Shown one piece after another: positions 1 through 64,000 of a stretch of DNA of 64,000 nt. The first letter of the stretch is position 1. Each line of letters opens with the position of its first letter. Location of the stretch: assembly GCA_030535455.1 (NCBI GenBank), contig JAUNJY010000003.1:62001-126000 (forward strand), given 5' to 3'. Position numbers and translations under genes: made by a program. Source of the stretch: a bacterium. Lineage in GTDB: Bacteria > Bacillota > Clostridia > Lachnospirales > Lachnospiraceae. The notes under the pieces were generated by a model. The model made no database searches. It saw nothing but the letters and a program-made list of their open reading frames with translations, and was not told the origin of the DNA.

Positions 1-1851
1 ACGTCCGTCTGGTAAAGAACCAGTTGCTTTTCCGTATACTACGTTTGAAGTGATTGTAAGGATAGAAGTTGTAGCTTCTGAATCACGGTAAGTGTGGTGT
101 TTTTTGATCTTAACTAAGAATTCTTTTAATAACCAAACAGCGATATCATCTGCTCTGTCATCATCGTTACCGTATCTTGGGAATTCTCCTTCAGTTTCGA
201 AGTCTACTACTAAACCATCTTCGTCACGGATACATTTAACTTTTGCATATTTGATTGCAGAAAGTGAATCTACTACGTGAGAGAAACCAGCGATACCAGT
301 TGCAAATGTTCTCTTAACTTCTGTATCGATAAGAGCCATTTCAGCTGCTTCATAGTAGTATTTGTCATGCATGTATTGGATTAAGTTTAATGTGTTTACA
401 TATAAACCTGCTAACCATTCCATCATAACATCATATTTAGCCATTACTTCATCATATTCTAAGTATTCAGAAGTAATTCCTTGGTAAGCTGGACCTACTT
501 GAACTTTAGTTTTTTCATCAACACCACCGTTGATAGCGTATAATAAACATTTAGCTAAGTTTGCACGAGCACCGAAGAATTGCATTTCTTTACCTGTTTG
601 AGTTGCAGATACACAACAACAGATTGAGTAATCATCACCCCATACTGGTCTCATAACATCATCATTTTCATATTGAATAGATGAAGTTTCGATAGAAATG
701 TGAGCACAGTATTTTTTGAAGTTTTCTGGTAATCTTTCAGAATATAATACTGTTAAGTTTGGTTCTGGAGCTGGTCCCATGTTTACTAATGTGTGTAAGA
801 ATCTGTAGTCAGATTTTGTTACCATAGAACGGCCATCTTGACCTAAACCTGCAACTTCAAGAGTAGCCCATACTGGATCTCCTGAGAATAATTCTTGGTA
901 TGAAGGAATTCTTGCGAATTTAACCATTCTTAATTTCATTACTAAGTGATCGATTAATTCTTGAGCTTCTACTTCTGTTAAAGTACCAGCTTTAAGATCT
1001 CTTTCGATATAGATATCTAAGAATGTAGAGATACGACCAACGGACATAGCTGCACCATTTTGAGTCTTAATAGCTGCTAAGTAACCGAAGTATAACCATT
1101 GAACAGCTTCTCTTGCATCTTTAGCAGGTACAGAGATATCAAATCCGTATGCAGCTGCCATTTCTTTCATTTGTCCTAATGCTCTGAATTGTTCTGTGAT
1201 TTCTTCACGTTGTCTGATTACATCATCAGTCATTTCGCCACAGCCAGTGTTCATCCAGTCTTTTTTCTTTTCAGCCATTAAGTAGTCAATACCGTATAAA
1301 GCTACACGACGGTAATCGCCTACGATACGTCCACGACCGTAAGTATCTGGAAGACCAGTGATGATTTTGTTACGACGAGCAGTTAAGATTTCTGGAGTAT
1401 ATGCATCAAAAACACCTTGGTTATGTGTTTTGTGGTATTCAGTAAAGATTTTGTGTAATTCTGGAGCTGGAGTATAACCATTTGTAGTACAAGCTTGTTC
1501 AGCCATTTTGATACCACCGTATGGCATAAATGCTCTCTTAAGAGGCTTGTCAGTTTGAAGACCAACAACTTTTTCTAATTCTTTTCCACCTTCGCAGATG
1601 TAACCAGGTCCATGAGAAGTGATACTAGATACGATTTCAGTATCCATATCTAAAACGCCACCTTTAGAACGTTCTTCTTTCTGAAGCTTTTGAAGTTCAC
1701 CCCAAAGTTTATCAGTTGCTTCAGTTGTACCTGCTAAGAATGTAGCATCACCATCAAATGGTGTGTAGTTGTTTTGAATGAAATCTCTTACGTTAACTTC
1801 TTCTGTCCAAAGTCTTCCTTCGAAACCATTCCATTGTTCTCTTTGTTCCAT
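1..1851 (-). CDS. pflB: Pyruvate formate-lyase, 3' end outside window
   Basis: Formate C-acetyltransferase, the cytosolic glycyl-radical enzyme that splits pyruvate plus CoA into acetyl-CoA and formate in anaerobic fermentation. About 617 codons are visible from the ATG at 1851, which follows a strong AGGAGG site at about 1858-1866. The N-terminus ([15 protein letters not shown]) and the motif ICCCVSA, with cysteines at about residues 411-413, match the catalytic Cys-Cys centre of PflB. The family is usually about 750 residues, so the C-terminal glycyl-radical segment is lost at the left edge. The activating enzyme pflA would be expected just left of the window but cannot be seen. Identification is very secure; only the truncation limits it. 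Confidence 0.97.
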
Positions 1852-2190
1852 GAAAATATCCTCCTTGTGTATTATATCTGCTAGATGATCTATTAGATTC
1901 ACCAGCTCAAATTAGTAACAATTAATTTATAATCAAACATCCTTTTATATAAGTAGATGTTCTTATCTAGTTAACTAGTTACGTAGATTTTAAATCAAAG
2001 ATATGTAACGTTATTCAGCATAATCTTTGCTAAATTTTTCACATTCTGTTATGCATTGCACCCCATATCCTCGACATGGCTTTATTATACAAGATGGGTA
2101 TTAAAAAATAAAGTGTATTTTGCCCCTTATTTCCCTTGTATTCGATTTTATACAATACTAATACCCAATACCCTAACTTATTCTAAAAAA
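1852..2190. promoter_or_regulatory. pflB upstream region (no gene)
   Basis: AT-rich stretch of about 340 bases ahead of pflB with no credible coding frame. It holds a 12-base perfect palindrome (CTAGTTAACTAG, about 1967-1978) and several TATAAT-like hexamers on the minus strand. A long leader ahead of pflB is usual for an anaerobically regulated gene, but I cannot assign a specific regulator or transcription start. Confidence 0.4.
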
Positions 2191-2225
2191 GCCAAAATAC
2201 GGGGAATTTCCTCCTGTATTCTGGC
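2191..2225 (-). terminator. Terminator of PLD-like gene
   Basis: Inverted repeat GCCAAAATAC (2191-2200) / GTATTCTGGC (2216-2225), one mismatch, followed on the minus strand by a T-rich tract. It lies 24 bases after the stop codon of the minus-strand gene ending at 2249. Confidence 0.75.
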
Positions 2226-2248
2226 TTTCTATATTTTTCAAATTAATA

Positions 2249-3697
2249 TCAAATTAAGTAACGGAATAGTTGTGCAACATGGCCAAATACCTTCATAACC
2301 AGGTCTTTTTTTGTATCCATTTCCTCTATTTTCAGATGATCAGGAACCTGATATTCGGTCTTGCCGATGACTTTTCTGCAATCTTTTTCCATGTTTTCCA
2401 TATATTCCGACAGTGACTTTGTTAAATTTTTGCTACTAATTGCAACCATTAATTCCGTATCCATATAAGTACTTCTTAAATCGTAGTTATAAGACCCCAC
2501 AATTGAGATTGTATCATCAATTACAATTGACTTTCCATGATAGGAGGTGCCTCCATCATACTCATATAAAGAGATCTTCGTATCTAATAGTTTCCCTTTA
2601 TTAATACGATAATCCGAGGATGCCACGAAATTGTCGCCATTCTCAATGGAATTGACCATCATTGTCACATCCGGAACTTTGCTGGCTACATTCTCAAGCA
2701 CAGAATACATATAGCCATTACAAACAGCATAAGGCGTATGAATGACGACTCTGTCTTTTGCCTGAAGCATTAACTGCTCTAACTGATACAATACTTTAGG
2801 CTCTTTCCCATAGATGCCGATCTCACCGGAGATTAGTGTTACGCTATCCGTCTCCACCGTATCCTTTTCATAATCATAGTCTGAAAAATACTCTGGCTTC
2901 TCTTCTAGTAACTGCTTATAATGCTTATCTAGCCTGATAATCTGTTCCTTCACCTTATCATTTTCACGTAAGCTCTCATCATTGCTAAAGCTTTCACAGT
3001 ACTTAGAATTCCATACAGAATTAAAATAAGCCTCCAATTGATAGAGGGAACTTTCCATTTCCTGAGTCTTGTATTTTGTATTATAGATCAATACTTCTCT
3101 ATCATAACTTTTCCCTCTTGTTGGATAGTCTCCAATAAAATAATCAAAGGTATTACGTCCTCCAAGAATATAAGCATACTCATCTACTATAATATATTTA
3201 TCATGCATACGCCCCTGACTTGTCCAAGGGGTAAGTAAATTAATAGGATTATAGAAGCGGATTTCAATATTGGGATGTGATGAAATGGCAAAGAAGAAAT
3301 TATTCTTTCTCATTCGATACTGACCATTCATTCCATCCACTAAAATAGAAATCTTTACACCTTCATCCGCCTTCTTTAAAAGGATTGAAGCAAGATCTGT
3401 CGTACTGTTTCCTTCCCGCATATCAAAGGTAGATAATATGATACGCTCTTTTGCCATATGAAACAGACGAACTCTGTCCTCCCAGGCGGATAAGTTGCTC
3501 TCCAGTAGCTTGGCCCTGTCAACAGAGTTCTCTCTATTATAAACTTCATTTACAATGTCAATTTGGTCTTTCGTCTCATCACTGATCTTTCTGTAATGCA
3601 CGAATGGAGCAATGGCTCCCAAAACCATATATAATATGATTGCAAGTATACATAGGAAGATACTTGCAATCTTATGGCGTTTTAGATGTTTCCACAT
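2249..3697 (-). CDS. Phospholipase D-like / cardiolipin synthase-type protein
   Basis: Membrane-anchored member of the phospholipase D superfamily, which performs phosphatidyl transfer or phosphodiester hydrolysis. Two HKD motifs are visible: HDKYIIVD at about residue 165 and HGKSIVID at about residue 387 (numbered from the start chosen here). One hydrophobic segment near the N-terminus suggests a membrane anchor. I chose the ATG at 3697 because AGGAGG lies six bases upstream; the open frame extends 15 codons further without a site. The length (482 residues) is near that of cardiolipin synthases, but the spacing between HKD motifs is not the classic Cls pattern, so the substrate is left open. 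Transcribed alone, with its own terminator. Confidence 0.85.
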   Translation of the reverse strand: MWKHLKRHKIASIFLCILAIILYMVLGAIAPFVHYRKISDETKDQIDIVNEVYNRENSVDRAKLLESNLSAWEDRVRLFHMAKERIILSTFDMREGNSTTDLASILLKKADEGVKISILVDGMNGQYRMRKNNFFFAISSHPNIEIRFYNPINLLTPWTSQGRMHDKYIIVDEYAYILGGRNTFDYFIGDYPTRGKSYDREVLIYNTKYKTQEMESSLYQLEAYFNSVWNSKYCESFSNDESLRENDKVKEQIIRLDKHYKQLLEEKPEYFSDYDYEKDTVETDSVTLISGEIGIYGKEPKVLYQLEQLMLQAKDRVVIHTPYAVCNGYMYSVLENVASKVPDVTMMVNSIENGDNFVASSDYRINKGKLLDTKISLYEYDGGTSYHGKSIVIDDTISIVGSYNYDLRSTYMDTELMVAISSKNLTKSLSEYMENMEKDCRKVIGKTEYQVPDHLKIEEMDTKKDLVMKVFGHVAQLFRYLI

Positions 3698-3851
3698 AAC
3701 ATGCCTCCTGACGGCTTGGTCTTTTACCCAATACCATAGCATGGTACTTTTTCTTATTCAATAGACGTTCTCTTAAGTAATTCTTAAATAACTATGAATA
3801 GCATCTCAAACTTACTATGTGCGCATGCCGTTTATTTCATTCTTCTGCCCG

Positions 3852-5036
3852 TTAACATTCCTTATAATCAAGCAAGGATTGTTTTATCTTCTGAAGTACC
3901 TCTTCATAGCTCCGCTCTCCATGATAAATAGAAACAACAAGCTGTTTTCCTTTCCCAACTCCAAGACAATAAATGTCCTCTTTATTCGTCGGAAGGTAGA
4001 ACACGTAATCCACTCCCTCTTCCTTTCTTGTAGTCAGGACTCCATTGGTAATTGCTTCTTCCTCATGGTATGTCTCCCCAATCTGGCAGACCTGTTCCTT
4101 TAAAAATCGCTCTGCCAGCCAGTTCGTCTTCAACTTATAATACCTGCTGTAACACGAAATTGTTTCTCCTTCGCCAGTTTGCGACTCCTCACTGAGCCAG
4201 TATCTCTGTGCAATCAACCCACTTGTCACAGGCTTTCCATACATTGTGCGAACACCCAGATTATTTTCTTCTTGGATTTGCTCTAATCTTGGCATAGGGA
4301 GTAATACATCTGCATTTAACGATGTCTCAATCACATCTGCTGCATCAAGTTGGAACATAGGAAGTACAACTGTCATTATCCCTGAAATAATGATACCTAT
4401 TATAACGACTGTATGCGCGCTTTGGATGTATGCAAGCCTCTTGCTTGATCGCCACTCTGTGCTGTCTCCTTCTTTACATTTCAGCCTGCGTCTTTCTTTT
4501 GCTATATAGACTGTTTCTATTCCCCATAAAACCGGGAAGCACATGGCTATTAAGAAATATATGTCATATGGCATTTCCTGGCCTAATAACAAAGTTGCCA
4601 ACAAAAATATATGCTTTTGCTTATCGTAACATAGGCTCATGAGAACTATGAAAAATCCAAGCATCATAAAAAAATATCTGCCATACTCCTTTTTACGCCG
4701 AGCAAGTGCTCGAGACTCCATCTCCAAATCTCGATGTACCTCAAACTTCACTTGTTCTCTCATTGCTCCAAAAATATGTATTTCCTTGTAGCGAGCAACT
4801 GACTGATAACCTGCCTGTTCTAACTGATCTATATATTCCCGTCCAATCAGATCAGGAGTAATTACTACCCGGTAATCCATTGTCGCTTTCTCTTCTTCTT
4901 TAAACTTACATGCCTGCCTTTTGTATTGCTCCAATATCTGCCCATCAGCTGCCATTTTTATTAGATACTCTTCAAACTCTCTGACATAATATGGACTGGG
5001 ACAACTATGCTGTTTTATCCATCTTTTTATCTTCAA
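3852..5036 (-). CDS. DUF2812 domain membrane protein
   Basis: 394 residues. The N-terminal about 95 residues (aromatic and charged, ending near HIFGA) resemble DUF2812, a family of unknown function often linked to PadR-type regulation in Firmicutes. Three or four hydrophobic segments follow in the middle (about residues 118-230), then a C-terminal soluble part of about 160 residues with conserved-looking Tyr/Trp positions. The start is a TTG at 5036, seven bases after GGGAGGA. No PadR gene adjoins it here. Function unknown; the family call is by resemblance of the first 95 residues. Confidence 0.6.
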   Translation of the reverse strand: MKIKRWIKQHSCPSPYYVREFEEYLIKMAADGQILEQYKRQACKFKEEEKATMDYRVVITPDLIGREYIDQLEQAGYQSVARYKEIHIFGAMREQVKFEVHRDLEMESRALARRKKEYGRYFFMMLGFFIVLMSLCYDKQKHIFLLATLLLGQEMPYDIYFLIAMCFPVLWGIETVYIAKERRRLKCKEGDSTEWRSSKRLAYIQSAHTVVIIGIIISGIMTVVLPMFQLDAADVIETSLNADVLLPMPRLEQIQEENNLGVRTMYGKPVTSGLIAQRYWLSEESQTGEGETISCYSRYYKLKTNWLAERFLKEQVCQIGETYHEEEAITNGVLTTRKEEGVDYVFYLPTNKEDIYCLGVGKGKQLVVSIYHGERSYEEVLQKIKQSLLDYKEC

Positions 5037-5059
5037 TTACATTCCTCCCTCTTTTGTTT

Positions 5060-5098
5060 CTAAGACCAGAAACAGCGACAAGCTGTCTCTGGTCTTAG
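5060..5098 (-). terminator. Hairpin after cdaR-like gene
   Basis: Long inverted repeat CTAAGACCAGA...TCTGGTCTTAG with an inner ACAGC/GCTGT stem, directly after the stop codon of the minus-strand regulator gene (5101). No long T run follows, so it may act mainly as a 3' stabilising or weak terminator hairpin. Confidence 0.6.
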
Positions 5099-5100
5099 TA

Positions 5101-6180
5101 TTACATATTTAATGCCATATATAAGACGACTGCATCCTTAAACTTTCTTGGATTATATCCAGTCTCTCTTGCAATACGGTCTAATTTGTATTGTAAGGTA
5201 TTCTTATGAAGAAACAGCCGTTTACAAGTTGCTGTCAGTGACATCTCTTCCTCATAATAGATTTGAAGCACTTCCTTGTCCTCTTCAGTCAACGCCGACA
5301 TTGTCTTTTTCTTGTACTTTTCCTTAATTTCAGGCTGCATGCTTCCGTAAATCATCCCAAGGTCTAAGTCATCAAAACTTGCAAATGGTATTTTCTCTTC
5401 CTGTATGCTGGCACTTGCTATCTTTGCTGTCTCATAGGACTTCTTAATCTGGTATATATTTTTTCTTGCTCCCACTGCTACAGTGAGCAATCTGTTATAT
5501 TCCTCAGCAAATGCCTCTATCTGCTGTCTTTCCTCTTTCATAGACTTTTCCGATAGAATGGCTATATATTCATTTGGATAGTGATAAGAATAAAAGGAAC
5601 ATCCAATGCCCTCAAATAACTGCATTAGTCGTTGCTCGATCAATGATAAATTCATCAAGTTATATCTTGTATTAATCTGAATATATAGAACACGCATCTT
5701 TTCTTCCATGTTCAGATTCATCTCTTCTAAACAAAGGGCCAGATACTCATGGTTTACCTTTTGTCCATATAATAACGAATCTATGACGTACTTCATCTTT
5801 TCTCGTTTGGTACGATTAAATGATTCCATCTCCTGCTCTCTGATTAACAGCATGGTAATTCTTACTGCCAAATAGGCAAAATGCCTGACAGCCTCTGGTT
5901 CACCGCTAATCCCAATTACGGCTATAAAGGTTCCATTATGAAAAATTGGAATATTTACACCCTTTTTAGCTCCCGAAAAACTATTATCTTCAAAAACCTC
6001 AATTGTCTCATGACTAATTGCGACTTGCTTTCCAGCCTCATGATACTGCCCAACCCGATCCTCATTGGTACTAGCAAATATGGTTCCATATTCATCAATG
6101 TAGTTGATATCATATCCACATACATCCTTAACGGTACTTACAATCTGCTGGGCTACTTTTCTGCTTATTCTTGTTGTCAT
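5101..6180 (-). CDS. CdaR/PucR-type sugar diacid regulator
   Basis: 359-residue transcriptional regulator. The N-terminal half (about residues 1-135, start MTTRISRKVAQQIV) matches the putative sugar diacid recognition domain. The C-terminus (about residues 295-355, with LFLHKNTLQYKLDRI) is the PucR-type helix-turn-helix. It is divergent from a glycerate kinase and a GntP-type permease, the same partnership CdaR has with garK/gud genes in enterics, where it activates glucarate, galactarate and glycerate use. The inferred role is activation of that operon by glycerate or a sugar acid. An inverted repeat in the shared intergenic region is the obvious operator candidate. Confidence 0.88.
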   Translation of the reverse strand: MTTRISRKVAQQIVSTVKDVCGYDINYIDEYGTIFASTNEDRVGQYHEAGKQVAISHETIEVFEDNSFSGAKKGVNIPIFHNGTFIAVIGISGEPEAVRHFAYLAVRITMLLIREQEMESFNRTKREKMKYVIDSLLYGQKVNHEYLALCLEEMNLNMEEKMRVLYIQINTRYNLMNLSLIEQRLMQLFEGIGCSFYSYHYPNEYIAILSEKSMKEERQQIEAFAEEYNRLLTVAVGARKNIYQIKKSYETAKIASASIQEEKIPFASFDDLDLGMIYGSMQPEIKEKYKKKTMSALTEEDKEVLQIYYEEEMSLTATCKRLFLHKNTLQYKLDRIARETGYNPRKFKDAVVLYMALNM

Positions 6181-6251
6181 ACTTTTTCTCCCAAATTCAA
6201 TTATCCTACTCCATTTATATACTATATTTGTACTTTATACTATAATTTTTT

Positions 6252-6273
6252 ACAATTTTAACACAAAAATTGT
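6252..6273. promoter_or_regulatory. Inverted repeat, candidate CdaR operator
   Basis: Perfect 8-base arms ACAATTTT (6252-6259) and AAAATTGT (6266-6273) separated by six bases, placed between the divergent regulator and glycerate kinase genes. A TATAAT hexamer for the rightward operon is at 6319-6324. The operator role is inferred from position and symmetry. Confidence 0.45.
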
Positions 6274-6342
6274 TCTTCATTACATACAATTTAAAGAAAT
6301 AACCAATTATAATTACTATATAATATATTCGGAGGAATTGAT

Positions 6343-7488
6343 ATGAAAGTAGTAGTAGCAATAGATTCGCTCAAAGGCAGCCTCACTAGTTTAGAAGCTG
6401 GCTTTGCTATTCAAGAAGGAATAAAAAAAGTTAATCCTTCAGATGAAGTAATCATTCGCCCATTAGCAGATGGTGGCGAAGGTACTGTCGAAGCTTTAGT
6501 AAAAGGAATGAATGGTTCTCCTCAAAATGTAATGGTAACTGGACCACTTGGAGAATCGGTAAACTGTGAATACGGCATTATCAATCATTCCAAAACAGCA
6601 ATTATCGAAATGTCAGGAGCAGCGGGAATCACGTTAGTCCCAGATAACAAAAGAAACCCGCTTAATACTACAACATACGGTGTAGGTGAAGTAATTAAGG
6701 ATGCCATTGAAAAAGGTTGCCGTCGTTTTATCGTTGGTATTGGCGGCAGTGCTACTAACGATGGCGGAATTGGTATGTTACAAGCTTTAGGCTATGACTT
6801 TTTAGACGAAAAGGGATCCCCAGTTCCTTTTGGTGCAAAAGGTCTTCAAGTATTAGATCGCATTTCAGATGAAAATGTAATCAAAGAACTTGCCGAATGT
6901 GAATTTCACATTGCATGTGATGTAACAAATGTCTTATGTGGAACCAATGGTTGCAGTGCCATTTACGGACCACAAAAAGGTGCAACTCCAACCATGATTA
7001 TGGAAATGGATCGCTGGCTTGCTTATTATGCTGCATTAGCCAAAGAGAAATTTCCAAAAGCAGATGCTAAGTTCCCAGGAACAGGTGCAGCTGGCGGCAT
7101 GGGCTTTGCATTCTTGACATTTACAAACGCCGTTTTAGAATCTGGAATTCAACTGGTGTTAAAAGAAACTAATTTAGAAGAATATGTAAAAGATGCTGAC
7201 CTTGTAATTACTGGAGAAGGTCGCCTCGATGGACAGACTGCAATGGGTAAAGCGCCAATCGGCGTAGCTCAGTTAGCAAAGAAACACAATAAACCTGTCC
7301 TTGCTTTTGCTGGTTGTGTTACTCAGGATGCAAAAGAATGCAATCAAACTGGAATTGATGCTTTCTTCCCAATTCTGCGTTCACTTTCTTCCTTAGAAGA
7401 AGCCCTTCAACCTGACAACGCAAAACGTAACATGACAGACACAGTGGAACAAGTCTTCCGCTTACTCGCAGTAAAGGAGAGTTTATAA
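6343..7488 (+). CDS. garK: Glycerate kinase
   Basis: 381 residues, the usual length for the GarK/GlxK type glycerate kinase, which phosphorylates D-glycerate to 2-phosphoglycerate (or 3-phosphoglycerate). Family landmarks are the N-terminal DSLKGSLTSLEAG, ADGGEGTVEAL, IVGIGGSATNDGGIGMLQAL and VITGEGRLDGQT. Start ATG after GGAGG at 6332. It is followed one base later by the permease gene, so the two are translated as an operon feeding imported glycerate or related acid into glycolysis. The symbol garK (rather than glxK) is by analogy to the CdaR context. Confidence 0.95.
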   Translation: MKVVVAIDSLKGSLTSLEAGFAIQEGIKKVNPSDEVIIRPLADGGEGTVEALVKGMNGSPQNVMVTGPLGESVNCEYGIINHSKTAIIEMSGAAGITLVPDNKRNPLNTTTYGVGEVIKDAIEKGCRRFIVGIGGSATNDGGIGMLQALGYDFLDEKGSPVPFGAKGLQVLDRISDENVIKELAECEFHIACDVTNVLCGTNGCSAIYGPQKGATPTMIMEMDRWLAYYAALAKEKFPKADAKFPGTGAAGGMGFAFLTFTNAVLESGIQLVLKETNLEEYVKDADLVITGEGRLDGQTAMGKAPIGVAQLAKKHNKPVLAFAGCVTQDAKECNQTGIDAFFPILRSLSSLEEALQPDNAKRNMTDTVEQVFRLLAVKESL

Positions 7489-7489
7489 A

Positions 7490-8752
7490 ATGACTTATGA
7501 ATTCACAACCTTAGGGGCAATTATCGGCCTTATATTGGCTATCGTACTAATTATTTATAAAGTACAACCTGCCTATAGTTTAATCTTTGGTGCCTTAGTC
7601 GGCGGCCTTATTGGTGGCGGTGGCTTAGTTGGAACTGTTGCTACCATGTTAGTTGGTGCACAAGGAATGATGTCATCCGTTCTTCGAATTTTAACAAGTG
7701 GTATTTTAGCAGGTGCTTTAATCAAAACAGGCGCAGCTGAAAAGATAGCCGAAGTGATCGTCACCAAGCTGGGTGAGAAACAAGCTATCTTTGCAATTAC
7801 CATTGCAACCACTATTATTTGTGCCGTTGGTGTATTTATCGATATCTCAGTTATTACTGTAGCTCCTATCGGACTTGCCATCGGTGCTAAAGCTGGATTT
7901 AATAAACCTTGTATCTTACTTGCCATGATTGGTGGTGGTAAGGCAGGTAATATTATATCTCCAAATCCAAATACAATTGCTATTTCCGAAGCATTTGGTG
8001 TAGACCTTACTTCTTTAATGTTTAAAAACATTATCCCTGCATTATTTGCAGTAGTCGTTACTGTAATCCTAGCTTCTTTCCTTAAAAAGAAAGCTGGATC
8101 TCCAATTACAGAACAAGATTTAGATGATAAAGAAGATAAAGATCTTCCTTCTTTCTTAGCAGCCATTTGCGGTCCATTAGTCGTAGTCATCTTACTTGCA
8201 CTTCGACCAATTGCCGGAATTGCAATTGATCCATTGATTGCTTTGCCACTCGGCGGTTTTGTTTGTGCCCTTGCAACAGGCCAAATCAAACATTTTAAAG
8301 AACACACAGACTATGGTATTAGTAAAGTTATTGGCGTGTCCATTCTATTAATCGGTACTGGTACGATTGCCGGTATCATTAAAGCCTCTAACTTACAATA
8401 CGATATGATTAACTTATTAAACGCAATGAACATGCCAGCATTTATTTTAGCTCCATTTGCAGGTATTTTAATGGGTGGTGCAACTGCTTCCACTACATCT
8501 GGTGCAACAATCGCATCCCAGACATTTGCATCCACATTAACTGCAGCAGGTGTAGCTCCGCTATCCTCAGGTGCAATGATTCATACAGGCGCTACGGTAA
8601 TCGATTCCTTACCACACGGCTCTTTCTTCCATGCAACTGCAGGTGTAGCACGTATGTCCATTAAGGAACGTCTTAAACTCATTCCTTATGAAGCATGTGT
8701 TGGTTTAACAAGTACAATCGTAGCTGTAGTTATTTATTTAATCGGCTTTTAG
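7490..8752 (+). CDS. GntP family gluconate/glycerate:H+ symporter
   Basis: 420 residues, rich in membrane helices (about 12), typical for the GntP family of gluconate/sugar acid permeases. The motif GGGKAGNIISPNPNTIA and the C-terminal HGSFFHATAG are recognisable GntP elements. It begins one base after the glycerate kinase stop, with AAGGAGA inside the kinase 3' end as ribosome binding site. Together with the kinase and the CdaR-like activator it forms a small uptake and use module; glycerate is the simplest substrate, by inference. Confidence 0.92.
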   Translation: MTYEFTTLGAIIGLILAIVLIIYKVQPAYSLIFGALVGGLIGGGGLVGTVATMLVGAQGMMSSVLRILTSGILAGALIKTGAAEKIAEVIVTKLGEKQAIFAITIATTIICAVGVFIDISVITVAPIGLAIGAKAGFNKPCILLAMIGGGKAGNIISPNPNTIAISEAFGVDLTSLMFKNIIPALFAVVVTVILASFLKKKAGSPITEQDLDDKEDKDLPSFLAAICGPLVVVILLALRPIAGIAIDPLIALPLGGFVCALATGQIKHFKEHTDYGISKVIGVSILLIGTGTIAGIIKASNLQYDMINLLNAMNMPAFILAPFAGILMGGATASTTSGATIASQTFASTLTAAGVAPLSSGAMIHTGATVIDSLPHGSFFHATAGVARMSIKERLKLIPYEACVGLTSTIVAVVIYLIGF

Positions 8753-8790
8753 TTTATCTATCGCCATATAGATAACTATCCTCATAAAGG

Positions 8791-8826
8791 GAAGCAAGTC
8801 CCATTGCCATGTCTTGCTTCTTTTTA
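8791..8826 (+). terminator. Terminator of garK-gntP operon
   Basis: Stem GAAGCAAG (8791-8798) / CTTGCTTC (8813-8820) followed by TTTTT, 38 bases after the permease stop. Confidence 0.85.
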
Positions 8827-8835
8827 CGAGGACAA

Positions 8836-8878
8836 CGAGGTATACACTAATCATTACTAGTGTATACCTCGTTTTTTT
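8836..8878. terminator. Second strong hairpin terminator
   Basis: Fourteen-base perfect stem CGAGGTATACACTA / TAGTGTATACCTCG (8836-8849, 8858-8871) followed by GTTTTTTT. It backs up the preceding terminator for the rightward operon and separates it from the convergent azlCD genes. Confidence 0.85.
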
Positions 8879-8926
8879 ATTGCTTTAATGCCATTCTGAC
8901 TCGGCCCGCTTTATATCTGTCTTGTC

Positions 8927-9262
8927 TTATATAAATACCAATTGTACCAAGATCATATAGAGTACGGTTCCACCCAGAATACTCAAAAGAACATTTCCCT
9001 TCCATTTATGAAGAAGGACAATACATAGGATTGCCAAGATCTCCGGTACTCCATAAGGTGTCTGTGTCAATGAGACATCTTTTAAGCAATATACCACCAA
9101 AAGCCCCATCATTGATGCCGGGAGTACTTTCCCCAAGTATAAAATGACTTTCGGTGGTTCCTTATGTTCCGGGAACACTAAAAATGGGAGAAACCTGGTA
9201 AACATGGTTCCTAATGCAATTGCAAGAATCATAATAAGGGTCTCTAATGGTGTTAATAACAC
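8927..9262 (-). CDS. azlD: AzlD branched-chain amino acid exporter subunit
   Basis: Small membrane subunit of the AzlC/AzlD exporter for branched-chain amino acids (and analogues). The open frame begins earlier, but the natural start is the GTG at 9262: AGGGAGGAAG sits just upstream, it overlaps the azlC stop (9253-9255), and it gives 111 residues, the normal AzlD size. The protein shows four hydrophobic segments including GTMFTRFLPFLVF, a typical AzlD start. Translationally coupled with azlC. Confidence 0.9.
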   Translation of the reverse strand: MLLTPLETLIMILAIALGTMFTRFLPFLVFPEHKEPPKVILYLGKVLPASMMGLLVVYCLKDVSLTQTPYGVPEILAILCIVLLHKWKGNVLLSILGGTVLYMILVQLVFI

Positions 9263-9951
9263 AAATGCTTCCTCCCTCCAAGTAATACTACCAAAATCAA
9301 AATCATTGCCGGAATCACCAAATTTCCTGATCCAAATACCACTAGACTGGTCGTGGTTGCTGCCAGTCCGATACAGGCAGGAAGCCGATTTTCTTTCACT
9401 TTCCACTGTTCTAAAAACAGCACCACGAAAAGAGCGGTTAGTGCGAAATCCATCCCTTTTGTACTAAATTTAATATAATTTCCTGCAATGCTTCCAAGGA
9501 AGGTCCCTGTAATCCAATAAAGATAATCTAATAATGAAATTGCAAAGTAGAAATACTTTTTATTAACTCCAGGCTTTGGAGTCGTACTATATGTAATAGA
9601 AAATGTCTCATCGCATAATACATAAATCAAAAATCCACGTATCTTCCCAAGTCCTTTATACTTATCTAACATGCTGATGCCATAAAAGATATGTCTGGCA
9701 TTTACCAATATGCTCAAAATAAATGCCTGTACGGGATGGAAGCCTGTAGTCAATAATGTGATTGCTACAAACTGCATGCTGCCGCAGAATGCTACTGCAC
9801 TCATTAAGACTGCCCAGAGTACTCCGTATCCCTTGGTCTGCATTAGAATTCCATAGGTTAGGCCCAATACTAAAAATCCGGTCAGTACAGGAATTGTATG
9901 AGGAAATGCTTGAGCAAATGCATGTCTAATTTCCTTATTTCTTTGTTTCAT
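9253..9951 (-). CDS. azlC: AzlC branched-chain amino acid exporter subunit
   Basis: 232-residue multi-pass membrane protein of the AzlC family, with landmarks FPHTIPVLTGFLVLGLTYG, VNARHIFYGISM and CDETFSI. I prefer the ATG at 9951, which has AGAGGTG nine bases upstream; an ATG 13 codons earlier (9990) lacks a clear site. It forms the exporter with azlD, whose GTG start overlaps its 3' end. No Lrp-type regulator is adjacent. Confidence 0.92.
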   Translation of the reverse strand: MKQRNKEIRHAFAQAFPHTIPVLTGFLVLGLTYGILMQTKGYGVLWAVLMSAVAFCGSMQFVAITLLTTGFHPVQAFILSILVNARHIFYGISMLDKYKGLGKIRGFLIYVLCDETFSITYSTTPKPGVNKKYFYFAISLLDYLYWITGTFLGSIAGNYIKFSTKGMDFALTALFVVLFLEQWKVKENRLPACIGLAATTTSLVVFGSGNLVIPAMILILVVLLGGRKHLCY

Positions 9952-10019
9952 CCAATTTTTCACCTCTTTCCCACATTTTATGTTTTCCATTTCCTAGTGT
10001 CAAGCATTGCCATCTTCTC

Positions 10020-10053
10020 ATGACTTTGGCTCATTGTCTGCGTAAATAAAAAA
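10020..10053. repeat. Terminator-flanking repeat, family 1 copy A
   Basis: Thirty-four bases starting ATGACTTTGGCTCATTG and ending GTAAATAAAAAA, abutting a terminator hairpin. Closely similar copies abut hairpins at 14300-14333 and 45106-45135. All three lie on the T-tract side of a minus-strand terminator. Confidence 0.7.
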
Positions 10054-10081
10054 CACCTGCCAAGTGAAATGCTGGCAGGTG
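10054..10081 (-). terminator. Terminator of MBL-fold hydrolase gene
   Basis: Nine-base stem CACCTGCCA (10054-10062) / TGGCAGGTG (10073-10081). On the minus strand it is followed by TTTTTTATTT. It lies nine bases after the stop of the gene ending at 10091. Confidence 0.9.
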
Positions 10082-10090
10082 CGTTTATTA

Positions 10091-10819
10091 TTAGGACATA
10101 CGCTCTTTGACGTATCCTTTTTTTATCATCTTTTCAATTTTATTATGAATGGTTACACTCACATATCTGCCGCCGTGATAGCAAATTACATCTCTTATGT
10201 CATAGGAAAGCAGTTTCTTTAAAGACTCTATCTCCTGTTCTTCATCTAAGACAAAGAAAGGATCTGCAATGCGCAATACTCCTTTTTCACAAGTCAATGC
10301 ATCTCCGCTGATTAATGTCTTTGTTTCTTCTACATAGAAGGATAAATGGCCTGGCATATGACCTGAAGTATCAATTACTTTTACTCCTCCGCAGATTGGA
10401 AGCACATCGCCGTCTTCTAGACATTCCACATGATCAATATACTCCACGGATTTTAACATATCTAGAAATCCTTCGTCTACATTTCTGCTCTCTGCCTGAA
10501 TAAGACGTAGGGATTTTTCCTTTCCTGTGATGTAAGGAGCCTGTTCCTTAGAACAATACACCACTATGTCTGGATAACGATCTGTAATTTCCTTTAATGC
10601 TCCTATATGGTCATGATCATGGTGTGTGATTAGAATTCTTTTCACTTGTTTTATACTTAACTTTTCTTGTACTAACGCCTCTTCTATCTTTTCAAAAAAG
10701 CCCGGATACCCACAGTCAATTAAAGTAAGTCCTTCCTCGTCCTTTAAGACAACTGGATAAATTGTGCATCTTACTGCGTCCGCTGAAAATTCCATTGGTA
10801 ACATGATTACTTGATTCAT
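10091..10819 (-). CDS. MBL-fold metallohydrolase
   Basis: 242-residue metallo-beta-lactamase-fold hydrolase of the glyoxalase II-like type. The metal site motif THHDHDHIGAL (HxHxDH) is at about residues 66-76; later metal ligands appear as DTSGHMPGHLSFY and ISGDAL. Cytosolic, no signal peptide. The start ATG at 10819 follows GGAGGGGATTGT. Transcribed alone and divergent from a MocR-type regulator that might control it. Substrate unknown; members include hydroxyacylglutathione hydrolases and lactonases. Confidence 0.88.
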   Translation of the reverse strand: MNQVIMLPMEFSADAVRCTIYPVVLKDEEGLTLIDCGYPGFFEKIEEALVQEKLSIKQVKRILITHHDHDHIGALKEITDRYPDIVVYCSKEQAPYITGKEKSLRLIQAESRNVDEGFLDMLKSVEYIDHVECLEDGDVLPICGGVKVIDTSGHMPGHLSFYVEETKTLISGDALTCEKGVLRIADPFFVLDEEQEIESLKKLLSYDIRDVICYHGGRYVSVTIHNKIEKMIKKGYVKERMS

Positions 10820-11050
10820 ACAATCCCCTCCGCCATAATTATTATTTTCACAATATACAAATTATAGCAGTTCTTCCCTTGATTATCCAATCCATTTATT
10901 TCATTTTTTGTGTTGCACATAAGTACCAGCCATAATATATCCTGCTAATCCTTTACAAATGTAATAGTTCTCATTATAATCAAAAGTGGTCATACATAAA
11001 TACCCATTTTGGAAATAACCAGAATGGTCAGATTGGAGATAAAACAAACC

Positions 11051-12448
11051 ATGTTAACCTATTCCTTTTCTGATATAGGGTCTGATACCCTTTATGAGCA
11101 TCTATATAAATGTATTAAAAACGACATTATTTCAGGCGTTTTAAGTGCCGGAGAGAAACTTCCTTCCAAACGTAACTTTGCAAAGAATCTCAACATAAGC
11201 ACAATTACAGTGGAGAATGCATATGCCCAGTTAATTTCAGAAGGCTACCTGTATTCCGTACCCAAAAAGGGCTATTTTGTTTCCGACTTAACCAATGCCA
11301 TTACGACAAAACCTATTCTGACTCCAGAGAACTTCACCATCACAACCAATACCAAACACTATTTTGCAGATTTCTTAAGTAACCAGACCAATCCAGATAA
11401 TTTTCCGTTTTCCATCTGGGCTAAGCTGATGCGTGAGATCATAGCTGAAAAAAGCGATCAGTTGATGAGCAACTCTCCTGCCGGCGGCATTATGGAATTA
11501 CGACAAGCCATCGCCATTCATCTAAAGCAGTTTCGAGGTATCACCGTATCTCCAGAACAGATCATTATCGGTGCAGGTACCGAGTATCTCTACGGTCTGT
11601 TAATTCAGCTGCTTGGATATGACAAAACCTATGCTGTTGAAGATCCCGGATATAAGAAAATCTATAAAATCTATACAAGCAACCATGTTCCCTGTAAGGT
11701 TATTCCTGTGGAAGCGCAAGGGATCAATGTAGATGCACTGGAAGAATCTGCTGCGGACATTGTCCATATCTCACCTTCCCATCACTATCCGACCGGCATC
11801 ATCACTCCAATCAGCCGCCGATATGAGCTGCTTGGATGGGCGTCCAAATCAGACTCCCGCTATATTATTGAAGATGATTATGACTGTGAATTCCGTCTTA
11901 TGGGAAAACCAATTCCCTCCTTACAAAGTATTGATGTAATGGAAAAGGTCATTTATATGAATACGTTTACCAAGAGCCTTGCCTCCACGATACGTATCAG
12001 TTATATGATCCTGCCAAAACATCTGCTAAAGAACTACTATGAGAAACTAGGATTCTATTCCTGTACTGTATCCAACTTTGAGCAGTACACCCTTGCCCAG
12101 TTTATCCGTGATGGCTATTATGAAAAGCATATTAACAGAATGCGTAACTACTATCGCAAACAGCGTGATACAATTCTTGAATGCATAAAAAATAGCCCTT
12201 TGTCTTCTCTAGTAACGATTACCGAAGAAGACTCGGGACTACATTTTTTAATGCGACTTAACACCACACTCACTGATGAACAACTGCTGCATGCCGCTGA
12301 ACAACATGGAATTCGCATTTCCTGCCTCTCCCAATACTACCACGACCCAGCAGCTGCACCTCATCACATCCTGATCATGAACTACTCGGGCATCGAACAG
12401 TCCAAACTAAAAGAAGCAATCGAGCGATTACGAAAGAGTCTCTTGTAA
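11051..12448 (+). CDS. MocR-type GntR/aminotransferase regulator
   Basis: Fusion of an N-terminal GntR winged helix (about residues 10-75, with LPSKRNFAKNLNISTITVE) to a class I aminotransferase-like domain (about 100-465). Ligand-pocket motifs include EDPGYKK, EDDYDCEFR and the PLP-lysine region NTFTKSLASTIRISYM. MocR proteins sense PLP or amino compounds. The longest frame begins at a TTG (11009), but the ATG at 11051 starts just before the HTH and has GGAG upstream, so about 465 residues. The target is unknown: no pdx genes are near, and the divergent MBL-fold gene is the only close candidate. Confidence 0.9.
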   Translation: MLTYSFSDIGSDTLYEHLYKCIKNDIISGVLSAGEKLPSKRNFAKNLNISTITVENAYAQLISEGYLYSVPKKGYFVSDLTNAITTKPILTPENFTITTNTKHYFADFLSNQTNPDNFPFSIWAKLMREIIAEKSDQLMSNSPAGGIMELRQAIAIHLKQFRGITVSPEQIIIGAGTEYLYGLLIQLLGYDKTYAVEDPGYKKIYKIYTSNHVPCKVIPVEAQGINVDALEESAADIVHISPSHHYPTGIITPISRRYELLGWASKSDSRYIIEDDYDCEFRLMGKPIPSLQSIDVMEKVIYMNTFTKSLASTIRISYMILPKHLLKNYYEKLGFYSCTVSNFEQYTLAQFIRDGYYEKHINRMRNYYRKQRDTILECIKNSPLSSLVTITEEDSGLHFLMRLNTTLTDEQLLHAAEQHGIRISCLSQYYHDPAAAPHHILIMNYSGIEQSKLKEAIERLRKSLL

Positions 12449-12476
12449 GAAGGTATTTCTTATTACGGGTGATTTC

Positions 12477-12950
12477 TTATTCAGCCTGTTGATCTTCCTG
12501 ATCAATAATCTTCATCTGATTAATATGGCTTTGCGCTATGATTGCTTCTATACGGTCACACAACATCTGCGGATCTTGATCTTTATACTCACCAGTCTTT
12601 GTCTGGAACTTAATCAGCTCTGATTTCAATACCTCCGCAGTGGTGCGATACTCCTGCCATTGATCCTTAAAACGGAATAATGCAAGAAGAGAAGAGGCAA
12701 CCGTAGTAATCGTTGCAAGGACTGCACTATACTGTTTAAAGTTATTTGCAATAAACGTACTGCTTTCCACGCTGTTCATTATGGTCATCGCCAAAGGAGT
12801 CACAATACTGGCACTGGAAAATGTATAATAGCACCGTTTATAGACAACTGCCTTCTTGATAAACCAATTAAGTGAATTCATGATACGTTTTTTCATCTTT
12901 TCATCGCTTAAGTCTTCATACAGATATACGCTTTCCTGCACCTCGCGCAT
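12477..12950 (-). CDS. SLATT/DUF4231 two-TM protein
   Basis: 157 residues with two closely spaced membrane segments (about residues 40-62 and 73-95) between an N-terminal charged helix and a C-terminal cytosolic helical part containing FKDQWQEYRTTAEVLKSE. This matches DUF4231 of the SLATT superfamily. In conflict systems SLATT proteins are predicted membrane effectors coupled to nucleotide-sensing enzymes. Here no cyclase, NUDIX or TIR gene adjoins, so it is an orphan. ATG at 12950 after GAGGTGAT. It converges on the MocR gene. Confidence 0.75.
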   Translation of the reverse strand: MREVQESVYLYEDLSDEKMKKRIMNSLNWFIKKAVVYKRCYYTFSSASIVTPLAMTIMNSVESSTFIANNFKQYSAVLATITTVASSLLALFRFKDQWQEYRTTAEVLKSELIKFQTKTGEYKDQDPQMLCDRIEAIIAQSHINQMKIIDQEDQQAE

Positions 12951-13042
12951 AGTGTAATCACCTCATATAAATTTCATTCCTACCATTATATTAAGATGAT
13001 AACGAAAATGACAGTCGTCTACATAAAAAACTGCTCGACAAA

Positions 13043-14233
13043 TTATTTATTTCTCAAGAGCCTTCCATGTACTGTTAATCCAATCAGTAACAGTATGGGA
13101 AATACCACCGCAGCCAAAATTCCCATCTTAAGATTTTGTCCGGCTGTACTAGATACCATTCCTACGAAAGTTGGTCCTGAACCACATCCTAAATCCCCTG
13201 CCAATGCAAGAAATGCAAACATAGCAGTCCCACCGCCCTTAATTGCCTTTGTGGACAGGCTAAATGTCCCAGGCCATAAGATGCCAACAGAAAATCCACA
13301 CACAGCACACCCCACAAATCCTAATATAGGAATGCTAGATAGTGAGGTAAGCAAATACCCAAACACGCAAAGAAGCGTACTAAAAAACATAAGTCGCTCT
13401 AGTTTGAAATGCTCGCTGTATTTTCCATATAGAAGTCTGGACAGTCCCATTAATGTTGCAAATAATAAAGGTCCCGCCAAGTCTCCAACTGTCTTCGATA
13501 CGCCAAGACCTGCTTCCGCAAATGCAGATGCCCATTGGCTTACTGCCTGTTCACTTGCACCCGCACAGACCATAAGCACAAGCATTAATAGAAATACCTT
13601 ATTTTTAAACAGGGTGCCAATGGATAGTTCTTCTTCGCCCTCTTCTATCAATGACGCAATTGGAACAGATGCAAACAAAAACGTATTTACCAGAGGGATG
13701 ATTGCCCAAAGACAGGCTAATATTCTCCAGTTCTCTATTCCGGCTACCATAAAGAATATAGTTGAAAGTAGGACAACTCCCACATGTCCCCAACAGTAAA
13801 AGGAATGTAGCAGGCTCATTGCTGCCTCCTTTCTTTTCGTTGGACATGCTTCGACAATAGGACTTACCAATACCTCAATTAATCCACCGCCAATTGCATA
13901 AATTGCTACGGCTATCAACAATCCAACAAAAGCATCCCCCATTATAGCTGGAAGAATCGTTAATCCCACTAAGCCGGCTGCCACCGTGACATGTGCAATA
14001 ATCATGGAACAGCGATATCCAATCTTATTTACATATTTAGCGCTTAAAAAGTCCACTAACAGCTGAATTCCAAAATTAAATGTTACCAGCAGTGTAACCT
14101 TTTCTAAGGAAATACCTAGTTCTGACTGAAATGTCAAGAATAACAACGGTACAAAGTTATTTACGATTGCCTGAACGATATACCCTATAAAGCAGGCAAC
14201 CAGCGTGTTATTATAGTTTTCTTTCTGTTTCAT
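13043..14233 (-). CDS. MFS transporter
   Basis: 396-residue major facilitator superfamily permease with about 12 membrane helices. The loop NKIGYRCSM after helix 2 and the LYGKYSEHFKLERLM loop between later helices are typical MFS loops. The start ATG at 14233 is preceded by AAAGAGGAGC. It stands alone, with no enzyme or regulator in the same operon, so the substrate cannot be named. FucP/sugar-type and drug-type MFS are both possible. Confidence 0.88.
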   Translation of the reverse strand: MKQKENYNNTLVACFIGYIVQAIVNNFVPLLFLTFQSELGISLEKVTLLVTFNFGIQLLVDFLSAKYVNKIGYRCSMIIAHVTVAAGLVGLTILPAIMGDAFVGLLIAVAIYAIGGGLIEVLVSPIVEACPTKRKEAAMSLLHSFYCWGHVGVVLLSTIFFMVAGIENWRILACLWAIIPLVNTFLFASVPIASLIEEGEEELSIGTLFKNKVFLLMLVLMVCAGASEQAVSQWASAFAEAGLGVSKTVGDLAGPLLFATLMGLSRLLYGKYSEHFKLERLMFFSTLLCVFGYLLTSLSSIPILGFVGCAVCGFSVGILWPGTFSLSTKAIKGGGTAMFAFLALAGDLGCGSGPTFVGMVSSTAGQNLKMGILAAVVFPILLLIGLTVHGRLLRNK

Positions 14234-14299
14234 ATGTGCTCCTCTTTCATTTTCTCCATATTATTCCCTCCCAATTTTCTCATTCTCCTATTATACATC

Positions 14300-14333
14300 A
14301 TGTCTTTGGCTCGTTGTTTGGGTAAATAAAAAA
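14300..14333. repeat. Terminator-flanking repeat, family 1 copy B
   Basis: Starts ATGTCTTTGGCTCGTTG and ends GTAAATAAAAAA, directly abutting the hairpin at 14334. It matches copy A (10020) at nearly every position, although the neighbouring genes are unrelated. Confidence 0.7.
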
Positions 14334-14369
14334 ATCGTATGATAGTCTATTATAAGACCATCATACGAT
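14334..14369 (-). terminator. Terminator overlapping the diguanylate cyclase 3' end
   Basis: Stem ATCGTATGAT (14334-14343) / ATCATACGAT (14360-14369) with an inner GTCT/AGAC stem, followed on the minus strand by a T run. The hairpin overlaps the last codons and stop of the gene ending at 14350. Confidence 0.85.
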
Positions 14370-16104
14370 TTCCCTTCATTCTTTGTTTATTCTTATACAT
14401 CTTTGCATCTGCTTCTTGCTCAGTGGACTTCAGCTCATATCTTGATAAGTGTTCACAATATGCTTTTCCATGGGCAATAAAGATTTTCTCTTCCCATTCC
14501 CTGCCCATGTTCTTATCTATAATCTGCTGCTCAAAAATTGGAAGCAGTTCCTCATAAGAAATAAGCGGATTGTCATTTACAATCAACACCACAAACTCAT
14601 CTCCACCAATACGATATACTTCGCCTGCCAGACCAAAGCTGTTATTTATAATCTCCGCTGCCTCTTTAATCAGCTTGTCTCCCTGTTGATGACCTAATGT
14701 ATCATTTACTTCTTTTAAATTGTTAATATCAAACATAACCAAGCAGCATCCATTTGTTTCATTAGACTTTGCAAGCTGTTCTAGATGTTCCTTATACGCC
14801 GTACGGTTTCCTACTTCCGTCAGGCCATCGAGATAGGCTAACTTACTAATAAGCTCTGTCTGTCTTCCTTGTTCTACTAATTCAAACAGACGGTAAATGG
14901 TACCTATACCTAATAGTATGATAAAGATACTAATTCCCCATCTTGTAAACGTAGCACGATCTGTCGCATTTAAAACAACATAACGATAAACATCGATAAA
15001 AAGAGAAGCCGCAAGAGTAATCAGCCCTGTCTGCTGCATTAAGTATTCCACATAATACTTTCCAGCCCTGCAAAATCTCCGGTTGATTATTCCTTCTCTA
15101 AATAGACATCCAACCATGGTAAGTATTACAAGCATATAGTTTAAAACTGCCCCATTTAATGTCTGATGATAATCTAAAAATCCAACAAGCTGGGATACTG
15201 CAGCAAACATAGTATATAAAACAGTGAACGTACAGCCGATACGAACCACTTTGAATTTAAACACTCCATACACTGACTCCATATATAGAAACAGTGGTAC
15301 TCCTCCTAATATCAGCATCATATTGCTTACAAGCTGTACCGCCGGCTGATTTACAACAAATAACTGAATGATATCGGTCTCTAGCATTGCCCATAATGCA
15401 GAAACAACTGAAAAGATAGAAAGGTAAAACAGACTGTTGTCCTTAATCTTCTGGTTTCTATTAATGACAACATTGGTAATCAAATAGATTGTTCCTATTA
15501 ATATGATTAACAGGCATGCAATCAGTTTCCATCGCATGTCTTTTATAAGTTTGATAATAATTGCTGCACGATCCCCCTGGTAGAACATATCTACCCCAGA
15601 CCTTTTGTCCGAATACGCCGTCTTTATTCGCAGCTCAATAGTCTTGCCCTCTTGGTCATCTGTCACATTTAACAGATTCCATCTCACTCCTGGCGATTTA
15701 TTTGAAAATGGTCCTTCGACATCATCTGTACGATAGATGCATTTTCCATCTAATATAGCTTCAACATAACAGTTTTTGCTACGAAACACAATCGATTGAT
15801 CCTTACTCATCTTGGATGGTAATTTATAAAATACAGAAATGCTTCCGTATTCATTTACTTCATATGTATCGATCCTTGAAGAAGAAAACTTCTCCCCGCT
15901 ATCAACTACCAAATACTCGTCGATCAGCTGATAATTCCCCAGTCCTATATCAGGCCTTTTATTATTGCTGAATAAAATATTGGCAATTACCATAGCTATC
16001 ATAACTGCAAATGCAGTAAAATATGTTATTGCTACACACCGCGTATACTTTTTAAAATACTCATCCTTCCGGACATCAAGTACTTTCCTCTTATATTCAC
16101 TCAT
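14350..16104 (-). CDS. Membrane diguanylate cyclase (GGDEF)
   Basis: 584 residues: an N-terminal membrane helix (about 25-45), an extracellular beta-rich domain (about 50-195), about seven to eight membrane helices (about 195-410), then a cytosolic GGDEF domain (about 430-580) with an intact RIGGDEFVVL active-site loop, predicted to make c-di-GMP from two GTP. The architecture is that of 7TM-DISM-like sensor cyclases that respond to an external ligand. No EAL domain. Transcribed alone. A second GGDEF protein is encoded at 53978-55072. Confidence 0.9.
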   Translation of the reverse strand: MSEYKRKVLDVRKDEYFKKYTRCVAITYFTAFAVMIAMVIANILFSNNKRPDIGLGNYQLIDEYLVVDSGEKFSSSRIDTYEVNEYGSISVFYKLPSKMSKDQSIVFRSKNCYVEAILDGKCIYRTDDVEGPFSNKSPGVRWNLLNVTDDQEGKTIELRIKTAYSDKRSGVDMFYQGDRAAIIIKLIKDMRWKLIACLLIILIGTIYLITNVVINRNQKIKDNSLFYLSIFSVVSALWAMLETDIIQLFVVNQPAVQLVSNMMLILGGVPLFLYMESVYGVFKFKVVRIGCTFTVLYTMFAAVSQLVGFLDYHQTLNGAVLNYMLVILTMVGCLFREGIINRRFCRAGKYYVEYLMQQTGLITLAASLFIDVYRYVVLNATDRATFTRWGISIFIILLGIGTIYRLFELVEQGRQTELISKLAYLDGLTEVGNRTAYKEHLEQLAKSNETNGCCLVMFDINNLKEVNDTLGHQQGDKLIKEAAEIINNSFGLAGEVYRIGGDEFVVLIVNDNPLISYEELLPIFEQQIIDKNMGREWEEKIFIAHGKAYCEHLSRYELKSTEQEADAKMYKNKQRMKGNRMMVL

Positions 16105-16196
16105 AAAAACCCCTAGTTGCCTAATTTTGTAATTTAATGTAATAATTCACAGATTTATTGTATCATAGTTAGAACAAAAATAATAAGAAGATTTTC

Positions 16197-16892
16197 TTAT
16201 GATGATTTCTGGCTTATATTCTGCCTTTTTTCAAAAAAAAGCAATACAAATACAACCATAAGGATAAGGTCCACCAGGCCAACTGCTTTCTCTTTATATC
16301 TTCTTGTAATCAGATCACCTACGCCTGCCCCTAAAATAAACATTCCGATGATCAAAGAGTAAACTGCTCCCTTTTTTAAGGATATTTTCTCTTTGTCAAT
16401 TACGTACTCCGATATCTTCTCAGCTGCATTTTTCAAATTACCAGTAAACATTGCGGTCGAATAGGAGTTTCCATTTACCGTACGAAAGCTCTGGATCTGC
16501 AATGCACACACAAAGGAAATTATGCTGTTTGCCAAAACATTATGTTTTCCATTGGGAATAAACATAACGGCACCCAAAGCAGCCATCTCTATTCCAAGTG
16601 TAATATGGCGCCATAAGAATTCATGTTTTTCTCCATATTTACACTCTACTACTTTAGCCAGCGCTACTCCTGCACAAAAGAAAATAATAGACATAAGGTA
16701 ATAGACGATCTTTTTGGAATTCCCCTCTGCAATATTGGCGCCTAATAACACCAGATTTCCTGTCTGCGTATTTGCAAATACCTTTCCCCTGGCAACATAA
16801 GTATAGATGTCCAGATAGCCACCTACAAATGCAAGCAGCATCGCCGTTACAATTGACTCTGAAACCTTTCTGACTTTCCATGAATGAAACAT
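16197..16892 (-). CDS. YoaK family (DUF1275) membrane protein
   Basis: 231 residues with six predicted membrane helices. Family motifs are AFVGGYLDIYTYVARGKVFANTQTGN near the N-terminus (quoted region about residues 23-48) and FRTVNGNSYSTAMFTGNLKN in the middle. YoaK/DUF1275 proteins are conserved bacterial inner-membrane proteins of unknown function. ATG at 16892 after GAGGAAAGAACG. It shares the minus strand with the secreted fasciclin protein upstream, 62 bases away, but no common promoter can be shown. Confidence 0.88.
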   Translation of the reverse strand: MFHSWKVRKVSESIVTAMLLAFVGGYLDIYTYVARGKVFANTQTGNLVLLGANIAEGNSKKIVYYLMSIIFFCAGVALAKVVECKYGEKHEFLWRHITLGIEMAALGAVMFIPNGKHNVLANSIISFVCALQIQSFRTVNGNSYSTAMFTGNLKNAAEKISEYVIDKEKISLKKGAVYSLIIGMFILGAGVGDLITRRYKEKAVGLVDLILMVVFVLLFFEKRQNISQKSS

Positions 16893-16954
16893 CGTTCTTT
16901 CCTCTTTTTCTTATAGAAAAGAACAATAGCTTTCGCTACTGTCCTTCTCCTCCT

Positions 16955-17536
16955 TTAGCTTTCTGGAATTAACACGTTGTCAATCACATGAATTACGCCA
17001 TTTTGAGCCTTAATATCCTTTGTAACGATCTTAGCATTATTGATATATAATGCTCCATTTTTCATTGTGATCTTCGCCTTTTTATTATTTAGCATAGTGA
17101 TTTCTTTTCCTGCCAGTTTCTCAGCTGCAGATGATGGTACATTTCCTGCAAATACATGGTAGGTAAGAACATCTTCTAGTTTCTGTTTGTTTTCAGGTTT
17201 CAATAATTCTTCTAATGTTCCGCTTGGAAGTTTTGTAAATGCATCATTGGTTGGTGCAAATACGGTAAATGGGCCCTCTCCCTCCAATGCATCTACAAGG
17301 CCTGCTGCCTTCAATGCTGCAACCAAGGTATTGAACCGCTGATCGTTGGATGCAATCGTTACGATATTCTCTTCGCTTGCGCTTTTTGGTGCTTCCGTTG
17401 CAGTAGGATTCTTTGTACCTGGGTCGTTTGTTGCTGTCTGTTTAGAAGAAGCTCCTACCAGCAAGGAAGGACATACTACTGCCATAATTAACAGGGTACT
17501 TATTAGATATTTGACTTTTGTTTTTACTTGTTTCAT
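16955..17536 (-). CDS. Secreted fasciclin-domain protein
   Basis: 193 residues. A signal peptide (about residues 1-29, ending LLVGASS) is followed by a Thr/Pro/Ala-rich spacer and one fasciclin (FAS1) domain (about 57-192) with typical motifs FTVFAPTNDAFTKLP, LTYHVFAGNV and NGVIHVIDNVLIP. FAS1 domains mediate adhesion. No sortase motif or membrane anchor follows, so it is probably released or loosely cell-bound. Confidence 0.92.
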   Translation of the reverse strand: MKQVKTKVKYLISTLLIMAVVCPSLLVGASSKQTATNDPGTKNPTATEAPKSASEENIVTIASNDQRFNTLVAALKAAGLVDALEGEGPFTVFAPTNDAFTKLPSGTLEELLKPENKQKLEDVLTYHVFAGNVPSSAAEKLAGKEITMLNNKKAKITMKNGALYINNAKIVTKDIKAQNGVIHVIDNVLIPES

Positions 17537-17594
17537 CTTTTTTGTCTCCTTTCCATATATACGAAACTAGGATAACCAAAGACAATTCATTTTA

Positions 17595-18464
17595 TTACAA
17601 ATCAAACAAGCTAAGCTGCCCATCCTCCTTTGGAAACTCTCTTAAATAGTCAAATACTTTAGAAGTATCTGAGACAATGCCATGCTCCTTGCAGCGTCTG
17701 TAGAACAGATCCATCAGCTCTTTATTGTGGTCACTGTTTACCTCGTAATGGTACCCATACTTTGCTTCATACCATGCACGCTTTCCCGGAAAGAGCTGAT
17801 CCAGCTTATAATAGAAATACTCCCTGTTTCCTTCACGCAAGGTTAACCCCATGCTAAAGCATATAATTCCATAAACTTTGGCTTGAATACAATACTCAAG
17901 AATCCCCTCTATATTCTCCTTTGTATCATTAATCCCAGGCAGAATTGGATCCAGCCAGACAACTGTAGGAATGTTGTTTTCCTTTAACACCTGGAGTGTT
18001 TCAAATCGCTCCTTTGTGGTGCTGACATTGGGTTCAAGCTTTTTACACAACTCTTCTTCATAGGTTGTCAATGTCATCTGCACAACACACTTTGCATTCT
18101 GATTGATCTCCTTTAACAAGTCTAAGTCCCTTAGGATGCGAGAGGACTTTGTCTGAATAGCCAGTCCAAATCCATAGTCCCTGATTATGGTAAGACATTG
18201 CCTTGTTAACTTAAGCTGTGTCTCCAATGGAATATAGGGGTCACTCATGGCTCCTGTTCCAATCATGCATTTCTTGCGCTTCTTACGTAGCGCCTGCTCA
18301 AGCAGAATTGGAGCATTCTCCTTCACCTCGATATCCTCAAACTGATGGTTCATCTGATAGCATCGGCTTCTGGCATCACAATAGATACAGCCATGGGTGC
18401 AGCCGCGGTATATATTCATTCCATTTCCATTGGACAAGATCCCCTTTACTATAGTCTTATGCAT
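17595..18464 (-). CDS. SPL-like radical SAM protein
   Basis: 289 residues. The radical SAM cluster motif is YRGCTHGCIYCDARSRCY near residues 19-36, with CxxxCxxC spacing and the Fe-S binding position close to the N-terminus. The remaining sequence (MSDPYIPLE, LDPILPGINDT) follows the spore photoproduct lyase-related group of uncharacterised radical SAM proteins often annotated SPL family. The usual SPL cysteine and substrate cannot be judged by eye. Cytosolic and monocistronic. Confidence 0.85.
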   Translation of the reverse strand: MHKTIVKGILSNGNGMNIYRGCTHGCIYCDARSRCYQMNHQFEDIEVKENAPILLEQALRKKRKKCMIGTGAMSDPYIPLETQLKLTRQCLTIIRDYGFGLAIQTKSSRILRDLDLLKEINQNAKCVVQMTLTTYEEELCKKLEPNVSTTKERFETLQVLKENNIPTVVWLDPILPGINDTKENIEGILEYCIQAKVYGIICFSMGLTLREGNREYFYYKLDQLFPGKRAWYEAKYGYHYEVNSDHNKELMDLFYRRCKEHGIVSDTSKVFDYLREFPKEDGQLSLFDL

Positions 18465-18535
18465 CCCTCATTCTCCCTTCCCGCTTTTTCACTTATTATA
18501 CCCTGTTATCATTGAAAATGTGTAGTAACCGTCGC

Positions 18536-18614
18536 CAAGCTTTGGATGAAATCAGGCTTTCCTCTAAGCAATGCGTTGGAGTCAATGCAAGATTTCGTTT
18601 GTCTACAGTCAAAA
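18536..18614 (-). repeat. Terminator-tail repeat, family 2 copy 1 (long)
   Basis: Read on the minus strand: TTTTGACTGTAGACAAACGAAA at the hairpin end and CTGATTTCATCCAAAGCTTG at the far end, 79 bases in all. A second, 44-base version is at 20719-20762 on the other strand and lacks 35 internal bases. Confidence 0.6.
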
Positions 18615-18642
18615 GGAGGCAATACAAATGTATTGCCTCCTT
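18613..18642 (-). terminator. Terminator of DUF445 gene
   Basis: Fourteen-base perfect stem AAGGAGGCAATACA / TGTATTGCCTCCTT (18613-18626, 18629-18642), followed on the minus strand by TTTTGACT. It lies 29 bases after the DUF445 stop at 18671. Confidence 0.85.
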
Positions 18643-18670
18643 CTGATTTACGACTTTGTCGACCTGCTCT

Positions 18671-19555
18671 TTAAAATGCTAAATTGATCATTCCAAGTAC
18701 AAAACCAATTAGGGCACCGAGGTTCACGATCACACCTAACTCATGTTTCATAACTGACATAATTAACTCTTCTAATTCTTTTACATCCATCTCATTGATT
18801 TTCTTTTCTACAATGCCACAGATATCAAATGCTTTTACAATGCCAGAAATCTCTTTTTCAAGCATTCCTTCATACATATCACCAATCATAACTCTAAGGG
18901 CATCCATAGTTTCAATGCCGGCTAATTCAGCAATATGCTTGCCTTCTAGATTTTCTACTTCATCCTGCACTTTGGACTGGATTAAGTCTTTTCCATTGGA
19001 TGCAATGTAGCTTTCCACTTTCGCTCCAATTGGTCCTGCAAAGGAAGCAATCATATCTGCATTTACAAACATGGCGATCATTCCACCCATTTGTTTCACT
19101 GCTGCCGTTCCTTCTGTTACGATCAAATCTGCAATATCAATAGACTGTATTCCTTCTACGATCTTGTCAGAAACATAATCTACTGCTGCCTCTTTCTTTG
19201 CTGCATATTTATCTTCGTCCATTGCCATGGCTGCAATCTCGCGAATTGATTTTTCAGTAAGAGTTGTCTGAAGTGCCGTTGTAATACTGCCAGCTACGGC
19301 ATCCTTCATATTTTCTGAACATAAGATTTCACGAATTTCATCCTCCCCAACTAGGGACTTTCCAACTGCATGACCAACAGCACGGGCTAATGCCGGCTTT
19401 CTTTTTGGAATAATACCTGGTGTAAAAGGCAATGTATAGTTTCCAATCTTAACAGGATTTAAAGGACGAAATAACATTTTTACAGCAATATAGTTCGTAC
19501 AGTATCCAATTAATGCACCTACAAGTGGTGCTGCTAATAATTTGATCCACTCCAT
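18671..19555 (-). CDS. DUF445 family membrane protein
   Basis: 294 residues with a membrane helix at each end (about 5-25 and 272-292) and a long soluble helical middle. The N-terminus APLVGALIGYCTNYIAVKM and the following LFRPLNP and FTPGIIPKRK are hallmarks of DUF445 (YheB-like) proteins. Function is unknown; members are membrane proteins of many Firmicutes. ATG at 19555 after GGAGGAACTT. Confidence 0.92.
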   Translation of the reverse strand: MEWIKLLAAPLVGALIGYCTNYIAVKMLFRPLNPVKIGNYTLPFTPGIIPKRKPALARAVGHAVGKSLVGEDEIREILCSENMKDAVAGSITTALQTTLTEKSIREIAAMAMDEDKYAAKKEAAVDYVSDKIVEGIQSIDIADLIVTEGTAAVKQMGGMIAMFVNADMIASFAGPIGAKVESYIASNGKDLIQSKVQDEVENLEGKHIAELAGIETMDALRVMIGDMYEGMLEKEISGIVKAFDICGIVEKKINEMDVKELEELIMSVMKHELGVIVNLGALIGFVLGMINLAF

Positions 19556-19635
19556 TTTAAGTTCCTCCGGTTATCATTTAGTACTTAAAGCATTTAAACA
19601 TAAAATCGAGGGACCGTCAACCTTTCGTATCTTAA

Positions 19636-20370
19636 CTACTTATTCTCACAATACACAGCAATTGCCCTCGCCATGCATTCTGCCGTTCCATCTCCATACT
19701 GGTCAATGTTCTTCTTAAACCGTTCATCCGCCGTATACATCAAACCTAGCCCTTGAAGGATTTCTTTGGTGCACGTATAGTAGCGTTTTGTAATGAACTG
19801 CTGCCATCTTGCCACTAACTCCTGTACCTCTTTGCTATCAGAGGGGTCTTCTTTATGCGCAGCGAATGCCTTCATTATATCTGCACTTTCCTTCTGAATG
19901 ACATCCCAGTCTTCCTTGGAATACTCTTTTGTCTTTTTCTCAGATTCTTTATAGGCATCTGTTGTTCCCCAGCGTTCTTTTACTTCCTTGGCATACTGTT
20001 TTTTATGATTTTCAATCTCACTTGTGTCAAACTCTTTAAAACTCATAGTGCATTCTCCTTCCAGTGACTCCTCCACCAGATCAATCAAGCTGTCTAACCG
20101 CTTTCTCTTTTCCAGCAATAACTGTTTCTGCTTTCTTAGCGCTTCCTTTTGATCAAAGGATGGATTCGTCATAATTTCTTTGATTTCCTGTAATGGAAAT
20201 TCTAATTCTCGAAAGAAAAGGATCTGCTGAAGTGTTGCTAGAGACTCTTTTCCATATAACCGATAACCCGCCTCCGTTATGGTCTCTGGTTTTAACAAAC
20301 CAATCTGATCATAATAATGAAGCGTGCGGACTGTGACACCTGTAAGCTTTGCCACTTCGTTTATTTTCAT
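19636..20370 (-). CDS. MerR regulator with TipAS domain
   Basis: 244 residues. MerR-type winged helix-turn-helix at the N-terminus (residues 1-70, VAKLTGVTVRTLHYYDQIGLL), a dimerising coiled coil (about 75-110), then a TipAS antibiotic-recognition domain (about 120-240, ending in YGDGTAECMARAIAVYC). TipA-type regulators bind thiopeptide or other peptide antibiotics and activate their own promoter and resistance genes. No effector gene shares the operon here. Confidence 0.92.
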   Translation of the reverse strand: MKINEVAKLTGVTVRTLHYYDQIGLLKPETITEAGYRLYGKESLATLQQILFFRELEFPLQEIKEIMTNPSFDQKEALRKQKQLLLEKRKRLDSLIDLVEESLEGECTMSFKEFDTSEIENHKKQYAKEVKERWGTTDAYKESEKKTKEYSKEDWDVIQKESADIMKAFAAHKEDPSDSKEVQELVARWQQFITKRYYTCTKEILQGLGLMYTADERFKKNIDQYGDGTAECMARAIAVYCENK

Positions 20371-20433
20371 CTTGCTCCTCTCCTTTCTTAACTATGAAGA
20401 TACACTATGACGCAATGTCAGAGTCAATACCTT

Positions 20434-20676
20434 TTACATCTTTTTACTGATGATACCGTAAGCGATCAAGTAAACGACTAGAAATACACAGAGTAACAAT
20501 GAAATAGTCTGTGCTAAAACTGGATACCAAATCCCTCCGATTAGCATTACTAAGTACATTGCTACTAACATAATGAAAAATGCAGTCTGCATTGCTTTCC
20601 TTTGGATTGCAATATTTCTTTCATCTGTGTTTGCAATTCTTGCCTTTCTCAGCTTCTCTTCATCTCTTAACAACAT
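20434..20676 (-). CDS. Small two-TM protein
   Basis: 80 residues: a charged N-terminus with the motif NTDERN (as in DUF2178-like small membrane proteins), followed by two membrane helices (about residues 29-50 and 54-75). No known function. The ATG at 20676 has no convincing ribosome binding site, and the rsmH terminator hairpin ends only about 15 bases upstream, so expression may depend on an internal start or on read-through. Confidence is moderate that the reading frame is a gene at all. Confidence 0.6.
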   Translation of the reverse strand: MLLRDEEKLRKARIANTDERNIAIQRKAMQTAFFIMLVAMYLVMLIGGIWYPVLAQTISLLLCVFLVVYLIAYGIISKKM

Positions 20677-20691
20677 AAGTTTTTTTAAAAA

Positions 20692-20719
20692 AGCAGGTAA
20701 CCGATAGCGGTTACCTGCT
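20692..20719 (-). terminator. rsmH terminator, bidirectional hairpin
   Basis: Twelve-base perfect stem AGCAGGTAACCG / CGGTTACCTGCT with a four-base loop, flanked on the minus strand by TTTTTT. It lies about 50 bases after the rsmH stop (20770). The plus-strand side also has TTTT and continues into a family 2 repeat. Confidence 0.85.
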
Positions 20720-20762
20720 TTTGACTACAGACAGATGAAAGTCTGATTTCATTCAAAGCTTG
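20719..20762 (+). repeat. Terminator-tail repeat, family 2 copy 2 (short)
   Basis: Starts TTTTGACTACAGACAGATGAAA at the hairpin and ends CTGATTTCATTCAAAGCTTG. Apart from 35 missing internal bases it aligns with copy 1 (18536-18614). It sits on the opposite strand and at the opposite side of its hairpin relative to local transcription. Confidence 0.6.
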
Positions 20763-20769
20763 TTATTGC

Positions 20770-21825
20770 TTATGCTTTAATTGCCCATCTCATCTTTGTA
20801 GAACGAGCACGTCCATTCATTACGCATTCTTCCGCACTTGGTCGAATGACATCTTTGGACACTTCACTATAAATGCCTGCTTTTTCTAATTGTTTAAAGG
20901 ATCTCTTAACAAGTCTGTCCTCTCCTGAATGGAAAGTAAGGATCGCAACACGTCCACCCTCTGCCATTACGTCTGGAAGCTTTTCTAAGAACTGGTATAG
21001 TACTTCGTATTCATTGTTTACATCAATACGAAGTGCCTGGAATACCCTTTGACAAGTCTTCTTAATTGTCTCTTTACGGTCTGCTTCCGGAACTACTTTA
21101 AGAACATCACAGATTACATTATAAAGCTTAGTTGTTGTATCAATTGGATTTCCTTTTTTAATTTGAGAAACAATGGCCCTTGCAATTTCTTCTGCATATG
21201 GTTCATCGGAATTCTCATATAACATGCCTTGTAATTCTTCTTTTGAAATAGTGCTTAAACGTTCTGCTGCAGAAATTCCTTTTTGTGGATTTAATCGTAA
21301 ATCCAATGGTCCTTCGATCTTATAAGAAAATCCACGGTCCGGATTATCAATCTGCATGGAAGACACCCCTAAATCGGCTAATAAGAAATCGAATTTTCCT
21401 ACTTCTGCTGCCACCTGATCGATGTTTGCAAAGTTTGTTAACTTCACAGTTAAGATGTCTTCTCCAAATCCTTGCTGTGCAAGTCTTTCCTTAGTCTTTG
21501 CTGACTCAATTGGATCTACGTCTAGGCCATAGATATGTCCTTTTCCCTCTAAACAAGTAAGCATAGCCTTGGTATGTCCGCCATATCCTAACGTAGCATC
21601 TAAACCTTTTTGTCCTGGCTTGATTTGAAGGAAGTCAATGATTTCCTTTACCATGATGGAAATATGCATACCTGCTGGAGTACTTCCCTTTTGAATTACT
21701 TTTGCTACTGTATCTGCATATTTTTCCGGCTGAAGCTCTTTATACTTTTCCTTATAGCTTCTTGGATGAGTTCCTTTATATCGTACACGTCGTTTATGTG
21801 GTTGTTGTTGCTCTTGATTCTCCAT
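20770..21825 (-). CDS. rsmH: 16S rRNA m4C1402 methyltransferase
   Basis: SAM-dependent methyltransferase that methylates N4 of C1402 in 16S rRNA. Family motifs: DATLGYGGHTKAML (SAM motif I), DLGVSSMQIDNPDRGFSY, TFHSGEDRLVKRSFK and a closing segment with MRWAIKA. At 351 residues it is longer than usual (about 310) because of a basic 40-residue N-terminal extension. Start ATG at 21825, with GAGG six bases upstream. It stands alone, away from mraZ-ftsL, so it may be a second copy or a relocated gene. Confidence 0.92.
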   Translation of the reverse strand: MENQEQQQPHKRRVRYKGTHPRSYKEKYKELQPEKYADTVAKVIQKGSTPAGMHISIMVKEIIDFLQIKPGQKGLDATLGYGGHTKAMLTCLEGKGHIYGLDVDPIESAKTKERLAQQGFGEDILTVKLTNFANIDQVAAEVGKFDFLLADLGVSSMQIDNPDRGFSYKIEGPLDLRLNPQKGISAAERLSTISKEELQGMLYENSDEPYAEEIARAIVSQIKKGNPIDTTTKLYNVICDVLKVVPEADRKETIKKTCQRVFQALRIDVNNEYEVLYQFLEKLPDVMAEGGRVAILTFHSGEDRLVKRSFKQLEKAGIYSEVSKDVIRPSAEECVMNGRARSTKMRWAIKA

Positions 21826-21911
21826 GAAATACCTCACTAATCTGTCTATTTATTGTATATTCAACATTATAACATGCATTTTAGCAAAGTATACCATTGT
21901 TTTCTTTGTTC

Positions 21912-22592
21912 TTATGCCGTTACTCGTTCTACAAACTTATGATCTGTCAGTTTTACCACCACATCTGCCTGATTGGCAAAGTCCTCTGAGTGAGTTACTG
22001 CAATCACACATTTCTTATCCTTATGGGCTACCTCCTTAAACAGCTTTACAATATCCTTTGCTGTATCCACATCTAGATTTCCTGTTGGCTCATCTGCAAG
22101 GATGATTTCTGCATTGGTAGCAAGTGCCCTGGCTATGGCAACCCTTTGCTGCTCACCACCAGATAACTTATTTGGCTTACGATGAATCTGGCTCTTAGTA
22201 AGCCCCATACGAAGAAGCAGTTCCTCTGCCCTCTCCTTTTTATTTGGAATATCATTTTTTGTAATGTCCATGGCCGCCAATACATTTTTAAAAGGACTAT
22301 AGTAATTTAACAGGTTATACGACTGAAACACAATTCCTATCTTTTGATTTCGATAGCTATTCATTCCCAACTCAGATAGTTCCTTTCCTCTGTACAATAC
22401 CCTGCCTGCCCTTGGTCTTTCCAATGCCCCTGCCAAGAACAGACTGGTCGTCTTTCCTGACCCAGATGGCCCAACAATGGTATATAGCGTATTTGTCCTA
22501 AAGGTAAAGCTTGCCTGATCTAAGATTAAGATTTTCTGCTCTCCACTCATATAATAATAGTCAATCTGATCAAATTGTAATATATCCTCCAT
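21912..22592 (-). CDS. ABC exporter ATPase (MacB/LolD type)
   Basis: 226-residue ATP-binding subunit. Walker [10 protein letters not shown] (residues 41-49), signature [15 protein letters not shown], Walker [13 protein letters not shown]. The sequence is of the MacB/LolD/FtsE group that pairs with FtsX-type permeases. It is the last of three genes: the two large FtsX-type permeases lie directly upstream (12 bases from the nearest). Start after GGGAGGAGACAGT. The likely role is export or sensing of a peptide or lipid; no substrate gene is adjacent. Confidence 0.93.
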
Positions 22593-22604
22593 ACTGTCTC
22601 CTCC

Positions 22605-23939
22605 CTACTCTATATGCATTAAGATACTCTTTGGCTGATATCTTAATACTTTCACTATCATAATTACTGCTCCAAGCATGGTTAGTCCGATTGCACTTAA
22701 AAACATCCATCCAATGGATGAGAACGAGATTGAAATACTAAGCTGTACGATGTTTCCCAATAACTTGCTAATAATCCCCTCAACACATACGCTTGCCACA
22801 ATGCCAAGCATGCCCCCTGCAATGGTTGGTAACAATAGCTCTCCTAACATCTGAATAATAATCTTATACTTCTGTTCTCCCATGGATAACAGGATGCCTA
22901 TTTCATAATCCCTATCTCTCATGGAAATGGCAACCACCAGTGTCAGAATGACAGCACCTAACAGTAAAATTGCAATCAAGACCACATTGGTAATTACAAT
23001 GGTAATCCGCAAGGTTCCTGCAATCATCTGGTAGGAGTTATCATCTGCTTTGGTCAGATATTTGTTATCTGCAATCCCCTTTACTTGTTTACGGAAACTA
23101 CTGTTTAACTCCGGATCCCTCATAGCAAACTGTACCGTTGTCAGATTTTTATTTTCATTTAGTTCATAACAAGAAACTAAATCGGTATAAATGGCATTTT
23201 CCAAGTTCATATAAGGCGAATAGATATAATTTGCATTATCAGAGGCACGGTAATAAATACCTACGACTTTTAGCCTTACTTGTTTTTTATTCAAATTCTC
23301 TATGGTTATAGTGCTTCCCAGAGTCAGCCCGTTGTCCTTTGCCAAATCTACATGAATAATACAGGCATGATCATCTGACTCATTGATCAGACGTCCTAAA
23401 AACAACTGTGCCATGCCATTGGAAAAATCCAGATTGTATTTTGTATCCGTATTCCCCTGAACATATACGTTATAAGGAGGTACATAGTCATACTGCTTTA
23501 ATGTCTCGTTATCTAATACCATTCCCGAACTCTCCGCCTTCTCCATTGCCTGAGCCTTGTCCCTTGCAAGCTCCTCTTTCTTCCTTTCCTCATTTGCCTC
23601 CTGTGCATTTGTAATCTTTGATGTGAAGTCAGTGGCATATGCCAAGGAGCGAATATAGTAATTTGCATCTTTTACATTGTCAGACTTTCTTAACTGCTCT
23701 ACATCGTTTTCAGAAATCAGGCTAGAACATGCCGCATTGGAGTCATAGCTGGAAGATGTATATACATTCACATTTGTTTCAACAGAATTACGAATTTGAT
23801 CTACTGTATTTGCTGCTGTTGTCTTAATACAAAGACTGATTAAAATCAAAGCAGACAATACGAGACAGATCAACAGCATCAATATGGTATTTCGCTTATT
23901 TCCAATGATACTTTGTATCATACGATCTAAATAATTCAA
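22605..23939 (-). CDS. FtsX-type ABC permease
   Basis: 444 residues. One membrane helix at the N-terminus (about 18-40), a large extracellular domain (about 45-310) and three C-terminal helices forming the FtsX domain (about 320-435, with SMRDRDYEIGILLSMGEQ). Typical MacB-like topology. Eight bases separate it from the next permease upstream and 12 from the ATPase downstream, so the three form one operon. Confidence 0.92.
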   Translation of the reverse strand: MNYLDRMIQSIIGNKRNTILMLLICLVLSALILISLCIKTTAANTVDQIRNSVETNVNVYTSSSYDSNAACSSLISENDVEQLRKSDNVKDANYYIRSLAYATDFTSKITNAQEANEERKKEELARDKAQAMEKAESSGMVLDNETLKQYDYVPPYNVYVQGNTDTKYNLDFSNGMAQLFLGRLINESDDHACIIHVDLAKDNGLTLGSTITIENLNKKQVRLKVVGIYYRASDNANYIYSPYMNLENAIYTDLVSCYELNENKNLTTVQFAMRDPELNSSFRKQVKGIADNKYLTKADDNSYQMIAGTLRITIVITNVVLIAILLLGAVILTLVVAISMRDRDYEIGILLSMGEQKYKIIIQMLGELLLPTIAGGMLGIVASVCVEGIISKLLGNIVQLSISISFSSIGWMFLSAIGLTMLGAVIMIVKVLRYQPKSILMHIE

Positions 23940-23947
23940 CTCGCCAC

Positions 23948-25537
23948 CTACTTTCTTAGCAACTCTGCCGGTGATTGTCTTAGAATATAAATGACCTGAA
24001 CCATCATGGAAAGAATGATCACGGCAAAGGTAAGTATGAAATACCAGAGGACACTCTTTCCATCTATAACAAATTCCAAATGGCTAATTGCATTTACATT
24101 GGCTGTACTAGACAAGGTAGACGAGTCATCTGTCTTATCGTTATATCCCTTAGAATACATTAAGGAATTGCCAAATACCTTTTTTTCATACTCGTCCCGC
24201 TCCCCTTCATATTGAAGATCTACATATTTCGCCTGCGTGGAAATCAGCTTATTTCCATATGCCTTTGTTACTGCGGGTGCCACCACTGCTCCAATGACTG
24301 CTGCAATTGCAACCATTACAAGGCTTTCCGTAAGGATTTGCAGGAGAATCTTATATTTTGCTTCCCCAATGCTAATTAACACACCAAACTCCTGTTTCCT
24401 CTTTCTTAAGGTAAAGGAGCATGCCAAAAGCAAGATGATAAAGGTCGCTATCTCTAAAACAATACCAATACATTCAATAATGTTTCGAATTCCCTCTAAC
24501 GGGCCAGCAACCATGGTGTACCATCCACGATCTAACAAGACATAAAACCATTGCTGAAACTGGAACAGTCCAAGCAATGTCTCTGTATATGCCTCAGTCA
24601 GCTCTGCAGGGTCTGTCGTATTAAACATTCCCTCATTTACCTCGGACATATTATGATAGCTAATCCCCTCGGCTACATCGGCAATCTGCTCTACACGAGT
24701 GGCTCCCTGCAAATACTCAATATACTGGTCAATACAGCTTGATGACTTTAAATATACGATTACCTTATTTATCTCATGGACCGAAATCCTGCTTTGGCCA
24801 TTATAGGCATCTTGCCAATACGCAATAAAAGTATCATAGGGCATATATATTGTCCTACTGACCTGTTCCAAACGCTCCTCATTATCTGATGTGAATACTC
24901 CCCTGATCTGAAAGTCCCAAGCCTTATTAGTTGATTCCTCTAAGACATTCTTACTATAATATGAACTTGTATGAAGCTTCAGAATATCTCCTGCTTTCAA
25001 ATGATTTTCATCTGCATATGTACTGGAAATCAGAATTCCCTTTAATGTGTCATCTTTGCTTGTGAAATGAGTCCCTTCCTTTAAATAAAATCCACCTGAA
25101 GAAAATGGCTCATAATACTCACTGTTCTGAATTGCCGTGACGGTCAGCTTATCGTCGCTTATGCTATCCTCCTCTGCTAACGTGGTTTGCTGCATTTCCA
25201 TTTGTAACACTGGCACCTCTCCCGGTTCAAAGAACTCCTGATACTGAACCACCGTATTATATTCCTCAATATAGTTCTGGTCGATAATCTTTGGAATATC
25301 GGTCTCATTCAGCTTTGTAGCCGTTGTCATAAGATCCGCACCTATTACTACTGGCGGCTGAATCGTTACTGCATTCCCCACAGCCTTTTGCGTAATTTCA
25401 ACCGTCTTATCAATTGTGTGGTATACCATTAAACAGATTAATGTGATTGTAAAAAGTGTCGTAAAGATTAGCACTAATCCGATGGTCTGTAACTTTCTCT
25501 GTCGCAAATTTGCCCAAGCCCTTTGTGCAAATCTCAT
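23948..25537 (-). CDS. FtsX-type ABC permease
   Basis: 529 residues with the same plan as its neighbour: N-terminal helix (about 18-42), a longer extracellular domain (about 45-360) and FtsX core helices (about 362-525, with RKRKQEFGVLISIGEAKYK). Two non-identical permeases with one ATPase suggest a heterodimeric exporter. First gene of the operon. Neither a two-component system nor a peptide precursor adjoins, so no bacitracin-type sensing unit can be claimed. Confidence 0.92.
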   Translation of the reverse strand: MRFAQRAWANLRQRKLQTIGLVLIFTTLFTITLICLMVYHTIDKTVEITQKAVGNAVTIQPPVVIGADLMTTATKLNETDIPKIIDQNYIEEYNTVVQYQEFFEPGEVPVLQMEMQQTTLAEEDSISDDKLTVTAIQNSEYYEPFSSGGFYLKEGTHFTSKDDTLKGILISSTYADENHLKAGDILKLHTSSYYSKNVLEESTNKAWDFQIRGVFTSDNEERLEQVSRTIYMPYDTFIAYWQDAYNGQSRISVHEINKVIVYLKSSSCIDQYIEYLQGATRVEQIADVAEGISYHNMSEVNEGMFNTTDPAELTEAYTETLLGLFQFQQWFYVLLDRGWYTMVAGPLEGIRNIIECIGIVLEIATFIILLLACSFTLRKRKQEFGVLISIGEAKYKILLQILTESLVMVAIAAVIGAVVAPAVTKAYGNKLISTQAKYVDLQYEGERDEYEKKVFGNSLMYSKGYNDKTDDSSTLSSTANVNAISHLEFVIDGKSVLWYFILTFAVIILSMMVQVIYILRQSPAELLRK

Positions 25538-25673
25538 TTTCCCCTCTCCCTTATTCAGTTTTCGCTAAAGTCCCCTGTATCCCCAATACATCGAAACTTT
25601 ATACTATTATTCTACTCTGCTATCACATATTTTTCTATGATGTTTGTGTTTCTATTATTGACTTATAACTCCA

Positions 25674-25709
25674 AAAAAGGCCCTTCCCATTTAGGGAAAA
25701 GCCTTTTTT
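25674..25709 (-). terminator. Terminator of TauE gene
   Basis: Inverted repeat AAAAAAGGC...GCCTTTTTT with inner TTCCC/GGGAA pairing between 25674 and 25709, ending in a T run on both strands. It follows the stop at 25725 on the minus strand. Confidence 0.8.
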
Positions 25710-25724
25710 AGCTGATACTCTATT

Positions 25725-26492
25725 TTATACGACAAACATAATGACGCCAAGTGTCACTAATACAATTCCTGTCACACGATTAAGTTTCTTTGGTTCTGCT
25801 TTATTTGCCCATTTAGCTCCAATTCTAGCCCAAATAAACGTAAATACAATACAAAGTGTAAGGATTGTTAAATCTGGCATTCCACCAATCTTAAAGTGAG
25901 TCACTGCTCCTGTTAATGCAGTAAATGCCATAATGAATACACTTGTTCCTACGGCAATCTTTAATTCATATCCTAACACGCTTGTTAATACCATAAGAAG
26001 CATCATTCCGCCACCAGCGCCAATAAATCCACATACAAATCCAATCATGGATCCACATACAACCGACTGGATAATCTGTTGTTTCTTGCTCTTTGACTCT
26101 TGTACATCCTTAGTTGTAAGGATTGGGCTTGTAATAAACTTAACTCCCACCAACAATGTCATGATTTTTGAGAAGCCACCCATTGCTCCATCTGGAAGAA
26201 AGGCTGCAATATAGCTTCCAATCAAGGTAAATACCAATACCGAAGCAAGCATGATACTTCCGTTCTTTAAATCTACGTTCTTATTCTTGTGATACGTATA
26301 GGCCGATACTGCTGAGGCAAGTACATCAGATGCCAATGCAATCCCAACTGCCTGATATGCAGGATATCCTAAGAAGGTTACTAACATTGGAGATACTACT
26401 GCTGCTGCTGACAATCCTGCCAGTCCAGTTCCTAAACCTGCTCCCATTCCTGCTAAAAAGCATACTAAAACAGTAATTATTAATTGGTTCAT
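25725..26492 (-). CDS. TauE/SafE family anion exporter
   Basis: 255 residues with about eight membrane helices and two internal repeats beginning GMGAGLGTGLAGLSAAAVVSP and GFVCGFIGAGGGMMLLMVL (each partly quoted), the hallmark of TauE/SafE (sulfite or sulfoacetate exporter) proteins. Annotated members export C1/C2 sulfonates or sulfite; the substrate here cannot be told. Single gene, ATG after GAGGATGAAAA. Confidence 0.9.
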   Translation of the reverse strand: MNQLIITVLVCFLAGMGAGLGTGLAGLSAAAVVSPMLVTFLGYPAYQAVGIALASDVLASAVSAYTYHKNKNVDLKNGSIMLASVLVFTLIGSYIAAFLPDGAMGGFSKIMTLLVGVKFITSPILTTKDVQESKSKKQQIIQSVVCGSMIGFVCGFIGAGGGMMLLMVLTSVLGYELKIAVGTSVFIMAFTALTGAVTHFKIGGMPDLTILTLCIVFTFIWARIGAKWANKAEPKKLNRVTGIVLVTLGVIMFVV

Positions 26493-26584
26493 TTTTCATC
26501 CTCTACTAGTTTCTTAACATTATTTTTTCTATCTGTGCTATTATTTCATATTCTGTTTCGATGTACAATCCGCTTAACCCTTAT

Positions 26585-27160
26585 CTATGTATAATAAATC
26601 GTTATAATTACTCCAATCATTACAAGTGCCTCCATAATCAGCGGGAGCATTCCATCCACATAACTTGCAGTCCCATTTAGCCGATAATATAGGACATAGC
26701 AGACCAAGCTTAAGACGACCGCAATATCAATTATGATACAAAGCACGAGGGCAGTCTTAAAACCAATATGATCAGCTCCATATACGATATTGATTGTGGA
26801 AAGCTCCAGCATGCCCCATCCAATGATCAAAAGCAGTTCTGATGTTATTTCTCTGCTAAATGCATAATAGGTAATAAGTAATGTTGCTATATAGATAAGG
26901 ATACCGCCCCAGATTACTGTCTTTTGTGCAAACAATGATCTTCCACAGGGAATGCGGCTCATTGCTGTAATCATATTAAAAAGTCCCACAACACCTGTAA
27001 GAAAGGCAATAATAAGCAAGATTGTACTTATTATCCCATGTTCTCCACCTGGACGAAATGCAATGATCCACCATGCTAAGTAAAAGAAGCTGCAGATTAG
27101 AAGAAGCAGATTTCCAAATAGTAATTGTCTCATTTGTGTGTTTAAACTAGGAAATGCCAT
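26585..27160 (-). CDS. Six-TM protein, unknown
   Basis: 191 residues made almost entirely of six predicted membrane helices; DUF308/HdeD-like by general plan but without a secure motif. It lies 15 bases downstream of a DUF3795 gene on the minus strand and is probably co-transcribed with it. Start ATG follows GGGAGGTTATGAT. No function assigned. Confidence 0.7.
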   Translation of the reverse strand: MAFPSLNTQMRQLLFGNLLLLICSFFYLAWWIIAFRPGGEHGIISTILLIIAFLTGVVGLFNMITAMSRIPCGRSLFAQKTVIWGGILIYIATLLITYYAFSREITSELLLIIGWGMLELSTINIVYGADHIGFKTALVLCIIIDIAVVLSLVCYVLYYRLNGTASYVDGMLPLIMEALVMIGVIITIYYT

Positions 27161-27175
27161 ATCATAACCTCCCTA

Positions 27176-27547
27176 TCATTTTCCCTCTTTAATAAAGCGA
27201 ATTAACTCCTCAACGTCATCAAACTGATCATAGTCTCCTGTAATTCCTTCTCGATGATACACGATGCCATTCTTCTCATTCCTTTCTAAGCAGTCAAGAA
27301 GCTCTTCTGTTCCATACCTTTTTGCAAAAAGGGTAAATGCATATGGCTTATTCTTATGTAATAATCCTTTGTGACAATCTTCCTTGCAAGAGTAGCAGTT
27401 GCTTACCTGCCTTTCAATAGAACACTTCCTATTCTCACACCAGTCCTTATCGAGACAGTCTCCTGAATTGCATCCCTGGCAAGTTACATTCTGATTACAC
27501 AAGCAACAGGCAAGTCCACATCGAGCAATTCCTAATTCTCTTTTCAT
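27176..27547 (-). CDS. DUF3795 cysteine-rich protein
   Basis: 123 residues with 14 cysteines, most in the first 60 residues in CxxC-type pairs (RCGLACCLCNQNVTCQGC and further pairs). The pattern fits DUF3795, which probably binds zinc or an Fe-S cluster; function unknown. ATG after AGGAGGATATG. First gene of a likely pair with the six-TM gene downstream. Confidence 0.85.
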   Translation of the reverse strand: MKRELGIARCGLACCLCNQNVTCQGCNSGDCLDKDWCENRKCSIERQVSNCYSCKEDCHKGLLHKNKPYAFTLFAKRYGTEELLDCLERNEKNGIVYHREGITGDYDQFDDVEELIRFIKEGK

Positions 27548-27679
27548 AGGGCATATCCTCCTGATTTATTATTGTTTTTCCCTCTTCTATTTTAACACTC
27601 TTTTATGAGGGTGGAATGGTTTTTTGGGGATTTTTCCAATAGAGGACTACTTGAAAAGATTTACTATTCATAAAAAAAA

Positions 27680-27704
27680 GAAGCCTACCAATTCGGTAGA
27701 CTTC
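27680..27704 (-). terminator. Terminator of HD gene
   Basis: Stem GAAGCCTACC / GGTAGACTTC (27680-27689, 27695-27704; one G-U or mismatch), followed on the minus strand by TTTTTTTT. It lies 16 bases after the HD-domain gene stop (27721). Confidence 0.85.
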
Positions 27705-27720
27705 CCTTTTTACGGACAGA

Positions 27721-29628
27721 CTAAGCCAGTTCTGTCTTCACTCTGTTTACAATCTCAATCCCGATTTCTTTTCCGATACTCTCTAATAGCTCTTCTCGTT
27801 TTTCCTTCATAATACCCTTTCCGTCTTTTGCTAACACATAGATATAAAAGACAGGAAGATAATCTGAGTCAAGCTGCAGAATATCAGAAATACCACTGAT
27901 GTCCTGCAGGGTAGTGATATTTCCCTTATGGTTAAAGAAATAGATTGGTGCATCTAATCCAATGGAAATGCGTTTAAACAGTGTAGCCGTATCATAGATA
28001 TTAATCTCTGTAACGATTTCACTGGTCTCTTTATTGACGATATCCCCAACCATTTTCTCAAATGATTGAAGCCCCATGTTCTTGCTCTCTCTTGAGATAT
28101 AGGATAATACAAATCCTGAGGATCCCTTAATCGTCTTTTCAAGCATTTGACGAATATAGGCTGCCTTATCTTTGTTATTCCCTTGAGAGTCCTGTTCACA
28201 AAGTCTTTCGATCTCATCTTTATTTTTCAGCAGTTCATTCTTAACTGCATCATCGATAATTTTAAAATTCTCACTGCGCTTGATTAAGGAGTGATAACGC
28301 TTACTGTTGCGTAAGAACTCTGCCAAACGCTGCTCTAAGACAAACTCTGAAGTTCCTTCTTCAATACTCTCATTATGATAGTATCCTGTATAATAAATCT
28401 GCTTTAACACGGTCATTAACCAAGAGTCATTCCATTGGGAAAGTGCATTGGCCTTGATTGCCGACTTCTTATCTCCCAGTGGGAACCATAATCCCGAAAT
28501 ATCAAATGGAATTGCTACTTCATGGCTTGGCTCTGTATCCGATACTGTCTCATTAAGATATTTACGTACAAGGTCCTTTACAATCTCTTCTAATAAGAAA
28601 TCCGTCTTAATTACTCTGTGATGGTAAATGATATCTTTATAACTGTTATATCTTCTCTTAACAAAATCCTCTACTGATGTTACTGCCTTTAATGGTACGC
28701 AGAAATAAATCTTGCCGTCTTCCATGATTAACTGCATCTCATTGATAATTCTGCTGTATTCGATCTTTCCAGCATCCATTCCTGAGCTGATTACATCACG
28801 AGTAACATAATCCAAACGGTCACCATCTAAGCTGGCATCCAAAATCTTATGAATTTCCTTAAATGCTCCCTCTTCCGCAAAGATACGTTTTACTGTTTCT
28901 GCAACCAATACTTCAAATAGATTTTCTGCATATTCTTCGTCATCCTTTGGTACCGGCATAATAATCTTTCTTAAGATACCTTCACTGATCTCGTCTCCCA
29001 TTTGTTCGTGTAACTTCTTATCACCTTCAAAATATTTAGACATGATCTCTACGAAATTCTTCGCATTTTCCTTTTCATTTACCGGCTTATCTTTATACTC
29101 CAAATATACTTTTTTCAAAGCAAATTCGACAATATGACTAAATGGAGGATGTCCGATATCATGTAGCAACGCTGCTGCTCGAATGGATTCAATTAAGATA
29201 ATATGAACCATTTTATACTGTTCCGGTATATTATTTGGTATTAGGGAATGTCTCAACTTATCTAGTTCCACGTTAGGAATTGCCTCTGGCTCTCTGCCGC
29301 CAAGCTTCTCTTTACAAAGTTCCTTGTCATCTGCAATCTCCTTAAAGATTTCTGCATATTCTCGTTCAAAGATCTCAAAGAACTCGTGAAGCATAGGTCC
29401 TGTCGTATTGAGTAGAGAATAGAAGAACATGTCCGAACAAAGTTTCATTGTCCCAATAGAATGCTCAAAACGCTTTGTTCGATTTGTTGGAAATGTAAGA
29501 TATACTGTAGAATTTTGATATACGTCATGAAGACGATTAAACCCGATTGTCGAAACAATTCTTTTTTCATATTCTGTTAACGCAATCAATCCGTGGATTG
29601 AATCGTTTAAATAAATGCCTTTTTTCAA
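27721..29628 (-). CDS. HD-domain phosphohydrolase (dGTPase-like)
   Basis: 635 residues. HD metal motifs: RFEHSIGTMKLC near the N-terminus, ALLHDIGHPPFSH with the HD pair, and DGDRLDYVTRDV; they resemble dNTP triphosphohydrolases (SAMHD1/dGTPase). The likely role is dNTP hydrolysis or another phosphohydrolase reaction. The frame opens earlier at an ATG, but AGGAGG six bases before a TTG at 29628 (protein start KKGIYLND) is the convincing start. Single gene with its own terminator. Confidence 0.85.
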   Translation of the reverse strand: MKKGIYLNDSIHGLIALTEYEKRIVSTIGFNRLHDVYQNSTVYLTFPTNRTKRFEHSIGTMKLCSDMFFYSLLNTTGPMLHEFFEIFEREYAEIFKEIADDKELCKEKLGGREPEAIPNVELDKLRHSLIPNNIPEQYKMVHIILIESIRAAALLHDIGHPPFSHIVEFALKKVYLEYKDKPVNEKENAKNFVEIMSKYFEGDKKLHEQMGDEISEGILRKIIMPVPKDDEEYAENLFEVLVAETVKRIFAEEGAFKEIHKILDASLDGDRLDYVTRDVISSGMDAGKIEYSRIINEMQLIMEDGKIYFCVPLKAVTSVEDFVKRRYNSYKDIIYHHRVIKTDFLLEEIVKDLVRKYLNETVSDTEPSHEVAIPFDISGLWFPLGDKKSAIKANALSQWNDSWLMTVLKQIYYTGYYHNESIEEGTSEFVLEQRLAEFLRNSKRYHSLIKRSENFKIIDDAVKNELLKNKDEIERLCEQDSQGNNKDKAAYIRQMLEKTIKGSSGFVLSYISRESKNMGLQSFEKMVGDIVNKETSEIVTEINIYDTATLFKRISIGLDAPIYFFNHKGNITTLQDISGISDILQLDSDYLPVFYIYVLAKDGKGIMKEKREELLESIGKEIGIEIVNRVKTELA

Positions 29629-29826
29629 GAAAACCCTCCTACCGTTTTTTCTACCCATTATAAAGTATCCGTGAGTAAAATTCTACTAGTAACAACAATT
29701 TACGACATATTATGACATTAGATACTATTGTTTCCTACTAAATATTGTTTTATGTATATGTCTAAAATATGCAGAAGGAAGGTTTTTAGTTTCTTATTTG
29801 TAAAAAACATTACCCAAAGTAAGTCC

Positions 29827-30672
29827 TTATTTTAAACAGAGTACACCCAATGTTCCAGGTCCACAGTGGGAAGAAACCACGCCTCCGGCCCTTGTGATCA
29901 GGATTTCCTTAAAGTACCCTAATTCCTCTAAATACTGTCTTACCTCTTCAACTATTGCAGGGTCACATCCTGAGTGGGTAATAAACACCCGGTCTTTCTT
30001 TGAATGTATTAGCTCTTCTTCCATATCCTTTACATAATCTAGAATGACTCTGCAAAGCTTTCCCCGATATTTCTTTCCTGCCTCCATAGCGCCATTTTTC
30101 ACTTCAATTTTTGGATGCAGTTTTAATACGCTTCCAGCAAGAGCAGCCACGCTGCTGCATCTCCCGCCTCTATAAAGATATGTAAGGGTGTCTACTACAA
30201 AACTGGCACGAACATCTTCCCTCATCTGATTAATGGAAGTTACGATGTCTTGCTTACTCGCTCCCTCTCCAGCCATAATTGCTGCCTCAATTACAAGCAA
30301 TCCAATTCCTGTGGACAGGCTCTTTGAGTCAATTACATCAATACTGCTCTCTGCATATAATTCTTGTGCTGCCAGTCGAAATATATTACAAGTGGTCGAC
30401 ATTTGCTCTGAGATACAAAATGCCACAATCTCATCTCCATTTTCTACAATGGGACCCATTACTGCAAGCGCATCCTCCAATGCCACTGCAGACGTTTTTG
30501 GTGTCGTAAGATTAGCATCTGACCACTGATAGATTTTTTCAGGAGTAATATCCACTCCATCCTTATGCTCCTCTTCCCCTAATAAGATGTGAAGTGGCAG
30601 TATAGACACATCGTATCTCTCTATTAATTCCTTTGATAAATCACATGTACTATCAGCTATAATCTTTACCAT
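29827..30672 (-). CDS. DegV family fatty-acid-binding protein
   Basis: 281 residues. The N-terminus IIADSTCDLSKEL and later TSAVALEDAL, CISEQMSTTCN and SKSLSTGIGLLV are standard DegV motifs. DegV/FakB-like proteins bind a fatty acid and, where a FakA kinase is present, hand it over for phosphorylation. No fakA gene is near. Soluble, cytosolic. ATG after AGGAGATCAGGG. Confidence 0.94.
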   Translation of the reverse strand: MVKIIADSTCDLSKELIERYDVSILPLHILLGEEEHKDGVDITPEKIYQWSDANLTTPKTSAVALEDALAVMGPIVENGDEIVAFCISEQMSTTCNIFRLAAQELYAESSIDVIDSKSLSTGIGLLVIEAAIMAGEGASKQDIVTSINQMREDVRASFVVDTLTYLYRGGRCSSVAALAGSVLKLHPKIEVKNGAMEAGKKYRGKLCRVILDYVKDMEEELIHSKKDRVFITHSGCDPAIVEEVRQYLEELGYFKEILITRAGGVVSSHCGPGTLGVLCLK

Positions 30673-30777
30673 CCCTGATCTCCTTTCGTAAGAAGTTCTA
30701 TATAATATCTGCTTTCTAAACTTACTATTTATTCTACCATATAACGAACCAGAAGAAACACGCTTTTCCAGTTCCCA

Positions 30778-31665
30778 CTATAAATTGCTCTGATTTTGAT
30801 TGGCATTTGTTCTAAGATAGTTTCCAATGTTCGTAATGCATACCAGTGTGACCACAAGGAAAAACCCTGGTATCAGCATAATCCACCAGGAACCTGTGAG
30901 AAGTGCCTTTTCTGACAATGAAAGCATGCTTCCCCATGAAATCACCTCCAGTGGAAGTCCGACTCCCATAAAGCTTAATGTGGACTCTGCCACTATGGCA
31001 CTGCGTACATTCATTACTACCATAAACATAATGGAGGAAATAAAGTTTGGTGTCAGGTGTTTCCATAGAATATGAAAGAAGCCTCCTCCCATACATCTAG
31101 ATGCGATTACATATTCACTCATCCTAAGTTTCCTTACTTCCATCCGGACTACTTTGGCTATACTGAGCCAGCTAGTAATCCCAATTACACAGGAAATGCT
31201 AAATACGGTTGCCTGACCAAGAATAGCCTGCAACAAAATAACAAGCAACAGAGAGGGAATGCTAAGAAGGAGTTCAGCAAGACGCATCATAATCCCATCC
31301 ATCCATTCTGGCGCAAGTCCGCTAAGCGAACCATATACTATGGCAAGAAATGTGGACAGAAGTGTAGATAGACCCCCAATCAATAATGAAATTTTTCCGC
31401 CAGACCATATCATTGAGAAGATATCCCTTCCCATGGTATCCGTCCCAAATAAAAACTCCTGATTTGGTGCCACATTATAATTAGCAAAATCCATATAGGC
31501 TGGATTTTTTGTCATAATCCAGTGAGATCCAAGACAGCCTCCTACAATGAAAAACAAGAGCAAGCATGAGAAGATGGGCTTTCCTTGATACCACTTTGTT
31601 CTTCCTCTTTCCTCCACAGTGACAACTGGCCTGATACCCACAAGTTCAAACTGTCTATTCTCCAT
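30778..31665 (-). CDS. ABC importer permease (DppC/NikC type)
   Basis: 295 residues, five to six membrane helices, with the N-terminal helix typical of the DppC/OppC/NikC group (GTDTMGRDIFSMIWSGGK). Last gene of a five-gene peptide/nickel-type ABC importer; its start overlaps the stop of the partner permease by 11 bases. Substrate is inferred from the cluster only (see the binding protein). Confidence 0.9.
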   Translation of the reverse strand: MENRQFELVGIRPVVTVEERGRTKWYQGKPIFSCLLLFFIVGGCLGSHWIMTKNPAYMDFANYNVAPNQEFLFGTDTMGRDIFSMIWSGGKISLLIGGLSTLLSTFLAIVYGSLSGLAPEWMDGIMMRLAELLLSIPSLLLVILLQAILGQATVFSISCVIGITSWLSIAKVVRMEVRKLRMSEYVIASRCMGGGFFHILWKHLTPNFISSIMFMVVMNVRSAIVAESTLSFMGVGLPLEVISWGSMLSLSEKALLTGSWWIMLIPGFFLVVTLVCITNIGNYLRTNANQNQSNL

Positions 31666-32668
31666 TTTGAGCTTCCCCCCTTATGTTTAATAACTCCATT
31701 GTTCTGATACGAGGATCGATCCTTTCATTGATGATCTGAGCGATCATATTGCACAAAATTACAATTACTCCGGAAATCATGCATAAGAGCATCAAAAGAT
31801 TATAATCATGGTATCTTGCACTTTCGTAAGAAAGAGTTCCAATACCAGGATAAGAAAATACTGTCTCTACAATATAGGTTCCGCCAAGAATATGTGGGAC
31901 TGAAATTGCCATAAGGCTTAAATATGCCGGCATTACATTTCTAAGACAATGACCAAACATAATAGATTTCTTATTCAGCCCCTTGGACTTTGCAAGCAAT
32001 ACATACTCTGCCCGAACTTCTTCTAAAATCTTATTTCGAATCATATAGGCGTAATACCATAAATGCTCGATTACCACAATGCTTAATGGTAAAACCAGAT
32101 GCCATGCACGGTCGCCTATATTATTTTCTTCTCCTATGGAATATGCGCCACTGCTTGGAAGCACCTTAAGATATACCGCAAATACCAGAATTAGCAGCAA
32201 GGAAATCCAAAACTCTGGAATTGCACTTGTAACTGTTCCAATCTTACAAATAATGCGATCAATCAGACGTCCTTCCTGCCATGCACATAAAATGCCAAGC
32301 AATAATGCAAATACAAAGATCACAAGAAAGCCAATACCGCCAAGAAGCAGCGTATTGGTAATCCTGCCTGCAATTACAGTGGTAACATCCATTTTATATT
32401 TATAGGAAATCCCAAACTCCCCATGAATAGCATTATTTAACCATCGTACATACTGTACGGAGATCGGGTCATTTAGTCCAAGCTTCTCCTCAGCAAACGC
32501 CCGCTCATCAGGGCTCATCTTTTCCACACGGTCTCCATAATAAGAAACCAGTGGGTCCCCGGGAGCAAGTCTGGATACATAAAAGACGATGATGGAAAGG
32601 ACAACAATGCTTAGAAGGAAGCTTACTGTCTTTCTTCCATAATACACTCCTTTGCTTTTTCCTCTCAT
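31655..32668 (-). CDS. ABC importer permease (DppB/NikB type)
   Basis: 337 residues, six membrane helices, DppB/OppB/NikB family (ends with HCLRNVMPAYLSLMAIS and the usual YPGIGTLSYESARYHDYNLL region). Overlaps the ATPase gene upstream by four bases. Pairs with the DppC-type subunit to form the pore. Confidence 0.9.
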   Translation of the reverse strand: MRGKSKGVYYGRKTVSFLLSIVVLSIIVFYVSRLAPGDPLVSYYGDRVEKMSPDERAFAEEKLGLNDPISVQYVRWLNNAIHGEFGISYKYKMDVTTVIAGRITNTLLLGGIGFLVIFVFALLLGILCAWQEGRLIDRIICKIGTVTSAIPEFWISLLLILVFAVYLKVLPSSGAYSIGEENNIGDRAWHLVLPLSIVVIEHLWYYAYMIRNKILEEVRAEYVLLAKSKGLNKKSIMFGHCLRNVMPAYLSLMAISVPHILGGTYIVETVFSYPGIGTLSYESARYHDYNLLMLLCMISGVIVILCNMIAQIINERIDPRIRTMELLNIRGEAQNGE

Positions 32669-33567
32669 TTAGCCTCCTCCTTATTCCGTAATACATAATG
32701 CTTGGGTGAGACTTCTTGAAAGATACCGTCACGCTCTAACTGTGTCTCATCATAACATTGTAGTACTCTGGCCCTCTCAAGCCTTGGGTCAGGAATTGGT
32801 ATGGCTGAAAGCAGTGACTTTGTATATGGGTGTTCTGGCGACTCAAACAGCTCCTCCGTCGGTGCCAGTTCCACAATCTTTCCCTGACACATGACTGCAA
32901 CTCGGTCACATAAGTATCTCACAACTGAAAGATCATGGCCTATAAATAAAAAGGTGAAGCCATGCTCCTGTTGCAGATGCTTAAAGAGATTGATGATCTG
33001 AGCCTGTATGGAAACATCAAGACAAGCAATTGGTTCATCGGCAATTAATAACTCTGGTTCCATGGATAATGCCCTTGCAATTGCTACCCTCTGCCTCATT
33101 CCTCCTGAAAGCTCCGCTGGATATTTGTCCAAATAAGACGCATCCATGCCCACGTATCTTAACTGGAACTGAGCCTCATCTCGCAAGCTTCCATGCTTTG
33201 ATGCTATACGATGGATCTTAAGCGGCTCTGTAATAATATCTGCTACCTTCATTCTCTGATTTAAACTGCTCATGGAATCCTGAAAGACCATCTGTCTTGT
33301 TGTCTGTATCATCTTTTTATTCTTACTTGTCTGATGACGATTACATAAATTAACACCGTTATAATATATCTGTCCTTTTGTTGCTTTATAAATATTCATA
33401 ATGCATCGGGCAAGTGTTGACTTTCCCGATCCAGATTCGCCAACGATACCCATAATCTCTCCTCGATTTACACTAAAGGACACCCGGTCTACTGCAGGAA
33501 TTATTCTATGCCTATCTAATCGAAAATAATGAGATAAGTCTTCCACCTTAAGAATTTCATCCTTCAT
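32665..33567 (-). CDS. ABC importer ATPase (DppF/NikE type)
   Basis: 300 residues. Walker A GESGSGKSTLAR, signature [15 protein letters not shown], Walker B LLIADEPIACLD; a DppF-type C-terminal tail (HPYTKSLLSAIP). I use the ATG at 33567, eight bases after GGAGG; it overlaps the previous ATPase gene. Walker B reads EPIA where EPTS/EPTT is usual, a minor deviation. Confidence 0.9.
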   Translation of the reverse strand: MKDEILKVEDLSHYFRLDRHRIIPAVDRVSFSVNRGEIMGIVGESGSGKSTLARCIMNIYKATKGQIYYNGVNLCNRHQTSKNKKMIQTTRQMVFQDSMSSLNQRMKVADIITEPLKIHRIASKHGSLRDEAQFQLRYVGMDASYLDKYPAELSGGMRQRVAIARALSMEPELLIADEPIACLDVSIQAQIINLFKHLQQEHGFTFLFIGHDLSVVRYLCDRVAVMCQGKIVELAPTEELFESPEHPYTKSLLSAIPIPDPRLERARVLQCYDETQLERDGIFQEVSPKHYVLRNKEEAK

Positions 33568-34573
33568 CTGCCACACCTCCTACAAAAGACTTGATCTGTG
33601 GTGCACGTTTATCTAGCAGCCATGTTGCTGCATAATGGGTATCTGTAATTTGAAACATAGGCGGCATCTTCTCATAATCAATTCCAAGAGCAAATTCATT
33701 ACGGCATGCAAAGGCGTCTCCTTTGGGAGGATGCATTAATGTAGGGGGCATTCCAGGAATGGTATATAGCGGTTCATTCTTCTTTGCAAAAGCAGGAAGG
33801 GACCGTAACAGCCCCCAAGTATATGGATGTCTTGGATCATAGAAAATCTCTTCCGTTGTCCCAATCTCTACAATCTTTCCGGCATACATTACTGCCACTC
33901 GGTCTGCAGCCCTTGCCACCACTCCTAAATCATGAGAAACAAGCACTGTGGAGGTTCCTAGCTTCTGTTGCAGCTCACATAAAAGATCCAGTATCTGAGT
34001 CTGTATGGTAACATCCAATGCGGTGGTTGGCTCATCTGCAAATAACACTTTGGGATTGGATGCCAGGGCAATTGCAAGTACAACGCGCTGTCTCATTCCT
34101 CCTGAAAAATGATAAGGATATAGCTGATACCTTTGCTCTGGCTGTTCAATTCCAACTAGCTCCATTAATTCAATTACCCGCCGATACACCTGCTTTTGAT
34201 CCATTTTAGGAATATGGACTAGCACTGCTTCTGCAATCTGCCTGCCAATGGAGATGGTTGGATTTAATGCAGACATGGGATCTTGAAAGATCATGGAAAA
34301 CAGGTTTCCTCGAAGCTTTTGCATTTCCTGTTCCCCGTAATTTGTAATATCTATACCATTGACCTGAATACTTCCACTTTTTATTTTTGCGGTCTTTGGC
34401 AACAGCTTCATAATGCTTTTACATAAGACACTTTTTCCTGAGCCTGACTCGCCAACCACTGCCAGCACTTCTTTGCTATTTAGAGAAAATGATACATCGC
34501 GAACTGCCTGTGTCTCACCTTGTGGTGTAAAGAAACTGACTGCTAGGTTTTTAACTTTTACTATCTCTTTCAT
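33557..34573 (-). CDS. ABC importer ATPase (DppD/NikD type)
   Basis: 338 residues. Walker A GESGSGKSVLCK, signature FSGGMRQRVVLAIAL, Walker B VLFADEPTTALD, and the C-terminal oligopeptide/nickel-type extension with CRNEFALGIDY, in which a cysteine-rich Fe-S-like segment of other DppD proteins is reduced. Second gene of the importer operon. Confidence 0.9.
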   Translation of the reverse strand: MKEIVKVKNLAVSFFTPQGETQAVRDVSFSLNSKEVLAVVGESGSGKSVLCKSIMKLLPKTAKIKSGSIQVNGIDITNYGEQEMQKLRGNLFSMIFQDPMSALNPTISIGRQIAEAVLVHIPKMDQKQVYRRVIELMELVGIEQPEQRYQLYPYHFSGGMRQRVVLAIALASNPKVLFADEPTTALDVTIQTQILDLLCELQQKLGTSTVLVSHDLGVVARAADRVAVMYAGKIVEIGTTEEIFYDPRHPYTWGLLRSLPAFAKKNEPLYTIPGMPPTLMHPPKGDAFACRNEFALGIDYEKMPPMFQITDTHYAATWLLDKRAPQIKSFVGGVADEG

Positions 34574-34647
34574 TTCTAATTCCTTTATCTCTATATACGG
34601 CGAAAAGGCGTTGAACAGTCAACACCTTTCCCCATATGTCTCTTTTG

Positions 34648-36192
34648 TTATTCTATGGTCCATTCTGTAACATTCCAGAAGATTCCCACTCCGTGATGTC
34701 CCATAATTGTATCCTTATGAATCCCTTTAATCTCCGACTTTGCAACATAATCTGCATCAATATAACAGATCAATGCATAGGCAGGATCTACAGCAAGTTC
34801 TTCCTGGAATTTGGCATAGGCCTCTGCCCGAACCGGTTCATCGTCTGATTGGCGTGCCTGTGCTAAATACTTATCCACAGCTTTGTTGGAATAGGAGCTA
34901 TAGTTTGCACCTTTTTCTGTCCCAAACACTTTGTATGTATGGTCATCCGCATCATATGGACTTCCCCATCCAATCAGATATGCCTGTTGTCCTGCCCAGT
35001 CAACTACTGCTGGAACTTCAACCTTTACGTCAATTCCAATTTCTTTTAGCTGTTGGGCTGCAGCCTGTGCAATATCAAGACGCACTTGATCGCCTGCTCC
35101 TACGGAAATAGTAAATCCAATCTTCTCATCATTGCGGTAATAGAACCCATCTTCTCCTATGGTACATCCTGCTGACTGAAGAACTTGTTTTGCTTTTTCC
35201 TGATTAAATGCATATTTCTCTACGTTTTCGTTATTATAAATGTTTCGTTGTAATGGTCCATATGCAACTTCTCCATGCCCAAGGACAACCGTATCTAAGA
35301 TGGCCTGACGGTCTAATCCATAACAGATGGCCGGAATAAGGTCTTTATTGTCTGTCCAGTACTGGTTTGCAAAGTTAAACATGATGCCTCGATAATCCGA
35401 AGTCTTCATGTTGTACACCGTGTATCCTTGTTTTCCTTCAAAACTCTTTGAGTCTTTTGGTGTAAGTAATGCTAGATCCAGTTCGCCACTCTGCATTTGT
35501 AATGTCTTTGCATTGTCGTCAGTAACGATCTTAAACACGATTTTCTCAATTTTCGCTTTTTCGCTAAAATACTCTTCATTTCGTACTAATATAATGGACT
35601 GTCCGCTATCCCAACTTTGTACCTTGTAAGGACCACAGCCGACTGGATTACGGAAGAATTCATCTTCCTGCATGTTCTTGCCTTCTAATAAATGCTTTGG
35701 AAGTACAGCCATTGTCATATAATCAAGAAATGCCACATTTGGTGCGGTAAGTGTAAATGCAACTGTATGTTCATCGATCACTTTAATTTCTTTTATATCT
35801 TCATAATTTGGTGCATTTTCAGATTCATTTTTTGGATCCATAATTGCCTCGATTGTAAATTTCACATCTTCGGCAGTCACTGGTGTTCCATCATGCCATT
35901 TTGCATTGTCTACCATATGAAATGTATATGTACAAGTTTCTTTATCAAATTTCCAGCTCTTTGCCAATCCAGGGATTACTTTGTTCTCCCCATCATGAGC
36001 TGTCAATCCACTAAAAATAAGGCTATTGATTTCCCCATGTTCATCCATTGCAGGATTAATTCTGGTATAGTCATGGCTTCCATAAACTAATGTATCTTTC
36101 TTTTCTGTCGTTTCCTTTGATGTTGATTTCCCACAAGCAGCCAGACTACATATCATAACTACTGAAAGCAACAATGAAATAATTCGTTTCAT
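34648..36192 (-). CDS. Solute-binding lipoprotein (Opp/Nik family)
   Basis: 514-residue extracellular binding protein. Lipoprotein signal peptide with lipobox SLAACG (cysteine at residue 20), then a class C binding fold with the family motifs GLAKSWKFD, TYTFHMVDNAKWHDGTPVTA (split here) and FRNPVGCGPY. The C-terminal GHHGVGIFWNV near residue 500 carries a His-His pair, which fits nickel-type members, but the substrate could equally be a peptide or a metal chelate. It opens the importer operon, with the operator candidate and promoter just upstream. Confidence 0.88.
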   Translation of the reverse strand: MKRIISLLLSVVMICSLAACGKSTSKETTEKKDTLVYGSHDYTRINPAMDEHGEINSLIFSGLTAHDGENKVIPGLAKSWKFDKETCTYTFHMVDNAKWHDGTPVTAEDVKFTIEAIMDPKNESENAPNYEDIKEIKVIDEHTVAFTLTAPNVAFLDYMTMAVLPKHLLEGKNMQEDEFFRNPVGCGPYKVQSWDSGQSIILVRNEEYFSEKAKIEKIVFKIVTDDNAKTLQMQSGELDLALLTPKDSKSFEGKQGYTVYNMKTSDYRGIMFNFANQYWTDNKDLIPAICYGLDRQAILDTVVLGHGEVAYGPLQRNIYNNENVEKYAFNQEKAKQVLQSAGCTIGEDGFYYRNDEKIGFTISVGAGDQVRLDIAQAAAQQLKEIGIDVKVEVPAVVDWAGQQAYLIGWGSPYDADDHTYKVFGTEKGANYSSYSNKAVDKYLAQARQSDDEPVRAEAYAKFQEELAVDPAYALICYIDADYVAKSEIKGIHKDTIMGHHGVGIFWNVTEWTIE

Positions 36193-36233
36193 TTTTGTTT
36201 CCTCCTAAACTATAATGACTGTCAAACATCTCG

Positions 36234-36262
36234 ATTATACTATGGGATGATGCCATTTATAA
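36234..36262 (-). promoter_or_regulatory. Importer promoter
   Basis: Minus-strand -10 hexamer TATAAT (36234-36239) and, 17 bases upstream, a weak -35 TTATAA (36257-36262), about 42 bases before the binding-protein start. The -35 is poor, as expected of a regulated promoter. Confidence 0.55.
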
Positions 36263-36264
36263 GC

Positions 36265-36278
36265 TACCCGGGGGGATA
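36265..36278. promoter_or_regulatory. G-tract operator, CsoR/RcnR/InrS type
   Basis: TACCCGGGGGGATA, a run of six G flanked by AT ends, matches the general form of CsoR/RcnR-family operators (G/C tract within an A-T rich inverted repeat). It sits two bases upstream of the importer -35. The sensor gene is directly upstream of the operon. Assignment is by pattern and position; binding is not shown. Confidence 0.5.
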
Positions 36279-36300
36279 ATTCTGCTTTCCGCCTAAAAAA

Positions 36301-36333
36301 AGAATTCCTTTGGCTGGTTTCCAAAGGAATTCT
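36301..36333 (-). terminator. Terminator of csoR-like gene
   Basis: Thirteen-base perfect stem AGAATTCCTTTGG / CCAAAGGAATTCT (36301-36313, 36321-36333), followed on the minus strand by TTTTTT. It separates the sensor gene from the importer operon, so the two have separate transcripts. Confidence 0.92.
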
Positions 36334-36360
36334 TTCTTAATCGCTTCTCTATGTAAATTA

Positions 36361-36717
36361 CTACTTAATAAACTTTCTGATTGCCTCATTTAACTCATCA
36401 ATCTTTGCCTGGTCCCCTTCTTGTACTGCCTCTACGATGCAATGGTTTATATGATCCATTAACAGTACCTTTCCTGCATTGTTAATGGCAGACCTAACTG
36501 CTGCCAGCTGAATAAGCACCTCCGCACAGTCCTCGCCATCATCCACCATACGCTTCACAACTTCTAAATGTCCAATTGCTCGTGCTAAGCGATTGGAAAC
36601 TGCTTTTGCATTTGGATGGTTATGACCGTGAGAATGCGTATGAGTGTGTAACTTCCCATGTTCATCCATATGGGTATGTACATGACCGCTCTCTTGTACG
36701 TGTTCTTCTTTTGTCAT
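36361..36717 (-). CDS. CsoR/InrS-like metal sensor, His-rich
   Basis: 118-residue metal-sensing repressor of the CsoR/RcnR/FrmR family. The first 34 residues hold 11 histidines (HTHTHSHGHNH), followed by the helical core. Expected metal ligands are Cys64, His89 and Cys93 (HxxxC), the Cys-His-Cys set of CsoR (copper) and of the nickel sensor InrS (which adds an N-terminal His); RcnR has His at the last position. With the His-rich tail, nickel is the best guess, copper the alternative. Own promoter region and terminator; probable target is the importer downstream. Confidence 0.85.
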   Translation of the reverse strand: MTKEEHVQESGHVHTHMDEHGKLHTHTHSHGHNHPNAKAVSNRLARAIGHLEVVKRMVDDGEDCAEVLIQLAAVRSAINNAGKVLLMDHINHCIVEAVQEGDQAKIDELNEAIRKFIK

Positions 36718-36768
36718 TAAATATCCTCTTTCTAGTATTTATGTTTCATTATGTCACATTTGTTATTC

Positions 36769-37188
36769 TTATTCCACCAGCTCGAATCCTTTTTCTTCAC
36801 ACCACTCTCTTGCAATCCGTTCGTATTCATCCTCGCGGTATTGATACCAGTTCTGCTCAATTCCTAGTCCATAAATCTGATCTTTAAACCTTTGAAATGC
36901 TCCTCTTCCCTGAACTGCATCAAAAAGCCTTTTTTTTATTTTATCATCTGGGAGGATCTCTATAAACTCTTTCATCCGGCGATACTCATTAAATTCATGT
37001 CGTCCAGGCAGCTTAATGTATTTTTCATAATTACACTCAAGTTCCTTTTCGACTTCAGGGTTCTTTGTCCCATTAATCATGCCATCACAATATACTATGA
37101 TTTCCCCTGTCTTGGTATTATAGAAATATGCAAACTCCGAAGCATCCGACTGTAACGCTTCAATAACATCTGTTATCCTTATTTTCAT
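36769..37188 (-). CDS. UPF0158 family protein
   Basis: 139 residues. Matches UPF0158 by its YFYNTKTGEI segment, the central KYIKLPGRHEFNEYRRM and the C-terminal YQYREDEYERIAREWCEE. Function unknown. The ATG at 37188 is eight bases from GGAGG; an earlier ATG overlaps that site. It precedes the metal sensor gene by about 50 bases on the same strand and may share its transcript. Confidence 0.88.
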   Translation of the reverse strand: MKIRITDVIEALQSDASEFAYFYNTKTGEIIVYCDGMINGTKNPEVEKELECNYEKYIKLPGRHEFNEYRRMKEFIEILPDDKIKKRLFDAVQGRGAFQRFKDQIYGLGIEQNWYQYREDEYERIAREWCEEKGFELVE

Positions 37189-37299
37189 ATGCCATTCCTC
37201 CATCCCATCACCAATTACACTTGTATATTACCATACTTGTCTCATAATTTACACCGAAATACTTTACGAACTTGAATAGAATTTTCTATTTATTAAAAA

Positions 37300-37327
37300 A
37301 CAGCCCTCAAATAAATTTGAGGGCTGT
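37300..37327 (-). terminator. Terminator of hypAB operon
   Basis: Twelve-base perfect stem ACAGCCCTCAAA / TTTGAGGGCTGT (37300-37311, 37316-37327), followed on the minus strand by TTTTTT, about 20 bases after the DUF5692 stop. Confidence 0.92.
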
Positions 37328-37348
37328 CATGTCAACAAGCTAACTATA

Positions 37349-38386
37349 TTATTCTGCTCTTTCCATTGCTTCTCTGAAATCTCTAGTATCTGAGAAAATT
37401 TCGTTTTTCCATGGATTTGTATTCTGTTTCTTTGCACGTTTTAGAATAAATGCAAATGCAATTACGTTAACAATAATGGAGATAATAGAAATTAAGCCTT
37501 GTACTTTAGGATCTGCTACTGTAGGCATAGATGCTCCTGTAGCTGCTGCAATTCCGCCTTCTGCATAAACTGCAGAAACCGTTGTAAAACGGCTTGCGTC
37601 CTGGAATAATGGGAATACCTGAGCAAACATACACCAGATTGCAAGTGTGTTTGCACGGTTCTGAATCCAGCCACCTTTGTTCCAAAGCGCATTTGCAAAT
37701 GTTGGCGCAAGCAATAATGCAAGACCACAATACCAAGAATGAGTTGGCAGATTTAAATAAGTATACTGGAAGTTCCATACATCATAAGCAAGGATGTATA
37801 CCCAGATCATGTCTGGCCAAAGCATATCTTTCTTATCCTTGGATGAACGGATTGCCCACCAGCCTGTCATACAGAAGATATTGATTAAACCAGCTGTACC
37901 ATTAAGTACGTTCCACCATCCACCATAAAGCCATACGCCTTCGGAGGATTTCCACCATCCACCTGCTAAAGAACCAGCTCTGATTGCTGATTCGAAATCA
38001 GATGCAACGGCAATTAAAATGTTGATTGCAACGATAACAAATGGGAATGCCTTAAACCAGTTTACCTTGCCAAGCTTTCCCCAGTGATATTTTAAAATCA
38101 TAAATCCAATACATCCAGCAGTTGCTGCATAAAGTTTTGCGTAATGGAACCAGCTATTCATATGTACATAAGTGTCGTTGTTTAGCGCCCATTCAGCTCC
38201 CATTGCTGCTCCTACATAAATTGCAATAAAGTAAACAGTAAGTACTGCTGGGAGAGCGATAAAGCAAATGATACCGCCTAATTTTGTGCGGCGTGCGATT
38301 TCATTCATAAGAACCAATCCCACAAACACCATTACCCAGCCTAAAAGCTGCCATCCTGCTGTTTCACCATAAATTTGAAAAATCAT
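37349..38386 (-). CDS. DUF5692 membrane protein
   Basis: 345 residues with about ten predicted membrane helices and many tryptophans. The start MIFQIYGETAGWQLLGWVMVF and the short loops with NNDTYVHMNSWFHYAKLY fit DUF5692, a family without assigned function. Last gene of the operon with hypA, the flavin/Fe-S oxidoreductase and hypB. The context suggests a membrane partner for the oxidoreductase or a transporter, but this is inference. No metal-binding His-rich loop of NiCoT transporters is visible. Confidence 0.75.
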   Translation of the reverse strand: MIFQIYGETAGWQLLGWVMVFVGLVLMNEIARRTKLGGIICFIALPAVLTVYFIAIYVGAAMGAEWALNNDTYVHMNSWFHYAKLYAATAGCIGFMILKYHWGKLGKVNWFKAFPFVIVAINILIAVASDFESAIRAGSLAGGWWKSSEGVWLYGGWWNVLNGTAGLINIFCMTGWWAIRSSKDKKDMLWPDMIWVYILAYDVWNFQYTYLNLPTHSWYCGLALLLAPTFANALWNKGGWIQNRANTLAIWCMFAQVFPLFQDASRFTTVSAVYAEGGIAAATGASMPTVADPKVQGLISIISIIVNVIAFAFILKRAKKQNTNPWKNEIFSDTRDFREAMERAE

Positions 38387-38419
38387 ATTCTTCTTCCTTC
38401 CTCTTTTGATTTTTAGTCC

Positions 38420-38764
38420 TTATCGGACCTCTATTTCCTTAATGTTGAATTCATTGCCCTGTAACAAGTAGGTCTTAGGGCTTTGACAGTGGGGACAAAT
38501 CTTTCCGAATTCAACGGTCGGATATGTCCCTTCACATTCCTGACAATAAGTAATTGCAGGAAGCGTTTCAACAATAAGTTCTGCATTGTAAAATAACGGT
38601 CTCTTTGCTGCCGCCCATTTCCAGCAGTTTTTAAGATAAGACTCAATTACTGTGGAAACCTCGCCAAGTTCCAACGTAACCTTGGTAATCTCTTCTACGT
38701 TGTTCTCAGCGGCGGTTTTTTCAAGACTGTCCATAATGTGAAATGTAACTCCTAATTCATGCAT
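38420..38764 (-). CDS. hypA: Nickel metallochaperone HypA
   Basis: 114 residues, the normal HypA length. The N-terminus MHELGVTF carries the conserved nickel-binding His2; two CxxC pairs (YCQECEG and CPHCQS) form the zinc site. HypA delivers nickel, with HypB, to [NiFe]-hydrogenase or related enzymes. It lies between the oxidoreductase and the DUF5692 gene, while no hypCDEF and no hydrogenase subunit are in the window. Family assignment secure; client unknown. Confidence 0.95.
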   Translation of the reverse strand: MHELGVTFHIMDSLEKTAAENNVEEITKVTLELGEVSTVIESYLKNCWKWAAAKRPLFYNAELIVETLPAITYCQECEGTYPTVEFGKICPHCQSPKTYLLQGNEFNIKEIEVR

Positions 38765-38767
38765 CTT

Positions 38768-41557
38768 CTATTTCTCTTTCTTAGCAAATTTAATCTTGAT
38801 TGGCTGTTTAATCATATTAGGAATAATATACTTTAACTTCTCTTCAGAAGACCTCATCTCAGAACATCCTGGGAGATCACGATGTAAATGAATCGCATCG
38901 AATACACATTTTGTAGTACATACTCCACATCCAATACATTTATTTGGATCGACTACGGAAGCACCACAGCCTAAGCAACGGGATGTTTCTGCTTTTACCT
39001 GTTCTTCTGTAAAGGTACAGGATAAGTCTCTAAATGTCTTTGCCTGTTCTTGTGCATCGGCCTTTTTCGGAGTCTGTCTTGCCTCTTTATCATATCCGCC
39101 AAGACTTAAGTTTTCTTTATCAAGCTCGATAAAGTCACGTCTGTTACGGCCAATGGTAAGTGTACAATGGTCATGTACAAATCTATGAAGAGAAACTGCT
39201 CCTTCACGTCCTGCTGCAATTGCATCAATTGCAAACTTAGGACCTGTATACACATCGCCACCTACGAAAATGTCTGGTTCTGCTGTCTGATATGTAAGCT
39301 TGTTTGCAATTGCACCGCCATTTGGACGAAGCTCAACTTTTAAGCCATCAAGAAGATTGCCCCATTCAATTCCCTGTCCTACAGAGAAGATTACATGCTT
39401 ACATGGAACGGTAATCGTATTCTCTTCCTCATAAATTGGAGCAAATCTTCCTTCATCATTGAATACGCTTACACATTTTTTGAATACCACACCAACTACT
39501 TTTCCGTCTTCAGTAAGTACTTCTTTTGGTCCCCAGCTATTATTGATGGTTATGTTTTCTTCTAATGTTTCTTGGATTTCTTCTTTGCTTGCTGGCATCT
39601 GCTCTCTCGCTTCCAGACAGAACATGGATACCTTTCCGTCGCCTACTCGTGCACCAATTCTTGCTGCATCTACTGCAACGTTACCGCCACCGATGACAAC
39701 CACATCTCCGTCAAGCGCAAAGCTCTCTTTTTGGCCTGCTTCTCTTAAAAACTCAACTGCTGTGTAAGCACCTTTTGCATCCTGGCCTGGGATACCAGGC
39801 TTTCTGCCTGCCTGACAGCCGATTGCAATATAGAAACCTTTATATCCTTGTGCACGAAGTTCTTCAATGGTAATGTCTTTTCCAACCTCGATGCCACATT
39901 TAATTTCAACGCCCATTGCCTTGATGACTTCGATTTCTGCATCAATGACGTCTTTTTCTAATTTATATGATGGAATACCATACATCAGCATACCGCCTGG
40001 TTTTTCACTCTTCTCAAAGATAGTAGGCTTATATCCTTTTTCTGCAAGGAAATAAGCACAGGAAAGTCCTGCCGGACCACCACCGATTATGGCAATCTTT
40101 TCATCAAAATCACCCTTTAACGATGGTACTACCGCTTTTGGTATATAACGAGTCTCTGCATGAAGATCAAGCTCTGCTATAAATCTCTTTACTTCATCGA
40201 TTGCAATTGCCTCGTCCACTTCTCCACGGGTACATGCATCTTCACAACGACGATTACAGATACGGCCGCAGATTGCTGGAAGCGGATTGTCTTTCTTAAT
40301 CAATGCCAGTGCCTCTTCATAGCGTCCTTCTTTTGCCAGCTGTAAGTATCCCTGGATTGCAATATGTGCCGGACAGGCTGTCTTACATGGTGCAGTACCT
40401 GTATCATAACAGTTGATACGGTTTACATCACGGTAGTTATGTGTCCACATATGCTCGCCCCATTTTTGCTCGGATGGAAGTGGCATCTTAGGATAAACAA
40501 TTTCTGTTTCATCTTTGGAACAAAGCTTTTGTCCAAGCTTTACAGCACCTGCCGGACAGAATTCAACACATTTTCCACAAGCAACGCACTTATCCTTTTC
40601 TACTTTTGCAACATAAGCAGAACGAGATAAGTTTGGCGTATTGAATAACTGGGACGTACGAAGTGCATAACACACGTTTACGTTACAGTTACAGATTGCA
40701 AAGATCTTATTCTTTCCATCAATATTGGTAATCTGATGAACAAATCCATTTTCCTCTGCCTGTTTAAAGATTTCTAATGCTTCTTCTTTTGTTATGTAAT
40801 GGCCACCTTTTTGGCTTTCTACTACGTAGTCGGCCATATCACCTACTGCAATACACCATCCTTCTGGATCATCGGCACAGCCTTCATCAAAGGAGAGACG
40901 TGCACGTCGGCAAGAACATGGACTTGCTGCATATTTACCCTCGTACTTTTCAAGCCAGTACGAAATATGTTCTAAATCAATGGAGGTGTTCTCCATCTCG
41001 ATTGCTTTTTCTACGGGAATAACGTGCATCCCGATTCCTGCACCACCCTCTGGTACGTAGGGAACGATTTTACCAAGAGGAAGTCTTGACATATGTTCAA
41101 AGAAAATTCCCATTTCCGGATGTTGTTCAAGAACCTCTGCATTCATGTTAAAGAATTCTGCAGCACCTGGAACATACATAGGAAGTACATACTGTTTTTC
41201 GTGTGCTTCATTTTCCCAGTTGAATTCAATAAGTCCCTTTCTAGACATTTCCTCTAAATGTGCTTCCACTGTCTTCTCTTCAAGACCGGTTAACCTAACC
41301 ATTTCCTTTAATGTTCTTGGTTTACGGACGCCCATCTTTAATGCAACATTTGCTTCTTCATCTGTCACAACTGCTGCAAGTCCCCAATATTCTGGATCAT
41401 CCTGTGTAATTTTCTTAAGTCCTAGTTTCTGAGGAATTCGATCCGTCACCATCTTACCAAGCTTTGCGATGGGCTCTCTAAATGGCTCATCCTGATTTCC
41501 CTTAAAGGATGGGTACTCATAATCCGGATATAATTCCTTATCCAATTCTTTTTTCAT
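38768..41557 (-). CDS. Fe-S/FAD NAD(P)-linked oxidoreductase
   Basis: 929 residues. N-terminal winged-helix-like segment (about 83-112, LKEMVRLTGLEEKTVEAH); a cysteine-rich region (CSCRRAR at 214 and further Cys to 296); a ferredoxin [4Fe-4S] motif CVACGKCVEFC (324-334); the GltD/glutamate-synthase small-subunit-like module with Fe-S cysteines (391-442), FAD site IIGGGPAGLSC (490-500) and NAD(P) site VVVIGGGNVAVDAA (619-632); and a C-terminal CLGCGASVVDPNKCIGCGVC (861-880). A flavin-based electron transfer enzyme with several Fe-S clusters. Located between hypA and hypB; the natural substrate is unknown. Confidence 0.85.
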   Translation of the reverse strand: MKKELDKELYPDYEYPSFKGNQDEPFREPIAKLGKMVTDRIPQKLGLKKITQDDPEYWGLAAVVTDEEANVALKMGVRKPRTLKEMVRLTGLEEKTVEAHLEEMSRKGLIEFNWENEAHEKQYVLPMYVPGAAEFFNMNAEVLEQHPEMGIFFEHMSRLPLGKIVPYVPEGGAGIGMHVIPVEKAIEMENTSIDLEHISYWLEKYEGKYAASPCSCRRARLSFDEGCADDPEGWCIAVGDMADYVVESQKGGHYITKEEALEIFKQAEENGFVHQITNIDGKNKIFAICNCNVNVCYALRTSQLFNTPNLSRSAYVAKVEKDKCVACGKCVEFCPAGAVKLGQKLCSKDETEIVYPKMPLPSEQKWGEHMWTHNYRDVNRINCYDTGTAPCKTACPAHIAIQGYLQLAKEGRYEEALALIKKDNPLPAICGRICNRRCEDACTRGEVDEAIAIDEVKRFIAELDLHAETRYIPKAVVPSLKGDFDEKIAIIGGGPAGLSCAYFLAEKGYKPTIFEKSEKPGGMLMYGIPSYKLEKDVIDAEIEVIKAMGVEIKCGIEVGKDITIEELRAQGYKGFYIAIGCQAGRKPGIPGQDAKGAYTAVEFLREAGQKESFALDGDVVVIGGGNVAVDAARIGARVGDGKVSMFCLEAREQMPASKEEIQETLEENITINNSWGPKEVLTEDGKVVGVVFKKCVSVFNDEGRFAPIYEEENTITVPCKHVIFSVGQGIEWGNLLDGLKVELRPNGGAIANKLTYQTAEPDIFVGGDVYTGPKFAIDAIAAGREGAVSLHRFVHDHCTLTIGRNRRDFIELDKENLSLGGYDKEARQTPKKADAQEQAKTFRDLSCTFTEEQVKAETSRCLGCGASVVDPNKCIGCGVCTTKCVFDAIHLHRDLPGCSEMRSSEEKLKYIIPNMIKQPIKIKFAKKEK

Positions 41558-41631
41558 AAGTGCGTCTTCCTTTCCCTTTTATCTGACTTAAATACTCTAT
41601 TTATATTTTCCATCTATATCTTTCTATCTGC

Positions 41632-42300
41632 TTATGCATTCCATTCATTTACTTGCGCTTTTAACCAGTTAGTCCATTCTTCCATTCCCTCGCCTGTCTT
41701 TGCACAGATTGGAATTACCTTAGCATTTGGGTTACGCATTGCTATGTATTCTTCGCATTTTTCCATATCAAAATCAAAGTATGGCATAACATCAATCTTA
41801 TTGATCAATACAACATCGCAAATGGAAAACATAAGTGGATATTTTAAAGGTTTATCATGCCCTTCCGGAACCGAAAGGATCATTGCATTCTTGGAAGCTC
41901 CCGTATCAAACTCTGCTGGACAGACCAGGTTTCCCACATTTTCAAGAATTGCAAGTTCCACATCCCCTACCTCAAGACCCTCGATTCCTTGGCGAGTCAT
42001 GCCTGCATCCAAATGGCACATGCCACCGGTATGAAGCTGGATTGCCTTTGCACCTGTCTTTGCAATTGTATGCGCATCCACATCAGAGTCAATATCAGCT
42101 TCCATAACTCCAATCTTTAAGGTATCTCTTAATGCTTCTATGGTCCTTGTTAACGTTGTTGTCTTACCTGAACCAGGTGATGACATTAAATTAAGCAAGA
42201 ATACTCCTTTTTCTTTTAACTCTTTACGTAATTCGTCTGCCTGCTTATCATTATCGGCAAATACACTCTCTTTAATTTCTAAGACTCTAACATCCTTCAT
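41632..42300 (-). CDS. hypB: Nickel-loading GTPase HypB
   Basis: 222 residues. SIMIBI-class GTPase that works with HypA in nickel insertion: P-loop MSSPGSGKTT, GVMEADIDSDVD, HTGGMCHLDAGM, NVGNLVCPAEFDTGA and the closing NPNAKVIPICAKTGEGMEEW. The N-terminal CxxCGC nickel motif and the His tail of some HypB proteins are absent, while the internal Cys-His site is present. The ATG at 42300 has GAGGAAGGAAG upstream; an earlier in-frame ATG at 42360 has no site. Operon with TetR upstream and the oxidoreductase downstream. Confidence 0.95.
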   Translation of the reverse strand: MKDVRVLEIKESVFADNDKQADELRKELKEKGVFLLNLMSSPGSGKTTTLTRTIEALRDTLKIGVMEADIDSDVDAHTIAKTGAKAIQLHTGGMCHLDAGMTRQGIEGLEVGDVELAILENVGNLVCPAEFDTGASKNAMILSVPEGHDKPLKYPLMFSICDVVLINKIDVMPYFDFDMEKCEEYIAMRNPNAKVIPICAKTGEGMEEWTNWLKAQVNEWNA

Positions 42301-42380
42301 ATGGTATCTTCCTTCCTCATTTGTCATTTCTTTTGTTTTTATCACTAGAACGATATCCACTCTAGAATTATATCAATCGG

Positions 42381-42935
42381 TTACTTATAGCGAATGCCGT
42401 CAATAATTACCTTGACCATTTCTTTCTTTGCCTGCTCATAAGTAATCGAATTTTCAACTAATACTTTCTTCTGCATAAACTGGGTGACGGTGCCTTCGAT
42501 CATGGTCATAACAATAGGCACAGAAAGATTGCGGATTTTCTTCTCCTGTATTCCTTGTTCTAAATACTGTGCTACCAATGCCCACCCCTCTGATACATAT
42601 GCCATCAATCGTTTATAACTTCTTGGATACTTGTCACGAAGTTCATAGAGATTACTTAGCCCAATATTATGATATTTCTCAGGAAGTACACAAAGGATCT
42701 TCTCGATCTTTATAACCACATCCATGTCCTGATCCTTAGAAACTGCCTCCTGCATTGCTAAGAAATCAGCAAAATAAGTATCCATAATTCCTTCAAATAC
42801 TGCTTCCTTACTGTCAAATACAGTATAGATGGTCTTTTTGCTAATTCCCATGGCCTTAGCAATATCATTCATTGTGAACTTTAGTCCCTTCTTCGTAAAT
42901 TCATTAATCGCTACATTAATCACTTCTTCTCGCAT
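42381..42935 (-). CDS. TetR/AcrR regulator of hyp operon
   Basis: 184 residues. N-terminal TetR helix-turn-helix (about 8-50, FTMNDIAKAMGISKKTIYTVF), C-terminal ligand domain. It is the first gene of the hypB-oxidoreductase-hypA-DUF5692 operon (80 bases before hypB), so it probably controls its own operon; the operator candidate lies in the upstream region. The ligand is unknown. Confidence 0.9.
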   Translation of the reverse strand: MREEVINVAINEFTKKGLKFTMNDIAKAMGISKKTIYTVFDSKEAVFEGIMDTYFADFLAMQEAVSKDQDMDVVIKIEKILCVLPEKYHNIGLSNLYELRDKYPRSYKRLMAYVSEGWALVAQYLEQGIQEKKIRNLSVPIVMTMIEGTVTQFMQKKVLVENSITYEQAKKEMVKVIIDGIRYK

Positions 42936-42957
42936 CTGTGATCGTCCTTCTTAAATT

Positions 42958-43035
42958 CTTATATGTACTGTGTTATTTATCGTGACAATTGTTTCTTTTT
43001 TTATCGTGGAAACCCGCGCGGTTACTAGGGTTTCC
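42958..43035 (-). promoter_or_regulatory. hyp operon promoter and repeats
   Basis: Minus-strand -35 TTGTCA (42983-42988) and -10 TATAAG (42958-42963) with a 19-base spacer. The -35 is bracketed by two copies of TTTATCGTG (plus strand, 42976-42984 and 43000-43008) and followed upstream by an inverted repeat GGAAACCC (43008-43015) / GGGTTTCC (43028-43035). These are the operator candidates for the TetR protein; which one is used is not shown. Confidence 0.45.
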
Positions 43036-43239
43036 TGGATATATCTATATTAACATGTTTATTTGCTACTTACCATGTATAATTTGTTAAAATTTTATCT
43101 AACTTATTTGTGAATTTTTCCAAGATAGCAAAAAATAATGCACAATACGTGATGAATGTTCAATATTCTTTCTAGATGCTCCAAGTATTCAGCAAACTAC
43201 GACTTTTCTATTAGTTAAAAAAATAGCAGATACCTGCTT
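43036..43239. other. AT-rich gap with TetR2 terminator
   Basis: No gene seen. A short hairpin AGCAG/CTGCT (43225-43238) with a T run on the minus strand probably ends the radical SAM/TetR transcript that reaches 43240. Nothing else is recognisable. Confidence 0.4.
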
Positions 43240-43857
43240 TCAGGCCAGTGTGTAAATACGATAGAACTCCCGTACTTGTTTCGTTAGGATTTCAAGTGCT
43301 TCCTCCTCCTGTCCTTCCATTCCTGAGTATTTGCTTAACAAGAAGAAGATTGGCGTAAAAAAACTTACCGCCATTACCTTTGGATCTGCCTCAATTAATA
43401 CTCCCTGATGACTCATTTCTGAAAATAATGCTGTCTGGTATGTAATACTATCCTCAAAGAAAAACCTACGAAACAGCGCATATACCTGTTGGTTCTGATA
43501 CTGCTCAATATTTCCCATTCTCCAAAACTTTGATAGTAGGTCATCCTTTAAATAAAACAAAAATATCTTTCGGCTAAAGCCTACCAGCCCTTCTTGGTCC
43601 AGTTTGGAATAAAAGTGAACCGCCTGTTCAAAATCCTCTCCTCCTGGAAGTCCCATCTCCTTGGTCATTTCCTGTATCCTATGATTGATAGTTTCCATAA
43701 CGGAGTCTAATATGTCCTGTTTGCTGCTAAAATGTTTGTACAAAGAACTATCCTTAATTCCAACAGCATCTGCAATATTTTTCACACTGGTTCCTTTATA
43801 TCCCTTTTTTGCAAACAAGGTTAATGCCTCATAGGCAATTCGCTCTTTTGTAGTCAT
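43240..43857 (-). CDS. TetR/AcrR regulator
   Basis: 205 residues with an N-terminal TetR HTH (FAKKGYKGTSVKNIADAVGI, about 13-32) and a diverse ligand-binding C-terminus. It overlaps the radical SAM gene upstream by four bases (43854-43857), so the two are translated together. It may regulate that gene; the ligand is unknown. Confidence 0.9.
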   Translation of the reverse strand: MTTKERIAYEALTLFAKKGYKGTSVKNIADAVGIKDSSLYKHFSSKQDILDSVMETINHRIQEMTKEMGLPGGEDFEQAVHFYSKLDQEGLVGFSRKIFLFYLKDDLLSKFWRMGNIEQYQNQQVYALFRRFFFEDSITYQTALFSEMSHQGVLIEADPKVMAVSFFTPIFFLLSKYSGMEGQEEEALEILTKQVREFYRIYTLA

Positions 43858-44966
43858 AGTTCCTGCTCCTCCACTATTGATTTCACCTGTTCTTCCTGCT
43901 CAAATAACACACATCCCCCAATATGGCTTTCTGTAAGATTCCCATTTTCCTTCAGCTTACAAAACAGTGGTGAACTTAATGCCTCCTTTAAAGATGTGGT
44001 CCGCACATTGGTATCTGAGTATGGCGAGAATGGACATGGCTCCGCTCCTCCCCGAGCATTAATGTGAAAGAAGCCTCTTCCTGCAGCAAGACATCCTCCT
44101 GATGTTTTCTCATCTCCTGGAAATGCAATAAATATCAGACCCGCAACTTCTCTTCGTAACGTATCAAGCCGCTGCATCATTTCTTTTCTTGTCAATTCAT
44201 CCAATGCCAGAGCTGTGCTTTCTTGGTCCACCGGCACATACTCCACATATATGATCGCTTTTATCCCATTGGATTTCATCTTATGTACAAAAGCATCCGA
44301 AAATACTTCCTGCATATTCTGCTTTGTTACTGTCACTGAGGCACCAAATAGAACTCCACTATCATTTAGCCTTTTCATTGTGTCTTCTACCATTTGATAA
44401 ATACCTTCTCCTCGCCTTGCATCAGTGGTCTCCTGCTCTCCTTCCATGCTTATGACCGGCATAAGATTACGATTTTTCTCCAATAGTTTTAGAAAGCTCT
44501 CATTGATCATTGTGCCATTTGTAAAGATGGGAAAGAGTATATTGGAATGCTTTCCTGCCTCTAGCAAAACGTCTTTTCTGACAAATGGCTCTCCTCCTGC
44601 AAGTAAAATAAACTCAATTCCCAGTTCTTCGGCTTGGGTAAATATCCTGCCCCAGTCAGCTCCTGTCAAAATTCCTTCTGCTTCCTTGCTTCCACAATGA
44701 TCCGTACAGCTGTGATTGGCTCTGGCATAACATCCCTTACAATGCAGATTACATTTGTTGGTTATACTTGCAATTAAAAATGGTGGAATATGCTCTCCCA
44801 TTGCCTCTGCAGCTTTTCTTTTCTCCCTTGCACGTCTGCTGCTTACCATGTACTTTGTCATAAAGATACTCGTCTTACGATTTGTAAAAGATGCCTTTAG
44901 AATACCTTTTACAATATTCCTGACACCATTGCTTAAATACTCCTCTAATGACCTGTTTTCCTCCAT
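43854..44966 (-). CDS. Radical SAM/SPASM-like protein
   Basis: 370 residues. The radical SAM motif is TNKCNLHCKGCYARANHSC (about residues 70-88). Later cysteines in GGCLAAGRGF, EPCPFSPYS and GGCVLFEQ suggest an auxiliary Fe-S (SPASM-type) domain, found in peptide-modifying and cofactor-building enzymes. No small precursor peptide gene is seen in the flanks, so the substrate is open. ATG after GAAGGAAATAGT. Its stop overlaps the start of the TetR gene. Confidence 0.85.
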   Translation of the reverse strand: MEENRSLEEYLSNGVRNIVKGILKASFTNRKTSIFMTKYMVSSRRAREKRKAAEAMGEHIPPFLIASITNKCNLHCKGCYARANHSCTDHCGSKEAEGILTGADWGRIFTQAEELGIEFILLAGGEPFVRKDVLLEAGKHSNILFPIFTNGTMINESFLKLLEKNRNLMPVISMEGEQETTDARRGEGIYQMVEDTMKRLNDSGVLFGASVTVTKQNMQEVFSDAFVHKMKSNGIKAIIYVEYVPVDQESTALALDELTRKEMMQRLDTLRREVAGLIFIAFPGDEKTSGGCLAAGRGFFHINARGGAEPCPFSPYSDTNVRTTSLKEALSSPLFCKLKENGNLTESHIGGCVLFEQEEQVKSIVEEQEL

Positions 44967-45105
44967 ACTATTTCCTTCTTTCCTTGGCTAGTAAAGACTT
45001 GATTTTGTGCACATTATAGGCTAGTATTCACTAGCTGTCAATATGTGGAATCGATACCATTCCTACTATTTTTCTATAAAGATGACCGCACAAGGTCATG
45101 TTCAC

Positions 45106-45135
45106 ATGACTTTGGCTTGTTGTTCCCGTAAAAAA
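45106..45135. repeat. Terminator-flanking repeat, family 1 copy C
   Basis: Starts ATGACTTTGGCTTGTTG, then CCCGTAAAAAA, abutting the hairpin at 45136. The third copy of the family; its tail is shorter (GTAAAAAA). Confidence 0.65.
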
Positions 45136-45163
45136 AGCAGATAGCTATTTTTAGCTATCTGCT
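45136..45163 (-). terminator. Terminator of M14 peptidase-like gene
   Basis: Eleven-base perfect stem AGCAGATAGCT / AGCTATCTGCT (45136-45146, 45153-45163) with T runs on both sides, three to five bases from the stop at 45168. Confidence 0.92.
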
Positions 45164-45167
45164 TTTT

Positions 45168-46112
45168 TTACATCACACGACCATAGGCAATTAGTGCATC
45201 ACCTGCTTTTATTCCCATACCAACAGTCTGATATAGGACGATGCCATCGTATTCCGCATAGTATGCTTCTACTCGTTCTCCCCAAACATCTTTGATTTCT
45301 CCAAGTAAAGTACCTTCTTCAAACTTCTCTCCGGCAGAGTACATTGGATACCAGAAGCCCTCCTGTTCTGCATCAATATAAGTTGCTTGACGCACCTCTT
45401 TCTGCTCTACTCTATGGACCTCTTCTTCCGCTAACACACGAAAATGTGCCAAAATATTACGGATATCTTGTTTATACAGCTGGATTTCTTCTTTTGAAAA
45501 TCTGCCGCCGCCACCTCGTTCAATTAAAATAGCAGGCAATCCTCGCATACAGGCACTGCTATAGGCACCTGTTGTTGCTGTGGATCTAGCACGAATGGAA
45601 ACATCCATTGCCGAAGCCATTTCTTCAGATACTTTACATACCTCTGGTTCTGCTACCCCTGTAAAATATACAAATGGCATTACTTCTTCAGATGTATCTC
45701 CGGCATGTAAATCAATATAATAATCTGCCTTAGACTGTAACTTATCTGTTATGGTTGCTGCTATCCTTTCAGATAACGTTCCATCCATATCTCCAGGAAA
45801 TACTTGATTTAGATTTTTCCCATCCTCAGGAACTAAAAATCGAACATAATCCTTGCAGGCAGACGGATTTGCCACTAATAAAAAGATTACATTTCCGTGT
45901 ACTTCCTCTGGACGTAGCTCTCTGGATAACTGCATTGCAGTTTCAATCCCTATATACTCTGCACCATGCACTCCTGCTGTTATAAGAAAGGTAGGGCCTT
46001 CTTCCTTCCCACAAATCACCGTTACTGGCAACTTAATACCGCTTCCCGGAATGCTTAGCCATGTATTTTTCTTTTCTCCTGGTCCTGCCACCATATTATC
46101 TATCTGTATCAT
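45168..46112 (-). CDS. Succinylglutamate desuccinylase/aspartoacylase family
   Basis: 314 residues of the M14-like AstE/ASPA zinc hydrolase family. Zinc motif HGAE (residues 49-52 in TAGVHGAEYIG) and the later YIDLHAGD near residue 138 provide the third ligand. A C-terminal beta-rich domain (about 230-314) is usual in this family. Members deacylate N-acyl amino acids. ATG after GAGGAATTAGAGAT. Single gene between a terminator and the helicase. Confidence 0.88.
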   Translation of the reverse strand: MIQIDNMVAGPGEKKNTWLSIPGSGIKLPVTVICGKEEGPTFLITAGVHGAEYIGIETAMQLSRELRPEEVHGNVIFLLVANPSACKDYVRFLVPEDGKNLNQVFPGDMDGTLSERIAATITDKLQSKADYYIDLHAGDTSEEVMPFVYFTGVAEPEVCKVSEEMASAMDVSIRARSTATTGAYSSACMRGLPAILIERGGGGRFSKEEIQLYKQDIRNILAHFRVLAEEEVHRVEQKEVRQATYIDAEQEGFWYPMYSAGEKFEEGTLLGEIKDVWGERVEAYYAEYDGIVLYQTVGMGIKAGDALIAYGRVM

Positions 46113-46242
46113 ATCTCTAATTCCTCATTTACTATTTATATATATTGTTTATTGTGCTTCAAAGTTAGTTTTACCTAACTATTATACCCTATCTTTTCTC
46201 TATAATCAATCACTGTTCTTCCATTCTCAACATAAGCAAAAA

Positions 46243-46294
46243 AGATAGCTATAAATCAGTCCTTAATAAATGAAGACATAATTTATAACTATCT
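46243..46294 (-). terminator. Terminator of HelD-like gene
   Basis: Imperfect 14-base stem AGATAGCTATAAAT / ATTTATAACTATCT (46243-46256, 46281-46294) followed on the minus strand by TTTTTT, ten bases after the stop at 46304. Confidence 0.8.
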
Positions 46295-46303
46295 AGTTTC
46301 ACT

Positions 46304-49300
46304 TTACTTTGTTAATTCCTTATATCGTTCCACTGTCTTACTTCTAGACCCACCATATATAAAATAATAGTCAATCTGGTCGCTTCCTTCCGTATACACA
46401 TAAGGACCATATTTTAAGATATCACAGCAGATAACCGTTCCTTCTGCTGCAATGCCTAATCCATATCCCTTTCCGGATAACAGCAATGGCATGCGAAGCT
46501 TTTTCCCACCAAAGGAAACATAACGTGCCTTCTGTCTCATTATTTCTAAGTTATCATCCAAAATACCCTTTGCCAACAAATTCTCAGTAGCAGGCCAGTC
46601 AAAATAATTCCATGTCTGTGACATATCCCCTTCGCCTTCAATCTTGCGTGGCAGCTCACTTTTTTCTGCTAACAATAAGGCTCCCGTCCTGTCAAAGAAT
46701 TGTACTGCCCCAGTCTTTTGTCCTACTTTTACGATCATCTGTCCTACGACAATCTCAATATGTGCTCCCTGCTGCTTAACGTTCCATACAATCGGTATTT
46801 CCGGAGCATACTCCCAATATACTGGTGTAAAATCTGGACTCTCTGTTTTTCGAAACTGCACATGTACCATGTCATTTGCAACCGGAGTAATCCGTAGTAC
46901 TCCATAGCCGCTTATAAACTCAATATACTTCTTTGTCTTCTTAGCATTTCTTAAAGTAATATCAATGGGTCCATGTGGTCTTGGACACAGCTTATTGCTT
47001 TCTACCATTTCATTAAACTTATATGGTGATGCATTGACTCGTTCTGCCTCCTTCCTTTTTACAATGGAAGGTTCCTTTTTCTGTGCTTTCTTACGCATGC
47101 CCATAAGCTGCTGCTGTTCCTGTCTGCTAAGTGCCTTCTGTCTTTCTAATTCCTTTTGACTGTCTCGCTCTTTTTGCTTTTCCAGTTCCTTTTGCTTTTC
47201 CCGCTCTTTTTTTCTTGCCAGTTCAAGCTTCTTCGCCAGCTCTCTTTCCTTTTCCCGCTCTTTCGGCTTCAGTTCCCCATCTTCCTTCTGCATATGGCTG
47301 TCCAGTCTCTTCTCGTTCTGTCGTTCCAGAGACTGCATTCGTTTTTCCTCAGATACCGGTTTCTTAATCAGTTCTGTCAGATCTCCCAAATGCACTACTT
47401 CCAGTTCATGAAGGGCACGAGTTGCTGCTACATATAAAAGCTTCACATACTGGTCTTCGGCTGGATACTTCTCTGATGATGGATCGTAAATCAACACTGC
47501 ATCAAATTCCAGACCCTTTGTATACTCCACAGGAAGTACCATGACTCCACTTCCAAATTCGGCTGTCTTAAGATTACTGTCTGTAAGAGATATCTTATCT
47601 CCCAGCTTCTCACTGACCATGGCCGCTTCTGCCTCATCACGACAAATTACCGCAATCGTCTCATGCCCTTCTTTCTGCCATTTTAAAAGAGTATTTGCTG
47701 CCCTCTGAAGCATTTGCGCTTCCTCTTTGCAAGCAGTCACGCTCACTTCATTTCCATGTCGAATAATTGGCTCTACCGGATAAATGGAGAAGTTTCCATG
47801 TCGTAAGATCTCAGTAGCAAAGTTGGAGATTTCCACTGTATTTCGATAACTCTTCTTTAATAATCCAAAGCTGTCAAAAGTACCGGTAAGAATTAACTTC
47901 TTTAACTCCTCCCAGTCATTTAAGCCGTATCCATAATGAATATTCTGAGATACATCTCCCATTATGGTATACGTACAGCCTCGTAAGCAATAATATAATG
48001 CCTCATAAGCCATCATCCCGAAATCCTGTGCCTCATCAATGATAATATGGCTGGCTTCCCGAATACCATCGGTCTCCTTAATGCGTTTATATAAATAGGC
48101 AAGGGCAGCCAAATCATACACATCAAATTCATTTTCCTTGACTGTTATGTCTTTTCCGTTCTTTCTCTGTGAATCTAAGAACTCCTGGTATAAGCTGAAA
48201 ATACAGCCCTTCCATTCCGGTTTTCCAAAATAAAAACGATAGGTCTGCTCTAGATGCTTCTTCTCCGCCTTGCTATAAGAAACATACCTGCCACACATCT
48301 CATTTTCCAGCTTTGAAAGAAGAATTTCATTTAACATATTGATTTTACTCTGCATGGAAAGTCCCGGATGGCTCTCAAGATAGTTCTCAATCATCCTTGC
48401 ATCCATTAATAATACCCTGTTTTTCTCCAGACGTATTTCCGTTCTTAGAATGACATTCTTTTCATATGCCTTACAAAAGGCCTCTAAATCCTGAAACCAG
48501 ACATCGCTGCCCTTAATACATGCATGCTCATCCTTTTTATTAAGGGAACCGATACTGTGAACCTTTGGATTCCAATCCTCATATAACAGACGCACAAACA
48601 ACTGCTCCATTGTCATCTGAGCAATGCCGTATACATCCAGGTCGGGCAATACGCCTGTAATATAATCTAACAAAATACGGTTGCTTCCGATAATGTAAAA
48701 GTCTTCTGGACGAAAGTCCTCATAATTATAAAGGATATAAGAAATACGATGCATTGCCACTGTGGTCTTTCCCGATCCTGCTACCCCTTGGACAATCAAA
48801 TTGGTCTTCGGCGATTTTCTTATAATGGCATTCTGCTCTTTTTGGATTGTGGCAATAATCTCTCCCAAAACTGCCTTCTTGCTTTTTGCCAGATATTTTG
48901 TCAAAAGGTCATCGTTTGCAACTACGTCAGAGTCAAAGAAGTCAATTAGCTTATCCTCTGCAATTTCATACGTACGTTTACGCTTTAAATCTATTTGATA
49001 GGTCCCTGAATTCTTCACTACATACGTACATGGACCAATGGTATTTTCATAATAGACCGATGCAACCGGTGCCCTCCAGTCAATTACCACTGGCTCTGAG
49101 CCGTCTTTGGTTATGCCTACTCGTCCTACATAGTAGGATTCGTCTCCTGCCATCTTAGGATCTCTAAAATCAATACGTCCAAAATACGGTTTCTTTCTTG
49201 CTTTCTGACATCGTACCAAGTCCTGTCTGTTTGTCTTCAGTTGGGCTTCGGTATTATTCCACAATGCCAGAGTCTCTTTATCCTTTGCTTCATAGGTCTC

Positions 49301-49456
49301 AAGCATGTCATGCAGCTCATCAGATAACTCTTTGACATACCCTTCGGTCCGATCAAGGTTTTCCTGTGCCACATTGATAATCTCGGCTAACTGTTTTTCT
49401 TCGCTCTCTCGACTTAGGCCGTAGATGAATGTGTTCCTGTTCTCTTGTCTCATCAT
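46304..49456 (-). CDS. HelD-type helicase fused to GH31 N-terminal-like domain
   Basis: About 1050 residues. The first about 700 residues (numbering from the far ATG at 49480) are a UvrD-family HelD helicase: N-terminal coiled coil, VIDWRAPVASVYYEN, Walker A GVAGSGKTT (232-240), DEAQDF (482-487) and C-terminal motifs YTKGLEFDAV and LYVAATRAL. HelD recycles stalled RNA polymerase. A highly charged KEREKQKELEKQ coiled coil (about 712-812) follows. The last about 220 residues (838-1058) look like the N-terminal beta-sandwich of GH31 glycosidases (GVLRITPVANDMVHVQF, VGQKTGAVQFFDRTGALLLAE, DYYFIYGGSRSKTVERYKEL) and stop where the catalytic barrel would begin. The start with GGGAGAAG is the ATG pair at 49456/49453. 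The glycosidase has no active site. Confidence 0.85.
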   Translation of the reverse strand: MMRQENRNTFIYGLSRESEEKQLAEIINVAQENLDRTEGYVKELSDELHDMLETYEAKDKETLALWNNTEAQLKTNRQDLVRCQKARKKPYFGRIDFRDPKMAGDESYYVGRVGITKDGSEPVVIDWRAPVASVYYENTIGPCTYVVKNSGTYQIDLKRKRTYEIAEDKLIDFFDSDVVANDDLLTKYLAKSKKAVLGEIIATIQKEQNAIIRKSPKTNLIVQGVAGSGKTTVAMHRISYILYNYEDFRPEDFYIIGSNRILLDYITGVLPDLDVYGIAQMTMEQLFVRLLYEDWNPKVHSIGSLNKKDEHACIKGSDVWFQDLEAFCKAYEKNVILRTEIRLEKNRVLLMDARMIENYLESHPGLSMQSKINMLNEILLSKLENEMCGRYVSYSKAEKKHLEQTYRFYFGKPEWKGCIFSLYQEFLDSQRKNGKDITVKENEFDVYDLAALAYLYKRIKETDGIREASHIIIDEAQDFGMMAYEALYYCLRGCTYTIMGDVSQNIHYGYGLNDWEELKKLILTGTFDSFGLLKKSYRNTVEISNFATEILRHGNFSIYPVEPIIRHGNEVSVTACKEEAQMLQRAANTLLKWQKEGHETIAVICRDEAEAAMVSEKLGDKISLTDSNLKTAEFGSGVMVLPVEYTKGLEFDAVLIYDPSSEKYPAEDQYVKLLYVAATRALHELEVVHLGDLTELIKKPVSEEKRMQSLERQNEKRLDSHMQKEDGELKPKEREKERELAKKLELARKKEREKQKELEKQKERDSQKELERQKALSRQEQQQLMGMRKKAQKKEPSIVKRKEAERVNASPYKFNEMVESNKLCPRPHGPIDITLRNAKKTKKYIEFISGYGVLRITPVANDMVHVQFRKTESPDFTPVYWEYAPEIPIVWNVKQQGAHIEIVVGQMIVKVGQKTGAVQFFDRTGALLLAEKSELPRKIEGEGDMSQTWNYFDWPATENLLAKGILDDNLEIMRQKARYVSFGGKKLRMPLLLSGKGYGLGIAAEGTVICCDILKYGPYVYTEGSDQIDYYFIYGGSRSKTVERYKELTK

Positions 49457-49560
49457 CTTCTCCCTTTCTACCAACTTCATCCCGTTATGAATATTTTAGC
49501 ATTTTTTAAGAAAAAGGGGTAGGGTCGAAGGAAATGAAAGGGATTATTGTTCTAGAATCT

Positions 49561-49590
49561 AAAAAGCCCCATCTAATGACAGGGCTTTTT
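49561..49590 (-). terminator. Terminator of OhrR/MarR gene
   Basis: Stem AAAAAGCCC / GGGCTTTTT (49561-49569, 49582-49590), 38 bases after the stop at 49629. T runs on both strands. Confidence 0.88.
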
Positions 49591-49628
49591 ACTTATATTC
49601 TTGTTGTATTTCGATTTGTCGTATTTCA

Positions 49629-50069
49629 CTATTGCTCAAATTGTTCCAATACCTTATAAAGCAATCGATAAAGCTGAATGGCTTCTTCCTGCTCCAGTTT
49701 CACACAAGAGCCAATCTTCTTTGGAATTTCAACTGCCAGGTCTTTTAACGCTTCTCCATCTTTGGTTACTGTAACAATCAGTACTCGCTCATCTTCTTTT
49801 GCACGAACTCTTTGTACCCAGCCCTTTTGCTCAAGCTTCTTGAGCACTGGTGTCAATGTTCCAGAGTCTAAGAACAGATAGCTTCCCAGCTCCTTCACGT
49901 TCATCTGCTTATGTTCCCAGAGGACCATCATTGTTATATATTGAGTATATGTCAGATCAAGTTCCTCTAAAAACGGCTTGTAACGCTTTACAATTTCCTT
50001 TGAACAGGCATATAGGGGAAAACAAATCTGGTTTTCAAGTTTTAATGCATCATATCTATCTTCCATCAT
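49629..50069 (-). CDS. ohrR: OhrR/MarR-type peroxide regulator
   Basis: 146-residue MarR-family regulator. The segment LENQICFPLYACSKE places a cysteine near residue 16, the position of the organic-peroxide-sensing Cys15 of OhrR; the winged helix follows (LGSYLFLDSGTLTPVLKKLEQKGW). It ends the oxidative-stress operon, 74 bases from thioredoxin, with an OhrR-box-like site in that gap. It is expected to repress the operon until peroxide oxidises the cysteine. Confidence 0.85.
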   Translation of the reverse strand: MMEDRYDALKLENQICFPLYACSKEIVKRYKPFLEELDLTYTQYITMMVLWEHKQMNVKELGSYLFLDSGTLTPVLKKLEQKGWVQRVRAKEDERVLIVTVTKDGEALKDLAVEIPKKIGSCVKLEQEEAIQLYRLLYKVLEQFEQ

Positions 50070-50090
50070 AAATCACTCCATTTTATTGTA

Positions 50091-50105
50091 TGCAATTTAA
50101 TTTAC
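50091..50105. promoter_or_regulatory. OhrR-box-like site before ohrR
   Basis: TGCAATTTAATTTAC matches the OhrR operator pattern TACAATT-AATTGTA in its central part. It lies 22 bases before the ohrR start, between ohrR and trxA, so ohrR may also have its own regulated promoter. Confidence 0.5.
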
Positions 50106-50143
50106 CATCTTTTGATTTCCATTGCAATGCCTACTTACTTTCT

Positions 50144-50455
50144 TTATAAATGTGGCTCCATCCATTTGCAGAGCTGTTCTTTTGGAAGAAATCCAACTTG
50201 TGTATCTACTTTTTCTCCCTCTTTTAAGATAACAAGGGCTGGAATGTTACGAATACCATACTGCATTGCAAGATCTGGATTTTCATCTACATCCACATTG
50301 TAAAAGGATGCTTTCCCTTCTAACTCCTCTGCAATCTGGTCTAATACTGGTGTAAGCATCTTACATGGTCCACACCATGTTGCTGAAAAGTCTATCACTG
50401 CAAGATTTTTGTCCTTTACCTCCTGAAATTCCTGTTGTGAAATCTTCTTTACCAT
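50144..50455 (-). CDS. trxA: Thioredoxin
   Basis: 103 residues with the dithiol motif ATWCGPCK (W27, C28, C31) and the usual FYNVDVDENPDLAMQYGIRNIPALV segment. It reduces disulfides in the cytosol, including the adjacent peroxidases. Start ATG at 50455 immediately follows the trxB stop (translational coupling; no strong ribosome binding site). Its reductase is the gene just upstream. Confidence 0.96.
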   Translation of the reverse strand: MVKKISQQEFQEVKDKNLAVIDFSATWCGPCKMLTPVLDQIAEELEGKASFYNVDVDENPDLAMQYGIRNIPALVILKEGEKVDTQVGFLPKEQLCKWMEPHL

Positions 50456-50456
50456 C

Positions 50457-51329
50457 TTATTTATTCCCCTCTCGTCTTTTTTTATCTACATAAGATACTG
50501 CGGAAAGTGCTGCAATGTTTCCTTCTCCGGCAGATTTAATATACTGATATGGCTTTCCTACAATATCACCGCAGGCAAAACAGCCTTCTATGCTAGTCTC
50601 CATTTGGCGATTAACAACCACATGGTTTTCTTCTACATGAAGTCCTGGGACCAACTGTCCTGGCGAAACGCTTTCCCTTAGGATAAATACGCCGTCTACA
50701 TCATAACAGCCATTCTTTGTCTTAAGCTGCTCTACCTGTGCTGTACCTAGGATTTCCATTGGCTGATCCTTTACCACTTGGATCTTTTCGGATACTTCTA
50801 CTTCCTCCTTATACATTGGGAAATAGTATACTGTTTCTGCCACTTCAGCCATAAAGTCAGCTTCTTCTTCTTCGTTCTTTCCAAATCCAACAACTGCTAC
50901 CGTCTTGCCTTTATATAATGGTGCATCGCAAGTTGCACAGTAGCTAACCCCTCTTCCAAGAAGCTCTGTTTCGCCCGGATATGGTTTTCCCATAATTACA
51001 CCGGTTGCAAGGATCACAGCATCTGCTTCGTACATATCATTTGCTGCCTGAATTCCAAAGTAGTCTCCCATCGCATACACTGCAGTCACTTGATGCTCTG
51101 TAATGGCAATGTCCATAATATCCAAATGCTTTTTATATGAGTTGCTAAGCTCTTCTCCTGCCACTTCTGGAAGACCAAGATAGTTTTTGATGGTATGGGC
51201 TTTCTCTACCTTCATGCTTAACTCTTTCTTTCCTAAAAGCAGGATTTTCTTATTTCGGATTTTCGCCGTAATTGCTGCAGAAAGTCCTGCCGGTCCTGTG
51301 CCTATAATGGCAATATCGTATCGTTCCAT
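50457..51329 (-). CDS. Thioredoxin reductase-like flavoprotein
   Basis: 290 residues. FAD-binding IIGTGPAGLSAAI (8-20), redox dithiol CATC at residues 131-134, C-terminal CGDIVGKP FAD contact (253-260). The NADPH-binding signature of standard TrxB (GGGDSA, HRRxxxR) is replaced by GFGKNE at 148-153 and FPMYKEE at about 170-176, so it may be one of the ferredoxin/flavodoxin-dependent, pyridine-nucleotide-independent thioredoxin reductases (FFTR) known in clostridia. A flavodoxin gene is in the same operon. The role as thioredoxin reductase is firm, its electron donor inferred. Confidence 0.82.
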   Translation of the reverse strand: MERYDIAIIGTGPAGLSAAITAKIRNKKILLLGKKELSMKVEKAHTIKNYLGLPEVAGEELSNSYKKHLDIMDIAITEHQVTAVYAMGDYFGIQAANDMYEADAVILATGVIMGKPYPGETELLGRGVSYCATCDAPLYKGKTVAVVGFGKNEEEEADFMAEVAETVYYFPMYKEEVEVSEKIQVVKDQPMEILGTAQVEQLKTKNGCYDVDGVFILRESVSPGQLVPGLHVEENHVVVNRQMETSIEGCFACGDIVGKPYQYIKSAGEGNIAALSAVSYVDKKRREGNK

Positions 51330-51356
51330 CTTATGTCTCCCCCTTATGCTGTTAAC

Positions 51357-51836
51357 TTATTGCGCCAATAATTGCTCGATTTCCTTTTCGATGCTCTGTG
51401 GTTTTGTAGTTGGTGCATATCGTTTTACTACATTTCCTTTTGTATCAATTAAGAACTTTGTAAAGTTCCATTTGATTTTATTTCCTAATGTTCCTTTTGC
51501 CTGTTCTTTTAAGAATTTATATAATGGATGCGCATTTTCACCATTTACATCAATCTTTTGGAACATATCAAATGTTACTCCATAATTAATAAGGCAGAAT
51601 TCACTGATTTCCTTGTTGTCACCTGGATCCTGAGAAGCAAATTGGTTACATGGGAAGCCTAAGATAACAAGTCCTTTATCACCATATTTCTTGTATAACT
51701 CTTCTAATCCTTCTAACTGAGGAGTTAATCCACATTTGCTGGCTGTATTTACAACCATTACAACTTTGCCTTTGTACTCCTCCATCTTTACTTCTTGTCC
51801 GTTCATCTTTACCGCTGAATAATCATAAAATGCCAT
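51357..51836 (-). CDS. Glutathione peroxidase-type peroxidase
   Basis: 159 residues, the common bacterial length. Peroxidatic cysteine C35 in [11 protein letters not shown], Gln/Trp residues in GFPCNQFA and IKWNFTKF. A Cys (not Sec) enzyme of the GPx family, probably thioredoxin-dependent, reducing peroxides. Start before GAAAGGAAAGAGAAA. Neighbour of a second GPx gene, 23 bases upstream. Confidence 0.95.
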
Positions 51837-51859
51837 CGTTTTCTCTTTCCTTTCCTGCT

Positions 51860-52405
51860 TTATAAAAGCTCTTTCATTTTATTTTCAATTACACTCATAT
51901 CTGTAGTTGGTTCAAAACGCTCTACTACGTTGCCATTACGGTCAACTAAAAACTTTGTAAAGTTCCATTTGATATCTGGCTTTGTTCTAAACTCAGGATC
52001 TGCTTTCTCAAGCATGTCCTCTAAGAGTGGGCTTAATGCATGTTCTGGATCAAATCCTGCAAATGATTTCTCATTCTGTAAGAATGTAAATAATGGGTGT
52101 GCACCCTCTCCATTGACTTCCACTTTAGAAAACTGTGGGAACTTAACACCAAACTTCATAGAACAGAAAGACACGATTTCTTCGTCTGTTCCTGGTGCTT
52201 GATTTCCGAATTGGTTACATGGAAAATCTAACACTACAAATCCTTGTTCTTTATACTCATCATATAACTTCTCAAGCTCTTCATACTGTGGTGTAAATCC
52301 ACATCCAGTTGCTGTATTTACAATTAAGGCAACCTTTCCTTCATATTCCTTTAGGCTTACTTCTTCGCCCTTTGTATTTTTTGCTGTAAATTCATAACTA
52401 TTCAT
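51860..52405 (-). CDS. Glutathione peroxidase-type peroxidase, longer
   Basis: 181 residues, about 22 longer than its neighbour because of an insertion in the middle ([15 protein letters not shown] region). Peroxidatic cysteine C35 in [22 protein letters not shown] and KWNFTKF are intact. It probably works with thioredoxin as do other Cys-GPx proteins. Second gene of the operon after the flavodoxin. Confidence 0.95.
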
Positions 52406-52416
52406 ATCATATACTC

Positions 52417-52830
52417 CTATCCATTTATTATTTTAGAGGCAAAACTCTGAACATCTTTTAAATCCTGTTCATTCGGTCTATCTCTATGTAGTAACTTAAA
52501 GCTTCCTCTGCAATGAAACTCTCTCTCGTCTACCGGAATGCCACGTTCTTCAATTAGCTGCTTTACCTGTTTATATGTGGATGGCAATAAGGCTGCTGTA
52601 CTAAAACATATCACGCGATTGATCTTTGCTTTATCTAAGGATGCAATAAACTTCTTTATCTCTTGGTCAACACCAGCTGCATAAACGGAACTTCCTAAGA
52701 ATAAAACATCTACCGGTTTATCAATTGGATGGCTTACAGTTTCTGCTGGTACTCCGATTATCTGACTTATTGCTGCTGCTAACTTTCTTGTATTTCCTGT
52801 TTTTGAATAATAACGGATTGCTGTTTTCAT
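52417..52830 (-). CDS. Flavodoxin-like protein
   Basis: 137 residues. N-terminus RYYSKTGNTRKLAAAI has the FMN phosphate-binding T/SxTGNT pattern; FLGSSVYAAGVDQEI fits the flavodoxin fold. First gene of the peroxide operon, 11 bases before the longer GPx gene. It could donate electrons to the reductase that lacks NADPH motifs. Confidence 0.85.
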   Translation of the reverse strand: MKTAIRYYSKTGNTRKLAAAISQIIGVPAETVSHPIDKPVDVLFLGSSVYAAGVDQEIKKFIASLDKAKINRVICFSTAALLPSTYKQVKQLIEERGIPVDEREFHCRGSFKLLHRDRPNEQDLKDVQSFASKIING

Positions 52831-52859
52831 AGTGTTGCTTCCTTTCCTTTTTAATTTTA

Positions 52860-52874
52860 ATCAATTTAATTGCA
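52860..52874. promoter_or_regulatory. OhrR-box-like site 2 of peroxide operon
   Basis: ATCAATTTAATTGCA, close to the OhrR operator half-sites TACAATT/AATTGTA, downstream of the -10 box and 30 bases before the flavodoxin start. Confidence 0.5.
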
Positions 52875-52884
52875 CTCAATCTTT

Positions 52885-52922
52885 ATGAATTGAATTGTAC
52901 ACAATCTATTTTCATTTGTCAA
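52885..52922 (-). promoter_or_regulatory. Peroxide operon promoter with OhrR-box-like site 1
   Basis: Near-ideal minus-strand promoter: -35 TTGACA (52917-52922), 17-base spacer, -10 TACAAT (52894-52899). An OhrR-box-like site (52885-52899, TACAATTCAATTCAT on the minus strand) covers the -10, so an OhrR repressor bound there would block transcription. Confidence 0.65.
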
Positions 52923-52973
52923 TCACCTTTTAAATTTTCTTTAAAGTGTCTGCTTTCTGATTTCAAAAAAATA

Positions 52974-52999
52974 CCACAGTTCAAATTAATGAACTGTGG
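52974..52999 (-). terminator. Terminator of small membrane-anchored protein gene
   Basis: Ten-base perfect stem CCACAGTTCA / TGAACTGTGG (52974-52983, 52990-52999), followed on the minus strand by a T-rich run; 32 bases after the stop at 53032. Confidence 0.88.
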
Positions 53000-53031
53000 C
53001 ATTTCTTTATTCTAGCCTTCTGTCTAGCCAT

Positions 53032-53508
53032 CTATATGTTATTGTGAGCATAATATAATGTATGAGTCTCTATATCGTAAAAATAAATACTATAATGATC
53101 GTAGGTGCCATAGCCTGGCTGTTGCCCCTCTTTCGTCTCAATATAATAATAATCTCCCACATTAATTTGGTATGTATTAAAATCATACTCAAAAGAGCGC
53201 TCTGCTGTCTTCATCCATTGCTCGAAATTTTCAAAATACTCACATAATCGATCAATATCCTGCTCCGAGACTTCTCTATACTTCTTAGCAAAGTTCTCGT
53301 CTTTATTACTATTGTAATAATATTTACAATAGTCGGTGTAATCCTGCATTCCGTGCGGATCAAAATACTCTTCACAGCTGCTGTAACCACGAAGTACGTG
53401 TTGGGGTGCTCCGAAATTAAAGACATCTGCCGCCACATATACCGCACCTGCCACAATACATAACAGAAAGATTACAATAACAATGGTTTTATTCTTTTTA
53501 CTCATCAT
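53032..53508 (-). CDS. Exported or membrane-anchored protein, unknown
   Basis: 158 residues from the ATG at 53508 (an adjacent ATG at 53505 follows AGAGGA more closely). One hydrophobic segment (about residues 5-24 of MMSKKNK...) acts as signal or anchor; the rest is a Tyr/Glu-rich extracellular domain without recognisable family motif. The frame opens 22 codons earlier but has no site there. Monocistronic; divergent from the DUF4177 gene. Confidence 0.7.
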   Translation of the reverse strand: MMSKKNKTIVIVIFLLCIVAGAVYVAADVFNFGAPQHVLRGYSSCEEYFDPHGMQDYTDYCKYYYNSNKDENFAKKYREVSEQDIDRLCEYFENFEQWMKTAERSFEYDFNTYQINVGDYYYIETKEGQQPGYGTYDHYSIYFYDIETHTLYYAHNNI

Positions 53509-53594
53509 ATTCCTCTTATTTTTGTTTTTTAGTTTACGCATCCTATATTTATATCGTACAATGTAAGCAAGCAATTAAGAAAGGAGAATTAATT

Positions 53595-53861
53595 ATGACT
53601 AATTATGATGATACATCGACTTACTCAACTGCATCCGGAAAAAATGGATTGCACTATGTGGTGTTACAAGTTACACTAAAGGAAAAATTTATGGGTACAG
53701 GCTCTGGTAACTTAAGTGCACTGGAAGATGTAATAAATGAACAAGCTGCCAAAGGATATCGCTTACATACAATCACTACAGCATCTGCTTCAAGCAGTGG
53801 CTTTTTAGGCGGTGACCGTATCCAGGCAACCATGGTATTTGAAAAGCTATTAAACCAATAA
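53595..53861 (+). CDS. DUF4177 domain protein
   Basis: 88 residues. The core (HYVVLQVTLKEKFMGTG ... ALEDVINEQAAKGYRLHTITTA) fits DUF4177, a short domain of unknown function common in Clostridia. ATG after GAAAGGAGAATTAATT. Alone on the plus strand, with its own terminator. Confidence 0.85.
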   Translation: MTNYDDTSTYSTASGKNGLHYVVLQVTLKEKFMGTGSGNLSALEDVINEQAAKGYRLHTITTASASSSGFLGGDRIQATMVFEKLLNQ

Positions 53862-53912
53862 TATTTCAGAACAAAGGAGGCTTCTTGAAGAAAAGTTTCC
53901 TATGTATTAAAG

Positions 53913-53945
53913 GAAGCCCTAAGCAGGATGACTGCCGAGGGCTTC
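53913..53945 (+). terminator. Terminator of DUF4177 gene
   Basis: Stem GAAGCCCT / AGGGCTTC (53913-53920, 53938-53945) followed by TTTTT. Confidence 0.85.
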
Positions 53946-53977
53946 TTTTTATTCTTAACTATTTAGCTACCTCTATC

Positions 53978-55072
53978 TTACACACATTCCAGCGTATGAT
54001 ACTTAATACGATATTCCTCACCCTTAACACGAATCTTATCTTCATACATCTTAGCATCTGCTCTATTACAGATTGTATCCAATCCTTCTAAATCGTTATA
54101 CTCTGCTATTCCAACAGCGCAGGAATAGGGTGTTTCAGACATCCTCTCTCTGATATCACTAATAATCTGCTCCATCTCACGGATGCTTAGCCGTCTGCAC
54201 AAAATTACAAATTCATCCCCGCCAGTCCGATACAAAGTTGCATGTCTTGGCAGTAGTCTATGTATTGTTGATGCCAATGCTACTATTGCCTTGTCACCTT
54301 CAATATGTCCTTTTCGATCATTTAATTGCTTTAAATCATTCAGATCAATAGAAATAATACCACTTAACTGTGTTTTCCATTTCTCTGAATCCAAATAAAA
54401 CCTTCGTCGAAGCAATGCACCGGTCAGTACATCGCGATTGTTCTGATATGTGTGGAAAAACATATAATAAAATGCAATAAATACGATAATGCAAGATGGA
54501 ATAATTGCATCCAGTTGATACAATGTCTCCAATGCAGTTCCGATAATGGAGTTTATGGCCATCAACAGTAAGAACAGTGCCTCTTCTTTATGAGCGCTCT
54601 TAACTAATCTAAAGGTCGACACAATCAATAAGATCCCATAAATACCACTGATTACAAACGGTGTATATCCCAAAGGTCCTCGGTAAAATTGATTGTTCCC
54701 ATCATACCCAAACGCTATGTCACAGAATAATGCAGAAAACGATACCACTGCATCAACTACCAACGGAATGGTTATCATCCATTTAATCTTCCTTTGCACC
54801 GTCCTAATTGCAATCATCAAAATAAAATACATGGCCATAGGCCGTAAAACATATCCCATTGAAGAACAAAACACTCTCCAAATACTTGGGTCGCTTCCCA
54901 ACGCTAAGATTGACTCTGCCGCATCAACTACCTCAAGTACCAGCACACATAGTGTTGCCGCTATAAAATAATTATTGATTTTCGAATCAAAGCTGTTGTT
55001 ATGCTTAATAAAAAAGAGCAAAAAGATACTCATAATGGTCCCTGCATAATAATAGGGCAAAATATTTATCAT
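53978..55072 (-). CDS. Membrane diguanylate cyclase (GGDEF)
   Basis: 364 residues: about six membrane helices (about 5-205) followed by a GGDEF domain (about 215-360) with the intact active-site loop RTGGDEFVILC. It would synthesise c-di-GMP at the membrane. There is no extracellular domain, unlike the cyclase at 14350. Monocistronic; ATG at 55072 after GAGGAATATGGGCT. Confidence 0.9.
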   Translation of the reverse strand: MINILPYYYAGTIMSIFLLFFIKHNNSFDSKINNYFIAATLCVLVLEVVDAAESILALGSDPSIWRVFCSSMGYVLRPMAMYFILMIAIRTVQRKIKWMITIPLVVDAVVSFSALFCDIAFGYDGNNQFYRGPLGYTPFVISGIYGILLIVSTFRLVKSAHKEEALFLLLMAINSIIGTALETLYQLDAIIPSCIIVFIAFYYMFFHTYQNNRDVLTGALLRRRFYLDSEKWKTQLSGIISIDLNDLKQLNDRKGHIEGDKAIVALASTIHRLLPRHATLYRTGGDEFVILCRRLSIREMEQIISDIRERMSETPYSCAVGIAEYNDLEGLDTICNRADAKMYEDKIRVKGEEYRIKYHTLECV

Positions 55073-55421
55073 AGCCCATATTCCTCCTTAGTAAAAATTA
55101 ATCGCTCTCCCATCATTTAAAATTCTAAAATCACTTGTTACTTATTAGGTTCTTACTATAGACTAATACGTTTAATTATCTAAATTCTAAAAATAAAGCC
55201 CTACTGAACATTACTTCAATAAGACTTTATTTTTTAGTTTTTAACTTCCCAAGTGTTTCCATAAATACATTATACTGAAATCCACAAGGTAAATCAATCC
55301 ATCAATATTTTAATTATTGTGCTTTTTCTATGACTATCACTTTGCATAACATAATACTATTATATAAATGTATAGCTTCTATATTTACTCAATTTTTCTA
55401 GTATTGATCTAATTGACTAAT
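55073..55421. other. AT-rich intergenic stretch without gene
   Basis: About 350 bases with no supported gene. A weak hairpin (about 55200-55250, AAATAAAGCC...GACTTTATTT) is visible; otherwise nothing recognisable. It separates the chromosomal cyclase gene from the guaA remnant. Confidence 0.5.
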
Positions 55422-55470
55422 AGAAAAAGCCCCTAGGCCCTTGTATATCAAGAACCTAGGGGCTTTTTCT
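55422..55470. terminator. guaA-side terminator
   Basis: Sixteen-base perfect stem AGAAAAAGCCCCTAGG / CCTAGGGGCTTTTTCT (55422-55437, 55455-55470), three bases after the guaA fragment stop. T-rich ends on both strands. It is probably the original guaA terminator. Confidence 0.9.
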
Positions 55471-55472
55471 AA

Positions 55473-55645
55473 TTATTCAAATTCAATCGTTGCAGGTGGT
55501 TTCCCCGTACAATCATAAAGTACTCTATTGATACCCTTAACTTCATTTACGATTCTTGAAGAAACTTTACCAAGTACTTCCCAAGGAAGTTCTGCGAATT
55601 CCGCTGTCATAAAGTCGGACGTGGTTACGGCACGAAGCGCTTGAT
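55473..55645 (-). pseudogene. guaA: guaA 3' fragment (attachment site remnant)
   Basis: On the minus strand the last about 57 codons of GMP synthase are readable: [29 protein letters not shown] and the C-terminal [10 protein letters not shown] followed by TAA (stop 55473-55475). Homology ends at about 55645, followed by a stop codon and unrelated AT-rich sequence. GuaA is normally about 510 residues, so about 450 are missing. This is the pattern left when an element integrates into the 3' end of guaA and carries a replacement end. The intact guaA should lie at the far end of the element, beyond the window. Confidence 0.88.
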
Positions 55646-55806
55646 TTTACTACATTCTCTATATAAATCATTGGTCATTGTTTTAGTAGGTAGCCACTTG
55701 CATCTTTATGTAATAGGTGGCTCTCATGTTGCTAAATTAATTCTAACAATAATCTTCATAATTATCAATATAGCTCTCAAATTCTTCTTTACATACATAA
55801 CTCAAA
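55646..55806. other. Left end of integrated element, no gene
   Basis: About 160 AT-rich bases right of the guaA fragment. No coding frame with support. It holds an imperfect inverted repeat AGCCAC...GTGGCT (about 55696-55730). The recombination end lies somewhere in or at the guaA boundary; the other copy is not in the window, so the core cannot be marked. Confidence 0.5.
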
Positions 55807-55835
55807 TTGATTAACATGGAACTTTATGGTATATT
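55807..55835 (+). promoter_or_regulatory. Promoter of 134-residue orphan gene
   Basis: -35 TTGATT (55807-55812), 17-base spacer, -10 TATATT (55830-55835), 33 bases before an AGGAGG site and the ATG at 55869. Confidence 0.65.
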
Positions 55836-55868
55836 GGTACTACTATAAGAGAAAGGAGGAAACATATA

Positions 55869-56273
55869 ATGAATTATGATGAATTTATGAATATAATTGT
55901 TCAATCTAATCCCTCTGATTGGATATATGATGATGCAAAATCAACATATATCTATAAACCAAATCTCTACATTTCTATTATAGGTAAAGAAATGGATTAC
56001 TCAGAATCTGGTTTATTTTATGAGGATTGGGCAACAAATCATCCCGATTCAAACGCTCGTAAAAAAGAGTTTGAATTGTGCTTTAATGGAACATGTGTAG
56101 ATACATTCTATACCGCTTCAGTTGATGGCTCTAGAATGTATATTCCATATCCAAAGTTGGAAAGTATGACAATTACTCAAAAACAATATGCCATTGGAAA
56201 TATTGTTAATATTCCAAATGAAGGTTATGGATACGACAGTTACCTAAGTCGTTGTGGCATTACAGTTCAATAA
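55869..56273 (+). CDS. Orphan 134-residue protein in element
   Basis: Unrecognised soluble protein of 134 residues, rich in Tyr and Asp, with WATNHPDS and NEGYGYDSYL as its most distinct segments. No membrane helix or signal. It is the only plus-strand gene of the element, next to the guaA boundary, with a clear promoter, AGGAGG site and own terminator, so it looks like an independently expressed cargo gene. I do not assign a function. Confidence 0.75.
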   Translation: MNYDEFMNIIVQSNPSDWIYDDAKSTYIYKPNLYISIIGKEMDYSESGLFYEDWATNHPDSNARKKEFELCFNGTCVDTFYTASVDGSRMYIPYPKLESMTITQKQYAIGNIVNIPNEGYGYDSYLSRCGITVQ

Positions 56274-56280
56274 AAAAAGC

Positions 56281-56309
56281 ACCCAACCATTAATTAGTCA
56301 TGGTTGGGT
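56281..56309 (+). terminator. Terminator of orphan gene
   Basis: Stem ACCCAACCA / TGGTTGGGT (56281-56289, 56301-56309), followed by GTTTTG; preceded by AAAAAAA. Eight bases after the stop. Confidence 0.85.
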
Positions 56310-56485
56310 GTTTTGTATACTTACATAATTTATTTTTTCATTAAATACTCAAATAATCCTCTTAATGATGGGTCATTATATTATCTTAACAGACTTATAA
56401 ATTCATATATATATATTCTTTATACAATCTATTAATAATTCTTACAAATTATATTAAGCTTAACAAATGCTTTCGTATCATAAAA

Positions 56486-57736
56486 TCATACTTTATAGAA
56501 ATTGCAATAAGCTCGCTCCAATTCTACACAACAAGAACTATTAAAATACTCTGAATGAAGCTTTGCATCAACTTTCTGATATTGCTCAAAATCAGTATAT
56601 CCAGAAAAATATCTTATCAAAGTATAAAAGACTGAACTTTGATCTCCATAGCTCAATGTCATACATGTCCAATATTCTGTATGACCAATTATTAAAACTT
56701 CATACAGTAAATGGTATAAATTAAATTGTGCTTCATTTATATCGAACCAATCTTTACTCAATATGCGCTTTCGTTCCAAGTCATTTTCATATACTTTTCG
56801 AATATCCGTTACATGATCTTCTTCTATATCCCTATCATGATACAATCCATATATCATTCTTCCAATAAAAGTTGCTAGCCAATCAGATACCCTAAGCTCT
56901 AAAATCTTGTCCGATTTTCCACACCTAACATCTTGAAAATCAAATTTTTTTGCTGCCTCATAAGTTCTCTTTTCTTCATCTATTACTAAGCTTACATCTT
57001 CCGATCGAATATGCTTCTCTTCCAGTAAGTTGCATAAACCACCAAAGTTTATAGTATATTGAAAACCATACTCTCTTTCAGGAAGTTCATTAATCTGGGA
57101 TTCTTTTAATATGTACAGAATATTTTTGAAGGCCTCTATTTCTTTCTCTTTTCGTACAATTTCTTTAGTTGCATCTAAAATACATTCAAAATTATACTCA
57201 AGTTTTTCTTTAAACTCTATCATCGACTTGTAATCATGTACATCATAAAGAGTCTTAACAAGTTCTTCATTATGATATGTAAGCATAAATTTAGTTAGTG
57301 AGTAATAAAATGAGTTTTCTAATAATCTACCATGTCCTAAATACTCCAATCCTCTCAGTGCTGATCTTAGATACAACTCCATCTTACTTACCATGTTTAT
57401 TTGCAAAACTGGATTTAATGCATCTAACATCGTAAAAAATTCTGTATAAAATTCCATTGTATTTTTATTAAAAGATCGGATTCCATATATAAAATTCTTT
57501 TTCCCTATTGTTGTAGATTTAAGCTCTTGATCATCACTAAGTCCATATCGTTTTTTTTGCCGATCTTCAAATTTCCTAATAATATTTCTATTACTTATCA
57601 ATTCAGAATTTTTACATCCCCAGAACACACCAATATAATTATCAAGAGCTTCATTACGTAACGTATTGAAATCTCCATTCTCATTAATCCGAATTACTCT
57701 ATCATGAAAAGATTCATCAAAGAAAAATGTATACAT
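56486..57736 (-). CDS. DUF3800-like nuclease-fold protein
   Basis: 416 residues from the ATG at 57736 (GGAGG 13 bases upstream; the frame opens from a TTG 11 codons earlier). The N-terminus MYTFFFDES resembles the start of DUF3800, an RNase H-like family with conserved aspartates; further candidates are VIDEEK in the second half and VSDWLATFIGRMIYG near residue 290. Central and C-terminal parts are helical and unrecognised. DUF3800 genes often sit in mobile elements and near defence systems. Divergent member or look-alike; moderate certainty. Confidence 0.6.
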   Translation of the reverse strand: MYTFFFDESFHDRVIRINENGDFNTLRNEALDNYIGVFWGCKNSELISNRNIIRKFEDRQKKRYGLSDDQELKSTTIGKKNFIYGIRSFNKNTMEFYTEFFTMLDALNPVLQINMVSKMELYLRSALRGLEYLGHGRLLENSFYYSLTKFMLTYHNEELVKTLYDVHDYKSMIEFKEKLEYNFECILDATKEIVRKEKEIEAFKNILYILKESQINELPEREYGFQYTINFGGLCNLLEEKHIRSEDVSLVIDEEKRTYEAAKKFDFQDVRCGKSDKILELRVSDWLATFIGRMIYGLYHDRDIEEDHVTDIRKVYENDLERKRILSKDWFDINEAQFNLYHLLYEVLIIGHTEYWTCMTLSYGDQSSVFYTLIRYFSGYTDFEQYQKVDAKLHSEYFNSSCCVELERAYCNFYKV

Positions 57737-57835
57737 ATCTATTGGATAACCTCCTTTTTCATTGTTCAAAATAAGCTTGCATATTTCTACATATATTCAT
57801 TGTATCCTGTATCAATTATTACAGCAATACATTCT

Positions 57836-58444
57836 TTATGCTACTCTGTTACATATACCTCGTTGATAATCTATTTCATACTTCCATCTGTATCCTCCAG
57901 CAGTCCTATTAATTCCCTTACAGCACTTTGAAATACCAGACTTATGAACCCCGACCGCCTTACTTGCTAAAACAAGAGAATCGTATACTGTAATGAAATT
58001 TCCATACTGATCTAAGCATACTACCTTCACAGAATTGGCTTCACTAATCTGCTTCCTTTGATCTAGTGATACAACCTTTCCCTTGTTGGCTCTTCCGATT
58101 CGTTCTTTTGTCTTATTGGAATGTTTTCCACCTTTGCCACCTGCACGAAGATTATATCCAAATGCTTCATCCTGTGTTCTTAGCATAGCGATTAATCGTT
58201 TCTCTAACTCCTCAGCCTGTTCAGTGGACATAAACTCTCCTACAATTCTACTTTCAAATGCATCTGCTCCATACTTCTGAATTGCACCATAAAACTCTGT
58301 ACAGTTTCGGTAGTCCGCAAACTGCTTATTTCCACGCCTCGCCTTTAATGACTGATTTGTCATTCCTACATACTTCTTGTTATTATATTTGTTAGTATAG
58401 ATATACACGATGTACTTTGATTCCTTATGACCTTTGTTCTTCAT
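57836..58444 (-). CDS. GIY-YIG endonuclease with NUMOD domains
   Basis: 202 residues. GIY-YIG domain at the N-terminus (YIVYIYTNKYNNKKYVGMT, Arg of KARRG and Glu in EELEKRLI), a NUMOD3 repeat (HSNKTKERIGRANKGK) and a NUMOD1-type C-terminal DNA-binding unit (VVCLDQYGNFITVYDSLVLA). The layout is that of homing endonucleases of phages and introns. Freestanding here, after its own start with GAAAGGAACG. Downstream of the protease-like gene, behind a hairpin. Confidence 0.88.
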   Translation of the reverse strand: MKNKGHKESKYIVYIYTNKYNNKKYVGMTNQSLKARRGNKQFADYRNCTEFYGAIQKYGADAFESRIVGEFMSTEQAEELEKRLIAMLRTQDEAFGYNLRAGGKGGKHSNKTKERIGRANKGKVVSLDQRKQISEANSVKVVCLDQYGNFITVYDSLVLASKAVGVHKSGISKCCKGINRTAGGYRWKYEIDYQRGICNRVA

Positions 58445-58499
58445 AATACGTTCCTTTCTAATGCTCCCTAATCACTGTCTCATTGGCATAAAAAAAAGA

Positions 58500-58517
58500 G
58501 ATAGGTTTTAACCTATC
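58500..58517 (-). terminator. Hairpin at end of packaging-gene run
   Basis: GATAGGT/ACCTATC stem (about 58500-58517) overlapping the stop of the protease-like gene, followed on the minus strand by TTTTTTTT. It would end the transcript before the GIY-YIG gene. Confidence 0.75.
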
Positions 58518-59148
58518 CCCTCAAACTTGTAATTACCCTTTTTAACTCTTCAACTTCTTTTCTTCTTAACTGTTGAATGGTTTTCCTCATATACTCTAAC
58601 AATTGATCTCTTTCATTGTTACTTAATGGAGTTTCGCTGTCTCCAACATAGATCATTGCAGAAGGATATGCCGGTTGCTGTTTATGCAGAAGAATACTGA
58701 TTTCTCTAAGCTCTGTAAATGATAGAATGGTTCTTTCCCAATCATATGGCTTTGCTGTATCGTTAGAAGTATTCAACCATCGGCTATCTCCCTCAACAAA
58801 TCCAAATGAGATTGCTCCAATCTGGCTAATGTTTTGCAGTAGTTCAATAGAAGGTTCTAATAGAAATTCAAACTCAAATGCTGATTTTGTATCATTCCAA
58901 TGAAATTCTTTTACCTTCTCCTGCTTATGGTACTGATGATTTAATAATAACAATGGCTCTTTTCCTGTCTCTTTCAGTACCTGACCAAATGCCATTGGTG
59001 CTATTCTTTCTTTCATAAGTCCCTTTTTATGAGCAGAATATAAGATTTCTGATTCACTTAAATAGGGGATGCTACCTTTAAGCAGTAGCTCCCCTCCTTC
59101 TTTAACACGTATTTCAAACATGCGTATCCATTTTTGACTTCGCTCCAT
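58513..59148 (-). CDS. HK97-type prohead protease-like protein
   Basis: 211 residues. The order of motifs follows caudovirus prohead proteases (peptidase U35): IAPMAFGQVLKE (49-60), a His in LLNHQYH (H71), AISFGF with the probable catalytic Ser114, and SILLHKQQPAYPSAM at the end of the core (151-165). A charged C-terminal helix follows. Such proteases mature phage capsids. Its gene starts within the stop codon of the preceding gene (TAATG). No capsid or portal gene follows in the window, which is unusual. The call is by motif order, not by search. Confidence 0.6.
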   Translation of the reverse strand: MERSQKWIRMFEIRVKEGGELLLKGSIPYLSESEILYSAHKKGLMKERIAPMAFGQVLKETGKEPLLLLNHQYHKQEKVKEFHWNDTKSAFEFEFLLEPSIELLQNISQIGAISFGFVEGDSRWLNTSNDTAKPYDWERTILSFTELREISILLHKQQPAYPSAMIYVGDSETPLSNNERDQLLEYMRKTIQQLRRKEVEELKRVITSLRG

Positions 59149-59777
59149 TAATCTAGTACTCCTTCTAAATAATTCAGTCTCTCATTACATTGCTCTTTTA
59201 TACTATCAAGCTTATGTGTTACAGCTGAATAAAGCCTTAATATAAGCTCTTCTCTTGTTGGTAACTGTAACGTTTCCTTAATGCTTTCTAACTCTTGTGA
59301 TAGCACCTGTATTTCTTTTTCTTTATTCTTTGCAAGAGATGGATTAACTTGTTCCAAGGTCTCTACAATTTGCATCTGTTTCTGAATCTCTTTCTCTAGT
59401 TCCTCCATCCTTACTTTTCGCTCTCCCTCTGGATATGCTTGTTCTAATATCTCTCCCCTTACCAATTCATTGTAAGTTCTTTGATAAGATGCCACTACTA
59501 ATCCATCACTTAATTGACATATTAAATCATCAGTCTCCGATCTTTCTTTTTCACTATAAATTCCCTCTAAATCAATCAAATCCATATTAATTGCATATCC
59601 ATCTAATTCCTCATTTAATACTCTAAGAGCCTGTTTAGCGACTTCTACTCCAATAACATTCTTACGAGTCATATCCTTCGAACATGGATTCACTAATCCA
59701 TTAATACTAAATAGATAATTTTCGATTTCGTTCATTCTTTTCTTTGTGATTCCTTTTTGTACTTTCTTATTTGCCAT
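59148..59777 (-). CDS. Coiled-coil protein between terminase and protease
   Basis: 209 residues from the ATG at 59777 (GGAG nine bases upstream; another ATG two codons earlier). Largely helical with a coiled coil (about 120-175, EKEIQKQMQIVETLEQ...). No family recognised. By position it could be a scaffold-like or capsid-associated protein of a satellite, but only the neighbours suggest this. Translationally coupled with the protease-like gene. Confidence 0.6.
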   Translation of the reverse strand: MANKKVQKGITKKRMNEIENYLFSINGLVNPCSKDMTRKNVIGVEVAKQALRVLNEELDGYAINMDLIDLEGIYSEKERSETDDLICQLSDGLVVASYQRTYNELVRGEILEQAYPEGERKVRMEELEKEIQKQMQIVETLEQVNPSLAKNKEKEIQVLSQELESIKETLQLPTREELILRLYSAVTHKLDSIKEQCNERLNYLEGVLD

Positions 59778-59792
59778 AATCATGGTCTCCTT

Positions 59793-59954
59793 TTATTTGT
59801 TATATTTATTTTCTTTAGCATCTTTCAATGCACAGTTGCTGATTACCTTTTGGTGGTTACTTCCTCTATTCAATACTGATTGAAATTTTAGAAGATATTG
59901 CGTAAATTCATCAAGTTCGATTTCTTTGACTTTTGTTCGTACCTTTTTAGCCAT
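59793..59954 (-). CDS. Small basic protein, 53 residues
   Basis: Short gene: start MAKKVRTKVKEIELDEF, end KENKYNK, stop at 59793-59795. Its ATG overlaps the stop of the terminase-like gene (ATGA at 59951-59954), showing translational coupling. Basic, no recognised family. Followed by a GGAG site for the coiled-coil gene. Confidence 0.65.
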   Translation of the reverse strand: MAKKVRTKVKEIELDEFTQYLLKFQSVLNRGSNHQKVISNCALKDAKENKYNK

Positions 59955-60364
59955 CAGTTTTCCTCCATATCCAAAGCCAAAATTGTCTTTCTTCCCTTTG
60001 GTGTTAATCCATAGCTATCAAGTAAAGTTAGAGCCTTAGATGTACCATCTAATTTCAGCTTATAAAACTTATGATAGACCATTAGATTTTGCTTGTTTCT
60101 AGCTTCTCTTAATTGCTCATTGATAAACTCAAGTTCCTGCAATAGTTCACATAGAAGCTTTAATGTTAATAAATCTGTGTTAATCAAATTAGGAACCTGA
60201 TCTAATAGAAACTGAGCCATTTTCTTTGCATATGCCCCATCTACTAGCTTTATAAGCTCATTATTTTCTATCATATCTGTATCAATAGAAGTAAAATATG
60301 CTTGTAACTCTTCTTCTTTACTTGTTGTATTAACTACCGCACGATTATAAATTAAATTCTCCAT
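59954..60364 (-). CDS. P27-family-like small terminase
   Basis: 136 residues, all helical. The layout of two long helices and the closing motif LDSYGLTPKGRKTI (115-128) match small terminase subunits of the P27 family, which recognise the packaging site of phage DNA. In helper-dependent satellites the TerS redirects packaging to satellite DNA. Start overlaps the upstream RHH gene by 13 bases. No large terminase follows. The assignment rests on the C-terminal motif and length. Confidence 0.6.
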   Translation of the reverse strand: MENLIYNRAVVNTTSKEEELQAYFTSIDTDMIENNELIKLVDGAYAKKMAQFLLDQVPNLINTDLLTLKLLCELLQELEFINEQLREARNKQNLMVYHKFYKLKLDGTSKALTLLDSYGLTPKGRKTILALDMEEN

Positions 60365-60534
60365 GCTTTTTTCCTCTTTTCTTGTGTTGTTTCAAATGAT
60401 GCATGATTCTTGAAGTACATCTTTAATCCAACTCTTACAATATCGCTAATTGATAAACCACTATGGAAACTCTCTTGTTCTAGAGCTTCTTTTTCCTCTG
60501 TCTCCATTCGTAAACTCACTACTGTATATTTCAT
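60352..60534 (-). CDS. Ribbon-helix-helix protein, 60 residues
   Basis: 60 residues. Short basic beta strand TVVSLRMETEE, then two helices with SGLSISDIVRVGLKMYFK, typical of CopG/Arc-type RHH DNA-binding proteins. Runs into the terminase-like gene. A GTACGTA motif lies 61 bases upstream of its start, a candidate own operator. Confidence 0.8.
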   Translation of the reverse strand: MKYTVVSLRMETEEKEALEQESFHSGLSISDIVRVGLKMYFKNHASFETTQEKRKKAWRI

Positions 60535-60594
60535 ATGGACTCCTTTCTTGTTTTACATGTAATAATTAAAAATCTCACAAAAATGCAAGATATT

Positions 60595-60601
60595 GTACGT
60601 A
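60595..60601. promoter_or_regulatory. GTACGTA site 1
   Basis: GTACGTA, 61 bases upstream of the 60-residue RHH gene. Same heptamer as at 60852 and 60903. Confidence 0.35.
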
Positions 60602-60674
60602 AATGTAGGGCTGCACTCATAATCCGTAAACAAAAAAATAATTGCCCACTACGGACAACTTAGCTCTCCTTTAT

Positions 60675-60821
60675 TTACTTATTGAATCGTTTACTTGCTT
60701 GTCTGATTAAATAACGAATATATTGTGACATAGTAAAGTAATTCTGTTCTGCCCCAACTCGTAACAACTCTTTTTCTTCTTGTGACATATTTACAAGAAT
60801 ACTATGCTTTTTTTCAACCAT
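60675..60821 (-). CDS. Ribbon-helix-helix protein, 48 residues
   Basis: 48 residues (start MVEKKHSILVNMSQEEKELL, end ASKRFNK; stop 60675-60677). RHH-like: a strand HSILVNM followed by two helices with FTMSQYIRYLIRQ. Start ATG at 60821 after AGAAAAGGA. The gene has GTACGTA sites 31 and 82 bases upstream of its start. A likely small regulator of the element. Confidence 0.7.
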   Translation of the reverse strand: MVEKKHSILVNMSQEEKELLRVGAEQNYFTMSQYIRYLIRQASKRFNK

Positions 60822-60851
60822 TGAATTATCCTTTCTTTTCCTCTGCATAAC

Positions 60852-60909
60852 GTACGTATCTGACTTAATAGTTCCAACAAATATCAGAACTAATTAAGCA
60901 ATGTACGTA
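60852..60909. promoter_or_regulatory. Two GTACGTA sites upstream of RHH gene
   Basis: GTACGTA at 60852-60858 and at 60903-60909, each containing the palindrome TACGTA, in the gap between two genes of the element. They are candidate RHH operators or replication iterons. Confidence 0.35.
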
Positions 60910-60978
60910 CAGCTATATGCAATGATATAAGTCTTCTAGGGATATATAATTACTATATATCCCCTCACCCTCTTTGTC

Positions 60979-61848
60979 TTAAGAAGCAAGTTTTTGTCCT
61001 ACTTTTGAAACTTTTTTTCTGTAGTCCACTACTTTTTCCCCATAGTAAAGTGCAATCTTCTTACATACTTTTAAATACCGTTTCCGGATGCCTGAGAACT
61101 GAATATGAAACTCTCCTTCTAACTCTTTCAATGTATAACCTTGATTAATTTTATACAGCAGTTCTACCTCAGATTTACTTAATACTCCTTGCTGTTCTAA
61201 CTTTTCAATAGCAACTCTTATGTCCAGTGCTATAAGTGTCAATGTATCATTAGGGATAATCTCTGATTCTAGTGCTATATTATTAATTAATGCTTGGACA
61301 TGCTGCTCATTGCTATAGTCAAGGAAACTCCAATCAATTGTTTCTCCAATATAAGAATTTCTATGAGGCTTCTCAGTATAGCCCATAAGCTGTTTTTTCA
61401 CCTCTAGCATATCCTTTGCTATTTCACTAGCAAGATACTTATATTTGAACAGTGTAATAGCTTTGGATTCATACTGTTTGTTATAATACTGCTTTAGTTG
61501 CTCATACTGTCTCAAGATAGTTCCCATATAATTAGGTGCATTGAGATCACTAGTGGTAACTTTCCAATCATAATTTACATATCGATTTCTTGTATCCATA
61601 ATCATACTGCCATTGATGATATCTAGGTCTACACCACTATTTTTCTTTTTATTCTTCAGGCTATCATCCAGATTGTAACTGGTATCATTCCGAAATGATT
61701 TATCTCTCTCCACATCAGGAGAATTAAGTAAGTACGTTGCCAATGTATCAAGATTTGCATGGGTTAATTTTTTCCCTGCGCTCTCAATTTCAAAGATAAA
61801 TGCTTTTCTTTCTGTAAATAATAATGTATTATCTAGATTTAGTTTCAT
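60979..61848 (-). CDS. Unknown protein with C-terminal HTH
   Basis: 289 residues. The N-terminal 240 residues are unrecognised (acidic and Tyr/Asn-rich). The C-terminal about 55 residues (VELLYKINQGYTLKELEGEF...FSGIRKRYLKVCKKI) read as a sigma/LuxR-type helix-turn-helix, as in phage late-gene or replication regulators. Start ATG at 61848 after GAAAGGAATATT. Probably an element regulator. Confidence 0.55.
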   Translation of the reverse strand: MKLNLDNTLLFTERKAFIFEIESAGKKLTHANLDTLATYLLNSPDVERDKSFRNDTSYNLDDSLKNKKKNSGVDLDIINGSMIMDTRNRYVNYDWKVTTSDLNAPNYMGTILRQYEQLKQYYNKQYESKAITLFKYKYLASEIAKDMLEVKKQLMGYTEKPHRNSYIGETIDWSFLDYSNEQHVQALINNIALESEIIPNDTLTLIALDIRVAIEKLEQQGVLSKSEVELLYKINQGYTLKELEGEFHIQFSGIRKRYLKVCKKIALYYGEKVVDYRKKVSKVGQKLAS

Positions 61849-61914
61849 AATAATATTCCTTTCCTTATTTGATTGAGATTGTTGTACTAATTAAATTAGA
61901 TATGTTACGATTCT

Positions 61915-61934
61915 AAGGAGCTGTAAGGCTCCTT
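61915..61934. other. Short inverted repeat
   Basis: AAGGAGC / GCTCCTT (61915-61921, 61928-61934) in the AT-rich gap upstream of the HTH gene. It has no T run, so it is not a standard terminator; its role is unknown. The rest of the gap 61849-62061 shows no gene. Confidence 0.4.
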
Positions 61935-62061
61935 GGTCTATAACCTCTCTCTAATTTTTCTCTATAATTACTCTCTATAATATATGTGGATAAAAAACGC
62001 CCTCTATGTTAAGGCAATCTCCTTTGTAAGTAGACAGTAATTCCTTACGTATGTGGATGGT

Positions 62062-62871
62062 TTATATCAAAATGCTGTAGAAGCATTGTTTCTTAGGTGT
62101 AGAAACACTAATTTCACCATCCACTACAATTGTCTTGCAATCATACTCTCTCCTTATACGAATTAATCCTACATGCTCAAGTTCTTTTGAAGCATCTGTG
62201 ATAATTGATCTAGAGCTTGGCTTGTACCCCATATTTTTTAACAATGTATCTTGGTATACTAGTGTTTCAATATAACTACTGGAACTTCTATCCCAACAAA
62301 GCCATAGTAAATTGATAAACATTTTAATTGCTTTACTGCTACACTTCAGAAGCTTATCGTGTATATCATCAATTGGAACACGAACAAATCCTCCTGCTTT
62401 ATATTGCACTTGTATACAATGAATCGTTATCCCCTTATACTCTCTCACCACAAGAGAAAACTCCGAAGAACCTTGATCGAGTAATTTTTTTAATTCATTT
62501 CGGATTCGTTTTTTACTTAATCCTAAGAGCTTATGCATTCTATCTAAATTTCTATCAAACTTTGATAATGACATATATCTAACGTTGTCGCCCGCTTGCA
62601 TATACATATCTACATTAGATAAAATACAGACAATAATTAGGATTCTAAAATCACAGTCCGTTCTCAATATTAGCTCTTTGGTCGGAATAGGTACGTAGTT
62701 TTGAGTGGTATAGAAATGTAAATCCTCATACAGGATTTCTTCTTGTTTAACTAATTGAACTTCTTCGTTTTTCTCATGTGGACTATCCACTTGTGAACAT
62801 GTAGTATCCTCATTTGAAATGCACCATGTTTCCAAACAATCAGGCATAGTAAAACCGCTTTTAATACTCAT
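62062..62871 (-). CDS. Putative replication-initiator-like winged-helix protein
   Basis: 269 residues. The central and C-terminal region (GFVRVPIDDIHDKLL..., KMFINLLWLCWD) resembles RepA/DnaD-like winged-helix initiator proteins of plasmids and mobile elements, which also have an alternating helix-strand pattern. Similarity is loose. ATG at 62871 after AAGGAGAATGTA. It lies downstream of a small RHH gene, as in plasmid-type replication modules. Confidence 0.45.
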   Translation of the reverse strand: MSIKSGFTMPDCLETWCISNEDTTCSQVDSPHEKNEEVQLVKQEEILYEDLHFYTTQNYVPIPTKELILRTDCDFRILIIVCILSNVDMYMQAGDNVRYMSLSKFDRNLDRMHKLLGLSKKRIRNELKKLLDQGSSEFSLVVREYKGITIHCIQVQYKAGGFVRVPIDDIHDKLLKCSSKAIKMFINLLWLCWDRSSSSYIETLVYQDTLLKNMGYKPSSRSIITDASKELEHVGLIRIRREYDCKTIVVDGEISVSTPKKQCFYSILI

Positions 62872-62923
62872 TACATTCTCCTTTCACAAGTACTCTTTGC
62901 TTTACTGATAGCATCTTCATACT

Positions 62924-63088
62924 TTAAAATCCTCCATCTTCTTTTCTCTGGTTTTCTATAAATGCTACTAATAACTCTTCTATAACTGAGCTTTGCTTCC
63001 TATCACTAACCAAACATGCAATCTTAAACTCCTTCACGAGTTCCTTAGTGAGACGAACATTTAGCATTGTATCTTTTATTTGTTTCAT
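62924..63088 (-). CDS. Ribbon-helix-helix protein, 54 residues
   Basis: 54 residues from the ATG at 63088 (GAAGGAG upstream; the frame opens 12 codons earlier without a site). Strand TMLNVRLTKEL followed by helices with ACLVSDRKQSSVIEELLVAF, a CopG-type RHH regulator. It precedes the replication-like gene by about 50 bases. Confidence 0.75.
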   Translation of the reverse strand: MKQIKDTMLNVRLTKELVKEFKIACLVSDRKQSSVIEELLVAFIENQRKEDGGF

Positions 63089-63202
63089 GCTTCTTACTCC
63101 TTCAAAATATTCTTTGTAAATCAATATGATTTGCTTTACAATTCATTATCCGAAGCCACTTATGAAAACGTAAAAGGCAAATTAATTTTGGGTATAAAAA
63201 AA

Positions 63203-63220
63203 GAGCAGCCTAAGCTGCTC
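63203..63220 (-). terminator. Terminator of HEPN-like gene
   Basis: Stem GAGCAGC / GCTGCTC (63203-63209, 63214-63220), followed on the minus strand by TTTTTTT. 43 bases after the stop at 63263. Confidence 0.85.
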
Positions 63221-63262
63221 TCTCTGTAAACTAATTTTTCTAAATCAACTATCATTCACTGT

Positions 63263-64000
63263 CTAGGCTAGATAAAATTCCTTATTTATTATACAAAGTA
63301 TTCCATAAAGTAATGCTGTAACATTTAAATGATAGTAATTCTTGTATGTAGAATTACTATGTGCTAAATCATTTCTCAAATTTAACTTCTTTGTAGAAAA
63401 TAGAATCTGCATTGTTTTTCTAAATGTCTGATTTGTATATCTTTCAAACTCTATTGTTCCTACCAGTTGATTTAATGTTTTAAAGCCTTTAAGTATATCT
63501 TTCTCTGATCCTGTTAGGGTTATACCATAACGTTCGAGTAATTCAATGAATCCCTCTCCACAAGCATAAATACTGTTATATAATTTTGAATTTTTTCCAG
63601 TTAAAAAGTGGTATAAATCGATATCTTCCACACTCATAGTAATTTCATTTGCATCCATTTTTGCTTTTAATTCCTGTATTTTCTCATTGAAAACCAACAG
63701 CTTTATTCTTCCCTTTAGTTCATTTTCGATTAGAGTTGCAAATATTAACGTTGCACCATAAGCAGTATTACGTCCTGATGCCTTAGCATCTATTAACTCA
63801 TTATATGCTGACCTAAGTAAACTCGACGTGGAAATAGCACCGCAAACGCCATCCTCTACTTGTTTTAGCCTAATATCTGGCTGATCAAATATATTAAAAT
63901 ATATCTGTCCCAAAACATTCGTATAATTTGTAAAATAAACAATTTGCTCATTGGATAAATTATAATTGTAATGATCAACATCTTCTATATCAGAAAAAAC
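63263..64000 (-). CDS. HEPN-like protein, 5' end outside window
   Basis: The open frame continues to the right edge: upstream of the TTG at 63913, a possible but not convincing start, 29 more codons are open, so the gene is 5' truncated. About 245 residues are visible. Near the C-terminus LRNDLAHSNSTYKNYY contains R-x4-H (RNDLAH), the active motif of HEPN-type RNases and of related abortive-infection proteins. The protein is otherwise all-helical and unrecognised. Own terminator downstream. Cargo or core function cannot be told. Confidence 0.55.
   Translation of the reverse strand, partial: VFSDIEDVDHYNYNLSNEQIVYFTNYTNVLGQIYFNIFDQPDIRLKQVEDGVCGAISTSSLLRSAYNELIDAKASGRNTAYGATLIFATLIENELKGRIKLLVFNEKIQELKAKMDANEITMSVEDIDLYHFLTGKNSKLYNSIYACGEGFIELLERYGITLTGSEKDILKGFKTLNQLVGTIEFERYTNQTFRKTMQILFSTKKLNLRNDLAHSNSTYKNYYHLNVTALLYGILCIINKEFYLA

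Follow-up and report, generated by a model that had tools for sequence, protein, structure and literature searches.

A probable helper-dependent phage satellite at the 3′ end of guaA in a Lachnospiraceae genome, with a prohead protease and no recognised capsid gene

Introduction

What kind of element has inserted at the 3′ end of guaA in this Lachnospiraceae genome, and by which particles could it travel? The question arises from the right edge of the window, the 64,000-nucleotide stretch analysed here (C30:62001-126000 in our contig naming), where the first-pass annotation proposed a PICI-like phage satellite. Satellites are known to take over helper capsids with CpmAB, Ccm, Rcm, Sid or TcaP, as named in the sections of PMC12409344 drawn on here, and the cited part of PMC10690885 describes another route, in which cf-PICIs bring a full capsid set. 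We conclude, with a probability of roughly 0.6, that the element is a 14.8-kb helper-dependent phage satellite which inserted itself at the guaA 3′ end with its own tyrosine integrase. It probably spreads by borrowing the particles of another virus, perhaps by an undescribed route that uses a capsid-processing protease.

Ends, size and composition of the insertion

The insertion comprises 14.8 kb at the 3′ end of guaA; its right half lies past the window edge, further along the contig, and positions above 64,000 continue the numbering of the window. The displaced guaA 3′ end noted from the sequence is confirmed as the left boundary (att) of the element (55473-55610, minus strand; PF00958, GMP synthase C-terminal domain, 7.8e-20), and the guaA end occurs a second time at C30:132305-132478. 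Together the two copies form a repeat pair of 164 nt with 84% identity and a start-to-start distance of 14,844 bp. Between the displaced end and the intact copy, 22 of 138 nt and 2 of 45 residues are different, and a terminator directly follows the displaced end (55421-55471, minus strand; inverted repeat I3; minus-strand fold -38.9 kcal/mol, z -7.8).

Extension past 64 kb, the proposed check, yielded both an integrase and a full guaA. The tyrosine integrase lies just inside the right end (68907-69905, minus strand; PF00589, 9.8e-28), and an intact guaA open reading frame of 513 aa stands to the right of the element (70317-71858, minus strand). guaA probably stays intact because the element brings a replacement guaA end. 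The closest integrase relative found is a decayed copy, 75% identical over the first 56 residues, which adjoins guaA in another genus. The block is indeed compact, AT-rich and mostly on the minus strand: GC content is 31.1%, compared with 39.0% in the left flank (40 kb) and 38.2% in the right flank (12 kb), and 12,333 of 14,680 bases are coding, shared among 19 genes of which the minus strand carries 16.

Insertion at this place could also be the work of an integrative mobilizable element, that is, a defence island moved by conjugation in which the phage genes are present by chance. Like the element, streptococcal ICEs integrate at the 3′ end of guaA (GMP synthase), a known site for them according to the part of PMC4701971 used here; furthermore, two RHH proteins weakly resemble NikA and one protein gives a weak match to an ICE family. 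However, the element differs from these ICEs in lacking conjugation genes: no relaxase, coupling or mating family was recognised by PHROGs (19 genes), by Pfam (18 genes) or in NCBIfam and PADLOC scans (10 proteins each). We therefore regard transfer by conjugation as improbable.

The TerS-to-protease gene string

Five genes form one tight minus-strand string in the order RHH, TerS, 53 aa, 211 aa and protease, which ends in a terminator-like hairpin. All five are intact, neighbours overlap or stand 9 bases apart, and Shine-Dalgarno-like sequences are visible by eye before each of them. The first gene encodes an RHH protein (60352-60534, minus strand; PHROG_876 transcriptional repressor, 2.1e-7). 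The second is a candidate P27-type terminase small subunit (TerS; 59954-60364, minus strand) with a C-terminal GLTPKGR motif. Its match to PF05119 (22.5 bits, 1.6e-4) falls below the family cut-off of 24.7 bits; PHROG_83 is matched at 8e-4 and NCBIfam gave no significant match (0.11). On a small local P27 profile, three of whose 29 loci were picked by motif, plus G688, the protein outranks 2000 of 2000 of its own shuffles. The P27 assignment of the first-pass annotation is thus weakly borne out, and the call, weak as it is, is probably real.

Downstream follow a 53-aa protein (59793-59954, minus strand), which has no family and is preceded by GGAGG, and a Glu/Leu-rich protein of 211 aa (59148-59783, minus strand) for which Pfam, PHROGs and NCBIfam provide no convincing family. 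The last base of the 211-aa gene overlaps the protease start, and its product is a candidate capsid-acting partner. The coiled coil initially attributed to this protein was dropped, as 771 of 2000 shuffles performed equally well in the heptad test, which is the level of chance.

The protease itself (58513-59148, minus strand) stands on firmer ground. It is assigned to the HK97-family prohead (head maturation) proteases, S78, by PF04586 (24.0 bits, cut-off 21), PHROG_80 (4.3e-7) and profile alignment (hhalign E 1.5e-6), in agreement with the initial reading. A local S78 profile scores it at 31.3 bits, against 7.0 bits for the best of 2000 own shuffles; seven of the 26 loci behind this profile, plus L060, were picked by a motif pattern including the His and Ser sites, and one member (G688) was found using the protease of the element itself as query. 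The sequence is divergent and retains the active-site positions His71, Ser114 and Glu149. A whole-genome PF04586 search of its own genome missed the protease at E 0.001, and PDB sequence searches with the protease or TerS returned nothing useful.

The hairpin at 58495-58522 (minus strand) has a 12-pair stem followed by a T run (-14.6 kcal/mol, z -3.6). Since hairpin and T-run sites in the region number no more than chance (5 found, 4.5 expected), the terminator call rests on place and fold. When frame lengths were compared with 300 shuffled cores, none matched the protease or the 211-aa frame; TerS is borderline (21/300) and frames of 53-60 aa are at chance (300/300).

The sole relative of the protease at E < 0.001 in other genomes lies in G688, inside a full HK97-like prophage with the gene order TerS-TerL-portal-protease-MCP; therefore the gene is phage-derived. 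The G688 head module shares with the element a P27-type TerS and an equally long S78 protease (24% identity for the protease). The element differs in lacking TerL, portal and MCP, and its TerS and protease are separated by two unrelated small genes. Such a picture might be expected of a decayed HK97-like prophage, now without TerL, portal, capsid and tail, which kept its integrase and was filled in with defence cargo while TerS and protease persisted as functionless leftovers. Indeed, the two genes follow the usual prophage order as seen in G688, minus the intervening TerL and portal and the MCP that would come next, and no relatives of the module were found. Decay is nevertheless unlikely in view of five intact genes with ribosome-site-like sequences that overlap or nearly touch, the hairpin and T run after the protease, the preserved active-site positions, and a TerS-protease gap filled by two unrelated small genes; moreover, no fragment of TerL, portal or capsid was recognised.

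Regulators and the replication-like gene

Upstream of the string lies a second small RHH-like protein (60675-60848, minus strand) with a weak match to PF21983 (2.4e-3). Candidate operators are three TACGTAC sites (60595-60910) that precede the two RHH genes. The motif has four matches there (two overlapping) of six in the 19.5-kb locus, with 0.68 expected, and is enriched elsewhere in the window too. The next gene encodes a putative sigma-factor-like activator (60979-61848, minus strand; PHROG_5767 sigma factor, 1.2e-15), which has a 23% relative on the Bacillus subtilis plasmid pBS32, itself a PHROG_5767 member at 7.1e-107. Sigma-70 promoter-like sites are rarer than in shuffles (73 versus 85).

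The gene at 62062-62871 (minus strand) may encode a replication or DNA-binding protein. The ‘replication-like’ label it first received finds only weak matches: the best, to PHROG_8453 (1.5e-3), is to a family of unknown function, and NF046008 (0.013) and a DnaD-like family (0.22) follow. An Arc-like RHH protein (62924-63124, minus strand; PHROG_3180, 1.1e-3) adjoins it. Towards the right end, an RHH_3 regulator (68653-68844, plus strand; 9.1e-17) lies beside a repeat array (68539-68634) with four exact copies and one one-mismatch copy of TAACGTTGTA in 96 bp. The RHH regulators first proposed are confirmed, strongly in the case of the protein past the window edge and weakly for two of the others. 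An Rfam search gave no match.

Defence locus and other cargo

At the left end, a 134-aa cargo protein (55869-56273, plus strand) is partly similar to the PADLOC candidate PDC-S50 (1.6e-9, residues 13-106). It is followed by a DUF3800-type protein of 427 aa (56486-57769, minus strand), which has no Pfam family at its cut-off and matches plasmid proteins: the eight plasmid records listed of 18 matched show 26-28% identity over 76-98%, and four of these eight carry the DUF3800 annotation. Next comes a GIY-YIG homing endonuclease with a NUMOD-like part (57836-58444, minus strand; PF01541, 1.9e-7; PHROG_314, 1.2e-27). Beyond the regulators, the window edge cuts a 309-aa protein (63263-64000, to 64192 on the contig, minus strand), which displays a HEPN-like RNDLAH motif by eye and has no family at threshold in NCBIfam, Pfam, PADLOC or PHROGs.

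The adjoining minus-strand genes match LmuB (64275-66191; PADLOC, 8.8e-52), a JetB-like middle component (66179-66709; PADLOC, 5.3e-3) and LmuA (66699-67955; PADLOC, 8.8e-20). With LmuA and LmuB side by side, the element carries what the profiles identify as a Lamassu-like defence locus. Further right lies a zinc-ribbon protein (70086-70250, plus strand; PF07295, 4.3e-11).

Defence-type cargo thus flanks the TerS-protease module on both sides, and the element itself supplies no capsid substrate for the protease. Both observations would suit a weapon, in which TerS serves as a decoy subunit and the protease acts as a rogue enzyme, the two spoiling the head assembly of an invading phage while the element leaves its own DNA unpackaged. 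The integrase, the repeat-bearing control regions and TerS argue for mobility instead, and we hold this reading to be very improbable, slightly more so than transfer by conjugation.

Absent genes and classification

The first-pass annotation would have been overturned by TerL, portal and capsid genes in the rest of the element. The 19 genes include no recognised member of these, nor of any lysis family (PHROGs for all 19, Pfam for 18); tail families gave nothing beyond chance-level matches to helical segments of LmuB and the 211-aa protein (E 0.05-0.15). By gene content, the element is thus neither a complete prophage (TerL, portal, MCP, tail) nor a cf-PICI (MCP, portal, connectors, TerL). Nor does it appear to be a classical PICI: RHH and sigma-like regulators alone were recognised, with no Stl/Rpr or AlpA/MerR-type regulator; the int gene shares the minus strand with most of the others rather than standing in a divergent int/early-gene layout; and no primase family was recognised among the 19 genes, the one weak replication-like protein being present.

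What remains is the profile of a satellite: its own integrase, defined ends, a satellite size (14.8 kb between the guaA repeats), no genes for a full particle, and candidate genes for redirecting packaging or capsids, of which the TerS match is weak and the protease match firm. This assignment is well supported because the integrase and a full guaA are present, the phage profiles are matched (weakly for TerS) and TerL, portal and capsid genes are lacking. Of the initial ‘PICI-like satellite’, the second word therefore holds, and the first applies by analogy only. Packaging by a helper would follow from this assignment.

According to the sections of PMC6092414 and PMC12409344 consulted, SaPI-type and other Gram-positive PICIs share with the element a site-specific integrase, satellite size and phage-resistance cargo, and some carry TerS or capsid-affecting genes. 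The element departs from SaPI-type PICIs in having RHH and sigma-like regulators in place of a recognised primase or Stl-type repressor, an int gene that is co-directional with most others, and a prohead protease where these carry the size switchers CpmAB, Ccm and Rcm. A further parallel, from the cited part of PMC5052747, is SaPIbov5 with its HK97-like helper phi12, where a satellite acts on an HK97-type shell and a protease removes the scaffold domain. In that system the satellite supplies Ccm, which is homologous to a capsid protein, and the protease is named as phage-encoded, whereas here the element brings the protease and no recognised capsid homologue. cf-PICIs, as described in the part of PMC10690885 used, likewise have a head maturation protease and TerS, but encode MCP, portal, connectors and TerL, none of which was recognised in the element.

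Relatives and a possible helper

Searches of family genomes, phage records and IMG/VR patterns turned up nothing related to the element as a whole, and what would best indicate a working satellite, its recurrence, is therefore missing. The protease occurs in 0 of 396 other family genomes and the sigma-like protein in 0 of 298. IMG/VR peptide patterns, which detect close relatives only, gave none for the sigma-like, protease, replication-like, 211-aa, integrase and TerS proteins. Phage records contained no match to the protease, TerS, sigma-like, 211-aa or replication-like proteins, and plasmids searched with the protease, sigma-like, replication-like and 211-aa proteins returned only the 23% match of the sigma-like protein, in 36 Bacillus records. 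Genome contigs gave no hit with the protease and two with the integrase, at 32-34%. Among loci of integrase relatives (L007, L008, L010-L035, L037, L056, L057 and wider stretches L040-L053), no other element gene appeared at E 0.001 or 0.05, nor, in L056 and L057, even at E 1.

A PF05119 search found 32 places in 24 of 150 genomes; 30 were taken as loci, one being the element's own. In wider stretches, a TerL cluster that includes the G688 TerL lay near 12 of the 18 places examined, and L131, L135, L140, L143, L146 and L148 had no match to it. No HK97-type helper was recognised in the genome of the element itself with PF03354, PF05065 and PF04860. The phrog_2 profile, which we take to be TerL, matched four places there (best 1.6e-5) and also 13 of 14 control genomes, and is thus uninformative.

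A model of mobilisation

If the element is a helper-dependent satellite, its cycle could run as follows. On the appearance of a helper phage, control by an RHH repressor would give way, and the element would then excise and replicate. The sigma-like protein would drive the RHH-TerS-53aa-211aa-protease string. TerS would steer the large terminase of the helper onto satellite DNA, while the 211-aa protein and the protease would cause the HK97-type shell of the helper to assemble and mature in a form favouring the satellite. Meanwhile, the Lamassu-like locus may shield the host, and hence the element, from other phages.

A bolder version is tentative and in our view rather doubtful: a new satellite lineage which takes over HK97-type helpers through its own prohead protease and the 211-aa capsid-acting partner, with no scaffold or capsid homologue. 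The switch would then lie at capsid maturation, and TerS and protease would constitute one packaging-takeover operon.

Significance

The unusual feature of the element is a protease that comes without a recognised capsid gene. Full-text literature searches returned, within the text they covered, no description of a satellite with a prohead protease and no capsid genes. Beside the known takeover routes, a maturation protease of this kind would act on helper assembly in a different way, and the Lamassu-like locus here probably travels as cargo at guaA.

Extent and boundaries of the element

The element extends past the right edge of the window. Its contig (C30, 163,448 bases, with the window at bases 62001-126000) belongs to an assembly of 93.6% completeness and 7.7% contamination and carries the guaA end a second time. 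The whole insertion was analysed from C30:116500-136000 (stretch L004; window coordinate = L004 coordinate + 54499). The first-pass annotation had proposed looking beyond 64 kb for an integrase and a full guaA, and both are present on the contig.

At the left boundary, the guaA 3′ end forms an ORF (55473-55610), the match to guaA covering residues 459-513, and is followed by a strong predicted hairpin (-38.9 kcal/mol, z -7.8). At the right boundary guaA is complete (513 codons). The two ends constitute a repeat pair of 164 nt with 84% identity and a start-to-start distance of 14,844 bp. In their last 138 nt they show 22 differences, 16 of them at third codon positions, with two amino-acid changes. 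In the simplest reading, the left end would be the host's original and the right end would have been brought by the element. This is favoured by a hairpin and T run seen by eye at the corresponding position behind guaA in the second genome of the genus. Nucleotide differences per 138 nt from two relatives (25 and 22 for the left end, 27 and 19 for the right) do not settle the origin of either end. The guaA surroundings are common to the genus's only other genome, which is collinear on the 5′ side of guaA (75% over 5.5 kb); neither blastn nor tblastx matched the element or the far side of guaA to it.

A tyrosine recombinase of 332 aa adjoins the intact guaA. The closest relative found is a decayed copy abutting guaA in a single genome from a different genus within the family (G166:C15:33220-33415; stretches L036 and L038/L039), in which residues 1-56 and 283-332 are retained at 75% and 66% identity and the middle is absent. 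This copy is probably what remains of an element that occupied this site before. Since the decayed relative also sits beside guaA in another genus, two or more insertions at guaA by this type of integrase are probable. Integrase relatives at 31-36% identity were never beside guaA within the stretches compared. As an integration site of integrative elements, guaA is already known (PMC4701971).

Gene content and organisation

The element comprises 19 genes, 16 of them on the minus strand, with 12,333 of 14,680 bases coding and a GC content of 31.1%. From the left, they encode a PDC-S50-like protein, a DUF3800-type protein, a GIY-YIG endonuclease, the protease, the 211-aa and 53-aa proteins, TerS, two RHH proteins, a sigma-like, a replication-like and a further RHH protein, a 309-aa protein, LmuB, the middle gene product, LmuA, an RHH_3 regulator, the integrase and a zinc-ribbon protein. 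PHROGs profiles were applied to all 19 genes and Pfam to 18 (all except the 134-aa PDC-S50-like gene); neither recognised TerL, portal, major capsid, lysis or relaxase families among them. TerL, portal or capsid genes in the rest of the element, which the first-pass annotation had regarded as the mark of a prophage, were thus not recognised. Tail-family matches were confined to helical stretches of the 211-aa protein (E 0.13 and 0.15) and of LmuB (0.05) and were taken as chance.

The sigma-like protein (60979-61848) shares PHROG_5767 with a 344-aa protein of the B. subtilis plasmid pBS32 (L054 2572-3606), which may be the known SigN. The 309-aa protein beside the Lamassu-like locus (63263-64000, to 64192 on the contig) has no family match; an RNDLAH motif resembling that of HEPN RNases was seen by eye.

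The RHH, TerS, 53-aa, 211-aa and protease genes overlap or lie 9 bases apart, and Shine-Dalgarno-like sequences were seen by eye for the five. The main alternative to a satellite, a phage remnant, would agree with the lack of any relatives found, but sits poorly with string genes that are intact and so tightly coupled. A hairpin and T run follow the protease gene, and a weaker hairpin (z -1.6) precedes the first RHH gene. The region holds 5 terminator-like sites where 4.5 are expected; the terminator call after the protease therefore rests on place and fold. TACGTAC occurs at three sites upstream of the two RHH genes; other parts of the window are enriched in it too (11 matches vs 1.9 expected). 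Near the right end, the stretch ahead of the RHH_3 regulator holds five TAACGTTGTA-type repeats in 96 bp; four are exact copies, with no other exact copy in the 19.5-kb locus and none in the 64-kb window. This looks like an operator array, which may correspond to the site of the master repressor in a satellite.

Terminase small subunit and prohead protease

The product of 59954-60364 is very probably a P27-type TerS. The first-pass assignment draws support from PHROG_83 (8e-4) and from a small local P27 profile, with which TerS scored 10.9 bits, above 2000 of 2000 shuffles (top 8.6), and ranked first among 21 proteins tested; against it, the Pfam P27 score (22.5 bits) lies under the cut-off of 24.7 and the NCBIfam P27 match is not significant (0.11). 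The C-terminal GLTPKGR agrees with GLTPssR of the P27 profile. In a six-frame scan of the source genome with PF05119, this TerS was the sole match (E 4.8e-4).

The prohead protease proposed at 58513-59148 matched Pfam S78 (24.0 bits, cut-off 21) and PHROG_80 (4.3e-7). It scored just 16.9 bits against the NCBIfam HK97 protease model (cut-off 59) and is therefore divergent. Against eight S78 proteins, profile comparison returned E 1.5e-6 at 90% probability, and a local S78 profile gave 31.3 bits, compared with 7.0 for the top of 2000 shuffles. His71, Ser114 and Glu149 fall in conserved columns which are presumably those of the S78 catalytic residues. Against the assignment, PF04586 matched nothing in the whole source genome at E 0.001, the element protease included. 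Among 341 class genomes (source genome included), one other match had E <0.001 (24% identity, E 2.9e-5), in an ordinary HK97-like prophage of genome G688 (TerS-TerL-portal-protease-MCP); a second match was partial (E 0.0067). None of 396 other family genomes, a set partly overlapping the 341, had a match.

Relation to known satellites

As read from its sequence, the element is integrated, its ends are intact, and it carries an integrase, a locus of defence type and a TerS-protease string of phage origin, with no recognised remainder of a phage. Upon entry of a helper, the element would excise and replicate, TerS would direct the helper TerL onto element DNA, and the protease and 211-aa protein would act on the helper's shell. 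This way of working is most likely PICI-like, so the 'PICI-like' label of the first-pass annotation holds in that respect; however, the regulator and layout features of PICIs are not found in the element, and no primase was recognised among its genes.

In cf-PICIs, the head maturation protease comes along with MCP, portal and TerL (PMC10690885), whereas the element has its protease without recognised MCP, portal or TerL. For SaPIbov5 and phi12, PMC5052747 assigns the capsid homologue to the satellite and the protease to the phage. The literature searched describes no satellite with a protease but without capsid genes, and contains no account joining phage-inducible chromosomal islands, prohead protease and terminase small subunit. 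One paper that joins phage satellites and prohead proteases lists such proteins among those characteristic of tailed phages or of known satellites; one linking phage satellites with Lachnospiraceae concerns faecal transplants. The element type is provisionally undescribed, since many subscription papers lie outside this search.

Potential helper phages

At this sensitivity, no resident HK97-type helper is visible in the source genome, where PF03354, PF05065 and PF04860 gave no match at E 0.001.

Other TerS-bearing places were seen in genome G038. In L143 (G038:C9, 9721-11437), a P27 TerS adjoins host carbohydrate-uptake-type genes, and a major head protein gene lies immediately upstream, cut off by the contig end; this may be a cf-PICI or a prophage edge. 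In L146 (G038:C2, 9598-19459), a P27 TerS with no TerL in the same cluster adjoins host genes. Genes for a ResIII-type helicase and repressors, part of an integrase and fragments of transposases accompany it, so this may be a further island bearing TerS.

Across 150 family genomes, PF04586 matched in 23 and PF05119 in 24, the source genome among the latter. Of 18 PF05119 places compared over wider stretches, 12 had a TerL-cluster gene on the same stretch, and 8 had a gene of the cluster that occupies the protease position, between portal and capsid in such phages. HK97-type prophages that could serve as helpers therefore exist in the family.
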